Source of the DNA: Bacteroidales bacterium
GTDB taxonomy: Bacteria; Bacteroidota; Bacteroidia; Bacteroidales; UBA932
DNA: 64,000 nt
Reading direction: 5' to 3'
Assembly: GCA_022648545.1 (NCBI GenBank)
Contig: JALCMP010000002.1
Span: 124,001 to 188,000, forward strand
Below the pieces are notes generated by a model. The model was given only the letters and a program-made list of their open reading frames with translations. It was not told the DNA's origin and did not search any database. This document shows, piece by piece, positions 1 to 64,000 of this stretch; positions within the stretch are counted from its first letter, which is position 1; every line of letters starts with the position of its first letter. The position numbers and the translations under genes are program-made.

Positions 1-1669
1 ATACGTCCAGATCGGCGGAAACCGTCCTTGTCTCTTCCGGGCCTGTATCTTCTTCCACATTTTCATCCGCACCGGCATCGACGAACTCCTTTATACTATT
101 ATATAATTCTTCGAGATTGGATAATTTATTTTGTCCTTCTATACTGGTATCGGAACGAAGAAAATTAATAATGCCGAATGCTGAATTAACTTCAGATGCA
201 ATATCAAAAGCATTTTCCACATCCTTTTTCCCCGCAATCCGGGAAATAGTTTCGCAGAAATTCTTCAACTTATCAGCAACGGCGGGTCTTAATCCGGCAG
301 TTTCCAAATCCGGTGACAAAATAAACTCGAATATCGACCTGCGGGCCGCAGAAGCCGCATCGGTAACCTTTCCCAATGTTATATTACCTATCCCGCGAAC
401 CGGAAAATTTATTATTCTCCTGAAAGATTCGTTGTCCATGGGATTATCTATCAACCTGAGATAGGCCAGAAAATCCTTCACCTCGGCTCTGTCGAAAAAC
501 GAATGGCCGGCATATATTTTATACGGCAGCGCCTGACGCCTGAGTGCCTCCTCTATAGCGCGGCTCTGGGCGTTGGTCCTGTACAAGACGGCAAAGCAAT
601 TATAATTGAGCTTATTATTGTTTATAAGCTGTTTTATGGACATGGAAACCATAAAGGCTTCTTCCTGTTCAGTATACGCCTTAATCAATTCGATCTTATC
701 GCCTTGTTCCGCTTTTGAGAAACATGTTTTCTTAATTCGCGACGTATTCTTGTTTATAAGAGAATTGGCAGCTTCAACGATAGTTCTGGTACTCCTGTAA
801 TTTTGCTCAAGACGATAAACCCTTGCTTGCGGATAATCCTTTACGAAATTGAGGATATTCTCAATCCTGGCACCGCGGAAAGAATAAATGCTCTGCGAAT
901 CGTCGCCTACCACTGCAATATTTCCGGTTCCTGCGGCAAGCTTCCTTATTATATTATATTGAGCGAAATTGGTATCCTGATACTCGTCCACAAGAATATA
1001 TTTAAATTTAGACGACACGCGTTCCAGCGCATCGCTGAAATCCCTGAACAAAATATTCATGTTAAGCAATATATCGTCGAAGTCCATGGAACCGGCATCC
1101 TTACATTTTCTGTCGTAGAGTTCGAAAATATCACATAACCGCGGTTTTCGCGAAGCGGCGTCCTGTTGCATAAGTTCTTCGGTAGTCCGGTACCTGCCGG
1201 GCAAGATCAGGTTGTTCTTGGCCATGGATATTCTGTTTTTGACATCGTTCGGCTTATATACCTTATCGTCCAGTCCGAGTTCCTTTATGCATGATTTTAT
1301 AACGTTGCGGCTGTCCGTCGTATCGTAAATAGTAAATGAGCGGGGGTATCCCAGCAATTCTGCCTCTTGTCTGAGTATCCTTGCAAAAATAGAGTGGAAA
1401 GTCCCCATCCATATTCTGGAAGCAAGTCCGCTTCCAACAGCGGCTGCTATTCTCTCCTTCATTTCTCTGGAAGCCTTGTTCGTAAAAGTAAGAGCAAGTA
1501 CGGATTCCGGCGGATTGCCATGAGCTATTACATTTGCTATACGGCACGTAAGCACCTTTGTCTTCCCCGATCCTGCACCGGCTACTATCAGAGCCGCCCC
1601 TTCGTAATCTTCTACGGCAGCCTTCTGAGCGGGGTTCAACCCTTCAAATATTTCGTTTGTCTTCTCCAT
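1..1669 (-). CDS. UvrD/PcrA-family ATP-dependent DNA helicase (N-terminal part; runs off left edge)
   Basis: Reverse-strand translation from ATG at 1669: MEKTNEIFEGLNPAQKAAVEDYEGAALIVAGAGSGKTKVLTCRIANVI (Walker A), ...ILVDEYQDTNFAQYNIIR..., VVGDDSQSIYSFRGA..., LEQNYRST. No stop before the window edge, so it is absent from the ORF track. Confidence 0.93.
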   Translation of the reverse strand, partial: MEKTNEIFEGLNPAQKAAVEDYEGAALIVAGAGSGKTKVLTCRIANVIAHGNPPESVLALTFTNKASREMKERIAAAVGSGLASRIWMGTFHSIFARILRQEAELLGYPRSFTIYDTTDSRNVIKSCIKELGLDDKVYKPNDVKNRISMAKNNLILPGRYRTTEELMQQDAASRKPRLCDIFELYDRKCKDAGSMDFDDILLNMNILFRDFSDALERVSSKFKYILVDEYQDTNFAQYNIIRKLAAGTGNIAVVGDDSQSIYSFRGARIENILNFVKDYPQARVYRLEQNYRSTRTIVEAANSLINKNTSRIKKTCFSKAEQGDKIELIKAYTEQEEAFMVSMSIKQLINNNKLNYNCFAVLYRTNAQSRAIEEALRRQALPYKIYAGHSFFDRAEVKDFLAYLRLIDNPMDNESFRRIINFPVRGIGNITLGKVTDAASAARRSIFEFILSPDLETAGLRPAVADKLKNFCETISRIAGKKDVENAFDIASEVNSAFGIINFLRSDTSIEGQNKLSNLEELYNSIKEFVDAGADENVEEDTGPEETRTVSADLDV

Positions 1670-1758
1670 AATTTGCGACAAAAATAATGATCGCAACATA
1701 CAAAAACAAAGAAGATTTTATATAAAGAATTTTATTTCCTTTATTAGAATAAACTTAG

Positions 1759-1766
1759 TATTTTTG
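1759..1766 (+). promoter_or_regulatory. Bacteroidetes-type -7 box TATTTTTG upstream of nqrA
   Basis: TAnnTTTG match 26 bp upstream of the nqrA ATG (1792). Confidence 0.5.
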
Positions 1767-1791
1767 CCCGTAAAATTATCTCAAACAATAT

Positions 1792-3168
1792 ATGGAACAA
1801 ATTCGATTAAAACGAGGTCTTGACATTCCCTTAAAAGGGGAAGCCGAGACCAAAGTCGGAAAAACGATCGTTCCGGAAACTGTAGCCGTAAAGCCCGCGG
1901 ACTTCAGAGGGGTCGTGCCAAAAATGCTTGTGAAAGCAGGCGACCGCGTTAAAGCCGGAACAATAGTATTCAAGGACAAACTTCGTCCCGAGATAGGATT
2001 CTCTTCTCCATGCAGTGGAACAGTCGAATCCATCGTCCGCGGAGAAAGACGCAGGATTCTGGAAGTAAGGATAAAGGCTGATCCTGTTACTGAATATCTT
2101 TCCTTTCCGATACCAAACATGAGGGACGCCAAGAGGAATGACATAATAAAAATCCTTTTGGATAGCGGTTTATGGGCTGCCTTAATTCAAAGGCCTTTCG
2201 GAATAATCGCCAATCCGGCGGACACACCGAAAGGTATTTTTATTTCGGGATTCGACTCGGCGCCTCTAGCCGCCGATGTCAATTTCACAATGAGGGATGA
2301 GCAGGATTCACTGCAGGAAGGAGTCAACGTACTTTCCAAATTAACCGGTGGCAGCATATATGTAAGCCTGTCGGCAAAAGATTATGCTGCATCACCTCTG
2401 TACAAGCTCAAGAACGTAAAACAATACTGTTTTTCCGGCGCACATCCGGCAGGAAACGTCGGAATTCAGATAAATCACATTTCTCCTATTGCAAAAGGAG
2501 AAACCGCATGGACCATAACCCCTGCAGGCGTAGCGGCGATAGGGAAACTTTTCACAAAAGGGATATACGACATTTCAAGGTTATTTGCCATAGCCGGCCC
2601 GCGGTCCGAACATCCATGTTATGTAAAGGCCGTTCCCGGATTTTGCCTGAAACAGATATCCGAATACATATCGGAAACGGATTGTAAAATATACGGTCAG
2701 CCAGTAGGCATACGTTGCATAAGCGGCAACGTACTTACCGGCAGCAATATAGGAGCCGAAGGATATACAGGATTCTACGATAACGAAGTTTCTTTCGTTT
2801 CGGAAGGTAACTACAACGAATTATTCGGTTGGGCTAAGATCTTCAGACCAAAGAAATTCAGCATGTCGCATTCTTACTTTTCATGGCTTTGCCCTAAAAG
2901 GAAATACAATGCCGATACAAATGTAAACGGCGGCGAAAGAGCATTCGTCATGAGCGGTCTGTACGAAAAGGTCGTTCCAATGGACATTTATCCGGTTTAC
3001 CTTATCAAAGCCATTCTCGCAGAAGATATAGACAAGATGGAACAGCTGGGTATATATGAAGTTCTGGAAGAAGATTTCGCATTATGCGAATATATCTGTC
3101 CTTCCAAGATTAATGTTCAGGATATAATATCCCGGGGAATTTCCCTTATGATGAAAGAAATGGCTTAA
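1792..3168 (+). CDS. nqrA: Na+-translocating NADH:quinone reductase subunit A
   Basis: 458 aa; NqrA-like IRLKRGLDIPLKGEAE N-terminus; first gene of an ordered nqrA-F cluster. Confidence 0.95.
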   Translation: MEQIRLKRGLDIPLKGEAETKVGKTIVPETVAVKPADFRGVVPKMLVKAGDRVKAGTIVFKDKLRPEIGFSSPCSGTVESIVRGERRRILEVRIKADPVTEYLSFPIPNMRDAKRNDIIKILLDSGLWAALIQRPFGIIANPADTPKGIFISGFDSAPLAADVNFTMRDEQDSLQEGVNVLSKLTGGSIYVSLSAKDYAASPLYKLKNVKQYCFSGAHPAGNVGIQINHISPIAKGETAWTITPAGVAAIGKLFTKGIYDISRLFAIAGPRSEHPCYVKAVPGFCLKQISEYISETDCKIYGQPVGIRCISGNVLTGSNIGAEGYTGFYDNEVSFVSEGNYNELFGWAKIFRPKKFSMSHSYFSWLCPKRKYNADTNVNGGERAFVMSGLYEKVVPMDIYPVYLIKAILAEDIDKMEQLGIYEVLEEDFALCEYICPSKINVQDIISRGISLMMKEMA

Positions 3169-3179
3169 ATTCTCGGATA

Positions 3180-4337
3180 ATGAAAGGACTAATAAATAAA
3201 ATCAACAAAATCAGACCTTCTTTTGAAAAAGGAGGGAAATTCGGAGCCCTGCATTCCACTTTCGATGCTTTTGCATCATTCATGCTGGTTCCCGACACCG
3301 TAACCAAAAGCGGTTCGCATATAAGAGACTGTGTAGACCTGAAAAGAATAATGAGCATAATGATTTTCGCTCTCCTGCCCGCCCTTCTTTTCGGAATATG
3401 GAACACAGGCGACCAGCACTCCCTGGCTTTCGGACTTGGAATGTCATTCTGGGGCAAGGTATGGTACGGATTTATAAAATTGCTGCCGCTTATTCTGGTA
3501 TCATACATAGTCGGACTTGCAATAGAGTTCATATCGGCACAGATAAACGGACATGAAGTAAACGAAGGGTATCTGGTAACCGGCATGCTCATTCCACTTG
3601 TAATGCCTATAGACGTTCCCCTTTGGATTCTGGCTCTGTCTGTAATTTTTGCCGTAGTAATAGGGAAGGAAGTATTCGGAGGTACTGGAATGAATATATG
3701 GAATCCTACCCTGCTTGCAAGAGCATTCGTATTCTTCGCGTACCCTTCGCATATATCGGGAGATTCAGTATGGGTTGCCGGACTCGCAAATCATTCCGCC
3801 CAATTGGTAGACGGATTTTCGGGAGCCACTCCGCTTGCACAGGCTTCCAGCGGTATTGCCACGCCGGGATTCATGCAGATGTTCATAGGTAACATCCCGG
3901 GCAGCGTTGGAGAGACTTCAACTATAGCAATATTAATTGGTGCTGCAATTCTCATATATACAGGAGTAGCCAGCTGGAAGATAATGGTTTCCTGCTTAGC
4001 CGGCGCCCTGGCGGTAGGACTGCTTGCCAACGGACTCGCAACACCTGGTACTTATGCGGCATATCCTGTCTGGAATCATTTGGTAATGGGAGGCTTTGCT
4101 TTCGGAACCGTATTTATGGCAACAGATCCCGTAACTTCCGCGCAAACGGAAACGGGCAAATGGATATACGGATTTTTAATAGGAGCCATGGTAATCGTGC
4201 TAAGACTTTTCAATCCCGGATACAAAGAAGGCATGATGCTCGCCATTTTGCTGATGAATACATTTGCTCCGCTTATCGACTATTATGTAGTCGAATCCAA
4301 TATTAAGAAAAGAATGAAAAGAGCGGTAATTAAATAA
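3180..4337 (+). CDS. nqrB: Na+-NQR subunit B
   Basis: Polytopic membrane protein with DGFSGATPLA flavinylation-type motif; gene order. Confidence 0.95.
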   Translation: MKGLINKINKIRPSFEKGGKFGALHSTFDAFASFMLVPDTVTKSGSHIRDCVDLKRIMSIMIFALLPALLFGIWNTGDQHSLAFGLGMSFWGKVWYGFIKLLPLILVSYIVGLAIEFISAQINGHEVNEGYLVTGMLIPLVMPIDVPLWILALSVIFAVVIGKEVFGGTGMNIWNPTLLARAFVFFAYPSHISGDSVWVAGLANHSAQLVDGFSGATPLAQASSGIATPGFMQMFIGNIPGSVGETSTIAILIGAAILIYTGVASWKIMVSCLAGALAVGLLANGLATPGTYAAYPVWNHLVMGGFAFGTVFMATDPVTSAQTETGKWIYGFLIGAMVIVLRLFNPGYKEGMMLAILLMNTFAPLIDYYVVESNIKKRMKRAVIK

Positions 4338-4346
4338 GCGAATACG

Positions 4347-5156
4347 ATGGATACTAACAAAAACTCATATACGATAATATATGCAACCATAATGGTTGTA
4401 ATAGTCGCTGCCGTACTTGCATTCGCTTCCACGGCCCTCAAAGGGAAACAGGAAAGAAACGTTGCGGTGGAGAAACAGCTGAACCTGCTCACCTCCGTAA
4501 ATCTTGCGGAAGATGCGGCGCATGCTGCCGATAAAAACAGCTACGTAGAAAAGGAATACGCCAAATACATAAAAACATCCTTCATATTAAACTACAAGGG
4601 AGAAAAAATAGACGGCGATGCTTTTGGTGTAAACCTCAAAGAACAATATGATCTTATGAAAAAGATAGATGCCGCATCCCAGTCGGACGGCAAGGTTTCC
4701 GAACAGAAGATAAACGGGATGAAGGCTCAGCTCAGACTTCCCGTTTTCGTTTGCATAACAAACGACGGAAAAACGGCTGATATTTTTTCATGCTACGGAA
4801 CAGGCTTGTGGGGCCCGATATGGGGCTACCTTTCCATAGCCGATGATTTCAATACCATAAAGGGAGCCGTATTCGATGATGAAGGCGAAACTCCCGGACT
4901 GGGCGGAGAAATAGCTGAAAGAAGTTTTCAAATGCAATTTGCAGGCAAGGAAATATTCAAGGGAGATGCCTTTACATCCATAACCCTTAAAAAAGGCGGT
5001 GCTACCCAGGCAAATATAAAACATGAAGTAGATGCCATTTCCGGAGGCACGATGACAAGCCGCGGGCTTAACAAGGCCATAAAACAATGGCTGGAATATT
5101 ATCTTCCTTATATAAAGGCTAAAAAGGATGCAAATAGTTCTAATCTTTCAAAATAA
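4347..5156 (+). CDS. nqrC: Na+-NQR subunit C
   Basis: N-terminal TM plus FMN-binding motif DAISGGTMTSRGL; gene order. Confidence 0.94.
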   Translation: MDTNKNSYTIIYATIMVVIVAAVLAFASTALKGKQERNVAVEKQLNLLTSVNLAEDAAHAADKNSYVEKEYAKYIKTSFILNYKGEKIDGDAFGVNLKEQYDLMKKIDAASQSDGKVSEQKINGMKAQLRLPVFVCITNDGKTADIFSCYGTGLWGPIWGYLSIADDFNTIKGAVFDDEGETPGLGGEIAERSFQMQFAGKEIFKGDAFTSITLKKGGATQANIKHEVDAISGGTMTSRGLNKAIKQWLEYYLPYIKAKKDANSSNLSK

Positions 5157-5158
5157 CT

Positions 5159-5788
5159 ATGGCAATGGACAAAAAAATTTATAAAAATCCTATTTTCGTT
5201 TCCAATCCTATTACCGTTCTGGTATTAGGTATCTGTTCGGCTCTGGCCGTTACGGTAAAAATGGGACCTGCCTTGGTGATGGCCCTTTCCGTTACCGTGG
5301 TAACCGGTTTTTCAAACTTCATAGTTTCCATGATAAGAAAAACCATTCCTAACAGAATAAGGATAATTGTACAACTTGTAGTAGTTGCAATGTTCGTTAT
5401 ACTTATAGACCAAATACTTAAGGCCTTTGCCTATGATATAAGCAAACAGTTGTCGGTATATATAGGACTTATAATTACGAACTGTATAATAATGGGAAGA
5501 ATAGAAGCCTTCGGACTCGGGCATAAACCTATTCCTTCGCTGATAGACGGTCTGGCAAACGGATTCGGATACGGCATTATTCTGGTAGTGGTAGCCTTCT
5601 TCCGCGAACTTCTGGGTTCAGGTACGTTGTTCGGAGTACAGATAATTCCGTTGAGCTGGTATGTGAAGAACGGAGGCTTTTACGAAAACAACGGACTGTT
5701 CATACTTCCCCCGATGGCACTGATACTTTTGGGCGTCATAGTATGGGTACAAAGGAGCATACAAAAAGAATTACAAGAGAAAAAGTAA
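5159..5788 (+). CDS. nqrD: Na+-NQR subunit D
   Basis: NqrD/RnfE-like membrane protein (NCIIMGRIEAFG). Confidence 0.94.
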   Translation: MAMDKKIYKNPIFVSNPITVLVLGICSALAVTVKMGPALVMALSVTVVTGFSNFIVSMIRKTIPNRIRIIVQLVVVAMFVILIDQILKAFAYDISKQLSVYIGLIITNCIIMGRIEAFGLGHKPIPSLIDGLANGFGYGIILVVVAFFRELLGSGTLFGVQIIPLSWYVKNGGFYENNGLFILPPMALILLGVIVWVQRSIQKELQEKK

Positions 5789-5800
5789 ACATATACCGTT

Positions 5801-6418
5801 ATGCAAGATATTTTAAACATTTTCGTAAAGTCCATTTTTGTGGACAATATGGTATTCGCCTATTTCTTGGGGATGTGTTCATTCTTGGCGGTATCCAAAA
5901 GCGTAAAGACAGCAACGGGACTCGGGATTGCAGTTACTCTGGTCCTAACCATTACACTTCCCGTGAATTACCTGTTGAACAAATACGTACTATCTGCGGG
6001 AGCATTGAAATGGCTTGGAGCAGGATTTGCAAATGTAGACCTAAGCTTCCTCAGTTTCATAATTTTTATTGCGGTTATCGCTGCAATAGTCCAGATCGTG
6101 GAAATGATAGTTGAAAAATATTCCCCGTCACTGTATAATTCTCTGGGCATATATCTTCCTCTTATCGCAGTAAACTGCGCCATACTGGGAGGTTCTCTGT
6201 TCATGCAGCAAAAGGAATTCGCCGATGTCGGACTTGCAACAACTTATGCCCTGGGTTCGGGACTAGGATGGTTTCTGGCAATAATTTCACTTGCGGCCAT
6301 AAGGGAAAAACTTGCATATTCGCATGTTCCCGCACCGTTGAGAGGAATCGGAATAACATTTATAATAACGGGCTTGATGGGCATAGCCTTCATGAGTTTT
6401 ATGGGAATATCCTGGTAA
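5801..6418 (+). CDS. nqrE: Na+-NQR subunit E
   Basis: NqrE/RnfA-like membrane protein (LPLIAVNCAILGGSLFM). Confidence 0.94.
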   Translation: MQDILNIFVKSIFVDNMVFAYFLGMCSFLAVSKSVKTATGLGIAVTLVLTITLPVNYLLNKYVLSAGALKWLGAGFANVDLSFLSFIIFIAVIAAIVQIVEMIVEKYSPSLYNSLGIYLPLIAVNCAILGGSLFMQQKEFADVGLATTYALGSGLGWFLAIISLAAIREKLAYSHVPAPLRGIGITFIITGLMGIAFMSFMGISW

Positions 6419-6433
6419 GCAAATTTTAATAAA

Positions 6434-7696
6434 ATGGAAAGTAACTTAGTACAAATAATTTTAATATCCGCCGTAGTATTCCTGGCAATCACTTTGATAC
6501 TCGTTGCCATACTTCTTTTCGCAAAAGACAAATTACTCCCTACCGGAACTGTAAAGATTGATATAAACAACGGCAAAAAGGTAATAGAAACAAACCCCGG
6601 ATACAGTCTTCTGGCTACGCTGGCCAATCAAAAGATTTTTCTTCCTTCCGCATGTGGAGGAAAAGGCAGCTGCGGACAGTGCAAATGCCAGGTAATAAAG
6701 GGAGGAGGCTCCATTCTTCCTACTGAAGAAGGCTTCTTCAACAGGAAGCAGAAACAGGACCACTGGAGACTCGGCTGTCAGGTTAAGGTAAAGGAAGATC
6801 TTGGCATTCTGGTTCCGGAATCGGTCCTCAGCATAAAAAAATGGGAATGCGAAGTCGTTTCAAACAGAAACGTAGCTACCTATATAAAGGAATTCTGCGT
6901 TAAGATTCCGGACGGAGAACATATGAACTACCGCTCCGGCGGATATATCCAGATAGATATACCTCCGTGCGAGATAGATTACAAAAACATAGAGATTTCC
7001 GATAAATACCGTGCCGACTGGGAAAGGATGCACATGTTCGATCTGAAGATGAAAAGCACCGAAACGGAAACAAGGGCATATTCCATGGCCTCGTATCCGG
7101 CAGAAGGCAATATAATAAAACTTAACGTACGTATTGCCACCCCTCCTTTCGACAGGGCAAAGAAGTGTTTCAGGGAATGCAATCCCGGAGTCGCCTCATC
7201 TTACATATTCTCCCGCAAGCCGGGTGACAAGGTAATGATTTCAGGCCCTTACGGAGAATTCTTCATACCGGACAACTGCCCTGAAGATCAGGAATTCATA
7301 TTCATAGGCGGTGGCGCAGGAATGGCCCCTATGCGTTCCCACATATTGCATCTTTTCAAAACCGTTAAAACAAAGAGGAAAGTAAGTTTCTGGTATGGAG
7401 CCCGTTCTCTTAAGGAAGCATTCTATCTGGAAGATTATGAGGAAATTGCACGCGAAAACCCTAATTTCACATTCCATCTTGCTCTTGACAATCCTCTTCC
7501 GGAAGATAACTGGACAGGTTACAAGGGTTTCGTTCATAAGTTCCTTTATGACGAATATCTCGGCAAACACGAGTATCCCGAAGATGTGATGTACTTCCTT
7601 TGCGGACCACCGATGATGACATCTTCATGCGTGAACATGCTTACCGACCTCGGAGTAGCTCCGGAAAACATTCTTTACGATAACTTCGGAGCATAA
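6434..7696 (+). CDS. nqrF: Na+-NQR subunit F
   Basis: 2Fe-2S motif CGGKGSCGQCKC plus FAD/NAD domain (RAYSMASYP, GGGAGMAPMRSH). Confidence 0.95.
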   Translation: MESNLVQIILISAVVFLAITLILVAILLFAKDKLLPTGTVKIDINNGKKVIETNPGYSLLATLANQKIFLPSACGGKGSCGQCKCQVIKGGGSILPTEEGFFNRKQKQDHWRLGCQVKVKEDLGILVPESVLSIKKWECEVVSNRNVATYIKEFCVKIPDGEHMNYRSGGYIQIDIPPCEIDYKNIEISDKYRADWERMHMFDLKMKSTETETRAYSMASYPAEGNIIKLNVRIATPPFDRAKKCFRECNPGVASSYIFSRKPGDKVMISGPYGEFFIPDNCPEDQEFIFIGGGAGMAPMRSHILHLFKTVKTKRKVSFWYGARSLKEAFYLEDYEEIARENPNFTFHLALDNPLPEDNWTGYKGFVHKFLYDEYLGKHEYPEDVMYFLCGPPMMTSSCVNMLTDLGVAPENILYDNFGA

Positions 7697-7724
7697 TTCG
7701 GAATAAATAATAAAATATGACAGT

Positions 7725-9110
7725 ATGAGAAAATCCGGCATATTTATGATAATGGCTTTGCCGCTGCTTTATGCGGCAAATGCCTTTTCTCAATCCATCA
7801 ACGAAAAGGAACTTGACGAAATAAGGTCGGGTTATGTAATTAATCCGTCCACAAGGGCTATGGAGAATATCCTTGCGGAAAACCATAATTTCAAGAGCCT
7901 TGCGGCAAACAGGAAAATGGCCGGAAAAATAGACGACTATTTCAAATACAGCATAGACGTTAAGAACATAACGGATCAGAAACAATCGGGACGCTGCTGG
8001 ATGTTCACCTCAATGAATGTGCTGAGGCCTTACGTTATGAAGAAATATAATCTTCAGGCCTTCGATTTTTCCCATAATTATACATATTTCTGGGACATAT
8101 TTGAGAAGTCCAATCTGTTCCTTGAAAATATCATTTCGACATCGGACAAATCTATTACCGACAGAGAAGTAACTTTTTATTTTTCCTCACCGGTAAACGA
8201 CGGAGGTGTATGGAACTTATTTTACAATGTAGCCGAAAAATACGGAGTCGTACCTGCGGAAGTAATGCCTGAAACGGCCAATTCCAACAATACTTCCAGT
8301 TTCATACGCATAATTAACGAAAGGCTTAGAAAGGGCGGCTATGAGATAAGACAGCTTGCCGGCAAAAAGGGTTCACATGCTCTTATGGAAAAAGAAAAAA
8401 TTTCCGTACTAAAGGATGTCTATCGCGTTCTGGCCTTATGTCTGGGTGAACCTCCGCAAAAATTTACATGGAGGTACGAAGATGGCGATAAAAACATAAA
8501 GAGTATTTCAACTACCCCAATGGCTTTTTATAAGAGCCTTGTACCAAAAGATTATGATGCTTCCAACTACATCATGATAATGAACGACCCTACAAGGGCT
8601 TATTATAAGGTTTATGAAATAGAGAACTACAGGAATGCCATAGAAGGCATAAACTGGACATACCTTAATCTCCCCAATGAAGATATAAAGGATGCCGCAC
8701 TGGCTTCCATAAAGGGAGGAGAGATAATGTATGCCTCATGCGACGTAGGCAAACAGAGCGATACGAAAAAAGGGATTCTTGATCCCAATCTTTACGACTA
8801 CAACGACCTGTTCGGAATAAATCTTAATATGGACAAGAAAGCAAGGATTCTGACCAGACAAAGCGGATCTTCACATGCCATGGCAATAGTAGCATGCGAT
8901 ACGGACAAAGACGACAGGCCTGTAAAATGGGAATTCGAAAACAGCTGGGGACCGTCTGCCGGAGATAAGGGTTTTCTGGTATTTACCGATAAATGGTTCG
9001 ATGAATATTTGTTCAGGGTAGTGATAAATAAGAAATACCTTGGAGAAAAGGCTCTAAAGGCTTTGGGACAAAAGCATATCATGTTGCCTCCGTGGGACTA
9101 CATGTTTTAA
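7725..9110 (+). CDS. C1-family (bleomycin hydrolase/PepC-like) cysteine peptidase with signal peptide
   Basis: Catalytic motifs QKQSGRCWMF, SSHAMAIV, WEFENSWG; hydrophobic N-terminal signal MRKSGIFMIMALPLLYAANAFSQS. Confidence 0.88.
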   Translation: MRKSGIFMIMALPLLYAANAFSQSINEKELDEIRSGYVINPSTRAMENILAENHNFKSLAANRKMAGKIDDYFKYSIDVKNITDQKQSGRCWMFTSMNVLRPYVMKKYNLQAFDFSHNYTYFWDIFEKSNLFLENIISTSDKSITDREVTFYFSSPVNDGGVWNLFYNVAEKYGVVPAEVMPETANSNNTSSFIRIINERLRKGGYEIRQLAGKKGSHALMEKEKISVLKDVYRVLALCLGEPPQKFTWRYEDGDKNIKSISTTPMAFYKSLVPKDYDASNYIMIMNDPTRAYYKVYEIENYRNAIEGINWTYLNLPNEDIKDAALASIKGGEIMYASCDVGKQSDTKKGILDPNLYDYNDLFGINLNMDKKARILTRQSGSSHAMAIVACDTDKDDRPVKWEFENSWGPSAGDKGFLVFTDKWFDEYLFRVVINKKYLGEKALKALGQKHIMLPPWDYMF

Positions 9111-10544
9111 TTACATATATTCAGGTTCGTCCGGTATGTCCATTCTAATCCGTCGCGAGTTGCTTAATAAATTATTGCTCCTTTTTCCGAGATTCTTTAC
9201 AAAGCCCAATCCGTGTCCGCGGTAAGTAAGCAGAATAAAGCCCAAAGGCATTTTAGGGAAAACAAGAGGTTCTTTCTTAAGAAACGTGAGGGCTTCTACC
9301 AGTGAAAGTTCATGAACAGGAAAAGGGACACTGTCGGAAAGGAGTGTTTCATTAATATAATCAGACAAGGCATAATCGGGGTGCGGAATAAAATCCGTAC
9401 CCTTTTTTATTGCAACCGCCAGACCGGAGGATATTACTTTTATATTTTTCTCCACGTAAAGCATCATGTCCGCAAGATTTGAAGGATATGCCTTTAATAA
9501 GCTACCTGCCAAGATCGTCTTAAAGCCTTTTGGAGAAAAGCCGCACCCGGAACCGCCTCCGGATACTATTTTTTTACGTGCACGGCTTTTATAACAGCTG
9601 TTGCCGTGAGTTTTCGAAACTACATTGTCCGCGGACTTCTTGCGAAGCACGGCAAAGTACTGCCCCTCCCCTCGTACCCTGCCCGGGATAAACAGATGGC
9701 CCCCGGAACGGGTCCTCAATATTCCGTTACCTTCGATGCCGGATGATCCGGCCCCTGTTGGCAGCGACAGACATTCGGCTCCAAGTTCGTTGACACAAAA
9801 CGATATGTTATCATCGTTTTCAAGATGGTTGAACGTACAGGTGGAGTAGATAAGATATCCGCCCTCCGACACTGCAGGCCATACATCGGCAAGAATCCTG
9901 CGCTGACGTGTAGAGCATAGTCTTACGTTATTAATACTCCATCCTGATGCAGCAGCCGGTATCTTTCTGAACATGCCTTCTCCAGAGCACGGGGCATCAA
10001 CGAAAACGATATCAAAAATTCCCGGAAGGTTCTTCCCAAAACATAATGCATCTGAAGATGAAACAATGACATTCGGCGCTCCCCATTTAGCCATATTATC
10101 GGCAAGTACAGAAGCCCTTCCACCTGCTATTTCGTTTGAGACCAACAATGAATCACTTCCCAGAAGAGAAACTATGTGTGTAGACTTGCCTCCCGGCGCA
10201 GCACATAAATCAAGAACTGTATGGGGATCGGAAAAATTTATAAAAGATGAAAGCAGCTCGGGAAACATGGAAGAAGCATCCTGAGGATAATATGCGCCGC
10301 AATGAAAAAGCGGATCAAGAGTAAAAGAAGGACGCCTGCTTAAATAATATCCTTTTTCCGTCCACGGTACGGCACAATCAACAGGCAACCCGCAATAATC
10401 TTCCTCTTTATTTTTAAAACGCACGGACAGGGTACGATCGTCACCGCCGCTTTCTTCCAGATATGAAAAAAAATCCCCGGCGATTTCCGGGCCCAGGGAT
10501 TCCATGAATAAATTCTTGAAATCAGTTATATTTGGAAATATCAT
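9111..10544 (-). CDS. RsmF/NOL1-NOP2-Sun family rRNA cytosine-C5 methyltransferase
   Basis: VLDLCAAPGGKSTH, VDAPCSGEGMFRK, YSTCTFNHLEND motifs. Start moved in from the longest ORF (10586), which overlaps the next gene. Confidence 0.88.
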   Translation of the reverse strand: MIFPNITDFKNLFMESLGPEIAGDFFSYLEESGGDDRTLSVRFKNKEEDYCGLPVDCAVPWTEKGYYLSRRPSFTLDPLFHCGAYYPQDASSMFPELLSSFINFSDPHTVLDLCAAPGGKSTHIVSLLGSDSLLVSNEIAGGRASVLADNMAKWGAPNVIVSSSDALCFGKNLPGIFDIVFVDAPCSGEGMFRKIPAAASGWSINNVRLCSTRQRRILADVWPAVSEGGYLIYSTCTFNHLENDDNISFCVNELGAECLSLPTGAGSSGIEGNGILRTRSGGHLFIPGRVRGEGQYFAVLRKKSADNVVSKTHGNSCYKSRARKKIVSGGGSGCGFSPKGFKTILAGSLLKAYPSNLADMMLYVEKNIKVISSGLAVAIKKGTDFIPHPDYALSDYINETLLSDSVPFPVHELSLVEALTFLKKEPLVFPKMPLGFILLTYRGHGLGFVKNLGKRSNNLLSNSRRIRMDIPDEPEYM

Positions 10545-10980
10545 AAGACTCAAACTTGCTCGGATCAATCTTTCCCTGAAATGCAAGCGAGAGATTTTCC
10601 GTAAGCATGTCTACGGCCTCCTGGAGCTTGTTCCCGACCATGCTCTTTATCAAAAAATTCATTTCTGCGGAGATCTCTATATGGAAATCGGTACGGGCCG
10701 TGTCAACGGCATCAAAATAAACCGTAATAATAAACGGAAAAGGTGATTTTCCCATGGGTTCATACGAAATTTTGGAGAAGGGAACGGTTTCGGCTACTTT
10801 CAGTCCGATGTCGAAACCCTTTACATTACCCTCTATGGTATCTTTCGTTACCGTAATCTTTTCCAGCTTATCGGCGGGCAGAGCCTGTATGAAATTTCTG
10901 AAGTCGGAAAAACCTGAAAACAACACATGTGCCGGCAAATCCAGCGAAACGACTTTCCCCTTTACTTCGGTAGTACTCAT
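10522..10980 (-). CDS. Conserved hypothetical, SRPBCC-like
   Basis: 152 aa ORF; layout suggests a START/SRPBCC-like fold. Confidence 0.55.
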   Translation of the reverse strand: MSTTEVKGKVVSLDLPAHVLFSGFSDFRNFIQALPADKLEKITVTKDTIEGNVKGFDIGLKVAETVPFSKISYEPMGKSPFPFIITVYFDAVDTARTDFHIEISAEMNFLIKSMVGNKLQEAVDMLTENLSLAFQGKIDPSKFESYDISKYN

Positions 10981-10981
10981 A

Positions 10982-11623
10982 TTACTTTCCCCATTTATCG
11001 GGACTTATTCTCCATTGCTTAAGGACTTCCAGATCGGACTCCTTAATATATTTCTCCGCAATAGCTTCATCAAGCAGGGCGTCATAATTGCTAAGCGTCC
11101 TCATTTCAACGTTTGCATATTCAAATGCCCTTCTGGCACTCGAGAAGTTGTAACTGAATATGGCAACCATACCAAGCACTATCGACCCGCTCTTGGCTAT
11201 ACAGTCCGCTGCGGACAACGAACTGCTTCCCGTTGAAATAAGATCTTCCACTAAAACGACCTTGGATCCCCTTTCCAGATCACCTTCGATCTGTGCGTTC
11301 AGACCGTGGTCCTTTGGCTTCGGCCTTACGTATACGAAAGGCTTGTTAAGTTTTTCGGCAACCATTATGCCGTAAGGTATGCCGCCGGTAGCTACCCCGG
11401 CAATATAATCGACCTGATCCTTATATTTATTTTCTATAATTTTAACGAAGGCGTCGCAAACAGCGCGTCTTATATCGGGATATGACAATAATTTTCTATT
11501 ATCGCAATATATCGGAGATTTCCAGCCCGATGCCCACGTATAGGGATTATCCAAACTTAAAGTAACTGCTTTTACCTTTAAAAGCTGTCTGGAAATATTC
11601 TTTTCAACCGATTCAAATTCCAT
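10982..11623 (-). CDS. pyrE: Orotate phosphoribosyltransferase
   Basis: VALVEDLISTGSS-type PRPP motif (VVLVEDLISTGSSSLSA); start at MEFESVEKN. Confidence 0.92.
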   Translation of the reverse strand: MEFESVEKNISRQLLKVKAVTLSLDNPYTWASGWKSPIYCDNRKLLSYPDIRRAVCDAFVKIIENKYKDQVDYIAGVATGGIPYGIMVAEKLNKPFVYVRPKPKDHGLNAQIEGDLERGSKVVLVEDLISTGSSSLSAADCIAKSGSIVLGMVAIFSYNFSSARRAFEYANVEMRTLSNYDALLDEAIAEKYIKESDLEVLKQWRISPDKWGK

Positions 11624-11633
11624 AATATAAATG

Positions 11634-11651
11634 TATCTTTGCACAAAGATA
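11634..11651. promoter_or_regulatory. Mirror-image -7 boxes TATCTTTG-CA-CAAAGATA in the pyrE/NUDIX divergent intergenic region
   Basis: Direct reading: TAnnTTTG on + (11634-11641) and on - (11644-11651). Confidence 0.6.
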
Positions 11652-11666
11652 ATAAAAACAAATTTC

Positions 11667-12278
11667 ATGTATAGTATATTCTTCCGGAAAAGAGCGTTAA
11701 GAATTTGCAAAATAGAAGACAAAATATTAAATCCCAATTCGGTAATCTACAGCCCCGGCAATGACGGATCTTTCTCTGATTTACCGGAACTTATGGACGG
11801 AGAAACCATACATGACCTTATAATTGCAGTACCTGAAAACGAATATGAGGCAACCATAAAAAAAGTATGTTCTCTTTTTAACGAAATAAATGCAGGAGGC
11901 GGTGTTATAGAAAACGGCGGAGGAGACATCCTGTTTATTAAAAGGGACGGCATATGGGATCTGCCGAAAGGCAAGCAGGAAAAGGGAGAAGATATAAAGG
12001 ATACCGCCATAAGAGAAATCAAAGAAGAAACGGGATGCAACGCAACTCTAAAGGACTTGATTTGCATTACCAACCACACTTACCACCGCAACGACAAATT
12101 CAATCTTAAGCATATTTACTGGTTCGGAATGAAAACGGAAAAAGAGTGCGAACTGGTTCCTCAGACCAAGGAGGATATAACTGAAGCCGTATGGGTAGCC
12201 AAAGCCGAAATAAAAGATTACGCGGACAGCACATATCCGTCTGTAAAAGAGGTCCTGCACTCCGCCGGACTCCTCTAA
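11667..12278 (+). CDS. NUDIX hydrolase
   Basis: NUDIX box GKQEKGEDIKDTAIREIKEETG. Confidence 0.9.
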   Translation: MYSIFFRKRALRICKIEDKILNPNSVIYSPGNDGSFSDLPELMDGETIHDLIIAVPENEYEATIKKVCSLFNEINAGGGVIENGGGDILFIKRDGIWDLPKGKQEKGEDIKDTAIREIKEETGCNATLKDLICITNHTYHRNDKFNLKHIYWFGMKTEKECELVPQTKEDITEAVWVAKAEIKDYADSTYPSVKEVLHSAGLL

Positions 12279-12284
12279 TCATTT

Positions 12285-12932
12285 TTATTGCCTGAGATCC
12301 GTAACAACAGCATTAACGTATTTTAGGGGATCAAGAGTAAACATGTTGTACCCCGACGGTAGCGGCGAAAAAGTTCTTATTTGCACAACGTAGTTTGCGC
12401 CGTTCTTATTGTACATCGTAATGCGTCCTGGAAAATAAGAAGTCCCTTTTTTCAAATAATCTATTGCAATGGATTCATATGTATTATTTCTGCCGCGGGG
12501 AATAAGTTTTATGGTAAAATATCCGTCCGGAGTTTTTCCGTGTTCAATTTCATAGTCTTTCCCGTCAGCATAAAATATATAAAACGGGTTGGAAGAAATA
12601 TCCTTTACCGAACCTCTCTCAATACTTAAAATAGTAATTTCATTATTCTCCCTGTTGTAAATCCATTCGGAATTACCATCCGAAACAGCAAGTAAGGAAG
12701 AAGGAACGTCTATCCTAAAAGAAGCATCCTTAATATATGCCGTACCTTTCCCCGAGAAAATATTTACCGAGTCCTTATCATAAGCCGAAAAATAATATGA
12801 GACGGAAACCCCTTTTTTAAGATCCGAGGCGAAACAGGATAGTACGGGATCCTTTCCTCCTCCGAAAGATGGTACCGGAGAAGAGCATAAAATACATGCC
12901 GCAAAAGACAAAAGCAATATGAACTTCTTCAT
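12285..12932 (-). CDS. LolA-like outer-membrane lipoprotein carrier
   Basis: Signal peptide; LolA-like GKGTAYIKDASFRIDVPSSLLAVSDGNSEWIYNRENNEI; adjacent to ftsK. Confidence 0.75.
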   Translation of the reverse strand: MKKFILLLSFAACILCSSPVPSFGGGKDPVLSCFASDLKKGVSVSYYFSAYDKDSVNIFSGKGTAYIKDASFRIDVPSSLLAVSDGNSEWIYNRENNEITILSIERGSVKDISSNPFYIFYADGKDYEIEHGKTPDGYFTIKLIPRGRNNTYESIAIDYLKKGTSYFPGRITMYNKNGANYVVQIRTFSPLPSGYNMFTLDPLKYVNAVVTDLRQ

Positions 12933-12935
12933 TGA

Positions 12936-15452
12936 CTAACCGTAAATCTGCCTTATTTCGCTTAATTTGCTGTCAAGCAAGGCAAGATCCTCTATATAAA
13001 CTTCACGTGTGTTGTTTTTATTCAGGGGGCCTACTATGCCGGCTTTTTCAAGCTGGTCGATCAATCTTCCCGCCCTATTGTAACCGAGACCGAGCTTCCT
13101 CTGCAAAAGAGACGTGGATCCCGTCTGTGCCATTACTATGATCTTTGCCGCATCCTCAAACAATGCGTCTCTTTGTGCCAGATCGGTCTCTCCTGGTTTA
13201 TGACTGTCACCGTCCTTGTCGGGCTCCACATATTCCGGCAGATAAAACGGAGTGGTATAGCCCTGCTGACCGGATATATAATCCACTACTCTTTCTATTT
13301 CTTTGGTATCTATGAACGCACATTGTACCCTCGTGAGATCACCCCCGCTGGATATGAGCATATCGCCGTGTCCAATAAGCTGATTTGCCCCCACTTCGTC
13401 GAGAATAGTCCTGGAATCTATACTGGAACGTACCATAAAAGCTATCCTGGCAGGGAAATTGGCTTTTATATTACCTGTAATTACGCTTGTGGTAGGACGC
13501 TGGGTGGCAATAACAAGGTGTATGCCGATAGCTCTTGCCAGCTGAGCCAAACGTGCAATAGGCTCTTCTATATCCTTACCTGCAGTCATCATCATATCCG
13601 CATACTCGTCTATGACGACGACTATATAAGGCAGATATCTGTGTCCCTTGAGAGGATTGAGCCGCCTTTCGAGATATTTTTCATTATATTCCTTTATATT
13701 CCTTACTCCGGCCATCTTAAGAAGATCGTACCGGCTGTCCATCTCGGAACAAAGCGATTTCAAAGTATAGATCACTTTTTGGGTATCGGTTACCACTGGC
13801 TCGTCGGCATCGGGAAGCATTGCGAGAAAATGACTGTCGAGTTTGGAATAAACTGAAAGTTCTACCTTTTTGGGATCCACCAGTACCAATTTCAGTTCAG
13901 AAGGATGTTTCCTGAATAAAAGGGAATTTATTATAACATTCAGCCCCACTGATTTGCCCTGTCCGGTAGCTCCGGCAACAAGCAGATGCGGCATTTTTGC
14001 AAGATCGAATGTCAAAACCTTTCCGGTTATGGTCTTGCCCAGAGCAATCGGCAGTTCGTATTTGGCTTCATTGAATTTCTTGTCCTCAAGAACGGATTTC
14101 ATGGAAACAATGCTCTGGTGTTCATTTGCCACTTCTATGCCTATTGCATTAGTTCCCGGAAGCGTTACGACCCTCACTCCCCTTGCTGCAAGTGAAAGCT
14201 GTATATCTTCTTCGAGTCTCTTTATCTGTGAAACCCTTACGCCGGGAGCCGGAACTATTTCATATAATGTAACCGTCGGCCCTATCCTGGCAGAAACTTT
14301 AGAAACGCCTATTTTATAATTGGCAAGCGTCCTTACGATCTGTTTGTTATTTCTTTCAAGTTCTTCCGAAGATACCTGATACCACTTGTCCCTATAATCT
14401 TCGAGAAGAGAAGTCGACGGCGCACGGTATTGCGACAATTCGAGTCTGGGATCAAACAGATGTCTTTTTTCATCTTCACTCAAAACCGACAGGAAATCGT
14501 CTTCTTTATTGTTTGGCGTACAGGTTTCTATCAAAGGAGGCTCTTCGCCCTGTTGCGGCGTAATTTCTTCTATCTGCGATTCTCCGGCGGGTTCTATTAT
14601 TTCAAGCCTGGGAGTTTCAGTTTCCTTTTTTACGGTGGCCGATTCATCTACTTCTGATTCTTCGTTACCTTCCGTCATATCGACTTCTGCAGCGTCTTCA
14701 GTCTCCGGCTCCGTATCTTCTTTTACTTCATCATCTTCCGCATCTTCTCCATCGTCAGTCATTTCATTCCACGGAATTGTAGTTTCTTCGCCGGCCGAAG
14801 ATTTCGTGGAAACGGTACGATCGGTAACCGAGAAAAACCAGGAAACGAATTTTTTACTGGCCACTGTAAGCCATAATACGGTGCATAATAATAAGATCCC
14901 TCCTGCGGCAACTGCTCCTACGGTCTTTTTTAGCCATGCCACTATATAATAGCCGTAAGCTCCTCCGGCTCCGCTGCCGAACCAGTCGTCGGAAGAAGAA
15001 AATGAGAAAAAATAGGCCCCCAAAAGAGAAATCAATATGCATCCGAACAAAGTAAGAAAAGTAAGACGCAATATATTAACCTTCCTGTATCTTAGACAAT
15101 ATACAGCAATGCCAAGGAAAAAGAAAGGTATTAGGAATGCACCGAGACCGAATAATTTCGTTACTGCAAAACGGGCAAAGACAAGCCCGAGACTGCCGCC
15201 GTCGTTAGCAACCTTGTCTATATCTGTACTCAGAGCATTCGGATCCGTAAAGAAACTCTGGTCCTTATCCCACGATATGGTATAGGACAATATTGCTATA
15301 AATGAAAAAACCGCAGCAACCAGAAAGATCAGACCGGCTATAAGACAGGCGGCATCCCATTTGCCCGGCCCGGTGGTTTCGGCCAGTACTGCATCTTTCT
15401 TCTTAACGTTCTTTTTTGGGGAAACCCTGCTTTTTTTTAAGGATCCCTTCAT
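12936..15452 (-). CDS. ftsK: DNA translocase FtsK
   Basis: 4-TM N-terminus, acidic linker, LLVAGATGQGKSVGLN Walker A, C-terminal gamma winged helix. Confidence 0.95.
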   Translation of the reverse strand: MKGSLKKSRVSPKKNVKKKDAVLAETTGPGKWDAACLIAGLIFLVAAVFSFIAILSYTISWDKDQSFFTDPNALSTDIDKVANDGGSLGLVFARFAVTKLFGLGAFLIPFFFLGIAVYCLRYRKVNILRLTFLTLFGCILISLLGAYFFSFSSSDDWFGSGAGGAYGYYIVAWLKKTVGAVAAGGILLLCTVLWLTVASKKFVSWFFSVTDRTVSTKSSAGEETTIPWNEMTDDGEDAEDDEVKEDTEPETEDAAEVDMTEGNEESEVDESATVKKETETPRLEIIEPAGESQIEEITPQQGEEPPLIETCTPNNKEDDFLSVLSEDEKRHLFDPRLELSQYRAPSTSLLEDYRDKWYQVSSEELERNNKQIVRTLANYKIGVSKVSARIGPTVTLYEIVPAPGVRVSQIKRLEEDIQLSLAARGVRVVTLPGTNAIGIEVANEHQSIVSMKSVLEDKKFNEAKYELPIALGKTITGKVLTFDLAKMPHLLVAGATGQGKSVGLNVIINSLLFRKHPSELKLVLVDPKKVELSVYSKLDSHFLAMLPDADEPVVTDTQKVIYTLKSLCSEMDSRYDLLKMAGVRNIKEYNEKYLERRLNPLKGHRYLPYIVVVIDEYADMMMTAGKDIEEPIARLAQLARAIGIHLVIATQRPTTSVITGNIKANFPARIAFMVRSSIDSRTILDEVGANQLIGHGDMLISSGGDLTRVQCAFIDTKEIERVVDYISGQQGYTTPFYLPEYVEPDKDGDSHKPGETDLAQRDALFEDAAKIIVMAQTGSTSLLQRKLGLGYNRAGRLIDQLEKAGIVGPLNKNNTREVYIEDLALLDSKLSEIRQIYG

Positions 15453-16114
15453 TATTTATTATTCTTCCAATATTTATTATTCCTGGATTTTCCGCTTCTG
15501 TAATTTCCACCTTTGCCCGACCCTCTCGAAGTCTGGCTTATCGTTCCCGGACGTTTCTTTGTTCCCGTTGCAACGCCGTCTCCTATATGTACTTCCTGCG
15601 GAACTTTTATCCTGTCTTCCGAAAGCCTCTCAAGATCCTTGAATATCGTTCCTTCGGATACGAGTTCCTTGTTCCATATAAGATAACGCTGCTGCATATA
15701 TGTAGCTATGGTTTTTATCATTCTTGTCTTATCCTGTCCGTCGGGCATATCGGCTATAAACTTAACCATATTCTGTATATTACGTCCGTAATAATAAGCC
15801 TTTATCGGCGTACGGTCCAGAACTACGGGAGCAGGTCTGCCTTCTATGCTTTTACGTTCCGGCGCCGGATAAGGAGATTCTATATCAATCTTATAATCGG
15901 AAATTATATGTACATGGTCCCAGAGTTTGTGGAGAGTTTCACTGTTTCCGTCACGTTGCTGCGCATTAATCACCCCCATGGCATTTATGACGGCCTTTAT
16001 CTGCTCGTTTCTCTTATCTCTGTCCTCTATGGTCATTACGTATTCTATCATATCCTGGATATGTCTGCCATATTCAGGCATCTTAAGTTTTTCCCTCTGA
16101 GTATTATAATCCAT
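15452..16114 (-). CDS. DUF4290 domain-containing protein
   Basis: MDYNTQREKLKMPEYGRHIQDMIEYVMTIEDRDKRN N-terminus typical of this Bacteroidetes family. Confidence 0.8.
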   Translation of the reverse strand: MDYNTQREKLKMPEYGRHIQDMIEYVMTIEDRDKRNEQIKAVINAMGVINAQQRDGNSETLHKLWDHVHIISDYKIDIESPYPAPERKSIEGRPAPVVLDRTPIKAYYYGRNIQNMVKFIADMPDGQDKTRMIKTIATYMQQRYLIWNKELVSEGTIFKDLERLSEDRIKVPQEVHIGDGVATGTKKRPGTISQTSRGSGKGGNYRSGKSRNNKYWKNNK

Positions 16115-16223
16115 AATAAGTATATTATTAATTACAAAGATAAGATTTCCTTTTCAATAATTTGTGGATATCCGCCAATTATTACTATTTTCGCATAGTT
16201 ACGTACTCTGCAATAAAAAAGCC

Positions 16224-17279
16224 ATGGGTAAAAAAGCCGTATCCTATCTATTAAACCGGACTGGCATCGTATTAACAATTGCGCTGGCAGTCACAACTGT
16301 TATATCGGACGGCAAGTCCGTTACACTGCCTCCTTCCGAGAGCATGTTCTTCCAGTATTCCGGACTTTTCTTTCCTCTTATAATCCTTCTGAACGCAATT
16401 ATATTATTATACTGGGCCGTAAGAAGAAAATGGGTTTTTATAATCCCCTTATTGGCGATACCGCTGTGTTCCAATTTTATAAATTCAACATTTCAGTTCG
16501 GCGACAAGGCCGCCGTTAACGGAAACATGTCCGGAAAAGACCCTGAAGAATTGACGATTTGCACTTACAATGTAGGCCGGTTCGGAGGGAACGACAGCAA
16601 GTACAACATAAAAGACATAGGAAGATACCTGAAGGAACAGGGAATAGATATAGTCTGTTTTCAGGAATACACGGAGCCCTACGGATTCGGAAGGGACAGT
16701 ATAATTAAATATATGCCTTCATTCGGATACCATTGCATATCCGAACTTCAAGACGGGCGCGACGGACTCGCCATATTCAGCCGTTATCCCATAAGATATT
16801 ATAAATACGAGCAATACCATGATTCTGATTACGGATTCATGTATGCCGACATAGATACCGGATACGAAATTGTAAGAATATTCAACAATCATTTCCAGAC
16901 GACCGGGCTTTCGAAGGCGGAAAGGAAAGACAGTTATTATTCTGCCGCCGACTATATGTCATATAATTTCAGGATGAGAGAAGACCAGGCGGACACTCTT
17001 GATAAAAAAGCTTCGGGATCCCCTTATCCGTTAATAATATGCGGAGACTTCAACAGTACGCCTCTTTCTTATGCGTGCGGGAAATTCTCCGGAAAATATA
17101 CCGATGCATTCAGAGAATGCGGTAGAGGCTTCGCATACACATACAGATATTACCATAAACTTCTGAGAATCGATTATATCTTCTATAACAAAGACATGAC
17201 GGGCATCCGTTATTACTCGGAAGAAAGGCCGTGGAGCGATCACAATCCGGTAATATGCCGTATGGAACCGTTAAGATGA
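16224..17279 (+). CDS. Endonuclease/exonuclease/phosphatase family membrane protein
   Basis: N-terminal TM segments; CTYNVGRFGG, CFQEYTE, CGDFNSTP, WSDHNPVICR. Confidence 0.87.
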   Translation: MGKKAVSYLLNRTGIVLTIALAVTTVISDGKSVTLPPSESMFFQYSGLFFPLIILLNAIILLYWAVRRKWVFIIPLLAIPLCSNFINSTFQFGDKAAVNGNMSGKDPEELTICTYNVGRFGGNDSKYNIKDIGRYLKEQGIDIVCFQEYTEPYGFGRDSIIKYMPSFGYHCISELQDGRDGLAIFSRYPIRYYKYEQYHDSDYGFMYADIDTGYEIVRIFNNHFQTTGLSKAERKDSYYSAADYMSYNFRMREDQADTLDKKASGSPYPLIICGDFNSTPLSYACGKFSGKYTDAFRECGRGFAYTYRYYHKLLRIDYIFYNKDMTGIRYYSEERPWSDHNPVICRMEPLR

Positions 17280-18425
17280 ACTCTGACCGCTTAATGCGGA
17301 AACTTTTTGAAGAGAAAAGCCGAATGTAGAGCCTTCTCCCTCGACTGACTTTATATCAAATTCCCCGCCGTTTTGTTTTACGAAATCCTTAACAAGCAGC
17401 AGGCCCAGTCCGGACCCTTCTTCATTTTCGGTTCCGTATGTAGATAAATTGGAATTATCCTGCATTATCTTCTCCATGTTTTCTTCGCTTATTCCCACGC
17501 CATGGTCTATGACGTAAACCTTTGCGAATTTTTCATCTTCCTCCACCCGTATTTCGACAGAACTTCCCTTGTGGCTGAATTTTATAGCATTACTGAGAAG
17601 ATTCCTCAATACTGTCTTTATCATATCTATATCTGCCCTCACCAATATGGGGGACTTGGAGCCGTAAGTTTCAAGCGAAATATTCTTCACCTGGGTCATC
17701 AGATTAAACACATCTACCATAGACTCAATAAGTTCGTTTATGTCTATGTTCTGGAACACAACGTTGAGAGCCCCGGTCTGACTTTTCGTCCACTTAAGCA
17801 GGTTGTCCAGAAGAGCGAAAGTATTTTCGGCGGTAAGATTGGCTCCCTTTAATATCTCAAAAAGATCAGGGCCTATTTTTTCTTCGGTAACGTTATTAAG
17901 CAGCATGTTTATTACCATTTTTATAGATCCTATGGGAGATCTCAGATCATGCGCGATAACAGAATATATCCTGTCGCGGGATGAAATTATTTTCTTAAGT
18001 TCTTCTGTCTGCTGCAGTATTACCCTCTTGGCATTCACCAGCGATATCTGGTGATCTATTCTTATAATAAGTTCTTCCTTGTTGAAAGGCTTGGAGATAA
18101 AATCGTTTGCCCCTACCTTAAACCCCTGGACTATATCGGTAGAAGAATTCAATGCGGTCAGGAATATTATCGGAATATCCTTATGGGCGGGATCCGATTT
18201 CATTTTTTCCGCGACTTCGAATCCGCTCATTCCCGGCATCATCACATCAAGTAAAACCAGATCAGGCTTTTCCGCATCTAGAATATCCAATGCGGACTTG
18301 CCGTTGGTGGCGGTTACGAGCTGGTACTTCTCCTTTCCCAGCAAAGCCTTAAGTAGAATAACATTGGATACAACATCATCCACAATAAGGATTTTAAAAT
18401 CTGCTGAATTATATTGCACTTCCAT
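17271..18425 (-). CDS. Soluble REC-HisKA-HATPase histidine kinase
   Basis: REC ([24 protein letters not shown]) followed by HisKA ([12 protein letters not shown]) and HATPase ([22 protein letters not shown]); no sensor or TM region. Confidence 0.92.
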
Positions 18426-19368
18426 GATCGTTTTTTAAAATTTTATCAAAATATGCTATAGTTGCGGCAAGTCCTTCTTCAACAGACACAGAAGGTGCAT
18501 AACCTATGACTTTTCTTGCCAGAGAAATATCCGGTTTCCTTCTTTTCGGATCATCGCAGGGAAGAGGCTTGAAAACAAGTCCGGATTTGGAATTGGTCAT
18601 GTCTATTATCTTTTCGGCAAGCTGCAGAATTGTAATCTCCACGGGATTTCCAAGATTCACCGGACCAAGAAAGGAATCGTCAGTTTCCATAATTCCTACC
18701 ATCCCTTTTATAAGGTCGTCAACATACTGGAAACAACGGGTCTGGGTTCCGTCGCCGTAAATGGTTATATCTTCATTATTAAGGGCCTGCAATATAAAAT
18801 TGGAGACAACCCTTCCATCGTTCACGTTCATATTCGGACCGTAAGTATTAAAAATCCTTATTATTTTTATTCTGGTCCCTTTTTGACGGTTATAATCCGC
18901 ACAGAATGTTTCCGAAACCCTCTTGCCTTCGTCATAGCAGGATCTTATGCCGATAGGATTGACATTCCCCCAATATGTCTCTTTCTGGGGATTTTCAAGA
19001 GGATCCCCGTATACTTCGCTGGTAGACGCATGAAGCAACTTCGCATCTATTTCAGTCGCAAGTTCAAGACAATTAAGTACGCCGAGAACGGACGTCTTGG
19101 TAGTCTTTATAGGTTTATACTGGTAATGAATCGGTGAAGCGGGGCATGCAAGATTGAAGATTTCTTCGACTTCGGCATAATACGGGTTTATAACATCGTG
19201 CCGCACAAGCTCAAAATTATGATTATCCAGTAAATCCCTTATATTATCCTTGGAACCTGTAAAATAATTGTCGAGACATATTACGTCATTACCTTTTTCC
19301 AAAAGATATTTGCACAAATGCGAACCGATGAAACCGGCACCTCCGGTAACAAGAATCTTCTTCTTCAT
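18409..19368 (-). CDS. UDP-glucuronate decarboxylase (UDP-xylose synthase)-like SDR
   Basis: [62 protein letters not shown]. Confidence 0.9.
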
Positions 19369-19418
19369 AGAATATATATAAATATATCAAATATAATAAA
19401 AATACACATAAAAGCCGC

Positions 19419-20666
19419 CTACCTGGCCCTTCCGGATTTTTTCCACACTCCGCCCTTGTTGCCTGAATAAAAGAATGCACGCATCACATTATAATTCATA
19501 AACAAAAAATAATAAGCCGCATAAAGTATCTTATTTTTCTTCCCAGCCCTCGAGCATACAGCCCCGGCAAGAGCACATATATAAAAGGCAACCTGACAGA
19601 TAAAAAGCCAAAAGTATATTTTTACCGACACTCCGGAAAAGCCCGACGAATGACCGCAAAAAGCCAAAATGGCATTTGCTATAAACATTACGGGCAAACA
19701 CGCCGGAGTTACGGACCATCTCAGCACGCGGTGCGATATATACTGGAAACTCAGCATTCCGTACTTGAAAATGTTCAACAACGGAGAAAGTCTGGCAATA
19801 GACTGCAATCCGCCGGCGGCAATTCTTACTTTCCTTTTCCCTTCCTCGAACATATTTGCAGAATTTCCTTCAACTGCGCAAGCATTACGACAGTATGCTA
19901 TTTTATACCCTTTCATGGCAATACGCATGGACATCATAAAGTCGTCAAGAAGAGTATCTTCGGGTAAAGGCTCCAAAAGGGACGTTCGCGCCGCAAATAA
20001 TTCACCGGCAGCTCCTACTGCCGAATACAATCTGTAATCCATATCTTTAAGGAACGATTCATATTTCCAGTAAAGCCCTTCGGTTCCGGCCGCATCACCG
20101 GCAGCTCCCGCTTCGGAACTGACTCTTTTCTCTCCTGATACGCATCCCACTCTTTCATCTGCAAATTCCGCAGCTATTTCCGCCAGGGCTTCACTGCATA
20201 ACATCGCATTGGCGTCCGAAAAAACAACCAGGGGAGTATCCACATATTTCAGGGCTCTGTTCAGTGCAGCCGTCTTGCCTCGTCTGTCGGGTTGATGTAT
20301 TGCCTTAATTTCCGGAATCTTTGCACCATTGGCTCTCGAATCGGCATTATCGGCGGCAATATCCGAAAGCCTCTTCTCGGATCCGTCGTCCGTTCCATCC
20401 GTCACCCATAATATTTTCAATTTTCCGTAAGGATAACGGAGTTCCATACAATTGCTTATCTTCTCCTCCAGATAAGGCAGCTCGTTATAAGCAGCAATGA
20501 CAAGCGTCATAGCCGGCATATCACTTGCAGAAGGAATGGAACGCCTCTTTCGCTTCCCGCATTTTTCCTTTATTTTAACAAGCACGAATACCAGCAGACC
20601 GTATCCGGCATATGTATAAAATACAACGGACAGACAAATCCAGAAAACAACCGCAACATAAATCAT
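19419..20666 (-). CDS. Family 2 glycosyltransferase, membrane associated
   Basis: GT-A motifs TLVIAAYNE, VVFSDANAM, LLDDFMMSMR; C-terminal TM helices. Confidence 0.88.
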   Translation of the reverse strand: MIYVAVVFWICLSVVFYTYAGYGLLVFVLVKIKEKCGKRKRRSIPSASDMPAMTLVIAAYNELPYLEEKISNCMELRYPYGKLKILWVTDGTDDGSEKRLSDIAADNADSRANGAKIPEIKAIHQPDRRGKTAALNRALKYVDTPLVVFSDANAMLCSEALAEIAAEFADERVGCVSGEKRVSSEAGAAGDAAGTEGLYWKYESFLKDMDYRLYSAVGAAGELFAARTSLLEPLPEDTLLDDFMMSMRIAMKGYKIAYCRNACAVEGNSANMFEEGKRKVRIAAGGLQSIARLSPLLNIFKYGMLSFQYISHRVLRWSVTPACLPVMFIANAILAFCGHSSGFSGVSVKIYFWLFICQVAFYICALAGAVCSRAGKKNKILYAAYYFLFMNYNVMRAFFYSGNKGGVWKKSGRAR

Positions 20667-20678
20667 TTCATTATAAAT

Positions 20679-21812
20679 TTAATGAATACCAACGGAATAT
20701 GCAGTATCTTCATACACTTCGAGCAATTTTTCAGCAGAAGTTTTCCATGAAAATTCCGCCACCCTGCGCAAACCGTATTCGGAAATATTTTTTCTATAGG
20801 CCTCGTCAACTTCCAGCCTTATAAGACATGAAGCAATATCCGCCGGATCGTCCGGATCTGCAAGAACGGCTCCTTCCCCTGCTATTTCAGGCATGGCGGA
20901 AGTTCTGGAAGTAATCACCGGAGTACCGCAGGCCATAGACTCCAAAAGGGGTATCCCAAAACTCTCTCGCAAAGAGGTATATAAATAAGCGCTCGCTCCG
21001 CAATACAAATACGGAAGATCCTTATTGGGAATATACCCGGCAAAACGCAGATACGGCATTATCCATCCTATTGAATTCACACGCAACAAATAACTTACAT
21101 AATTCTTATCAAGATCGGCAATAAGAAGTGGATATCTTCTTGACGAACGGCCGAGGTAGGAGGCATATGCCCGCAGCGTTCCTTCGGTATTCTTCTTGGG
21201 ATCCCTGTTGCCGAGAAAAAAAATATACTTTTTATCTGGCAGATACATCGATGTTACCTTATAATAATCAGAGACGGGACGGAAATGCTCACCATACCCG
21301 TTATATATGACCTTTACCCTGTCTTCCGGCAGATCCAGATATTTCTTTATCCGTTTCTTCTCATATTCCGACACGGTTATTACGCAAGCACTGTGTGCGG
21401 CAACATAAGGGACCACCATGCGACGATAACGCCATCCGAGTTTCTGGTATAAAGATGAACTTCCGGAATGTTTCTTCTCCATGAAGATTACATCGTGAAG
21501 CGTGAGCAGCAACGGGACGGGGCATTTCAAAGGAGCAGTATTACTTGTGCAATGCAGTATATCGGCGCCGGTTTTTTTTACGGCAACAGGCAAGGCAATC
21601 TGCTCCCAAAGAGGATATGTAGGGCATTTTAATACATTCACATGCATGTTCTCCGATTCATCCAGACACACGTCGTTACCCGGAGCCACAAAGACGAAAT
21701 ATTCGTTTTTATGATCCAGGTCTCTTATTTTGCGCAGTTCCTCCAGGATGACGAAATCCATTCCGTGCTTGTCCTTTCTGAAAATTCTCTGTGCTTCAAT
21801 GGCTATTTTCAT
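20679..21812 (-). CDS. GT4-like glycosyltransferase
   Basis: YIFFLGNRDPKKN, SLRESFGIPLLESMACGTPVITS. Start moved to MKIAIEAQRIF. Confidence 0.88.
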   Translation of the reverse strand: MKIAIEAQRIFRKDKHGMDFVILEELRKIRDLDHKNEYFVFVAPGNDVCLDESENMHVNVLKCPTYPLWEQIALPVAVKKTGADILHCTSNTAPLKCPVPLLLTLHDVIFMEKKHSGSSSLYQKLGWRYRRMVVPYVAAHSACVITVSEYEKKRIKKYLDLPEDRVKVIYNGYGEHFRPVSDYYKVTSMYLPDKKYIFFLGNRDPKKNTEGTLRAYASYLGRSSRRYPLLIADLDKNYVSYLLRVNSIGWIMPYLRFAGYIPNKDLPYLYCGASAYLYTSLRESFGIPLLESMACGTPVITSRTSAMPEIAGEGAVLADPDDPADIASCLIRLEVDEAYRKNISEYGLRRVAEFSWKTSAEKLLEVYEDTAYSVGIH

Positions 21813-21819
21813 GACAAAG

Positions 21820-23001
21820 CTATTTATGTTCGGTATGAATAAAATTTTCATTTGCCCCGCTCGTCCTGAACAAATTGGAAAACATCATTAGAAATATGGC
21901 GGGAATCCTTTTCATAGCTCTTCGGAACTTTTCATCCACCAGATAATCGGGTGTAGATATGGCCAGCGATAAAAGGAACAGGAACAACATTATCCACCAT
22001 TTCCATCCAAGGCTGAAAGTTACCAGTGGCGCAGCCACGGACATTATTAATATTATGCCAAGAATTACGACTCTCGGTAAAATCATCCATTGGAATAATT
22101 TCTCCATGTAATCGTAATTTGCAGTTTTTAACGCATATATAAACTCGCTGAAAAAATGTGAAAGAGAACCGAACTGCGCAGCAACCCATCTCCGGCGCTG
22201 ACCGTAAAAGGCATCATATCCGGAGACCTTCTGATCATAAATATAATCATAATCGAGGTAATCTATAAAAATACGCTGCTTCAAAAGCAACGCCTCAAGT
22301 TCCTTGTCCTCTCCTGCGGTTTTTAACTTTTTTACATTTTCGATGAACCAGCCGTAATCGAAAGCCATGCCCGAACCTATAAGAGCCGATGAAAATCCGG
22401 CATATATATGGCCCTTCCTGAATATGGAATTATTAATTTCCTCGCTGAGAGCATCGAGCACGGCAACGGAATTCTCCCTGTTTTTTGAGACCCTGTGCAC
22501 CTGGAGCGCCTTCACCCCCTTGCAAAAAGCATCAGCAATATCGGAAAGAAAACATGATTCCACAATATTGTCGGCATCAAGTATTATTACCGCATCGTAA
22601 CCGGTTCCGGAATTTTTATCAAGATAAGATGCCGCATATTTCAATGCTTCCGCCTTGGAGCTTTTATCAAATATGGGCTTAAGAGTAATTACGGGAAGTT
22701 TAAGCAATCTCCCGTTCGTTGCATCGGACATTCCGTCGGAGATTACCACTACATCGTACAAATTTCTGGAATAGTCCTGCAAAAGCAGATTGGCTATAGT
22801 ATCGAATATTACGTTATCTTCCTTATAAGCAGGCACAAGTACTGCAAACCTCATTTTGCGTCCGCCGGAACATCTTTCATATCTGGTTTTCCATCCGTTC
22901 AAAGAGAAAAGGGAAAACACAAATATATAGACGACATATATTGCCATCACAACGAAAACTATAATATCAAGGATATCGAATAGTACAACAAGCATAATCA
23001 A
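21820..23001 (-). CDS. Family 2 glycosyltransferase with QxxRW-type motif and TM helices (processive-type)
   Basis: VLVPAYKEDNVI, AVIILDADNI, YGQRRRWVAAQ. Confidence 0.87.
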   Translation of the reverse strand: MIMLVVLFDILDIIVFVVMAIYVVYIFVFSLFSLNGWKTRYERCSGGRKMRFAVLVPAYKEDNVIFDTIANLLLQDYSRNLYDVVVISDGMSDATNGRLLKLPVITLKPIFDKSSKAEALKYAASYLDKNSGTGYDAVIILDADNIVESCFLSDIADAFCKGVKALQVHRVSKNRENSVAVLDALSEEINNSIFRKGHIYAGFSSALIGSGMAFDYGWFIENVKKLKTAGEDKELEALLLKQRIFIDYLDYDYIYDQKVSGYDAFYGQRRRWVAAQFGSLSHFFSEFIYALKTANYDYMEKLFQWMILPRVVILGIILIMSVAAPLVTFSLGWKWWIMLFLFLLSLAISTPDYLVDEKFRRAMKRIPAIFLMMFSNLFRTSGANENFIHTEHK

Positions 23002-24500
23002 GTTATTATTTTTTCCTGTTCCTGTTCTTTATCAAGACGTACCGTTATAAAGATAATGGAAATACATATAAAAACTATTATTCCGTTGGGAAATTGTGCA
23101 AGTACTTCATTAGCATATGACGTTACCAGAATACCGGCAAGCACGGAAACAGCAATATTATTATAACGGCGCAATACTTTATCTTTTAATCTAAAAAAAG
23201 AACAATAGGCGCCGTAAAATATTATGGCAAGCATTATCAATAAATAAAGAGAAAGCCCCACTATTCCGGTTTCAATCCAGAGGGAATACAGCCATGAATC
23301 AGTAGGGATCTGAGCCAACGAAGAATCGGGGACATACCTCAGGGCTTTACCTCCCGCAAGTCCTATGCCTACTCCGAAAAGATGTCCCTTCATATACTTT
23401 CTCATTTCGGCATGATGCATTACCCTTACCTGAAACGATGCGTCTTCGCTGTCGAATGCCGTCCTCATCCTCCTTATATATTGGTTGCCGTTGCCCACGT
23501 TGGTAAACATGAGCAAAAGCACTCCTGCAATCATAACACTGCCTAAAGATATTATGTATTTAGAATTTTTAACAATGATGACGAATGTAGCTATACCCAC
23601 TATTATTATAGCAATTGCACTCCTGGTTCCGGATAATAAGAAACCAATAAAAGACAAGACCATCGTAACGAAATAAAATATTTTCTTAACGGTTTTGACC
23701 TCTGAAAATCCTAGGATTGCAAACACAACAAAAGAGAGTCCCATAGATGTACCAAAATTAGCAGCATCGGTAAAAAAGGAAAAATACCTTATTCCCGTAT
23801 TTATGATATGAGTACGATAATGATCTCCGGCATATAGCCATGTCCATTCGAAACGATTGAACCCGAATATTTTTTGTCTTATTGCCGTTAATGCTCCCAG
23901 AATCGTCAAAACCGCCAGGGCGTTAAAAAATATTCTTATTTCCTTTTTCCCCTCAAGCACTATCGGAACGAACAGGATAATGAGAAGCATATATACCGAC
24001 GTCCATCTTACTGATGTAAACCAGGCCTGAGTTGATCTGGATACAGGATTAAATAGCAGCAGCAGGGTATAGATAAACCATATGACAGATAAAAGCAACG
24101 CCGGAGTTCTGCTATAACTCCAATTTATTTTTCTTTTTACGAATATGGTATCCAGCAACAGAATGGAAATGAAAATATATAACAGAAAATCAAATCCCAC
24201 TCCGGTCTTGAACCATGGCTGTAAAATAGAGAAATTACAAAACAAATAAGAATATATGAAAATAAAAAAAGCGAATATCTTATAATTATAAAAGGAAATC
24301 ATAAGAAAAATTACTGCAAACGGAATCATTACATATATGATAGCGATCTTGTAATTTAGCATTACGGCCGAATAGGCAAAGGCGGCAAGAAAGCACAACA
24401 GTAAAAATCCACCCAATATCCATCCGATATTACGGCTGAAAAAGCCCTTGACGGGATAACGCTTATTTGAGGAATCTTCAGACATAATTTTTGACCGCAA
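22998..24500 (-). CDS. O-antigen ligase/Wzy-like polysaccharide polymerase
   Basis: Polytopic membrane protein, LLSGTRSAIAIIIV and large periplasmic loop; context between GT and Wzz-like genes. Confidence 0.8.
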   Translation of the reverse strand: MRSKIMSEDSSNKRYPVKGFFSRNIGWILGGFLLLCFLAAFAYSAVMLNYKIAIIYVMIPFAVIFLMISFYNYKIFAFFIFIYSYLFCNFSILQPWFKTGVGFDFLLYIFISILLLDTIFVKRKINWSYSRTPALLLSVIWFIYTLLLLFNPVSRSTQAWFTSVRWTSVYMLLIILFVPIVLEGKKEIRIFFNALAVLTILGALTAIRQKIFGFNRFEWTWLYAGDHYRTHIINTGIRYFSFFTDAANFGTSMGLSFVVFAILGFSEVKTVKKIFYFVTMVLSFIGFLLSGTRSAIAIIIVGIATFVIIVKNSKYIISLGSVMIAGVLLLMFTNVGNGNQYIRRMRTAFDSEDASFQVRVMHHAEMRKYMKGHLFGVGIGLAGGKALRYVPDSSLAQIPTDSWLYSLWIETGIVGLSLYLLIMLAIIFYGAYCSFFRLKDKVLRRYNNIAVSVLAGILVTSYANEVLAQFPNGIIVFICISIIFITVRLDKEQEQEKIIT

Positions 24501-24507
24501 AAACGGT

Positions 24508-26688
24508 TCAGGCCGAATAACCGGACTGCATTATCTTATATATGAATTTTCTGTATGCGGTATAAGGCGGAAGCATGCCGGCAAAGGTTTCAAGGACATA
24601 TCTGTCCGTATCTACAAGACATAAACGCAAAGGAGCCCCGGCGGAATTACGAAGCAAATTCTCATACATTATCTGGTTGGCTTCGCTCCATACCATAGAT
24701 GCGTTAAGGAGCAACATGTTCAGATCTGAGTTACGCAACATAGATGACGGAATCGACGATTCCTTGCAACTGGGATGGATAATAATAACGACATCTTCTT
24801 CTCCTTCGTAAAACTCTGATACGGATCCGGCCGCAATATAATCCCGGCTGTCCGAAATAAAATCTTCTCCAGCTAAAAGAATCTTGACGGAAAAACCGGC
24901 ATTCATTATATAATTCGCAAGGGCCTGGGCTATTTCTTCCTTACGCTCGTGTTTTTCGATACTGGTTATGTTAATATAATGCTTCTTTCTTACGGAATCG
25001 AAAAAGTTCATAACGGCATTTGACAATGCATGTATCGACATATCCTTATACTGCGTATTATACATCCTGTATTTTAATAAGGAATCTTTGGGATAGGCTC
25101 CTATAACTTTTGCATCTCTTATTATATATTCGGTTTTCATTTTATCGGTAAGAGACCTGTCGAGGAAAAACATTATCAGAAATACACCTATTATAAAAAT
25201 CACGCTGCCCAAAAGCACCAATATGATTATTCTCATCCTGTGCATGGGAAGCGACGCTATAGGAAATATGGGCGGAGTAACCATCTTCAGCGAAGCGGAA
25301 CTAAGCTGTATGTTTTTCATACGCCCTTTTGCATCATTAAGATCATTGAAAATCTCCAGATAATTTCTCTCGGCCATACTAACCTTCCGTTCCCTCCTGC
25401 TCAAGGTAGTTCCAACAGGAGAAAAAGCCAGATAATTGCTGTCTATATTGTTTTTAAGGGAGTTAAGTACATTTAGTTCCGATTTTGATTTTTCATATGT
25501 AATATTGGCATCTATCCACTGTTTTACATAATCGGAACTTGGAACCCCTTCTTTGGAATATTTTTGTTCTGTTATATCCCTGGATTTTCCAAGCAGTATC
25601 CCCAGATTCTCGTCATAATTCGAATGAATTTCATTTTCGGCTGACCTGATCTTCATATCTATCTCTTGAAGCCTGTCTTTTTTCCCTTCTGAAACGGTAT
25701 CCATTAATATTTTGGTCCGATGTTCCGATAACTCACCTATAACCGACAAATGATTCAGAAAAGACAAATTTTTCTTCAGCTGACTGGAAAATCTTTCAAT
25801 CTTGCTGCCAAGCATATCAACTTCCACCTTGGACGTAACCATATTGACACGGACATGTGTCACCTCGGTTTCATAATCGCTGTTTAATATCGCAAGCTGC
25901 TTGGTTTCCTCGGGATAATTTATGATCCTGTGTTTTATGTTATAATGCATGAGGGAGTCCTCTGCCGCAGACAGACTATCTTTAGCTTTTGCCAGTTCCT
26001 TCTCATACATTTGTACGAGATTGTCTACTTCTCCAAACTTAAGATTGCGATATCTGCTCTTGAATTCATCCACGATGAAAAGCATGGTATAATATGCCAG
26101 TCCAGGATCCGTCAACATATACTTTATCCTCAACATTTCACTGTCCTTTATCCTTTCTGCTTCTATTCGTGACAATGCGCCGTTACTGAAAAACGGATCA
26201 TTATAATTGAAAAGTCCATAGGTATAACTTGAAGTACTTGAATTATCATAAGCCGTTATATTGGCCAGAGAACGCTCCTCTGAATCTTTATCTATAAGAT
26301 CCTTAACTTCCTGCGGTACATGGGAATAAAGGGCTCTGTAATTCTTTGCAAGAATATACTTGGTATCCCTGTTGGGATCGCCGTACATAAGTGATTGTGT
26401 AAATAGTCTTAGCGATACATTCTTAAGTGTCTCCTTGGAAATCAATATATTAAGAAAGGTTTCCATGGAATTATTTACGGCGGTATAACTTATTGTAGTA
26501 TTACCGCTCAAATTTCCGAATTCCACACCGGAAGCCACTCCAGTATATAATACTGCACTCACTTCGTATTTCGGAGACAACTTCCTCGTAAAAGCAAAAG
26601 CCATTACGGTGGCGAATAATGCTCCGAATATAATCCACCATTTTATTTTTGAGAAGAACCTCAGCGTACTATAAATAATATTATTCAT
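24508..26688 (-). CDS. Wzz/GumC-like polysaccharide copolymerase with degenerate BY-kinase-like C-terminus
   Basis: N-terminal Wzz-type TM (MNNIIYSTLRFFSKIKWWIIFGALFATVMAFAFTRKLSPKYEVSAVLYTG), long coiled coil, second TM, C-terminal alpha/beta domain without a P-loop. Confidence 0.82.
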   Translation of the reverse strand: MNNIIYSTLRFFSKIKWWIIFGALFATVMAFAFTRKLSPKYEVSAVLYTGVASGVEFGNLSGNTTISYTAVNNSMETFLNILISKETLKNVSLRLFTQSLMYGDPNRDTKYILAKNYRALYSHVPQEVKDLIDKDSEERSLANITAYDNSSTSSYTYGLFNYNDPFFSNGALSRIEAERIKDSEMLRIKYMLTDPGLAYYTMLFIVDEFKSRYRNLKFGEVDNLVQMYEKELAKAKDSLSAAEDSLMHYNIKHRIINYPEETKQLAILNSDYETEVTHVRVNMVTSKVEVDMLGSKIERFSSQLKKNLSFLNHLSVIGELSEHRTKILMDTVSEGKKDRLQEIDMKIRSAENEIHSNYDENLGILLGKSRDITEQKYSKEGVPSSDYVKQWIDANITYEKSKSELNVLNSLKNNIDSNYLAFSPVGTTLSRRERKVSMAERNYLEIFNDLNDAKGRMKNIQLSSASLKMVTPPIFPIASLPMHRMRIIILVLLGSVIFIIGVFLIMFFLDRSLTDKMKTEYIIRDAKVIGAYPKDSLLKYRMYNTQYKDMSIHALSNAVMNFFDSVRKKHYINITSIEKHERKEEIAQALANYIMNAGFSVKILLAGEDFISDSRDYIAAGSVSEFYEGEEDVVIIIHPSCKESSIPSSMLRNSDLNMLLLNASMVWSEANQIMYENLLRNSAGAPLRLCLVDTDRYVLETFAGMLPPYTAYRKFIYKIMQSGYSA

Positions 26689-26699
26689 AACGTTTCTCC

Positions 26700-27476
26700 T
26701 TACAATAATTTAATGGAGGTAAGTTCCTGCAATATATAAAGATTCTTTTTTATTTCCAGCAATGTATTTATAAACTCTCCGGTCATTTTAACGATGCGCT
26801 CCTTCTGTTCATATAACTCTGATTGATCGGCATTCCCTGAAATAAAATCCACTTTTAAGGCTTCATAGGAAGACATGGAAAGTTGAAGCGCTTCAAAATT
26901 CTGCTGCAGCAAAACCATTTCGGGCCTGATTTTCATATAGGCCATTTCTATCTGCTGGCGAAGCTCTATCAGATTGTTCTTTCTAAAATTTTCATTTTGC
27001 TTTACTTCCATCTTTTTCTGCCGTACGAGATTGCCGTAATTGAAAATATCCTCGAGCGTAAACCCTATGCGTCCCCCCACTATATAATAAGACTGGGAAT
27101 TGGTAGTATAATTATCACTCAGAGGAATACCGGTTTCCGAATAGGTTATCAGAGAATTGGTCCTTCCGTACGAGTAGTTTCCAAAGCCGGAAATAAATCT
27201 CAGCCATAGATTCTTCTGTATCCTTAGAGCATATTCGGAAGCCTTAAGCTGATCGCCTGCGGCTATTATGCCAGGATTCCTTTCGGCAGCATCAAGAAAA
27301 TCATCCAGCGAAGGCAAATTTATTGAAGAGATCTTAACCATCTCTTCCTGCAAATATCTTATGCCGTTATAAAGAGTAACGTTATTAGTATCTCCTTCGG
27401 TCTTTACTTTTTGCGAATATGAAGGCAAGTAAGACAAAAGAAAACATATCGGCAATAATATCAATTTCCTGAACAT
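26700..27476 (-). CDS. Short TolC-family (single OEP-like repeat) outer-membrane protein
   Basis: 258 aa with signal peptide; TolC-like LDDFLDAAERNPGIIAAGDQLKASEYALRIQKN helix pattern; about half the length of canonical TolC. Confidence 0.72.
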   Translation of the reverse strand: MFRKLILLPICFLLSYLPSYSQKVKTEGDTNNVTLYNGIRYLQEEMVKISSINLPSLDDFLDAAERNPGIIAAGDQLKASEYALRIQKNLWLRFISGFGNYSYGRTNSLITYSETGIPLSDNYTTNSQSYYIVGGRIGFTLEDIFNYGNLVRQKKMEVKQNENFRKNNLIELRQQIEMAYMKIRPEMVLLQQNFEALQLSMSSYEALKVDFISGNADQSELYEQKERIVKMTGEFINTLLEIKKNLYILQELTSIKLL

Positions 27477-27487
27477 ATCCGTGTTAT

Positions 27488-28687
27488 TTACACATCATCC
27501 TTCTGGATAAATGCGGTAAAGGTTTTAAATATAATCTTCATATCCAGGCAAAACGAGAAATTGCGGGCATATTTTATATCAAGCATTTTACGCTCCTGCG
27601 GGGACAATACTCCCGATTCGCCTCTTTTTTCTATCTGCCATAAACCTGTAAGACCGGCCGGGGCAAAAAAACGGTCCACATATTCGTCCTGGGTCAGAAG
27701 TTCGGCCTCATATAAAGGCAAGGGTCTGTTGCCGACTACCGACATATCCCCCTTAAGGATATTGAACAGCTGAGGAAGCTCATCTATGCTGAATTTCCTT
27801 ATAATACGGCCTACCCTTGTGATTCTCGGATCATGTTCAATTTTAACGAAGGCTCTCTCTTTTATATTTTTCTGTTCCTTTCTGAAAATTTCCTCGGGAA
27901 CGAAACTGTCGTCGGAGACCAACATATTTTCACCCGCAACGGACAACAAAGCATCCTTGTCAAAATTCACGTCCTCCGGGCCTTCGGTCTTTTGCAAATT
28001 TTCCACATCTTCTTTTTCTTCCGCAGCATATTGATTGGCCCCCATGTAATCCTTAAGCCTCTTGCCGGCGTCCATGTACATGCTTCTAAACTTATAAAAC
28101 CGAAATATCTTATAATTCGCACCAACCCTCTCGCTTACATAAAATACATTTCCCCGGTCCTCCATCCATATCGCCAATATGGTAATAATAAAAAGGGGCG
28201 ATAACAATATTATAGATACTGAAGAAAATATTATATCAAACAACCTCTTCCATAAGGGAATCCTGAATACACCGGATTCCTTGTCCCCACTTCCATCCTT
28301 ATCGGTACGTCCGTAAGAAAAATCCTTTTTAAGGAAGAACAGTATTTCATCTATCTTTTCCTTTCCTACATCCGTACGAACGACATCCCGGAATCCCGCA
28401 CCATACAATTTACCATAGAATCTGCCGTCTATGCCGTCAGAAACCAATACGGGGAAAGCATTCCTGAAATGAGTTACTATATATCTGCCTTCATACAAAT
28501 CGTTTTTAATATTTTTCCTCTCGTAAAATATCAGAAAACGCAACCCCGATTCACCTGCAAGGGGTTTCATAAATTTTGCCGCATTCCGGAGATTGCTGAA
28601 AACATTAATTTTGTATTCCGGAACAAAACCTTTTATCCGTTCAATCGTAATATGGTTTTCACCTATATATATGTATACGATCTTCAC
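27488..28687 (-). CDS. Polyprenyl-phosphate sugar-1-phosphate transferase (PGT) with N-terminal pseudo-receiver-like domain
   Basis: PGT motifs WKRLFDIIFS, FRFYKFRSMYMDAG, DPRITRVGRIIRKFSIDELPQLFNILKGDMSVVGNRPLP. Confidence 0.92.
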   Translation of the reverse strand: MKIVYIYIGENHITIERIKGFVPEYKINVFSNLRNAAKFMKPLAGESGLRFLIFYERKNIKNDLYEGRYIVTHFRNAFPVLVSDGIDGRFYGKLYGAGFRDVVRTDVGKEKIDEILFFLKKDFSYGRTDKDGSGDKESGVFRIPLWKRLFDIIFSSVSIILLSPLFIITILAIWMEDRGNVFYVSERVGANYKIFRFYKFRSMYMDAGKRLKDYMGANQYAAEEKEDVENLQKTEGPEDVNFDKDALLSVAGENMLVSDDSFVPEEIFRKEQKNIKERAFVKIEHDPRITRVGRIIRKFSIDELPQLFNILKGDMSVVGNRPLPLYEAELLTQDEYVDRFFAPAGLTGLWQIEKRGESGVLSPQERKMLDIKYARNFSFCLDMKIIFKTFTAFIQKDDV

Positions 28688-29049
28688 CCCAGGATCTTTT
28701 TAACCCTCACTTTTATTTCCAAGGGATTAAAAGGCTTAACTATATAATCCGATGCCCCCTGCTCGAGAAGTTTAATCCTTTCGGAAGTAGAATCTTCGCT
28801 CGAAAGCAATATAACCGGTATTTCTTTAAGAAATTCATTATTCTTAAGAAACTTCAGGAATTCGGCTCCGCTCATAAGAGGCATCCTTATATCCGATATT
28901 ATGAGATCCGGCATGTTTCCATCATTAAGCCATGCTATGGCCTCCACAGGATTGGGACACCACATAAAATCGAAATCATCGGAAAGATAAAATTTTACGA
29001 CCTTGGCTATAGATTCCTTATCGTCAACTATAAGTATCTTCTTTTTCAT
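28684..29049 (-). CDS. Stand-alone response regulator receiver domain
   Basis: KILIVDDKES, LIISDIRMPLMSG, ILLSSED, DYIVKPF; about 121 aa, no output domain; 4-bp ATGA overlap with the PGT gene. Confidence 0.92.
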   Translation of the reverse strand: MKKKILIVDDKESIAKVVKFYLSDDFDFMWCPNPVEAIAWLNDGNMPDLIISDIRMPLMSGAEFLKFLKNNEFLKEIPVILLSSEDSTSERIKLLEQGASDYIVKPFNPLEIKVRVKKILG

Positions 29050-29071
29050 ATCCGGATTGTAGCTTCGTTTA

Positions 29072-29101
29072 CAAAAATAACAATTTTTTGCCATAATCAA
29101 A
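29072..29101 (-). promoter_or_regulatory. Bacteroidetes-type promoter (TTTG-N18-TATTTTTG) for the exopolysaccharide operon
   Basis: -33 at 29098-29101 and -7 at 29072-29079 (reverse strand), 22 bp upstream of the receiver ATG. Confidence 0.6.
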
Positions 29102-29225
29102 TAGTAATCCGCCATGGCGGCAAAAACATGGAAAACGACGAAAAGCCCGATAATTCAACCCCATACAGCAACAAGAGATTCCGCTCTCTATTAAACTTTA
29201 ACAGCACCCCGACGGGCAAAAACAA

Positions 29226-29255
29226 AGCCGCAACATGCTTTCGCTTGTTGCGGCT
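29226..29255 (-). terminator. Intrinsic terminator downstream of tRNA-fMet
   Basis: Perfect 10-bp stem AGCCGCAACA/TGTTGCGGCT, GAAA-containing loop, followed on the minus strand by TTGTTTTTG. Confidence 0.75.
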
Positions 29256-29263
29256 CTTATAGG

Positions 29264-29336
<73 letters not shown>

Positions 29337-29355
29337 GTATTATCTTTTGGGACTG

Positions 29356-29386
29356 CAAATATACGCTTATTTTTATTTATATCAAA
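29356..29386 (-). promoter_or_regulatory. Consensus Bacteroidetes promoter TTTG-N19-TATATTTG for tRNA-fMet
   Basis: -33 at 29383-29386 and -7 at 29356-29363 on the minus strand. Confidence 0.7.
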
Positions 29387-29409
29387 TTAATTCAATTTAT
29401 TTCATATAT

Positions 29410-30777
29410 TCATTTTATATATTCCTTAATTTTCTCGGGCACGAGACTAGTCTGTTCACCGCTGTCGAGGTTCTTTATACTTACGGTCCCTTCGGAAACT
29501 TCCTTATCTCCAACTATAGCAAAGAACTTTATACCCTTTTTCAATGCATAATCGAACTGCTTTTTAAGTTTGGCCTCATCCGGATAAATTTCACATCCGA
29601 ATCCCAAGGAACGCAACGAGGCAACGACGGGAATCGAATAAGACACCTCATTACGTCCCATATTTGAAAACAATATTCTTGTTCCTGCGGCGGATCCGTC
29701 GGGGAACTTGCCCAGCCCCTCCATAACGTCATATATTCTATCCTCGCCGAAGGATATCCCTACTCCGGAAACATCCGGAAGGCCGAAAATCCCGGTAAGA
29801 TTATCGTATCTTCCTCCTCCGCATATACTTCCTATTTCAAAATCGTTCGCCTTTACTTCAAAAATAGCCCCGGTATAATAATTAAGCCCGCGGGCAAGGG
29901 ATAGATCAAGTTCTACTTTTTGCCTTATTCCGGCTTTCTTTATAAGAGTGAACAATTCGTTAAGCTCAGCTGTTCCAAGCATTCCGGTTTCGGAATGCGC
30001 CAGAATATTCTTAATACATAACATTTTCTCTTCAAAACCACCCTTGAGCACCAGAACTGGTTCTATTATTGAAATAGCGCCGTCATCAAGTCCTCTTTCA
30101 CGGAGTTCTTCCTTTACGGCTTCCAAACCTATCTTATCTATTTTGTCTATGGCAACCGTAATATCCGTAAGTTTGTCGGGATGTCCGGCCACTTCTGCCA
30201 GTCCCGACAGGATTTTCCTGTTGTTTATCTTTATGGTAACAACCAGACCAAGTCTCGAGAATACTTCGTCGGTAATCTGCACCAGTTCGAGTTCATTTAT
30301 AAGGGAACAGCTACCTATAACATCCACGTCGCATTGATAAAATTCGCGGTATCTCCCCTTCTGGGGCCTGTCTGCACGCCAGACCGGCTGTATTTGATAA
30401 CGCTTGAACGGAAAGACAAGATCGTTCCTGTGCTGTACGACATAACGCGCGAAAGGCACGGTAAGATCATAACGAAGCCCCTTTTCACAAACCTTTAATG
30501 AAAGGGAATTACTATCTTTTAAATCACTGCTCTCAACACGAGAAAAAGCATCTCCCGAATCAAGTATCTTAAAAAGCAATTTATCACCCTCATCACCGTA
30601 TTTGCCCAACAGTGTGGAAAGGTTTTCCATTGCCGGGGTCTCAATAGGCATAAAACCGTATTTCTTAAATACAGATTTTACCGTATCGAAAATATAGTCC
30701 CTCCTGAACATCTCCGAAGGAGAAAAATCTCTTGTACCTTTTGGTATGGAAGGTTTCTGGATTCTTATTTTTGCCAT
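29410..30777 (-). CDS. hisS: Histidyl-tRNA synthetase
   Basis: KGTRDFSP, class II motifs, [23 protein letters not shown]. Confidence 0.95.
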
Positions 30778-30785
30778 ATGGAATT

Positions 30786-32180
30786 TTATTTATCTTTTTG
30801 TTCCCTGATATATTCATTTATAGATTTTGCAGCCCTACGACCGGCCCCCATAGCCAATATAACGGTTGCGGCGCCGGTAACGGCATCCCCTCCGGCAAAC
30901 ACGCCCTTTCTGGAGGTAGCACAATTTTCGTCAGCCGTTATCCCGCCTTTTTTGTTGCTTTCCAACCCTTTTGTAGTACGTACAAGAAGAGGATTAGGAC
31001 GCGTACCCAAAGCCATTATCACCGTATCCGCATCAATCACGAACTCGGATCCCGGGATTGGAACGGGAGAACGCCTGCCGCCTGAGTCAGGCTCACCAAG
31101 CTCCATTTTTATACATTTCATGGATGTCACCCAGCCTTTTTCATTGCCGATTATTTCTACTGGATTATTTAGCATCATAAACTTTATTCCCTCCTCTCTG
31201 GCATGCTGCACTTCTTCGGCCCTGGCGGGGAGTTCCTTTTCACTTCTTCTGTAAACTATTGTAACGTCAGATCCCAGTCTTACCGCCGTTCTCGCAGAAT
31301 CCATGGCAACGTTTCCGCCGCCTACTACACATACGCGCCCTGCCGTATAATTCGGCGTATCATAATCTTCCCTAAATGCTTTCATAAGATTATTCCTCGT
31401 AAGGAATTCGTTGGCCGAAACCACGCCGTTGAGATTTTCTCCCGGAATTCCCATGAATCTCGGAAGACCGGCGCCGGAACCTATGAACACGGCCCTGAAG
31501 TTTTCGCGATCCATAAGATCATCAATTGAAACCGTCCTTCCTACTACCACATCCGTTTCAATCTTAACACCCAAGGATTTTACATTTTCTATTTCATACG
31601 CAACTACGGTATCCTTGGGAAGCCTGAATTCCGGAATACCATATTCAAGCACTCCGCCAGCCTTGTGCAGCACTTCAAAAATAGTAACATCATACCCCAT
31701 TCTGGCAAGATCGCTCGCACAGGCCAGCCCGCTGGGACCGCTTCCTACTACAGCTATCTTTATGCCGTTGGACGGTTCTCTCTCGGAGAACCTTATTCCG
31801 TTTTCGCGACTCCAGTCCGCAACGAATCTCTCAAGCTTACCTATGGAAACAGGCTGCCCCTTTATTCCTAAAATACACGAACCCTCGCATTGGGTTTCCT
31901 GCGGGCATACCCTTCCGCAAACAGCAGGCAGAGAGCTATCCATGGATATAACACGGGCGGCTTCACTAAAATCTTCTCCTAGTACATTACTTATGAACAG
32001 AGGGATCTTTATCGAAACGGGACAAGCCTGCACGCAGCGCGGGTTCTTGCAGTTCAGACATCTGCCCGCCTCCAATATCGCCTCCTCCCTGTTATAGCCG
32101 AAACATACTTCCTCAAAATTATGTCTTCTGACATCGGGATCCTGCTCTCTGACAGGAACCCTTGGTATTTTATTTGCCAT
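30786..32180 (-). CDS. GltD/NfnB-like NAD(P)-dependent FAD/FeS oxidoreductase
   Basis: [15 protein letters not shown] FeS motif, [29 protein letters not shown]. Confidence 0.92.
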
Positions 32181-32207
32181 AATTCAGATACGAAATTAAA
32201 ATAATTG

Positions 32208-33065
32208 CTACTCCTTTCCCCTTCCTATAAGGCATTTGTGATCGGTCTCGGTTTCCTTCTCCTTAAATATGGTCTGACGCCGCAATGCTTCGTCGAAATC
32301 CACCTTGTAGGCATCGAATTCCGGCCCGTCAACACAGGCGAATTTCGTTTCCCCTCCAATGCTTACGCGGCAGGCTCCGCACATACCGGTGCCATCCACC
32401 ATAATCATATTCAGGCTTACGGTAAGCGGCAGCGAATATTTTTTTGCAGTAAGGGTAACGAATTTCATCATTATCATCGGACCTATAGCCACCCCCATAT
32501 CATAATGACGGCCGGTCTGCAGCAATTTTTCGAGTTTTAAAGTAACAAGCCCCCTGTCGCCTTCGGAACCGTCGTCCGTACATATATATAAATTATCACA
32601 AACCGAAGACATCCTTTCTTTCATTATAACAAGGGCGGAGGTTTTCGCCCCCAATATTACATCAACACAGGCTCCTCTCTCATGAAGATACCTTGCCTGC
32701 GGATAAACAGGAGCCGTTCCCAATCCACCCGCTATAAAAACATAAGACTTTCCTTTTAATTCTTCATCAGGCACATTTACGAATTCCGAAGGATTCCCAA
32801 GCGGCCCTACCACATCGGTAAAGGAATCTCCCTCTTCCATATAAAAGATTTTCCTGCTGGATGCTCCTGCTATCTGTATTACGATGGTAACAGTACCGTT
32901 TTCCCGGTCGTAATCGCAAACTGTAAGCGGGATCCTTTCCCCGGTCTCGCCGGCCTTTACTATAAGGAATTGTCCAGGCTGTACTGAAGCCGCCAGCCTT
33001 GGAGCTTCCACTTCCATAAGAACGGTAACAGGCGTAAGCGTCTCTTTTTTTACAATTTTAAACAT
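32208..33065 (-). CDS. NfnA/SudB-like sulfide/dihydroorotate dehydrogenase-like FAD/NAD-binding protein
   Basis: FIAGGLGTAPVYPQ, C-terminal 2Fe-2S motif DGTGMCGACRVSIGGETKFACVDGP. Confidence 0.9.
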   Translation of the reverse strand: MFKIVKKETLTPVTVLMEVEAPRLAASVQPGQFLIVKAGETGERIPLTVCDYDRENGTVTIVIQIAGASSRKIFYMEEGDSFTDVVGPLGNPSEFVNVPDEELKGKSYVFIAGGLGTAPVYPQARYLHERGACVDVILGAKTSALVIMKERMSSVCDNLYICTDDGSEGDRGLVTLKLEKLLQTGRHYDMGVAIGPMIMMKFVTLTAKKYSLPLTVSLNMIMVDGTGMCGACRVSIGGETKFACVDGPEFDAYKVDFDEALRRQTIFKEKETETDHKCLIGRGKE

Positions 33066-33103
33066 AATAATCTATTGAAATTTACCCGCAGCGGCCCGGA
33101 AGG

Positions 33104-35590
33104 TCACTTAAGGGTCTTGAAAACATAGCCTTTCCTTTTTAAATATCTCACTACTTCGTCGAGACGGTTATATAATTTATCGGTTCTCCTCTTATCTATG
33201 CCAGGATGGATAAGCAGGACGGCACCGTCCAGACCTTCGCGCCATTCGAATGAATATAGTTTGTCGATAAGTTCCTGAGAAGACCTGTAATGCTTCATCT
33301 CGGGAGTCGTATAATCCGCAGGCGTAGCGGTCCCTGGCGTATAATTTATAACCTTATAGCCCATATCCTTTATGATATTCACGCTTGCCGCATTATAATA
33401 TTCATAAGGAGGCAAAAACCATTCTGATTCATCCCTGGTTATCCCGAATTTCAAAAGTTCGCTGGCATTATACTTTATATCTTCAATGATTTGGCTGCGC
33501 GGAACTATCAGTGAGTCCCTATTCCCCCACGTGGCATATAAAAGATGACGTCCGGAGTGGCCTCCGACATAATTTCCTCCTCTTATTATATCTCTTATTA
33601 TCTCCGCGTGTTCCGGCATTGCAAGGCAATTGCCGGTAAGAAAAAATGAACCTTTTATGCGGTTTCTCTTAAGAGTCCTGAGTATTCTGGATGCTCCCGT
33701 AAAATTCGAATCGGCGGTAAATACCAGATAAATATTTTTGACATGGGGATTTATTCTTATCACGGCTCCGTATCCATCCTTTTCATACACGTCTTTTTTC
33801 TGTCGGTTCCCGTCTTCTTCCCTGGAGGCAAGATAATAGCACAATCCTGCAGTTCCGTCTATCGTAGGCTCGTTGCTTGCATAATCGCCGCTGTCGTCGT
33901 GATATACGGCAATACCTTTATTGAAAGGAGCATAGGCATCTGCATGATGCAGGGAATTGCCGGCACGGCTGTCGAATATGGATTTGTAAACAGGACCGTC
34001 TACAAGACCTCCATACGGCAGTTTATGCGCAAAGGTCAAAAAGCCGGACTGCGGATGTAACGGAACGTCCTCGGCTCCCTGCGGATATCCGACTATCATT
34101 GACGTCCCCCACGGATTGCATCCGAAAAGCCAGTCCCGCAGCGCCGACTCCATCTCCATGTAAGTGGAGTCCTTCGTTATCTTATAATACAGCGAAGCCT
34201 GGGTAACGGCTGCAGAAAGGAAATTATTCGAACACCATAAATAAGGGAGACCATTCATAAACGGGTCGCCTTCAGATCTTTTCCTTATCATTTCAAGACC
34301 TTTTTTCATATACCCCGAGAATATTCTGCGGGCCTTGTTATCCGATGAAGAGGCTATAAGATAATGGCCGAGATTTATAAAGGGATAAGACTGGTAATGA
34401 CGTGCCGTATCTTTTACTATCCATGGGGATACATGCTCGAGTTCCCCCCAGTATTCGGCCTTGCCGAGCCAATAAGGATCGCCCGACAAGCTATAGTCGG
34501 TTGCAGATGCAAGTTCCAGATCATCAGCATAATTATCTTCTTCATAAAAATAAGGGGAAACCAGACAGCAGGTCTGCGTATTTCCCAAATCCTCCTCTGC
34601 ATACTTGTAAGCATCCTCCGACTTTCTTAGAATACGATCGGCGAAGCTTTTGTCATAATTTCTGAATATGCGAGCCCCCAGTGCAAAGGCAGAAGCAAAT
34701 TTGCCTGCGGTTGAAGAAACGCCGGTGGTTCTGTTTACATATTTTCCGAGCCCCTGCGGTCTGCCGGTAAGGAAATAGACGGGACGCCCCTTCCCGGGTC
34801 CCCAGCCGTAATCTATCCTGTCGTCCTGAGGCAAAGTAAATTTTATATGATCCCTGTCGTCGGCAATCTGGAAAAACATAACCTTATCCGACGGGTTCAT
34901 CTTGTCCAGCCAGTCGAGTCCCCATTTTGCCTGATCGAGGATATCGGGAATACCGTTCGCTCCTCTTCTGCCCCTGTCATCGTATTCATCCCTAAAAACG
35001 CTTTTGTCCGCAATTTCCATATATGCAAAAAGCATTTGATATGTTGCGGTTGCAGAAGTTTTTACGTATTGCAGATAATCCGCGGCATCGTGCCATCCGC
35101 CCCTTACATCTATCTTTTCACCGCTGCGCGTAGGATGATCTACAATATAACCGTCGTTTTGATGGCAAAGGGTATCGGCCACCGGATTGTATCCGCATTG
35201 TTGTTCCCTCATGAATTTTAGAAGGAATTCGGCAGAGCCGTCGTAACAGCCGGCGGAAATAGGAAATACGGGAGACCTTGCGTTTCCGCAAAGTACATAA
35301 TATCCTCCGGATTTACGCAAGGAGGAAAAATCCAGCCTCGCCCCGGCTGCGAACCCCCATTTGGAGGCATCTCCGCAAACGCGTGAGTTTCCTTCGAAAA
35401 CCACGCTGTCGGTAACGGCCTCGCATACCTGAAAAGAAGAAGGGGCACTGCCCGAAGAAGCTATGTAAACAGCAACCTTTATATCCTCCGGAAGATAACC
35501 AAGCTGGTTGACCCTTACCCATTGCTGCGAAAACAAATCTGCAGATATAAAAAGGCAGCACAATGAAATTATCAATTTTTTCACGATCAA
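33104..35590 (-). CDS. Secreted GH9-family glycoside hydrolase fused to C-terminal polysaccharide deacetylase (CE4)-like domain
   Basis: GH9: DVRGGWHDAADYLQYV, GCNPWGTSMIVG, ASNEPTIDGTAGLCYYLA. CE4-like: YLVFTADSNFTGASRIL, VGGHSGRHLLYATW, LIHPGID. Confidence 0.87.
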   Translation of the reverse strand: MIVKKLIISLCCLFISADLFSQQWVRVNQLGYLPEDIKVAVYIASSGSAPSSFQVCEAVTDSVVFEGNSRVCGDASKWGFAAGARLDFSSLRKSGGYYVLCGNARSPVFPISAGCYDGSAEFLLKFMREQQCGYNPVADTLCHQNDGYIVDHPTRSGEKIDVRGGWHDAADYLQYVKTSATATYQMLFAYMEIADKSVFRDEYDDRGRRGANGIPDILDQAKWGLDWLDKMNPSDKVMFFQIADDRDHIKFTLPQDDRIDYGWGPGKGRPVYFLTGRPQGLGKYVNRTTGVSSTAGKFASAFALGARIFRNYDKSFADRILRKSEDAYKYAEEDLGNTQTCCLVSPYFYEEDNYADDLELASATDYSLSGDPYWLGKAEYWGELEHVSPWIVKDTARHYQSYPFINLGHYLIASSSDNKARRIFSGYMKKGLEMIRKRSEGDPFMNGLPYLWCSNNFLSAAVTQASLYYKITKDSTYMEMESALRDWLFGCNPWGTSMIVGYPQGAEDVPLHPQSGFLTFAHKLPYGGLVDGPVYKSIFDSRAGNSLHHADAYAPFNKGIAVYHDDSGDYASNEPTIDGTAGLCYYLASREEDGNRQKKDVYEKDGYGAVIRINPHVKNIYLVFTADSNFTGASRILRTLKRNRIKGSFFLTGNCLAMPEHAEIIRDIIRGGNYVGGHSGRHLLYATWGNRDSLIVPRSQIIEDIKYNASELLKFGITRDESEWFLPPYEYYNAASVNIIKDMGYKVINYTPGTATPADYTTPEMKHYRSSQELIDKLYSFEWREGLDGAVLLIHPGIDKRRTDKLYNRLDEVVRYLKRKGYVFKTLK

Positions 35591-35669
35591 TACTTTTAAT
35601 ATTCACAAAAATACAAAAAAGAATATGCTTTTTATTAAATTTGCCCTAAATAACAAGAAACATATCCAT

Positions 35670-37448
35670 ATGAAATCGTTTTTTAAAATGCTTTTAGCCG
35701 CATTCGTAGGCACACTCGCCGCGTTGATAATAGCCGGCTTCATTTTCATCGCAGCAATAGGATCTCTGGCGTCTCTGGGCGAAGAAAGCAACCCCGTCGT
35801 GCCGTCCAAGGCCATTCTGACTATAGATCTGGCTCAAGGGATATCCGAACAGGATTCCGACGACCCTTTTCCGGGCATATCTCCGGCAGAAATTCTCAAA
35901 TCCGGATTCTCTACCAAAGAAAAGACTCTGGGAATACTAAATGCAGAAAAAGCGATCAGGAAAGCGGCTGCTGACCCATCGATAAAGATGATATATCTTA
36001 ACTCCACGGGAATAAACATAGGCCTCAGCCAGTTGGAAGAATTGAGGAACAGCCTTTCCGAATTCCGTCAAAGCGGCAAACCTATAATAGCTTATTCATC
36101 ATACTATACGCAGGGTACGTATTATATCTCCAGCGTTGCGGACAAAATATACATCAACGGAGGAGGAGAAGCAGACATACACGGTTTCTCCGCAACTCTC
36201 ATGTTCTTTAAGGACATCATGGCAAAGCTCGGGGTAAAGGCGGAGCTGATCCGGCACGGCAAATATAAATCTGCGGCGGAACAATACATGAGGAACAACT
36301 TGAGCAATCCTAACAAACTGCAGTATGAAAATCTTCTGGGATCTATCTGGGACAATTGGGCTTCGGACATATGCGAGTCGAGGCGCATTTCCCGCAGAGA
36401 TCTCGACGGCTGGGTAAACAATTTAAGCATAATAGAACCGGACTCCTTAGTCAGCAAGGAAATGGTAGACGGCATATGCTCGGAAATGCAGATAAAGGAG
36501 AAATTATGTACCCAGTTCGATGTAAAAAAACCAAAAGACTTAAAATTTATATCATTATACAATTACGCAAAAGCGAGAAAATCTTCCGATTTATCAACGA
36601 AGAACAAGATTGCAGTAATATATGCACAGGGAGAAATTTCCGGCGGCGGAGACGGCATAACTCCTGACAAATTCTGCCCCATAATAGATAAGGTTACGGC
36701 TGATTCATCTGTAAAAGCCGTGGTCCTTAGAGTAAATTCTCCCGGCGGAGAAGTTCTTGCAGCCCAAACAATAAAGGAAAGACTTGACAGTCTGAAGGCC
36801 AAAAAGCCACTGATAACCAGTTACGGTGATTATGCCGCAAGCGGAGGATACTGGATATCTGCCAATTCCGACATAATTTTTACGGACAGGACAACCATAA
36901 CCGGATCAATAGGCGTATTCGGATTATATTTCCATTATGAAAATGCTCTGGAAAAATTAGGTAAGATACATGTAGATGCAGTAAAGACCCACGACCATGC
37001 AGATGTAATGAACGGACTTTCCCCGCTCGACCCGCTGGAAAAAAAGAAAATGGAAGAGAGTATAGAACGCATATATTCCCAGTTCACCAACATAGTCGCC
37101 GAAGGCAGAAGCCTGTCTCCTTCCTATGTGGATTCAATAGGTCAGGGTAGAGTTTGGAGCGGATCGGATGCGATAAAAAACAAACTGGCCGATACGCTGG
37201 GAGGCCTTTCCGAAGCCATATCATATGCTGCGGAAAAAGCAGGACTTAAAAAATACAGGACGGTAGAATATCCTGCCGTAAAGACATATGCACAAAAAAT
37301 AGTGGAAACTCTGGGAAATTTAAACGGAGAAGCCGAAATATTATCGGATCCTCTGAATGCCATAAAGAAAAGCATAAGCAGAATGGCAAAGTCAGACGGA
37401 GAAAGAGTCTATTCCAGATTACCATATGTAATAGACATAAGATACTAG
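35670..37448 (+). CDS. sppA: Signal peptide peptidase SppA (long form)
   Basis: N-terminal TM; GKYKSAAEQYMRNNLS and SYGDYAASGGYWISANSD; S49 repeats. Start at MKSFFKMLLAAFVG. Confidence 0.92.
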   Translation: MKSFFKMLLAAFVGTLAALIIAGFIFIAAIGSLASLGEESNPVVPSKAILTIDLAQGISEQDSDDPFPGISPAEILKSGFSTKEKTLGILNAEKAIRKAAADPSIKMIYLNSTGINIGLSQLEELRNSLSEFRQSGKPIIAYSSYYTQGTYYISSVADKIYINGGGEADIHGFSATLMFFKDIMAKLGVKAELIRHGKYKSAAEQYMRNNLSNPNKLQYENLLGSIWDNWASDICESRRISRRDLDGWVNNLSIIEPDSLVSKEMVDGICSEMQIKEKLCTQFDVKKPKDLKFISLYNYAKARKSSDLSTKNKIAVIYAQGEISGGGDGITPDKFCPIIDKVTADSSVKAVVLRVNSPGGEVLAAQTIKERLDSLKAKKPLITSYGDYAASGGYWISANSDIIFTDRTTITGSIGVFGLYFHYENALEKLGKIHVDAVKTHDHADVMNGLSPLDPLEKKKMEESIERIYSQFTNIVAEGRSLSPSYVDSIGQGRVWSGSDAIKNKLADTLGGLSEAISYAAEKAGLKKYRTVEYPAVKTYAQKIVETLGNLNGEAEILSDPLNAIKKSISRMAKSDGERVYSRLPYVIDIRY

Positions 37449-37455
37449 CCGAGGA

Positions 37456-38802
37456 TCAGCGAAGCTTTCTTATTATAAGAAATTCATTAGAGGAACCGTC
37501 TATTTTAAAAGAATCTGAAACCTGATATCCCGGAATGCATGTTATCCCGCCGCGCGAGATCAAGACGGGAATCGTGCTTCTTTCGGCATTAGGTATTTTA
37601 ATATCCGTAAGATAGTCCGAAACCTTTTTGGAACCCTTCATTCCGAAAGGGATGAATCTTTCTCCCTTTTTCCATACCCTCAATTCGAGCGGGAATGATA
37701 GCTTGTCGGCCGACAGTGCAAGAATATCATGAAAAGAGGAAGGTCTTTGGTCGGAAAAGGAAAAGGAAAAGCTGCGCCAGCCGAAATTCAATACTGCCGG
37801 TATATCTGTTTTTTTAAGATAAACGTTATCCGGAATATCAAAAACGTCGGACGAATAAATCTTAAGCATCCCCCTTTCGCGTATTGCCGAATACCCTTCT
37901 CCGTCATAACGCTTCACTTCGCGTGACGATAATTCATCGTATATATCGCAAATCGAGGAAGAATTAAAACCGTAGGAACTTAATATGTGGAAAAGGACCG
38001 AACGCGATCCTTTCATTGACAGCAGAACTTCATTATCCAATATTTTTTTAAGGTATGGATTGCTTCCGATGATTCGTTTACTTGCGACAACTTCTTTTTC
38101 AAGGACGGATTCTTCAGCGAGTTCCATGGCATCCCTAAAAAAAGACATGTCGCGGTTAAGGGTCTTTATAAGCGAAGGATTTATCCTTAAAAGTTCCGGA
38201 AGTATCTTTATCCTTATTCTGTTCCTCGCTATATCAGAATCAAGATTTGTCCTGTCGAGATGTACGGTAAGACCGTTATTTGAATTATAATTATCTATTT
38301 CCTTTCTGGTAAAGACCAGCATGGGACGCAATATTTTGCCGTCGAACTCCTTCATTCCGCATATGCCCCTCAGTCCCGTTCCTCTCGAAAGATTAAGGAA
38401 CAGTGTTTCCGCATTATCATTGGCATTATGTGCTACTGCAATGTATTCGTATCCGTATTTATCCGAAAGTTCCGAAAACCATGAATACCTGAGATCGCGG
38501 GCCGCCATTTCAATGGAAACGGAATGGCTTTTAGCATAAGCAATTGTTTCGACGCTTTTTCTGAAAAACTTAACCCCGTGTCCGGCGGCCCACTCCGAAA
38601 CTAGAGATTCATCGGAATCGCTTTCCTTCCCGCGCAAATTAAAATTCATATGCGCTATTGCCAGATCTATATGCAGGGTGCTATTATAAAGAAGATCAAG
38701 CATGCACATGGAATCTATTCCACCGCTCACCGCCGCAATAATACGCGCTGATCCTACGCCTGCAAGCAATTTGCGAAGATTTTCATCAAATTTCCTACGC
38801 AT
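37456..38802 (-). CDS. tilS: tRNA(Ile)-lysidine synthetase
   Basis: PP-loop AAVSGGIDSMCML; AHMNFNLRGKESDSDE; VAHNANDNAETLFLNLSRGTGLRG. Confidence 0.93.
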   Translation of the reverse strand: MRRKFDENLRKLLAGVGSARIIAAVSGGIDSMCMLDLLYNSTLHIDLAIAHMNFNLRGKESDSDESLVSEWAAGHGVKFFRKSVETIAYAKSHSVSIEMAARDLRYSWFSELSDKYGYEYIAVAHNANDNAETLFLNLSRGTGLRGICGMKEFDGKILRPMLVFTRKEIDNYNSNNGLTVHLDRTNLDSDIARNRIRIKILPELLRINPSLIKTLNRDMSFFRDAMELAEESVLEKEVVASKRIIGSNPYLKKILDNEVLLSMKGSRSVLFHILSSYGFNSSSICDIYDELSSREVKRYDGEGYSAIRERGMLKIYSSDVFDIPDNVYLKKTDIPAVLNFGWRSFSFSFSDQRPSSFHDILALSADKLSFPLELRVWKKGERFIPFGMKGSKKVSDYLTDIKIPNAERSTIPVLISRGGITCIPGYQVSDSFKIDGSSNEFLIIRKLR

Positions 38803-38815
38803 GACAAAATGTTAT

Positions 38816-39826
38816 TTATTTGGTATATGTCCCAAAAGTATATGTAAACGCCAGACTGAAAATCTCCTTTAGCTGCACTTCTCTGGAAGAATTTCCATTA
38901 CCGTCGGAAATCCACACGTTATCGTCGTATATGAGGTTGGTGGCGATCTTGGCGGAAAGAAATTTGTTTAATTTGTAATCGGACTCAAAATCCCAATTGA
39001 CTTTGAGATTTTGCGGATTGTTCCAGTAATCGGAAAAGAAATTCAGGGAAGTAGACAGCTTGAAATCTTTCAACGGACTGCATTTTAGAGTCCCCACGAC
39101 TTGAGCTCCCAACTCGTATCTTACGTTTTCGTCATAATCGTTTCCATATTTCGAGCGGAAATCCGGATCGGTTACAATAACCATGCTTCCGGTCAAGGGA
39201 GAAATATTAAGCGAGAAGATCTTTCCCTTTCCCGGTTTGTAAGTCATACCAAGACCCAGAGTAATGTATCCTGGAGAAAGGAACTGAGAAACCATGGTAG
39301 CATTATTTTTGGAATCATATTTAAAACCCGGAGAAAACTGGGAATTAAAATTAAAAGAAGCCGAGAAATACAACTTGTTTACGGCTTTATATCCAAACTT
39401 GCTTTGAAGGACTATTCTGTCATCGCTTTTTCTATATCCGTTCTGAAAGGACTTGATGAATCCATATGCCAGCTGGACCTTGTTTTCCCAGAAAGTCTTG
39501 CCTTTTTCATAATTTGCAGAAACATTTACGTTGGCATTCATTGCAACCGAACCACTCCCTCCGGCGGCCCAGTTGGTAAGGGAAATTTGTGAAAAGCCGA
39601 TGTTGGTAAGTATACCTTTCTTCCAGAATTTTTCAGGAACAACCGGTTGATAATTTATTACCGGAACACCGAATCTGGCTCCTATGGAACGGCATAATTC
39701 CTGAGATCTGGACAATTTATTTATAGATAGGCTGTCTTTTTCTTGTGCGCTGAGCGTCGTAATAAAAAAAAAGAAGCACATGATACAAAAAAAGAAACGG
39801 ATATTTAAATACCTCCTGAGAAACAT
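38816..39826 (-). CDS. DUF3078-type predicted outer-membrane protein
   Basis: Signal peptide; WKKGILTNIGFSQISLTNWAAGGSGSVAMNANVNV; beta-barrel-like alternation. Confidence 0.75.
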   Translation of the reverse strand: MFLRRYLNIRFFFCIMCFFFFITTLSAQEKDSLSINKLSRSQELCRSIGARFGVPVINYQPVVPEKFWKKGILTNIGFSQISLTNWAAGGSGSVAMNANVNVSANYEKGKTFWENKVQLAYGFIKSFQNGYRKSDDRIVLQSKFGYKAVNKLYFSASFNFNSQFSPGFKYDSKNNATMVSQFLSPGYITLGLGMTYKPGKGKIFSLNISPLTGSMVIVTDPDFRSKYGNDYDENVRYELGAQVVGTLKCSPLKDFKLSTSLNFFSDYWNNPQNLKVNWDFESDYKLNKFLSAKIATNLIYDDNVWISDGNGNSSREVQLKEIFSLAFTYTFGTYTK

Positions 39827-39829
39827 AAG

Positions 39830-40537
39830 CTAATCCTCTACATTCAGGACATCATCCGAATTAAAACCAAATCCTATCCTTTTTCCAATGCTGACTCTGG
39901 CACTTTCTATTTTTGCATTTATCTGGCGTACCGATATTTCCTTCATGGAATCATAAGGAGGAACAAGCAAATCGAAAGACAGCGCGTAACGCATGGCCGA
40001 TAATATGAAATCCCTCATTTCAATTTCATCCAGAAGGATCTTACCAAAAAAACCGATTTTATTACGTTTCTGCCTTTTCCCTTCCACAAAAAAGTATTTC
40101 TCCCGATTCACGAACATACGAGCTACCAAATATCCCGGATCATCCTGCCTGTCATACTTGAACGAATCATAAAGGAAATCATATACGTTTATGATGCCGA
40201 AATAAGCATTCAGTGGATCGCGGTTTATATAGGGATTATGCCAAACGGCACTTTTTCTGTCGAATTTGAATACATCAGTGTACATACTGAACAAAAGGAC
40301 ATCGTCTGCAAATCTGATTTCGGCTTCGAATTTGCCCCTGTCCCTGTATTCAAGTCTGATCCGTCTGTTGTTTTCGTCTTCCAGCATATCGTTCAAATCG
40401 TTGCTGAGACCGCTCAGTATTTCTTTGATATGACTGAAAATTTCAGATGTCTGATTGAAAATCTGCGCTTTAACGCATGACTTGCCCTTCAGTAAACTAA
40501 TAATTTCTTCCTGCAAGGGTAAAGGGTCTGTTGCCAT
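39830..40537 (-). CDS. Uncharacterised protein
   Basis: 235 aa ORF in a contiguous gene array; no family recognised by eye. Confidence 0.6.
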   Translation of the reverse strand: MATDPLPLQEEIISLLKGKSCVKAQIFNQTSEIFSHIKEILSGLSNDLNDMLEDENNRRIRLEYRDRGKFEAEIRFADDVLLFSMYTDVFKFDRKSAVWHNPYINRDPLNAYFGIINVYDFLYDSFKYDRQDDPGYLVARMFVNREKYFFVEGKRQKRNKIGFFGKILLDEIEMRDFILSAMRYALSFDLLVPPYDSMKEISVRQINAKIESARVSIGKRIGFGFNSDDVLNVED

Positions 40538-40579
40538 ATTCGATAATGTAATATTAAAATTTCGGTTAATATACGAATT

Positions 40580-42055
40580 TTAATATGCTCTTGCAAAAAT
40601 CACACGCCTTTTGGAAGGTCTTCCGGAATAAACACATTTTCCTTCCTCTTCCATAACGAAACTATCTAACGGAATACATCTTATGGTAGCCTTCGTTTCC
40701 GCCTGGATTTTTTCTTCCGTTTCTGTGGTTCCGTCCCAATGGCAAAGGAGGAATCCCCCTTCTTCTATTTTTTCCTTGAATTCATCCCAGGTATTTACAA
40801 TATGTATGTTCTTATTACGGAAGGCGAGCGCCTTTTCATAAATATTCTTCTGGATCTCGTCCATAAGAGCAACGACATGATCCACCAGTCCATCAACCGG
40901 CAAGGACTCCTTTGTCATGGTATCGCGCCTGAAGACCTCGGCGGTTCCGTTCTTCAAATCCCTCGGACCTATCGCTACTCTGACCGGAACACCTTTCAGT
41001 TCCCATTCGGCGAATTTAAATCCGCTTCTAAGATTGTCACGGTCGTCTATCTTTACGGATAGTCCCGAACGCAAAAGTTTATCCTTTATATCGTTCATGA
41101 CCGAAATAACGGAATCATGCTCTTCATCAGTCTTGAAAATAGGAACCATTACAACATGTATTGGAGCAAGTTTCGGAGGAAGTACTAGACCATTGTCGTC
41201 TCCATGCGCCATTACCAGAGCCCCCATTAGACGTGTAGACACACCCCAGGATGTGGCCCATACATAATCGAGTCCGCCCTCCCTGTTTGCAAATTTCACG
41301 TCGAAAGCCTTTGCAAAATTCTGGCCCAGAAAATGAGACGTTCCGGCCTGCAGCGCCCGGCCGTCCTGCATCATCGCTTCTATGCAATACGTATCAAGAG
41401 CTCCGGCAAATCTTTCCTTCTCGGATTTCAACCCTATAACTACAGGCATGGCCATTATGTTGCGTGCGAAATCGGCATAAACATGTATCATCCTCCGGGC
41501 TTCTGCTACGGCTTCCGCCGATGTGGCATGTGCCGTATGTCCTTCCTGCCACAGGAATTCGGCCGTTCTAAGAAAAAGACGGGTGCGCATCTCCCATCTG
41601 ACCACGTTGGCCCACTGATTACACAGAAGAGGAAGGTCCCTGTATGATTTTATCCAGTTCCTGTAAGTGTTCCATATTATAGTCTCGGAAGTAGGCCGTA
41701 TTACAAGTTCTTCCTCGAGTTTGGCATCCGGATCAACGACAACCTGATCGTTTTCATCCACTTTCAGACGGTAATGCGTCACTACGGCACATTCCTTGGC
41801 GAACCCCTTTACATGTTCTGCTTCCTTACAAAGGAAAGATTTTGGGATAAGAAGAGGAAAATAAGCATTTTCGTGTCCGGTTTCCTTAAATCTCCTGTCC
41901 AGCTCGGCTTTCATTTTTTCCCAGATAGCATATCCGTACGGCTTTATGACCATGCACCCTCTGACAGCGGAATTCTCCGCCAAATTTGCCTTCACCACCA
42001 AATCATTGTACCATTGGGAATAATTATCTTCCCTGCTGTTAACTTCTTTCGCCAT
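40580..42055 (-). CDS. proS: Prolyl-tRNA synthetase (archaeal/eukaryotic-like short form)
   Basis: [66 protein letters not shown]. Confidence 0.95.
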
Positions 42056-42153
42056 TTCCTGAAAATTATATTTATGGAATAATTTTTGATACCTTTGCTA
42101 TATATATAGAGCCGCAAATCTACAAAAATTAATTAAAAAACAGGAGGTAAAAG

Positions 42154-43458
42154 ATGAAAAACAAAAGCTTATACCTATTTTTGGCAGCAGTGCTGACCGT
42201 ATCCTCATGTGGAACGGCCAACAAGGCTTCATCCGGCGGTTTCACAAACGGCATATATTATTCCGGAGAATCGAACCGGACCGGATATGACAAAAAATCC
42301 GGCCATGATCTCTACTCGCTCAAGAACGAAACGAACACGGCTATAAAAAACAAAAAGGATTTATCCTATTATATCTCTTCGGATGTTGATACCGTTCACG
42401 TCGGAGATACGAACAGAGTAGATATAGAATACAGGCCGAACACTACTTACGCCATAGTAGACGACGAAGACAGCTATGCAGCCAGACTTAGGAAATTCGA
42501 CAGTCCATCCTTTAATATAAACGTAACTTTCGAAGATCCCTGGGATTATGCATGGTATAATCCGTGGTGGGGATCCGGCTGGTACCGTCCCGCATGGATA
42601 ACCTGGGGAGATGCCTGGTACAACCCATGGTGGGGAACCTACTTCACATGGTGGGGCCCGAGTTACTATTGGGGTGGCACCCCTTACTGGGGAATGGGAT
42701 GGAACAGCATGTACGGATGGTACGGAAGCTTTGGCCCGTACTGGGGCATGTATGATCCGTATTATTATTATTGGGACGGCCCTTACTACCACGGCTCATG
42801 GCCATACAGATATGGACGCGATAGGTATTACGGACAGCGGAACCGCTCTATGGGATATACAAACCACGTACACTCCGGCAATTCCGGTTACAGGGGAGTA
42901 AGGACAACCGGGAATACAGGCAGTTATACCCGCAGAGCTCCCGACATATACAGGGTGCGCGGAAGAAATGTTTCCCGCAGTTCGGGTTCCGGAAACTCAG
43001 GAACTTCATATAGAAGAGTATACGGAGGAAATAATGTTACAAAAGGAGCTGTATTCAGCAATAGCGCCTCATCGAGAGGGTCTTATAAAAGAGGATCTGA
43101 AGGGAATTCGACTTTCAGGAATTCCGGGAGCCATGGCATAATGTACAGGAGAACCACTTATAAGAACAATAACGAAGGAAGATCTGTTTCCGGAAGAAAC
43201 GGATCGGGATCATCTCCGTATACACGAATAATACGTAGCGGTAACGGCAACAGGGTAATATCGACGTCCTCGGGAAATGAGCGGAAAAGCTCCGGAAACA
43301 CGTACAGGAGAACAACTTCTTCTGAAGTAAGAAGGGTTATAAACAACACGGCGAGAAGCATTTCAAATTCCGGACTCGGAAGGACTTCGGGCGGTTCTTC
43401 AGGTAGTTCGCATTCCGGAGGTTCACATTCGGGAGGATCTTCCACCAGAAGGAGGTAA
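42154..43458 (+). CDS. Predicted lipoprotein with Trp/Tyr/Gly-rich core and Ser/Gly/Arg-rich C-terminus
   Basis: Lipobox-like LTVSSC; repetitive WYNPWWG, YYWGG, GMYDPYYYYWDG. Confidence 0.82.
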   Translation: MKNKSLYLFLAAVLTVSSCGTANKASSGGFTNGIYYSGESNRTGYDKKSGHDLYSLKNETNTAIKNKKDLSYYISSDVDTVHVGDTNRVDIEYRPNTTYAIVDDEDSYAARLRKFDSPSFNINVTFEDPWDYAWYNPWWGSGWYRPAWITWGDAWYNPWWGTYFTWWGPSYYWGGTPYWGMGWNSMYGWYGSFGPYWGMYDPYYYYWDGPYYHGSWPYRYGRDRYYGQRNRSMGYTNHVHSGNSGYRGVRTTGNTGSYTRRAPDIYRVRGRNVSRSSGSGNSGTSYRRVYGGNNVTKGAVFSNSASSRGSYKRGSEGNSTFRNSGSHGIMYRRTTYKNNNEGRSVSGRNGSGSSPYTRIIRSGNGNRVISTSSGNERKSSGNTYRRTTSSEVRRVINNTARSISNSGLGRTSGGSSGSSHSGGSHSGGSSTRRR

Positions 43459-43476
43459 AAGTAAAAAGCACAAAAG

Positions 43477-45051
43477 ATGAATAAAAATCTAAAATTTATA
43501 GCAGCCGCTGCTGCGGCTGTCCTTTTCAGTTTTTCGGTCCATGCACAAACCGAATGGGATGCATATAAACTTTCCCAACAGTTTTATACCGGAACAGCAA
43601 GAAGCGCCTCCATGGGAAATGCATTTACTTCGCTGGGGGGAGACCTGGGAGCCGTTTCCATAAATCCCGCTTCTTCTGGAGTATACAGATACAGCGAATT
43701 TACATTTACACCTTCGCTGCTGGTTTCCAAAAACACCTCCGATTATCTCGATAACACATATGATGATTCGAAAACGAGGTTCAGCATTTCAAATGCCGGC
43801 TTTATGATAAACAATAATACCGGGCACGAGGACTACGGCATAATAAGCGTAAACTTCGGAATCGTTTACAATATGCTTAATAATTTTTCGGATAAGATTA
43901 GCGCTACCGGAAGCACTGCAAAGACAAGCTATCTTGGAAGTCTGGCACATGCTACAAATGGAATAAACGGAGAATCCATGGACATAAATAATTTCAACGA
44001 CCCATACTCAAATATTGAGTCGGGGCACTGGTCCTCGGTTCTGGGCTGGAATACAAGCCTTCTCGATACCCTTCCCGGAACATCCGATAGATATAAGGCT
44101 GCCACCGAAAACCTCAACGGAAATATAATAAGCGTCGGCGGACAATTATATCAGAACTTTACCAGGGAAGTTACCGGAAACGTTTCCGAAACAGCGTTCA
44201 ATGTAGGCATGAACATAGCAAATACATTGTTTGTGGGAATGAATCTGGGACTCCAAAGCATATATTACAAGTATAAGGAATATTATTCGGAGCAGGCGGC
44301 CAACAGCGCCGACTTTTATTCGGGATTCGAGTCTTTTTCACATTCATATCACCTAAAGACAACCGGTACCGGAATAAATGTTAAGGTAGGAGCCATATTC
44401 GTCCCTTTCAAATGGTTGAGGCTGGGTGCAAGTATAACTACACCTACATGGATGTACCTTACCGACGAATGGCACGAAACCATGTCGTCTTCGTTCAGCG
44501 ACGGGTACGCGCAATATTTGAAATCCCCCTTGGGATCATTTGAATACAGACTTACGACACCGTTCAGATGGAATGCGGGATTATCTCTGGTTTATCCGGG
44601 AATAGGGGTTTTCAGCGTAGATTACGAAAGCGTAAATTATTCACAGATGAGACTGAGAAACAGAGGAGGGGATGATGATTATTACGGAAGTTTCACCTCA
44701 ACGAACCATTATATAAATGAAGACTTCAGAAATTCCGACATATGGAGGACCGGTATTGAAATAAACGTTACCGATCAGCTGGATCTAAGGGGTGGATATC
44801 AATTTATGAGTTCCGGTGAAAAGGGTTATAACGAAAAGTTTCATACCGGATCCCTCGGTTTAGGATATCATGACGCCAGCGGATTCTTCGTAGACCTGGC
44901 TTACCGGCAATACATGAAAAAGGTATCGGAGAATTTCAAATTATATGGCAACGTAACAGACAATGACGGCAATGTGGAAATAGAATCCCCAACAGGAAGA
45001 AACAAGAACACGAAATGGCAGGTTCTTGCTACCTTCGGCTTCAGATTTTGA
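43477..45051 (+). CDS. OMPP1/FadL/TodX-type outer membrane transport protein
   Basis: Signal peptide; GTARSASMGNAFTSLGGDLGAVSINPASSGVY; C-terminal beta-barrel ending in F. Confidence 0.82.
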   Translation: MNKNLKFIAAAAAAVLFSFSVHAQTEWDAYKLSQQFYTGTARSASMGNAFTSLGGDLGAVSINPASSGVYRYSEFTFTPSLLVSKNTSDYLDNTYDDSKTRFSISNAGFMINNNTGHEDYGIISVNFGIVYNMLNNFSDKISATGSTAKTSYLGSLAHATNGINGESMDINNFNDPYSNIESGHWSSVLGWNTSLLDTLPGTSDRYKAATENLNGNIISVGGQLYQNFTREVTGNVSETAFNVGMNIANTLFVGMNLGLQSIYYKYKEYYSEQAANSADFYSGFESFSHSYHLKTTGTGINVKVGAIFVPFKWLRLGASITTPTWMYLTDEWHETMSSSFSDGYAQYLKSPLGSFEYRLTTPFRWNAGLSLVYPGIGVFSVDYESVNYSQMRLRNRGGDDDYYGSFTSTNHYINEDFRNSDIWRTGIEINVTDQLDLRGGYQFMSSGEKGYNEKFHTGSLGLGYHDASGFFVDLAYRQYMKKVSENFKLYGNVTDNDGNVEIESPTGRNKNTKWQVLATFGFRF

Positions 45052-45062
45052 CATAATCGCAG

Positions 45063-45773
45063 CTATCTGAGAAAAGAAATACTGTTCGGCCCTTCATTGA
45101 AAAGAAGGTCCAATATGGACAAATCGGATAAAAAGCCCTTCCTATCGGAAAAAACCTGATAGTAGGGCTTTTCCATTTTCATAAAAGACATAAAGGATTC
45201 GCCTTTGTATTTTGGAGAAATAACATTGCGTAAATCCACCATTCCGTCCGGAAGAATACATGCAAATTCGCCGGAAATCTTTATATCGGTATGCAGATCA
45301 ATGAGACGGCATATTACTTTTATAAGATTGAGGTTCATATCAAAAAGAAATTCATGCTGCGATTCCATCTCCCGGAAAATATAATCCCTGTAGTATTCAT
45401 AATACGGAGACGTTGAGTACGCAGATTCAATTGCACGTTCATGCTGAATGATCCATGGCTTTGAATAGTCTATGGAAATTCTTCTTATGGGAATCCTGTG
45501 AGTCTTCCCTTCCCTGTTTACGGGGATCGAAGCATCGTCTGAACAAAAATCGGACGGTACACCTCTTTTTACCGGAACCGCAAGGGACAACACCCCGCTG
45601 GCTCCGTAAATATGGCATCTCGTCCTGTAAGTTTGTTTTTGAAAATTTTCACAACCTTCCAGAATGCAATTGTCCGCATTTGCAAGGGCAATGAAATATT
45701 CTATCGGTGGAAAATAAGCGGTACTAAGGCATATGGTATCGAAGGGCCGCTTACGCATCACCTTGTTATTCAT
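45063..45773 (-). CDS. WbqC-family protein
   Basis: STAYFPPIEYFIALANAD, TRCHIYGASGVLSLAVPV, SPYYEYYRDYI. Confidence 0.8.
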   Translation of the reverse strand: MNNKVMRKRPFDTICLSTAYFPPIEYFIALANADNCILEGCENFQKQTYRTRCHIYGASGVLSLAVPVKRGVPSDFCSDDASIPVNREGKTHRIPIRRISIDYSKPWIIQHERAIESAYSTSPYYEYYRDYIFREMESQHEFLFDMNLNLIKVICRLIDLHTDIKISGEFACILPDGMVDLRNVISPKYKGESFMSFMKMEKPYYQVFSDRKGFLSDLSILDLLFNEGPNSISFLR

Positions 45774-46560
45774 CGGAACCGATATAGGGATTATAACGTA
45801 TTATCCCTCTCTTCGACCCTTTTACGAAATCCACTATATCCCTTTTTTCTTCACTTTCCGGAAATTCATCCTCAATTTTCTTTATGGCATCCGAAATTAT
45901 CATATCTCCCTGATAAAGGACTCTGTAGATATCGCGTATCCTCTCTATCTTTTCCGCGGTAAAGCCCCTTCTTTTAAGGCCTACTACATTGATACCGCAA
46001 AAAGACAACGGCCTCTTTCCGGCAAGCGAATACGGGGGAACATCCTTCCCAATCATGGACCCTCCGGACAACATGGCATGTTTGCCGATCCTGGTAAACT
46101 GATGCGCCGCAGAAGCTCCTCCTATTATAGCCCAGTCGTCCACGTTGGTTTCCCCGGCTATTCCCACATAGCTCGTCAGAATACAATGTTTTCCTACATG
46201 GCAATCGTGCGCTACATGGCAATAGGACATTATCAATGTATGGTCATCAATGAAGGTTTTGCCCTTATGACTAGCTGCCGTACCTCTATTGATAGTTGCA
46301 CATTCCCTTATCATAACATTATCGCCTATTTCCACATACGATTCTTCTCCATGGAATTTCAGGTCCTGGGGAATAGCACCTATTACCGCTCCCGGAAATA
46401 TACTGCAGTTTTTCCCAATCTTTACATAATCGTATATGGTGGCATGAGGACCTATAACACAATTGTCTCCTATTTCTACGTTTCCTTCTATATAGCTGAA
46501 AGGTTTGATAATCACATTTTTTCCGATCCTGGCTTTCGGATCTATAAAAGAATTTTCCAT
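45766..46560 (-). CDS. lpxA: Acyl-ACP--UDP-N-acetylglucosamine O-acyltransferase
   Basis: Left-handed beta-helix hexapeptide repeats; AHDCHVGKHCILTSY; operon context. Confidence 0.94.
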   Translation of the reverse strand: MENSFIDPKARIGKNVIIKPFSYIEGNVEIGDNCVIGPHATIYDYVKIGKNCSIFPGAVIGAIPQDLKFHGEESYVEIGDNVMIRECATINRGTAASHKGKTFIDDHTLIMSYCHVAHDCHVGKHCILTSYVGIAGETNVDDWAIIGGASAAHQFTRIGKHAMLSGGSMIGKDVPPYSLAGKRPLSFCGINVVGLKRRGFTAEKIERIRDIYRVLYQGDMIISDAIKKIEDEFPESEEKRDIVDFVKGSKRGIIRYNPYIGSDE

Positions 46561-46563
46561 AAG

Positions 46564-47040
46564 CTATCTGTTTTTTATTACCTGTGCCATCATACTGCTC
46601 TGGCAAGCAATACTGTTCCCTACATAAGCTTCACCGTCCATGCAGACGAAGGAATGCTCAAGAGGACGTGTAATACGCATTTTTACTACAAGTACATCGC
46701 CGGGAACAACTTTCTTTTTAAACTTGGCATTACTGACCTTCGCAAAATATGTGGAATACTTTTCAGGTTCGTCCAGATTATTAAGGACCAATATCCCTCC
46801 AACCTGAGCCATGGTTTCAAGAATAAGAACACCGGGCATCACAGGTTCCCCGGGAAAGTGGCCGCTGAAAAACCATTCGTTTATTCCAAGCAACTTTGCG
46901 CCTACTATATAATCGGAGCCAATCTCCTGTATTCTGTCCACCATAAGAAAAGGAGGACGATGCGGAAGAAGTTTTTTAATTTCGTTAACATCAAATACGG
47001 GAACTGTATCAGGTTCGTAATGCGGTACTATTTTGTCCAT
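46564..47040 (-). CDS. fabZ: 3-hydroxyacyl-ACP dehydratase FabZ
   Basis: IKKLLPHRPPFLMVDRI, FFSGHFPGEPVMPGVLILETMAQ. Confidence 0.93.
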   Translation of the reverse strand: MDKIVPHYEPDTVPVFDVNEIKKLLPHRPPFLMVDRIQEIGSDYIVGAKLLGINEWFFSGHFPGEPVMPGVLILETMAQVGGILVLNNLDEPEKYSTYFAKVSNAKFKKKVVPGDVLVVKMRITRPLEHSFVCMDGEAYVGNSIACQSSMMAQVIKNR

Positions 47041-47058
47041 AATAAATTTTGAGTTTTT

Positions 47059-47973
47059 TTATTTTAAAATTTCTTCTCTAAGTATTCTGGCGATAGTGGT
47101 ATTTATGGAATGACCCGATTTATAACCTATGACCTTCGCTTTCAAAGGCATGCCAACCAAAGCGAGATCCCCCATTATATCAAGAAGCTTGTGTCTTGCA
47201 CATTCGTTCGGGAATCTCAGATCCAGATGATTAAGATAACCTTCGGGAGCCCTTTCAAGAGTATCTACGTTAAAAAGGCCGGCAAGTCTGTCGAGTTCCT
47301 TCTGGGGTACGGAATGTTCCACTATAACTATGGCATTGTCAAGATCACCCCCCTTTATTAGGTTATTTCTGAACAATGGTTCCAGTTCATGGAAAAAGAC
47401 AAAGGTCCGGCAGGGAGCTATTTCCCTTGCAAAATCGGTATCGGAATCCAGTCTTGCATACTGATTTCCAAGAACCCTTGAATTATAATCTATCATCAGA
47501 TCTACCGAAAAGGCGTCATCGGGCATTATCGTTATTTCGGATCCGGTCTTTTCATCTCTGAAAAACACCTTGTGATCTATCTCAAGATATTTTCTATCTG
47601 CATCCTGTTCTAATATGCCGTCCTTGCATATTTCCTTAACATAATATGATGCGCTGCCGTCGAGTATGGGTACTTCTCCCGAATCCAGAGACACCAGGGC
47701 GTTATCTATCTGCAATCCGTAAAATGCCGCCATCAGATGCTCCAGAGTAGAGACCTTTATATCTCCCTTTTCTATAGTAGTTCCGCGTGATGTCGTACTA
47801 ACATAATCGGTAAGAGCCGCTATGATTGCATCTTCTCCCAGGTCCGTCCTTTTAAACTTTATTCCAAAATTCACCGGTGCCGGTTCTATCGTCATATCGA
47901 CGTGTTTCCCGGTATGTAATCCTTTCCCGCTGAAATGATATTTTCTTCTTAAAGTGTGCTGTTTTATAAACAT
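47059..47973 (-). CDS. lpxC: UDP-3-O-acyl-N-acetylglucosamine deacetylase LpxC
   Basis: KYHFSGKGLHTGKHVDMTIEPA, LEHLMAAFYGLQIDNA, CARHKLLDIMGDLALVG. Confidence 0.94.
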   Translation of the reverse strand: MFIKQHTLRRKYHFSGKGLHTGKHVDMTIEPAPVNFGIKFKRTDLGEDAIIAALTDYVSTTSRGTTIEKGDIKVSTLEHLMAAFYGLQIDNALVSLDSGEVPILDGSASYYVKEICKDGILEQDADRKYLEIDHKVFFRDEKTGSEITIMPDDAFSVDLMIDYNSRVLGNQYARLDSDTDFAREIAPCRTFVFFHELEPLFRNNLIKGGDLDNAIVIVEHSVPQKELDRLAGLFNVDTLERAPEGYLNHLDLRFPNECARHKLLDIMGDLALVGMPLKAKVIGYKSGHSINTTIARILREEILK

Positions 47974-48007
47974 CTTTTAAAATTTGGCGGTAAAAGTAAT
48001 AAAATTT

Positions 48008-49051
48008 TTATTTTTCTTCAGATTCTTCTTTTTTTATAAAGGCCTCCAGTTCGTCTATTTTTTCCTTATATTCTTTTAAATGTACAAAATGCGCATATGA
48101 TTTAAGGTAATTCTTGTAATTTATGGCCGGAGTACCCATAAGCAAGGAATCTGCTTTCGTATTTCCGATTATCCCGGTTTGAGCCCCAACTCTTACGCGA
48201 TCGCCTACTTCAATATGACCCACCGTTCCGCTTTGTCCTCCGAACTGGCAGTTATTGCCTATCTTGGTAGAACCAGCGATTCCGGTCATTGCGGCAAATA
48301 CATTGTCATGCCCAATTTCCACATTATGCGCAACCTGAACCAGATTATCTATTTTAGTCCCCTTTCCTATATGGGTTTGCCCCATGGTGGCGCGATCTAT
48401 CGTAGTATTAGCACCCACCTCCACATTATCGTCAAGAACGACTATTCCGGTCTGCGGAATCTTCTTATAAGTTCCGTCGGGTTGGGGCGCGAACCCGAAA
48501 CCGTCGGCTCCTATCACGCAATTGGCATGTAATATACAGTTATCGCCGACCTTGCATCCGTCGTATATTTTAACACCCTGATAGAGTATTACGTTTTCTC
48601 CTACCGTAACATTATTTCCTATATATACTTGGGGATAAATTTGAGAACCTTTGCCTATAATGCTTTTTTTACCCACATATGCAAAGGCGCCGATATAAGC
48701 CCCCTTTCCTATTTTGCTGCTCCATGACACATGAGCACGCCACGATCTTCCGGAACGTTTTTCCTTTTTAAGGGAATTCAGAAGATCAAGCAGCGAGGCC
48801 ACTGCGGAATAAGCATTATCAACAACAATAAGCGTAGGTGCTATCTTTTCCTTGGGAACGAACGTTTTATTTATTATTATGGCGCTTGCCTTGCTGGTAT
48901 AAATATAATGTTCGTATTTGGGATTGGCCAGGAAACATATATTGCCCGGTTTCCCGTTTTCTATTTTTGACACCGAAGAGATTTTAACATAAGGATCACC
49001 GATTATCTCCCCGTTGAAATGCTGGGCTATTCTTTCTGCAGTTACTTGCAT
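48008..49051 (-). CDS. lpxD: UDP-3-O-(3-hydroxymyristoyl)glucosamine N-acyltransferase
   Basis: LpxD N-terminal domain plus hexapeptide repeats; [24 protein letters not shown]. Confidence 0.95.
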
Positions 49052-49123
49052 AGGTTTTGGTTTTTTCTTTGAACTAATGTGTGCAAAATTAATAAAATAT
49101 TTGGATATCTATTATTTAATGAC

Positions 49124-49131
49124 TATTTTTG
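49124..49131 (+). promoter_or_regulatory. -7 box TATTTTTG upstream of rimP-nusA-infB
   Basis: TAnnTTTG match; transcript would begin near 49138. Confidence 0.55.
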
Positions 49132-49146
49132 CTGGGATTAAGAGAG

Positions 49147-49174
49147 ATAAGGGGAACGGAAACGATCCCCTTAT
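49147..49174 (+). promoter_or_regulatory. 5'-leader stem-loop upstream of rimP
   Basis: ATAAGGGGA-A-CG-GAAA-CG-A-TCCCCTTAT: perfect 9-bp stem, then CG/CG closing a GNRA-type GAAA loop. Confidence 0.65.
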
Positions 49175-49197
49175 TTCGTAATAACACTGATTTGCAG

Positions 49198-49659
49198 ATG
49201 AACGCTGAGACCATAGGAATAAGCATAAGGGATATCCTGCAGGAGCGGGGACTCTTCCTTACCGGGATTGAAATAACGCCAGACTCTACGGTAACTATAA
49301 CCGTAGAGAGCAACGCCGGAACGGTTTCGATCGACGACTGTACCGCAATAAACGATATAGTAAGAGGAACTTTCGACTCCGCGGATGAGGATTATTCCCT
49401 TACGGTAACATCGGCAGGTCTTGGAGAGCCGTTCAGGGTTGCCGGACAATATATTAAAGCCATCGGAGAAGATGTAGAAACCGGATTGAAGGGAGGAACG
49501 AAGCTTAGGGGCAAACTTATAGAATACGACGGGAAAAACATTAAAATCGAAACGAAAATGACCGTCGGAAAAGGGAAAGAGAAAAAGCAGATAGCGGAAA
49601 TCATGGATGTTCCCATGGAAAAAGTAAATTATTGCAAACTTTTAATTAAATTCAAATAA
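49198..49659 (+). CDS. rimP: Ribosome maturation factor RimP
   Basis: RimP-like DCTAINDIVRG, SLTVTSAGLGEPFRVAGQY; upstream of nusA. The longer ORF start (49129) lies inside the promoter. Confidence 0.88.
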   Translation: MNAETIGISIRDILQERGLFLTGIEITPDSTVTITVESNAGTVSIDDCTAINDIVRGTFDSADEDYSLTVTSAGLGEPFRVAGQYIKAIGEDVETGLKGGTKLRGKLIEYDGKNIKIETKMTVGKGKEKKQIAEIMDVPMEKVNYCKLLIKFK

Positions 49660-49675
49660 TTTGAAATAAGAAGAA

Positions 49676-50923
49676 ATGGAAGGGCTAAATTTAGTAAGCA
49701 CATTTTCCGAATTCAAGGAATTCAAAAACATAGACCGTCCCACCATGATGAGCGTATTGGAAGACGTATTCCGTACCCAGCTCGCAAAAATGTACGGAAC
49801 CGCCGACAATATTAATATAGTCATAAATATAGACAAGGGCGATTTCGAGATATGGAGGAACAGGACTGTCGCAGAAAAGGTAGATGATCCTAATAAACAG
49901 ATATCCAAGGAAGAAGTGGACAAAATCGACAATTCCTTCGAAATAGGGGAAACTTTCTCAGAACCGGTAAGTTTAGAAGCTTTCGGAAGAAGGGGAATAC
50001 TCAATATCCGTCAGAACCTGTCGGCAAGAATCATGGATATAGAAAAAGCCAATCTGTATAATTCATATCGCGATCGTGTGGGCGAAATTTTCATAGGAGA
50101 AGTTTACCAGGCATGGAAAAAGGAAGTGCTTGTCCACGATGAAGACAACAATGAGCTTCACCTTCCGAAATCCGAGCAGATCCCGTCTGATTTCTTCAGA
50201 AAGGGAGATCAGGTAAAGGCTGTCATCTCAAATGTGGAGATGAAAAACAATTCACCTGAAATAATTCTTTCAAGAACGTCTCCTGTTTTTTTGGAGAGAC
50301 TCCTTGAGCAGGATGTTCCGGAAATTTTCGACGGTCTTATTACAATAAAGAAAATCGTTAGGATTGCCGGGGAACGGGCAAAGGTTGCCGTAGAATCATA
50401 CGACGACCGTATAGATCCGGTAGGAGCATGCGTAGGCGTAAAGGGCACCAGAATACGCGAGATCGTAAGGGAGCTTAGAAACGAAAACATAGATATAATC
50501 AACTGGACTACCAATAAGGAACTGCTCGTCCAGAGAGCTCTGAGTCCGGCCAAGATAACATCCATTTCCATAAACGAGGCTGAAAACAAGATTGTGGTTT
50601 CTCTGGAAAAGGATCAGGTTTCTCTGGCAATAGGTAAGGGAGGAAGCAATATTAAGCTTGCAAGCATGTTGCTGGGCAGCGAAATTGAAGTATTCAGGGA
50701 ACTTTCCGAAAGCGAAAAGGAAGAAGAGGAAGAAGACGTACTTCTGTCGAGTTTCGAAGATGTTATTGAAAAATGGATAATAGACGCACTCGTAAATATC
50801 GGTTGCGATACTGCAAAAAGCGTCATTAATACTTCCACTGAGGATTTGATGCAAAGAGCCGATCTCGACCGCGAGACCGTGGTCGAAGTAAAAAATATTC
50901 TGAAACAGGAATTCGAAGACTAA
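49676..50923 (+). CDS. nusA: Transcription termination/antitermination factor NusA
   Basis: S1/KH architecture; DPVGACVGVKGTRIREIVRELRNENIDII. Confidence 0.95.
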   Translation: MEGLNLVSTFSEFKEFKNIDRPTMMSVLEDVFRTQLAKMYGTADNINIVINIDKGDFEIWRNRTVAEKVDDPNKQISKEEVDKIDNSFEIGETFSEPVSLEAFGRRGILNIRQNLSARIMDIEKANLYNSYRDRVGEIFIGEVYQAWKKEVLVHDEDNNELHLPKSEQIPSDFFRKGDQVKAVISNVEMKNNSPEIILSRTSPVFLERLLEQDVPEIFDGLITIKKIVRIAGERAKVAVESYDDRIDPVGACVGVKGTRIREIVRELRNENIDIINWTTNKELLVQRALSPAKITSISINEAENKIVVSLEKDQVSLAIGKGGSNIKLASMLLGSEIEVFRELSESEKEEEEEDVLLSSFEDVIEKWIIDALVNIGCDTAKSVINTSTEDLMQRADLDRETVVEVKNILKQEFED

Positions 50924-50942
50924 AACAAATTAAAAGAGATAT

Positions 50943-53900
50943 ATGGGGCTAGAGAAAAGTTATAGAATAAGCAAAATCCTTCAGGAATTCAATATAGGAT
51001 TAAGAACCCTTACGGATTTTCTGGATAAAAAAGGTATAGACATAGGGACCAACCCGAATGCCAAGATTTCGGGAGAGACCTATGCCATAGTGGAAAAGGA
51101 ATTCAAAAGGGAACAACTCGTTAAGGAAGAATCAAAGAAAGTCGCAATTACAGTAAAAGAAATAACGGGACAGAAAACCGAACCTGCGGAAGAACCGGAA
51201 CCCGAGAAGGAAATTTTCATTAAAACTAACGTGGAACCTCTTCACGGTCCCAAGATTGTCGGCACCATAGATCTCGATAATTTGAGCAATAAAGAAAAAT
51301 CCGATATTTCTGAAAAGAAAGATATCGTAGAGAAAAAAATAGAAGTAAAAATCCCTTCTGCAGAATCAGAAAAGCCTGCAAAATCAGGAAAGCCTGCGGA
51401 ATCTGAAATACCTGAAAGGGAAATCTCCGAAAAACCGGTTCAGGCCCCAGTAAAAATAGCTGCAGCAGAACAAGAACAAAAAAAGACTGCTGCGGAACCG
51501 GAAAAAATTGAAGAAAAAAAGCCAGAACAAGTAAAAGAAAATCCGGCAGTGAAATCAGAATTCCTTAAAAAAGAAAATCCGGCAGCCAAGAAGCCGGAGA
51601 CCGCTCAGAAACTCGAGAAAAAAGAGAATATGAAAGAAGAGCGCCGCAAACCTTTCGCCAAAAAGACAGATTTTTCCAATCCTGCCAACAACAGAAAAAA
51701 GACATTTGCCAAACCTTCCGGCGAAAGCACTCCGCAGAAAACGGAGCCAAAAGTAATAGAGCATATAGAAACGACCTACCAAAAACTCGAAGGTCCCGTT
51801 ATAAAGGGAACGATGGATCTTTCCCAGTTCGAAAAGAAAAAAGACAATAAGAACAGAGGAAAGCGCGACAGAATACGGAAGAAAGAGAAGGTTAAGGTCA
51901 ATATAGAAGAAGTAGGAAGTAAATTCAAGAATTTCTCTTCCGGGAGAAACAACGGAACGAAGAATAACAACGGCAGCAACAACAACAATAACAATAACAA
52001 CCATTCTTCTTTTTCAAATAACAACAACGGCAAGGCAGGCAAAAGGAAACGCGACAGATTCAAGCCGATTAAAAACGAGGTCGACGAAGATGCAGTACAG
52101 AGGCAAATAAAAGAGACCTACCAGAAAATGGTAGATGGTAAGAACAAGAGCAAGAGTTCGAGATACAAAAAAGAGAAGAGAGAAGCCTCTACTGAAAGGA
52201 TAAGAGAAGAAAAGGCTATAGAAGCACGGAACAAGAAAACACTAAAACTTACGGAATTTGTTACCGTAAACGATCTTTCGGTAATGATGACCATTCCCGT
52301 AACCAAGGTTATAGGAGCCTGCATGAGCCTGGGTCTTATGGTTTCCATAAACCAAAGGCTGGACGCCGAGACTCTGGTTCTGGTTGCGGAAGAGTTCGGA
52401 TACAAAGTGGAATTCGTAACTGCAGACATACAGGAAACCATTGATGAAGAGAACGAAAAGGATAAGCCCGAAGATCTCAGGAGCCGCCCGGCCATAGTTA
52501 CTGTAATGGGACACGTAGACCACGGAAAAACATCATTATTGGATTACGTGAGAAAATCTAACGTCATAGCAGGCGAGGCCGGAGGCATAACTCAGCACAT
52601 CGGCGCCTATAACGTAAAACTGTCGAACGGCCGCAGAATAACCTTCCTGGATACTCCGGGACATGAAGCATTCACCGCAATGCGTGCAAGGGGAGCACAA
52701 ATCACCGACCTTGTAATAATCATAGTTGCCGCAGACGATGCCATAATGCCTCAGACGGTTGAGGCCATAAATCATGCGCAGGCAGCCGGCGTACCTATGA
52801 TTTTTGCGATAAACAAAATAGATAAGCCCGGAGCCAATCCCGAAAAGATAAAGGAACAGCTTTCCAATATGAACATTCTTGTGGAAGACTGGGGAGGCAA
52901 ATACCAGTGTCAGGAAATTTCGGCCAAGAAAGGCATAGGCGTAGAAGATCTGCTTGAAAAAGTCCTTCTGGAAGCCGACATGCTCGATCTAAAAGCAAAT
53001 CCCGACAAACGCGCCATAGGTACCGTAATAGAATCTTCACTGGACAAGGGAAGAGGATATCTGGCAACGATTCTGGTTCAGGGAGGGACGCTGCATACAG
53101 GAGATATAATGCTTAGCGGATGTTATTACGGAAGAGTAAAGGCCATGTTCAACGAAAGGGGACAGAAAATAGAGGAGGCAGGCCCATCAACTCCCGTTTC
53201 GGTACTCGGTCTTAACGGAGCCCCTACTGCAGGAGATAAATTCAACGTATTTGAAAATGAAAAGGAAGCCAAATCAATTGCAGGCAAGAGGGAACAGCTT
53301 ATAAGGATACAGGGCATAAAGACGCAAAAGCATATTACTCTGGAGGAAATAGGAAGAAGAATAGCTATAGGAAACTTCCAGGAACTCAACATAGTTGTTA
53401 AAGGAGATGTCGACGGTTCCGTTGAAGCACTGTCCGATTCCCTCATAAAGCTCTCCTCCGAGGAGATCCATGTGAACGTAATACATAAGGCTGTCGGCGA
53501 AATATCCGAATCCGACGTTCTGCTGGCTGCGGCTTCAAATGCAATAATAATAGGATTCCAGGTAAGACCTTCGGGACAGGCAAAGAGAATTGCCGAAAAC
53601 GAGCAAGTGCAGATAAGGATGTATTCGGTAATTTATGACGCCATAAACGAAGTCAAGAGCGGTATCGAAGGAATGCTGGCGCCGGTGGAAAAAGAAGAAG
53701 TAACTGCCACATGCGAAGTAAGGGAAACCTTCAAGATATCGAAGGTAGGAACCATAGCCGGATGCATGGTCAAGGATGGAAAGATAGGCAGAGGCTCCAA
53801 GGTCCGCGTAATACGCGACGGTATAGTAATACATTCCGGAGTCCTTAGTTCTCTTAAACGCTTCAAGGACGACGTAAAGGAAGTTGCAGCGGGATTCGAC

Positions 53901-53990
53901 TGCGGATTAAGCTTATCGAGCTATAACGATTTAAGAACCGGAGATATTATAGAATCCTATACTATTACGGAAGTCAAGAGGACCTTATAG
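50943..53990 (+). CDS. infB: Translation initiation factor IF-2
   Basis: [43 protein letters not shown]; long low-complexity N-terminus. Confidence 0.96.
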
Positions 53991-55193
53991 GAATCTATAT
54001 CTGGAAACGAATCTTATAAGCACTACCAGAAGTAATACGACAGCAATGGATGTTTCTATAAATATCCGTTCTTTTATAATCGTACGCGCCGATAATATTT
54101 CCGGATCGGAAGATATGACTTTAGTAAAGGAATCAACGGGATATTTTCCGCGAGGCCATTTTTCTATTATGGTCTTTCCGTTGATATAAACCAGACCGCC
54201 ATCGGAACGGCAAAGCGACAGAGCGGTCTTATGATCCATGGAAAGCGACGGGATTCCGTTAGAAAAACCTTTCGGAATTATATCCGTCGTATTGTTTATT
54301 ATAAAGAATTCTGTATTATTAGCCAAAGACGCCGCATATAGTTTTCCTATCTCTCTTATGTTTTTTTCCGAAAGAGGTTTAAGGGAATGCCTTATTATCA
54401 TTAACACGGGTTTGTCTGAATCGAGAATCGAATCCGTAACATACATTCCTGATGAATCCGAAAGAGAAAGGACTGAGGAATTATCATAATTGCCTGCTCC
54501 GCCCGAAAGACTGGTCTTGGTTTCCACGTATGTCCACGTACTGTCGGGAATATTTTTTATTGTAAATTCCTTCTCGTGTCCGTCCTTACTGTATATCAGA
54601 GTGCTTTTATATGATCTGACCGGCAGGTAAGATGAGCTGTTTATCACCGCCCCGGGCCTGAAGGGTCCGAAGTCAACCGGCGGCAGATATACTGCAGAAT
54701 AAACAGACAGCCCTACAATAAAAGCAGAATAACAAAGCAGATAAATAACTTCTATCTTTTGCGAACAAAACGGTATGAAATCCTTACGTTTCAAAAAAAG
54801 CAGGATGGCACAGGTCAGAAGAACAATATTCTTAAAAAAACTCTCCCAGTTCGTAAGATGTACCGCATCTCCGAAACATCCGCAGTCGCTAACCGGGTTG
54901 AAAATAGCCGAATAAAATGTAATTAAGGTAAAGAACCCGGCAAAGACCAATGCAGCGAAAGATGTGACACGCATTTTCAGTCCCTTGAGTATTGATATTC
55001 CAATAACGAACTCTGCAGAAAGTATTGCTATGGCAATAAATATGGAAGAGAATGAGAGGAATGACAAGTGAAAGGCGGCGAGATATTCGCTTATCTTAAG
55101 AGAAAATCCGGCCGGATCAACTCCCTTGAGAAATCCGGAGATTACGAACGTAAGCCCGATCAGAATCCTGCATATGGTACGTATGATTTTCAT
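53985..55193 (-). CDS. DoxX/MauE-like membrane protein with periplasmic C-terminal domain
   Basis: 4-TM DoxX-like [42 protein letters not shown]; start at MKIIRTICR. Confidence 0.78.
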
Positions 55194-55195
55194 AT

Positions 55196-55864
55196 TTACT
55201 TTAAGGCGGCTGCAATGCCGGAAAATATTTTCTCCGGCGAAAGCATTTTCCCGTCGCTTCCCGAACATTCTATTCTTACGAACAAAGGATCAAGGGCTGT
55301 CTGCCTAAGATAAACGTCCCTAACCATTGACTGGAATTTCATGTCGGCTTCATGTATGTCAGCCTGTCCGTTGAGGTAACGTCTGTCGTCTCCCGCCCTC
55401 GTCTTTCCTAATTTTTCCGAAACAAAACCTATCGGAACATCAAGAAAAAGATTTATATCCGGCCTTGGTATACCGAATTTCACGTATTCCAGATCCATTA
55501 TCCAATTGCGAAGATCGTCTGCTTCGGCGGCATCTTTTATCTTTGAACATTGATATGCAATATTGGAATATACATACCGGTCGAGCAATACACAATATCC
55601 GTCTTCCAGCCATTTCCGCAATACGGGAGCGGCAACCCTTCTGTCCTCCGCATAAAGCAGCGCCACAAGCTGGGGATGGACCTCGTTTATGGTACCGAAA
55701 TCGCCCCTGAGAAATTTTGCTATCAGGTTGCCATAAACGGATTCATCGTAACGTGGAAAATGCATGTATTTGAGTTTCAGCCCTCTGCTTTTTATAAAAT
55801 TTCCCAGCATATTAACCTGGGTGCTTTTTCCGGCTCCGTCAAGCCCCTCAAGAACTATAAGCAT
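55196..55864 (-). CDS. tmk: Thymidylate kinase
   Basis: VLEGLDGAGKSTQVNML, DRYVYSNIAYQ. Confidence 0.92.
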   Translation of the reverse strand: MLIVLEGLDGAGKSTQVNMLGNFIKSRGLKLKYMHFPRYDESVYGNLIAKFLRGDFGTINEVHPQLVALLYAEDRRVAAPVLRKWLEDGYCVLLDRYVYSNIAYQCSKIKDAAEADDLRNWIMDLEYVKFGIPRPDINLFLDVPIGFVSEKLGKTRAGDDRRYLNGQADIHEADMKFQSMVRDVYLRQTALDPLFVRIECSGSDGKMLSPEKIFSGIAAALK

Positions 55865-55943
55865 ATCTTACAACGTTTAATTTTGTTGCTAAATTTGCAA
55901 CAGCAGACAAAGTTATATATTTTAAAGAAAAATCAAGCGCTAT

Positions 55944-56786
55944 ATGAAGAATGACAGACAAATAAAAATAATGGGGATTGTCAACATAAACGACGAATCC
56001 TTCTATAGCAAAAGCAGATGCGGCAATGCCGAAGCAACGGAAAAAAGAATAGCTGAAATGATGGAAGAAGGAGCCGATATGATAGATATAGGCGGATGCT
56101 CCACGAGGCCCGGCTCGACACCGGTTTCACAGGAACAGGAATGGAAATACATTTCGAATTCAATAAAGCTAGTGGCTTCTTCGGCTACAGATATGGGGTT
56201 GTCAAAAGAAAAAGGCGGAAGTTTAAGATACAGGATCTCGGTAGATACCTTCAGATCCGAAATAGTACGGAGGATTTATGATATTATGGGAGATTTTACG
56301 GTAAACGACATCTCTTCCGGAGAAGACGATCCGGACATGCTTGCAACAGTTGGAGAACTGCACCTGCCGTATATAGCCATGCATAAAAGGGGAAATCCTA
56401 CGGACATGCAGCAAAAGTGCGATTATCCATACGGGGTGGTTAATGAAGTACATAAATATTTTTCGGATTTTGCTGAAAAAGCCGGAGAATACGGAATAAG
56501 CGAATACATGATAGATCCCGGATTCGGCTTTGCAAAAACAATTGAACAGAATTACGAGCTGATGAAAGGCATGGACGCACTTCTTGACCTGGGAAAAGAA
56601 ATACTTGTAGGGATATCGAGAAAGACTATGATATGGAAACCTCTCGGCATAACTCCCGACGAGGCATTAGCCGGAACGTGCGCCCTAAATTTTTATTCAT
56701 TGCAAAAGGGAGCGACAGTACTCAGGGTACATGACGTTAAGGAAGCCGTTCAAATGAAAAAAATCTACGGGCAACTTTATTTTTAG
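55944..56786 (+). CDS. folP: Dihydropteroate synthase
   Basis: IMGIVNINDESFYSKSR, DMIDIGGCSTRPGS, MIDPGFGFAKTIEQN. Confidence 0.93.
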   Translation: MKNDRQIKIMGIVNINDESFYSKSRCGNAEATEKRIAEMMEEGADMIDIGGCSTRPGSTPVSQEQEWKYISNSIKLVASSATDMGLSKEKGGSLRYRISVDTFRSEIVRRIYDIMGDFTVNDISSGEDDPDMLATVGELHLPYIAMHKRGNPTDMQQKCDYPYGVVNEVHKYFSDFAEKAGEYGISEYMIDPGFGFAKTIEQNYELMKGMDALLDLGKEILVGISRKTMIWKPLGITPDEALAGTCALNFYSLQKGATVLRVHDVKEAVQMKKIYGQLYF

Positions 56787-56794
56787 TATATTTG
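56787..56794 (+). promoter_or_regulatory. -7 box TATATTTG upstream of purB
   Basis: TAnnTTTG match 39 bp upstream of the ATG. Confidence 0.5.
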
Positions 56795-56833
56795 CAGCCT
56801 GGAATTCGTTATAATATTTAATAAATCAAATTA

Positions 56834-58177
56834 ATGCCAACAACTTCATTATTAGCCGTTTCCCCTATAGACGGGAGATACAGGAAACAAGTCGAAAAAT
56901 TTAGCGGTTACTTTTCCGAATATGCATTGATAAAATACAGGATAAGAGTAGAAATAGAATATTTCATAGCGCTTTGCAATATTCCTCTGGACAGATTAAA
57001 GGATTTCCGCAAGGAAGATTTCGAAAAGATACGTTCGATTTACAGAGACTTTACTCCCGAGATGGCTGAAGAAGTAAAGGATATTGAAAAAACCACCAAT
57101 CACGACGTTAAGGCGGTAGAATATTATGTAAAGAGACATTTCAAGGCAATGGGATTCGAAAAGTTCGGGGAATTCATTCACTTCGGACTCACTTCTCAGG
57201 ACATAAACAATACGGCCGTTCCTCTCAGCCTCAAGGAAGCGATGAATGATATATATATACCTCTTCTGGACGAAGTGGAAGGCATCCTAAAAAACTATGC
57301 GGAAGAATGGAAAAATGTTCCCATGCTGGCTCATACCCACGGACAACCGGCATCGCCAACGCGCCTCGGAAAAGAGTTGAGCGTTTTTACCGCAAGGATA
57401 GACGAACAAAAGAGGCTGCTGTCTATGATCCCGTACTGCGCCAAATTCGGCGGAGCCACAGGTAATTTAAACGCACATTTCTATGCTTATCCGGAAATAG
57501 ACTGGAATAAATTCGCAAAAGAATTCATCGAAGGCGGGCTTGGCTTGAAACGCTCCTATCCCACGACCCAGATAGAACATTACGACGATCTTGCGGCTCT
57601 CTTTGACAACCTCAGAAGGATAAATAATATTTTAATAGATCTCTGCCGTGACATATGGACATATATTTCCATGGAATATTTCAGACAGAAAGTAAAGGAA
57701 GGGGAAGTCGGTTCTTCGGCAATGCCTCACAAGGTCAATCCAATAGATTTTGAAAATGCGGAAGGCAACCTGGGAATGGCGGACGCAATACTGGTCCACC
57801 TTTCTAATAAGCTCCCCATTTCCAGAATGCAGAGGGATCTTACCGATTCGACCGTACTAAGGAACGTTGGAGTTCCTCTGGCACACATGGTAATTTCCCT
57901 GAATTCTTTAAAAAAAGGACTGGGAAAACTTATTCTGAACAGGGAAAAATTGAACGAAGATCTTGAAAAGAACTGGGCTGTCGTAGCGGAAGGCATACAG
58001 ACATTACTGAGAAAGGAAGGCTATCCCAATCCGTACGAAACACTCAAAAAACTAACCAGAGGAAAGGCCCATATCAGCAAGGACGATATCCAGGAATTCG
58101 TAAAGGGTCTTTATGTATCCGACGAGATAAAGAAAAAATTGCTGGAAATTTCACCCATGAATTATACCGGCAAATAA
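56834..58177 (+). CDS. purB: Adenylosuccinate lyase
   Basis: AVSPIDGRYRKQVE, GSSAMPHKVNPIDFENAEGN. Confidence 0.96.
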   Translation: MPTTSLLAVSPIDGRYRKQVEKFSGYFSEYALIKYRIRVEIEYFIALCNIPLDRLKDFRKEDFEKIRSIYRDFTPEMAEEVKDIEKTTNHDVKAVEYYVKRHFKAMGFEKFGEFIHFGLTSQDINNTAVPLSLKEAMNDIYIPLLDEVEGILKNYAEEWKNVPMLAHTHGQPASPTRLGKELSVFTARIDEQKRLLSMIPYCAKFGGATGNLNAHFYAYPEIDWNKFAKEFIEGGLGLKRSYPTTQIEHYDDLAALFDNLRRINNILIDLCRDIWTYISMEYFRQKVKEGEVGSSAMPHKVNPIDFENAEGNLGMADAILVHLSNKLPISRMQRDLTDSTVLRNVGVPLAHMVISLNSLKKGLGKLILNREKLNEDLEKNWAVVAEGIQTLLRKEGYPNPYETLKKLTRGKAHISKDDIQEFVKGLYVSDEIKKKLLEISPMNYTGK

Positions 58178-59023
58178 ATGAAGGAATACAATTTCTATCT
58201 TTTCGACATAGACAGAACCTTATGGGACTTTGAAAAGAATGCCGAACACGCCATAGGGTCTATTTTCGATGACTACGATCTTCCATCTGTAATAAGCGCC
58301 GACAAAAAGGAATTCTTTCATAAATATGAAGAATACAACAACAAGCTCTGGAGGCTTCTGGACAAGGATGAGATAACCAAGGAGAAGCTAAAGGAATCCA
58401 GATATTTTCTTACTCTGGAATATTTCTTTCTTCATAAACACGCAAAAGGAGCATATGATGCTTCAATGTCCGATATACTGGCAGCTCTGAGAACCCTTTC
58501 GGACAAAGCCCTTTACGGAAAATTTCCACGGCTGGAAATGCTTAAAGGGCTGGCAGTGGAAATAGATGCGGAATATATGGAACGCATGAAAACCGAATCC
58601 GCCCTAATCCCTGGAGCAAGATACCTGCTTGAAGAACTTAAAAGCTGCGGAAAAAAAACAGCCGTAGTTTCCAATGGTTTTAAGGAAGCCCAGTATTTCA
58701 AATTAAAAAATTCAGGGATTATAGATCTCGTGGATTCCATTACCGTTTCGGAAGAAGCAGGATGCAAAAAGCCGAACCCGGATATTTTTGCAAGGGCCCT
58801 GGAAAAATTATGCGGAAAGGAATCTTTTGAAAAAAATGAAGACGCAATAAAAAGATCATCTCTTATGGCTGGCGACGATTACATAAATGACATAAAGGGG
58901 GCTGGAGATTACGGAATAGATCAATTTTATTTTGATCCCGAAGGAAAAGCTGAAGGCAAATCTACCTACCGTTCCGGGTGTCTTTGCGATATCCTTGATT
59001 TTCAGAACCGTCATTGCTCCTGA
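58178..59023 (+). CDS. YjjG-like HAD-family nucleotidase
   Basis: FDIDRTLWDF, AVVSNGFKEAQ, GCKKPNPDIFARAL, AGDDYINDIKGA. Confidence 0.88.
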   Translation: MKEYNFYLFDIDRTLWDFEKNAEHAIGSIFDDYDLPSVISADKKEFFHKYEEYNNKLWRLLDKDEITKEKLKESRYFLTLEYFFLHKHAKGAYDASMSDILAALRTLSDKALYGKFPRLEMLKGLAVEIDAEYMERMKTESALIPGARYLLEELKSCGKKTAVVSNGFKEAQYFKLKNSGIIDLVDSITVSEEAGCKKPNPDIFARALEKLCGKESFEKNEDAIKRSSLMAGDDYINDIKGAGDYGIDQFYFDPEGKAEGKSTYRSGCLCDILDFQNRHCS

Positions 59024-59339
59024 TTATGTAAACGTCCTCGTCGTCCCTGTGGAAGAGATATTGCTCACGGGCAAATCTTTCCAGACTGTCGCGGTTGGAC
59101 TGAAGTTCTTTTAGCTGTTCATCGGCCTGTTTTATTGATTTCTCATAATAACGTATCTGTTCGGACTGACGCGCTACGGTGCGGAGATTGGATATGTAAT
59201 TTATTATGCTGTTGTTGTCTAAAAATATTATCACGACAAGAAACATAATAGTAACGAGGACATATTTGTTCCACACGAATCCGAATGCTACGGAGCGCGA
59301 TAGCTTTTCCCTTATCCGCCGGAATAAACCTTTAAGCAT
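58962..59339 (-). CDS. FtsB/DivIC-like septum formation initiator
   Basis: Single TM plus coiled coil; RDSLERFAREQYLFHRDDEDVYII. Confidence 0.85.
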   Translation of the reverse strand: MLKGLFRRIREKLSRSVAFGFVWNKYVLVTIMFLVVIIFLDNNSIINYISNLRTVARQSEQIRYYEKSIKQADEQLKELQSNRDSLERFAREQYLFHRDDEDVYIIRSNDGSENQGYRKDTRNGR

Positions 59340-59353
59340 ATCCTATTTTTTAG

Positions 59354-59370
59354 TAATTTTGACAAAATTA
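59354..59370. promoter_or_regulatory. Mirror-image -7 boxes TAATTTTG-A-CAAAATTA between divergent genes
   Basis: Perfect inverted repeat of a TAnnTTTG box with a 1-bp centre. Confidence 0.55.
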
Positions 59371-59390
59371 ACAATTAAAAACAAAAATAT

Positions 59391-60299
59391 ATGAAACCTT
59401 CATTATTAATTCTGGCCGCGGGTATGGGAAGCAGATACGGCGGTCTGAAACAATTCGACGGCCTTGGCCCAAATAAGGAAACGATACTCGATTATTCCGT
59501 TTACGATGCCATAAAAGGAGGTTTCGGAAAAGTCGTATTCGTAGTCAGGAAAAGTTTCAGAAAAGAGATGGAAGAACTTACCCGCAAAAAATACGGATCG
59601 CTGGTAGATCTGGACTACGTAGAACAGGAACTCGATAAGATTCCAGAAGGATATGAACTTGATCCCGCCAGAATAAAACCATGGGGAACCGCCCACGCCA
59701 TGCTGATGGCAAAGTATGCGATAAAAGAACCGTTTGCGGTAATCAACGCGGACGATTATTACGGAAGGAACTCGTTCCGCATACTGGGCAACTTCCTTTC
59801 ATCATGTGCAAATTCCGAAGGCAAATATTCAATGATAGGTTTCTACCTCAACAAGACACTATCTGAAAGCGGATCCGTTTCAAGGGGAATATGTACTACC
59901 GATGAAAACGATTTTCTTACCAGCGTTGAAGAACATCTCGACATTGCAGAAAGAAAGGGCATAATAACCGGAACCGGCATGAACGGAAAGAACCATCCTC
60001 TGGAAGGCAATGCATATACATCCATGAACATGTGGGGATTCACTCCCGACATATTCCGATTTACCGAATCTATTTTCAAGGATTTCCTTAAAGAAAACGG
60101 ACATGAACCAAAAAAGGAATTTTACATACCGTACGTAGTAAATATCCTTATAAATAAAAATATGGCAAATGTAAAGATCCTTGCAACTCCCGACAGATGG
60201 TTCGGCGTAACTTACAAGGAAGACAGACCTATGGTTGTGGCAAAATTCAGGGAACTGGCCGATAAGGGAATATACCCTTCACCTCTTTTCCATGATTAA
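59391..60299 (+). CDS. Sugar-phosphate nucleotidyltransferase-like protein
   Basis: LLILAAGMGSRYGGLKQFDGLGPNKETILDYSVYDA; INADDYYG. Confidence 0.85.
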   Translation: MKPSLLILAAGMGSRYGGLKQFDGLGPNKETILDYSVYDAIKGGFGKVVFVVRKSFRKEMEELTRKKYGSLVDLDYVEQELDKIPEGYELDPARIKPWGTAHAMLMAKYAIKEPFAVINADDYYGRNSFRILGNFLSSCANSEGKYSMIGFYLNKTLSESGSVSRGICTTDENDFLTSVEEHLDIAERKGIITGTGMNGKNHPLEGNAYTSMNMWGFTPDIFRFTESIFKDFLKENGHEPKKEFYIPYVVNILINKNMANVKILATPDRWFGVTYKEDRPMVVAKFRELADKGIYPSPLFHD

Positions 60300-61158
60300 T
60301 AAAACCGATTATTTCCTTCCCGACCTGAAAGAATGCTGGATAATAGTCTTCCTTCTCATAGTAATAGGGGGAGTCGGCATAGGCTTTTGCCTGCAGCTGT
60401 TAGCAATGGTTTCGGATACGAAGATTACGGACATGAATGTTCTTTTTACCTATGTCCTGCCACTTTTACCGGCCCTTTTCTATATATTTCATAAAGGAAG
60501 GAAAGCCTTTTCGGAAGGGAAATCCTCAGGTTGCCCAATAGACGATCCGCATTACGGACGCCTTAAAATAGTTCCCCTTGCATTATTGCTTATAATAGGA
60601 TGTGAAACGCTTTCCCTGGTGTGCGAACCTCTGGGATCTATATTCGAAATGCCCGATCAGTTCAAGGAACTTTTTTCCAAAATATCCGGAGACGGATTCT
60701 GGTCGTTCTTATCAATTGTAATTGCAGCTCCCGTGCTGGAAGAATTCTTACTCAGGGGGATAATTGAAAGGGGACTGCTAAAATACAAAACACCTGCGGC
60801 CGCCATAATCTGGAGTGCATTTTTTTTCGCACTCATACACATGAACCCGTGGCAATCCATAGTTGCTTTCTTCTTCGGACTTTTTCTGGGATGGATATAC
60901 TGGAGAACCCACTCCTTACTGGCAACTATATTCATACACGCCGTCAACAACGGTACTTCATTTATGATAATGCTCCTATTTCCGGATTTACCCGTGGATT
61001 TCGACTTCCATAAATTGATAGCTTCAATATGGGGTACGGATACATATTATGCCGTATATGCGACAAGTCTCCTGCTGTTTCTCATTTCGGTATTCTTATT
61101 GCATAAATACCTCAGCAAATCCGGATTTGATAAAAAACGAATAACAGGAAACATATGA
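60292..61158 (+). CDS. CPBP-family intramembrane metalloprotease
   Basis: EEFLLRGIIERG, FFALIHMNPWQ, TIFIHAVNN; polytopic. Start moved to MINKTDYFLPD. Confidence 0.88.
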   Translation: MINKTDYFLPDLKECWIIVFLLIVIGGVGIGFCLQLLAMVSDTKITDMNVLFTYVLPLLPALFYIFHKGRKAFSEGKSSGCPIDDPHYGRLKIVPLALLLIIGCETLSLVCEPLGSIFEMPDQFKELFSKISGDGFWSFLSIVIAAPVLEEFLLRGIIERGLLKYKTPAAAIIWSAFFFALIHMNPWQSIVAFFFGLFLGWIYWRTHSLLATIFIHAVNNGTSFMIMLLFPDLPVDFDFHKLIASIWGTDTYYAVYATSLLLFLISVFLLHKYLSKSGFDKKRITGNI

Positions 61159-62123
61159 TAAATACGAAAAAATTATATCCCTTCAAATTTGCAGAAGGGA
61201 TGCAGATCCTCGACGAGAACAGTATTGTAAATAACGGATTCCTTGCCGAAAACACGTTAGACGAAATAATCGACACATATCTTACCGAAGCTCTGGGAGA
61301 AAAAGTCTTCCATCGCTTTAAGGGTATATTTCCGATTAACGTAAGCATAAGGGATATACGCGAAACGACTCCCCTGCTTACTCACCCCGACGACGAAACC
61401 TCTGGAGCAAGATATAATGCATACGGCAACACAAAAACGTGGCTAATATTGTCTGCGGATTCCGATGCAAGATTATATCTGGGGTTCAACAGGGACATGA
61501 CGGCTGCGGAATTCTATGATCGCTGCATGAAGGGAACAATAGAGGAAACTCTCAACCTGTATATTCCAAAAGCCGGCGAATATGTAAACATAGAGCCAGG
61601 ATGTGTGTATGCGGCTTCCGGAATCAAAATAATAGAAGTATCAGAAAATTCGGATGCTACATACAAACTTTGTATGCTTGACGGTAAAAATGCGGCCGAT
61701 GAAGATGAAAAGTTCGTTTACTCAGCAGGCATGTCAGAAGCTATGGACATAATCAGATACAAACAGCTTGACGGAAACGAATTTTATTTCGGACCGGCAT
61801 TATCTACAAAACCTCTGGCCGAAAAAAAGCAGTATTCCGTAACGCAGCGTTTTCTGCTCAATCCCATGAATGTCTCCCCTTCTACCCTCGACAGCTTCAT
61901 AATATATATATGTCTGAAGGGGAAAGCGAAGATACGAACCAACGACGAAATTACGGGAAGTATCCTAAAAGGCAATACTTATGATATAGGAGAAAACGAA
62001 ATAGTGCTTGTACCGTCGATAATGGAAGACTTTGAAATTTCCCCCGAGAACGGAAAATCCGTCATACTGGAGATAACGGTGCCGGAGGTAACCGCGGAAG
62101 AAGAAGACAAATACATAAAATGA
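61155..62123 (+). CDS. Type I phosphomannose isomerase-like cupin protein (degenerate active site)
   Basis: PLLTHPDDE, GNTKTWLILSADSDARLYLGFNRDMTAAEF, AGEYVNIEPGCVYAASGIKIIEVSENSDATYKL. Confidence 0.72.
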   Translation: MINTKKLYPFKFAEGMQILDENSIVNNGFLAENTLDEIIDTYLTEALGEKVFHRFKGIFPINVSIRDIRETTPLLTHPDDETSGARYNAYGNTKTWLILSADSDARLYLGFNRDMTAAEFYDRCMKGTIEETLNLYIPKAGEYVNIEPGCVYAASGIKIIEVSENSDATYKLCMLDGKNAADEDEKFVYSAGMSEAMDIIRYKQLDGNEFYFGPALSTKPLAEKKQYSVTQRFLLNPMNVSPSTLDSFIIYICLKGKAKIRTNDEITGSILKGNTYDIGENEIVLVPSIMEDFEISPENGKSVILEITVPEVTAEEEDKYIK

Positions 62124-62497
62124 TGGAAGAGACAAGGATAGACAAATACCTGTGGGCGATAAGAGTCTTCAAGACAAGATCCGATTCGGCGGAAGCATGC
62201 AAGAGCAGCCGAATACAATTAAACGGACACCCCGTAAAGCCATCCTCTCAGATAAAGGAATCCGACATCATTAACGTTAGGAAAGGAGCAGTAAAATTCT
62301 CGTACAAGGTAATATGCCCGATAGATAAAAGACAAGGGGCACAGTCTGTCCCAAAATATGCGGAAAATATAACCCCGCAGGAAGAACTCGAAAAACTTAA
62401 TCCTCCAAAGGAAATAATCTTCATGAAACGTGACAGAGGAACTGGAAGACCTACGAAAAAAGAAAGAAGGGATCTGGAAAAGATGTTTGAGGACTAA
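62120..62497 (+). CDS. S4-domain RNA-binding protein (Hsp15-like)
   Basis: TRIDKYLWAIRVFKTRSDSAEACKSSRIQLNGHPVKPS. Confidence 0.88.
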   Translation: MMEETRIDKYLWAIRVFKTRSDSAEACKSSRIQLNGHPVKPSSQIKESDIINVRKGAVKFSYKVICPIDKRQGAQSVPKYAENITPQEELEKLNPPKEIIFMKRDRGTGRPTKKERRDLEKMFED

Positions 62498-63066
62498 ACT
62501 GATTTATTGAACAGATTCATAGCTGTATCGGCTCCCGATACCACGAATGTCTTTATAGCTTCCCCCGCCCTGTCGAAAATACCCTGAAGCATTTCACTCT
62601 CGGCTGAAGTCCATTCGCCTATGACATAATCGACCTGATGGCCACGTGGGAATTCATTTCCTATACCTACCCTGATGCGGGCGAATTCACTGGTCCCTAT
62701 GCACTCTATTATATTCTTAAGACCGTTGTGCCCGCCGTCGCTTCCTTTTTTTCTTATTCTTATCGTACCAAGAGGAAGAGCTATGTCATCTACGACTACT
62801 ATCAGTCTGTCGGGAGTTATTTTCTCCCTGTCCATCCAATATCTGACGGCATTGCCGCTTAAATTCATATATGTGGAAGGCTTGAGAAGTATAAGTTTGT
62901 TCCCTCTGAAATTAATATTGTCCAACGATCCGTATCTCGAGGACAAAAAAGAAGTACCGGACTCCCTTATAAAGGAATCCAGTACCATAAATCCCATATT
63001 ATGACGGGTATTGCGATATTCGTCGCCTATATTTCCCAATCCTGCGATCAAAAAACTTCTACCCAT
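62494..63066 (-). CDS. pth: Peptidyl-tRNA hydrolase
   Basis: LIAGLGNIGDEYRNTRHNMGFMVLD, VVVDDIALPLG, GGHNGLKNI. Confidence 0.95.
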   Translation of the reverse strand: MGRSFLIAGLGNIGDEYRNTRHNMGFMVLDSFIRESGTSFLSSRYGSLDNINFRGNKLILLKPSTYMNLSGNAVRYWMDREKITPDRLIVVVDDIALPLGTIRIRKKGSDGGHNGLKNIIECIGTSEFARIRVGIGNEFPRGHQVDYVIGEWTSAESEMLQGIFDRAGEAIKTFVVSGADTAMNLFNKSV

Positions 63067-63083
63067 CTTAAAAGCGGAAAAGG

Positions 63084-63749
63084 TTATTTGGAACTCTTCT
63101 TGTCGGCATCTGATCCGGCTTCGGCAGCAGCTCCTTCTGCAGGTGCAGCACCTTCTTCTCCGGCTGTTTCACCGGCAGCTTGTGCGGCCGTATCTGTAGC
63201 AACTGCACGGGTCATCTTAATCGAACATATGACGGTCTTCTTGGGTACCAGAACGGTTACGCCGTCAAGTACGATATCACCGGCACAAAATGTATCTCCG
63301 ATCTTAAGAGGAGTAACATCAACGGTAAGATAATCGGGTAGACTGTCTATAAGGGCAGAAACCTTTACCTTTCTTGCATCGACGAACAATTTTCCACCGT
63401 CCTTTACACCTGCAGCAGCTCCGGTTATCTGAAGAGGAATTTCCATAACCACCGGTTTATCGGTTGATACAGCCAGAAAATCAATATGAAGAGGTTTGTC
63501 GCTTACCGGATGGAACTGCTTGTCATAAAGAATGCACATATGCTTTTTCCCTTCAATTTCTATGTCTATGATGTAGGAATTGGGAGTATTCAGTATGGCC
63601 GTAAGATCTCTTTCAGACAGCGCAAAATTAATATTCTCCGTTTTGTTTCCGTAGATTACGCAGGGAACCATGCCGGATTTGCGCAATGCGTTAAGATCAT
63701 GTTTAGTGCCCTTTTTTCTAAGAACACCCTGTAATGTAATAGAATCCAT
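63084..63749 (-). CDS. rplY: 50S ribosomal protein L25/CTC family
   Basis: LQGVLRKKGTKHDLNALRKSGMVPCVIYG; Ala/Glu-rich tail; start at MDSITLQG. Confidence 0.93.
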   Translation of the reverse strand: MDSITLQGVLRKKGTKHDLNALRKSGMVPCVIYGNKTENINFALSERDLTAILNTPNSYIIDIEIEGKKHMCILYDKQFHPVSDKPLHIDFLAVSTDKPVVMEIPLQITGAAAGVKDGGKLFVDARKVKVSALIDSLPDYLTVDVTPLKIGDTFCAGDIVLDGVTVLVPKKTVICSIKMTRAVATDTAAQAAGETAGEEGAAPAEGAAAEAGSDADKKSSK

Positions 63750-63778
63750 AATATTAAAATTAAAAAACGTGTTACTCA

Positions 63779-63830
63779 GTCCGGGCCTTCCGGACCCCAT
63801 TGCACCAAAAAAGTTGCCTTTTTATGGTGC
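63779..63830 (-). promoter_or_regulatory. Two tandem stem-loops in the 5' leader of rplY
   Basis: 63802-63830 GCACCA..TGGTGC long near-perfect stem; 63779-63795 GTCCGG-N5-CCGGAC. Confidence 0.6.
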
Positions 63831-63831
63831 G

Positions 63832-63839
63832 CAAAGATA
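63832..63839 (-). promoter_or_regulatory. -7 box TATCTTTG for rplY
   Basis: CAAAGATA on the + strand immediately upstream of the leader stem-loops. Confidence 0.55.
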
Positions 63840-63864
63840 AGGAAAAAATCGTTAAAGATTATAG

Positions 63865-63872
63865 TATCTTTG
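63865..63872 (+). promoter_or_regulatory. -7 box TATCTTTG for the menA-like gene
   Basis: TAnnTTTG match 18 bp upstream of the ATG (63891). Confidence 0.5.
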
Positions 63873-63890
63873 CATGAATTACAAATCGAT

Positions 63891-64000
63891 ATGAAAAACG
63901 ACACCTCACGTACAATAAAGCACGATCCGGAATGCAATTCACTAAGAGCATGGATTTTGGCATCGAGGCCCAAAACACTTACCGGAGCCGCAATCCCTGT
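63891..64000 (+). CDS. 1,4-dihydroxy-2-naphthoate prenyltransferase-like (MenA/UbiA family; N-terminus only, runs off right edge)
   Basis: MKNDTSRTIKHDPECNSLRAWILASRPKTLTGAAIPV matches the MenA-like WIxASRPKTLxxxxxPV start. Confidence 0.7.
   Translation, partial: MKNDTSRTIKHDPECNSLRAWILASRPKTLTGAAIP

Follow-up and report, generated by a model that had tools for sequence, protein, structure and literature searches.

A PCP-2 polysaccharide co-polymerase of Bacteroidota with a predicted BY-pseudokinase domain, encoded beside a half-length TolC-like protein

Polysaccharide co-polymerases (PCPs) that work with a pseudokinase are already known: there are EcpK and HfsB and, as cited in PMC12004946, fused variants in Proteobacteria. 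EcpK and HfsB raise a question: how does a co-polymerase go through its cycle without tyrosine phosphorylation? The same question is posed by a locus in the window (i.e., the whole stretch of 64,000 nucleotides of a Bacteroidales genome that was analysed here), whose source is a draft genome of 2.37 Mb in 56 contigs with an estimated completeness of 85%. Judging by sequence and predicted structure, the co-polymerase encoded there is not a BY-kinase by the features tested and agrees with a PCP-linked BY pseudokinase in those that could be tested. More than 100 natural variants of it, which have lost the kinase features to different degrees and some of which are in named isolates, make the question of co-polymerase cycling a testable one. 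The features of the locus are collected in Table 1.

Table 1. Coordinates in the window of the genes of the locus and of the segments of the co-polymerase
Feature	Position	Strand	Remarks
Receiver-only response regulator	28684..29115	-	143 aa; PF00072
PGT (bacterial sugar transferase)	27488..28687	-	PF02397, E 2.4e-58; degenerate receiver-like N-terminus
Half-TolC, single-repeat outer-membrane efflux protein	26700..27476	-	258 aa; PF02321 in one stretch
PCP-2 Wzz/GumC-type polysaccharide co-polymerase with fused predicted BY-pseudokinase domain	24508..26688	-	726 aa
Co-polymerase, TM helix 1	26587..26640	-	residues ~17-34, read from sequence; PF02706 match at 14-92
Co-polymerase, TM helix 2	25162..25236	-	residues ~485-509, read from sequence
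Co-polymerase, predicted pseudokinase domain	24511..25155	-	residues 512-726; AlphaFold2, Foldseek, hhalign
Eroded P-loop, IEKHERKE	24937..24960	-	residues 577-584; GEGKS/T-like in relatives; K583 kept
Walker-A' strand position, VKILLAGEDF	24859..24888	-	residues 601-610; DxDhR motif absent
Walker-B position, VVIIIHPS	24769..24792	-	residues 633-640; Asp lost
Family motif, NASMVWSEAN	24676..24705	-	around Trp667; consensus R-A-[ND]-R-x-W-x-x-A-D
C-terminal residues 707-726 (PPYTAYRKFIYKIMQSGYSA)	24511..24570	-	four Tyr; mostly helix
Wzy-type polymerase / O-antigen ligase family	22998..24500	-	PF04932, E 5e-12
Glycosyltransferase family 2	21820..23001	-	a relative is dead and fused in sister species
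Glycosyltransferase family 4	20679..21851	-	
Glycosyltransferase family 2	19419..20666	-	
Nucleotide-sugar epimerase/decarboxylase-like protein	18409..19368	-	read from sequence, GxxGxxG Rossmann start
Receiver-histidine kinase hybrid	17271..18425	-	PF00072 and PF02518

The co-polymerase and the fold of its C-terminal domain

The co-polymerase consists of an N-terminal Wzz domain, a large periplasmic part, a second TM helix and a cytoplasmic domain of about 215 residues. This is the layout of a PCP-2 protein, that is, a Wzz domain at the N-terminus and two TM helices (placed here from the sequence) around a large periplasmic domain. A preliminary description of this DNA had called the protein Wzz/GumC-like and, indeed, the open reading frame is real, includes every string quoted there and matches PF02706 (Wzz) at its N-terminus, with 25.1 bits in hmmscan (just below the Pfam cut-off of 25.5) and 30.4 bits, above the cut-off, in the genome search. 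Some homologues are longer (L009:419-3022 and L010:1396-4308, of 867 and 970 aa) and carry one or two LysM domains in the periplasmic part.

The cytoplasmic domain has no family of its own in profile searches of Pfam and NCBIfam, and phmmer with the window protein against the PDB sequences returned one chance match only, so the relation to kinases is not shown by single-sequence search. With the window protein alone as query, the search over genome contigs found no homologue, and it was a three-row alignment, used as query over the contigs, that succeeded. Modelled with AlphaFold2 from 72 homologous domains, the last 215 residues reached a mean pLDDT of 95.7 and a pTM of 0.90, and the 50 matches listed by Foldseek against the PDB were all BY-kinase-containing chains (Wzc, Etk, CapB/CapAB and BceF), with an E value of 9e-7 for Wzc and a TM-score of up to 0.66 for CapAB. 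These TM-scores are moderate (0.53-0.66), which counts against the explanation favoured below. In profile comparison, the family aligns over 183 columns with 16 real BY-kinases from the same taxonomic order (hhalign E 2.7e-17, probability 98.9). The BY-kinase-like pattern that the preliminary description had noticed after the second TM helix is thus no product of chance, since both this alignment and the predicted fold match BY-kinases, and the structure prediction it had proposed for comparison with CapB and Wzc did not turn up an unrelated fold. On the model, the C-terminal domain has the BY-kinase fold.

Catalytic motifs and terminal tyrosines

Does a domain with this fold keep the elements of an active kinase? 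Motifs were counted in 105 full-length Bacteroidota homologues from sampled genomes, aligned with 17 BY-kinase PCPs; the named isolates Bacteroides ihuae, B. faecalis, Alistipes montrealensis and Sphingobacterium faecium are among the 105, as are B. faecichinchillae and Phocaeicola paurosaccharolyticus. The Walker-B Asp, present in 17/17 BY-kinases, is found in 3/105 family members (87/105 have Glu), and the window protein reads Ile637-His638, with Ile where Asp is expected. The A' columns Asp607 and Arg609 are occupied in 17/17 BY-kinases, whereas the family has lost both. In the window protein, where the alignment is ambiguous in detail, these columns hold Gly607 and Asp609; the preliminary description had called the Asp residues of A' absent, and the DxDhR motif is indeed missing, but D609 lies just past the A' strand, and whether it corresponds to an A' Asp is ambiguous. 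Moreover, the PPNPxEL segment (conserved in 16-17/17 BY-kinases) falls in gaps in 105/105 family sequences, and the EX2RX2R oligomerisation motif has been lost family-wide, the window protein having M, H and S at its three positions.

The P-loop has followed a different course. The window protein, which had been called P-loop-less, reads KHERKEE and does not match the Walker A pattern GxxGxGK[S/T]: both Gly and the Ser/Thr are gone, but K583, which aligns with the Walker-A Lys, is retained. The sequence HERKE is unique to this copy among the homologues. Clade-wide loss of the P-loop as a defining feature, the possibility that the preliminary description had put to an alignment check, is ruled out, as GK[S/T] is kept in 90/105 homologues, G582 and K583 are each kept in 95/105, and the nearest homologue (L005, of the same genus and 39-40% identical) has GEGKR. 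Loss is instead recurrent and partial: 15/105 sequences, six of them from Sphingobacterium, have a changed P-loop in otherwise full-length genes, which amounts to seven changes on a tree calculated with FastTree after removal of the P-loop columns. Read from these sequences, the likely order of loss is A', Walker B and the tyrosine tail first, and the P-loop afterwards and repeatedly.

Other positions are conserved in the family and absent from BY-kinases, namely Trp667 (invariant, 105/105), D671 (98/105, Asn in the window protein) and a C-terminal consensus, GxLP[PK], with a largely basic helix after it. The invariant Trp667 and near-invariant Asp671 therefore indicate that the domain is under constraint. 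The four tyrosines near the C-terminus (Y709, 712, 717 and 724), which had been likened to a BY-kinase cluster, are real as a count, which composition alone would give by chance in about 2% of cases by our estimate. Nevertheless, they form no such cluster: at least four Tyr in the last 30 residues occur in 2/105 homologues versus 12/17 real BY-kinases, and this C-terminus is largely helical in the AlphaFold2 model and not a loose tail, so that a role as a BY-kinase tail is ruled out. Lacking the A' motif, the Walker-B Asp, the Tyr tail and a glycine P-loop, the window domain should, as far as sequence can tell, be unable to phosphorylate. The pseudokinase reading of the preliminary description is supported, as A', Walker B, EX2RX2R and the tyrosine tail have disappeared across the family from a domain whose fold matches BY-kinases; that such a domain may pass on a conformational signal was also suggested there.

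The locus and its relation to known systems

The co-polymerase belongs to a conserved locus made up of the receiver-only regulator, the PGT, the half-TolC, the PCP and Wzy; the pseudokinase is linked to the PCP-2 part in one polypeptide, and the adjoining PGT, Wzy and glycosyltransferases fit a Wzx/Wzy-type locus. In the sampled genomes, the upstream sequence exceeds 4 kb at 76 homologous loci, and within 4.5 kb upstream of the PCP a half-TolC was found in 75/76, the receiver regulator and the PGT in 69/76 each, and an OPX (Wza) gene, by profile search, in 0/76. On the downstream side, Wzy follows within 2.5 kb in 78/83 loci. As a control, the OPX profile matches beside 14/16 real BY-kinase PCPs in stretches of about 5 kb, and the half-TolC profile beside 0/16 in the same stretches. 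A further 20 loci from the class and the phylum gave half-TolC in 19/20, one of them in divergent orientation, and OPX in 0/20. In the locus, then, the half-TolC takes the place of OPX, and the clean split between kinase plus Wza and pseudokinase plus half-TolC suggests that exporter partner and mode of control change together. The dead kinase being almost always beside half-TolC and not Wza, export of the polymer without tyrosine phosphorylation is also suggested. Nonetheless, an OPX for this co-polymerase could be encoded elsewhere in the genome, which counts against the favoured explanation: there are OPX genes on another contig of the window genome, one of them beside its real BY-kinase PCP. 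That protein (L040:13275-15452, G000:C10) has the Walker motifs and the Tyr tail.

What kind of exporter would the half-TolC be? Modelled with AlphaFold2 (pLDDT 91.3), the half-TolC of the window consists of one alpha-beta-beta-alpha repeat and matches OprM, CusC and TolC in Foldseek over about 200 residues. Nearly all of 107 homologues are 238-280 aa long, PF02321 was matched by 79/79 in the aligned sample, and the proteins scanned singly have one stretch each. The half-TolC shares the OEP repeat and the fold with these outer membrane factors, although it is half their length, has one repeat instead of two, and its gene is linked to a PCP and not to an efflux pump. TolC has two OEP repeats per protomer, and a barrel of its size would hence need six half-TolC protomers; the number may be six or another one matching the co-polymerase ring, which raises a question of symmetry, i.e., how many half-TolC protomers meet that ring. 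The replacement of OPX by half-TolC is the most novel part of these findings, possibly already described: literature searches found no paper in which a PCP has a TolC-like exporter as its partner, which is weak evidence given their limited coverage.

The regulator of the locus keeps the phospho-acceptor Asp and the Lys in 77/77 homologues adjoining a PGT, and the N-terminal 130 residues of the PGT resemble a receiver domain (hhalign probability 89.7, E 1.8e-6). The receiver-histidine kinase hybrid is a candidate partner of the regulator. There is a precedent in Myxococcus xanthus, where the phosphorylated single-domain regulator EpsW activates the initiating PGT EpsZ (PMC12802240), in a pathway that also uses EcpK, a stand-alone BY pseudokinase and partner of the PCP-2 EpsV (PMC12004946). 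The presence of EcpK and of EpsW-EpsZ in one pathway suggests by analogy that, where the co-polymerase kinase is dead, control may move to the initiation step. EcpK is similar to the window domain in its BY-kinase fold, in having a C-terminal helix instead of a Tyr tail and in its PCP-2 partner within a Wzx/Wzy pathway, whose PGT is controlled by a single-domain regulator as proposed for the window locus. In contrast, EcpK is a separate protein without any of the Walker motifs, while the window family is fused and most of its relatives keep Walker A, and Myxococcus exports via the OPX EpsY and the beta-barrel EpsX, whereas the window locus has a half-TolC and no OPX.

The fused PCP-2/BY-pseudokinase variants of Cuthbertson et al., such as SMc01795 (as cited in PMC12004946), combine the TM and periplasmic part with a pseudokinase in one polypeptide. 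The examples cited are proteobacterial, and the family described here belongs to Bacteroidota and has motifs, a locus and an exporter gene of its own. Wzc and CapAB share the fold, and Wzc the domain order, but they are active kinases with Walker A, A' and B, the EX2RX2R motif and a tyrosine tail; the partner of Wzc is the octameric Wza (PMC12881504).

The explanation we favour, and consider reasonably probable as a whole, is that of a PCP-2 with a structural pseudokinase scaffold, export through half-TolC and control at the level of the PGT. On the cytoplasmic side, the pseudokinase domain would serve as a scaffold or as a docking module. By protein contacts, made by the invariant Trp667 motif and the C-terminal helix, it would determine how the periplasmic co-polymerase oligomerises and how the co-polymerase meets Wzy. 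The way out for the polymer would be a multimer of the half-TolC encoded by the preceding gene and not an octameric Wza, and the receiver-only regulator would act on the PGT through its degenerate receiver domain, as EpsW on EpsZ.

Same-genus genomes and alternative readings

Among 39 genomes of the same genus, a full-length PCP is found in the window genome and in G001. A third copy, in the single-contig genome G034 (L007, G034:C1:1323496-1325711), is broken by many stops, and the regulator, PGT, half-TolC, Wzy and glycosyltransferase genes around it remain open. Strong matches to the half-TolC profile (E <1e-30) are confined, among the 39, to these three genomes. A match to a shorter dead-kinase gene is present in 18/39, with complete copies of about 500-720 aa (e.g., L011:685-2313, plus strand; L020:709-2856 and L222:10876-12561, minus strand). 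In the genomes inspected it is directly beside DUF4290 and FtsK; DUF4290 is at 15452-16114 in the window, where the PCP locus is near the same flank. The short gene encodes a fusion in which two TM segments and a small periplasmic portion are combined with the pseudokinase region and with a truncated glycosyltransferase. The latter matches the glycosyltransferase encoded after Wzy in intact loci (best E ~1e-11); in most copies its DAD has become KAG, and the later catalytic motifs are missing. The dN/dS across pairs (0.11-0.29) indicates that the fusion is maintained under purifying selection. The simplest reading of these sequences is that it arose by collapse of the locus in place, of which one flank only is shared.

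Could the domain instead be a nucleotide-gated switch, whose relatives bind ATP/ADP via Walker A without phosphotransfer and so alter PCP oligomerisation, the window protein being a recent degenerate case? As most relatives have a normal P-loop, many of them may still bind nucleotide, and the domain may be an ATP-gated switch and not a pure scaffold, which counts against the favoured explanation. The frequencies of GK[S/T], G582 and K583 suggest that the P-loop is under selection in most lineages, and the GEGKR of the nearest homologue also speaks for a switch. However, the 15 altered P-loops (seven tree changes, six sequences of Sphingobacterium) are in full-length genes, in view of which nucleotide binding looks dispensable, and the Walker-B Asp is missing almost everywhere, so we regard this possibility as rather unlikely. 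That the protein is an active BY-kinase with an unusual motif (Glu for Asp at Walker B, and phosphorylated terminal tyrosines) is scarcely credible: it would accommodate the Glu of 87/105 homologues and the four Tyr of the window protein, but not the absence of the A' motif, the loss of PPNPxEL and EX2RX2R and a family without Tyr tail, nor a window protein without the P-loop Gly and Ser/Thr and with Ile at the Walker-B position.

A functionless domain or gene, decaying in a metagenome-assembled genome whose lineage is on the way to losing this locus, would agree with the stop-riddled copy in G034, the lack of a full-length gene in most genomes of the genus and the HERKE found in the window copy only. 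Against this stand the full-length reading frame, the complete locus, the confident fold, the retention of Trp667 and other family positions, and the purifying selection on the shorter gene of the sister species, all of which make decay improbable. Returning to the scaffold reading, its broadest form combines a Bacteroidota-wide exporter class working without tyrosine phosphorylation, a pseudokinase PCP docked to half-TolC, a PGT switched by the receiver regulator and, in sister species, collapse into a selected fusion; that all of these hold together is plausible, with chances a little below even.

Near the polysaccharide locus, the window also encodes one protein (33104-35590) with a cellulase N-terminal domain, a GH9 domain and a polysaccharide deacetylase domain, and homologues of it occupy the corresponding position in G001 and G034.
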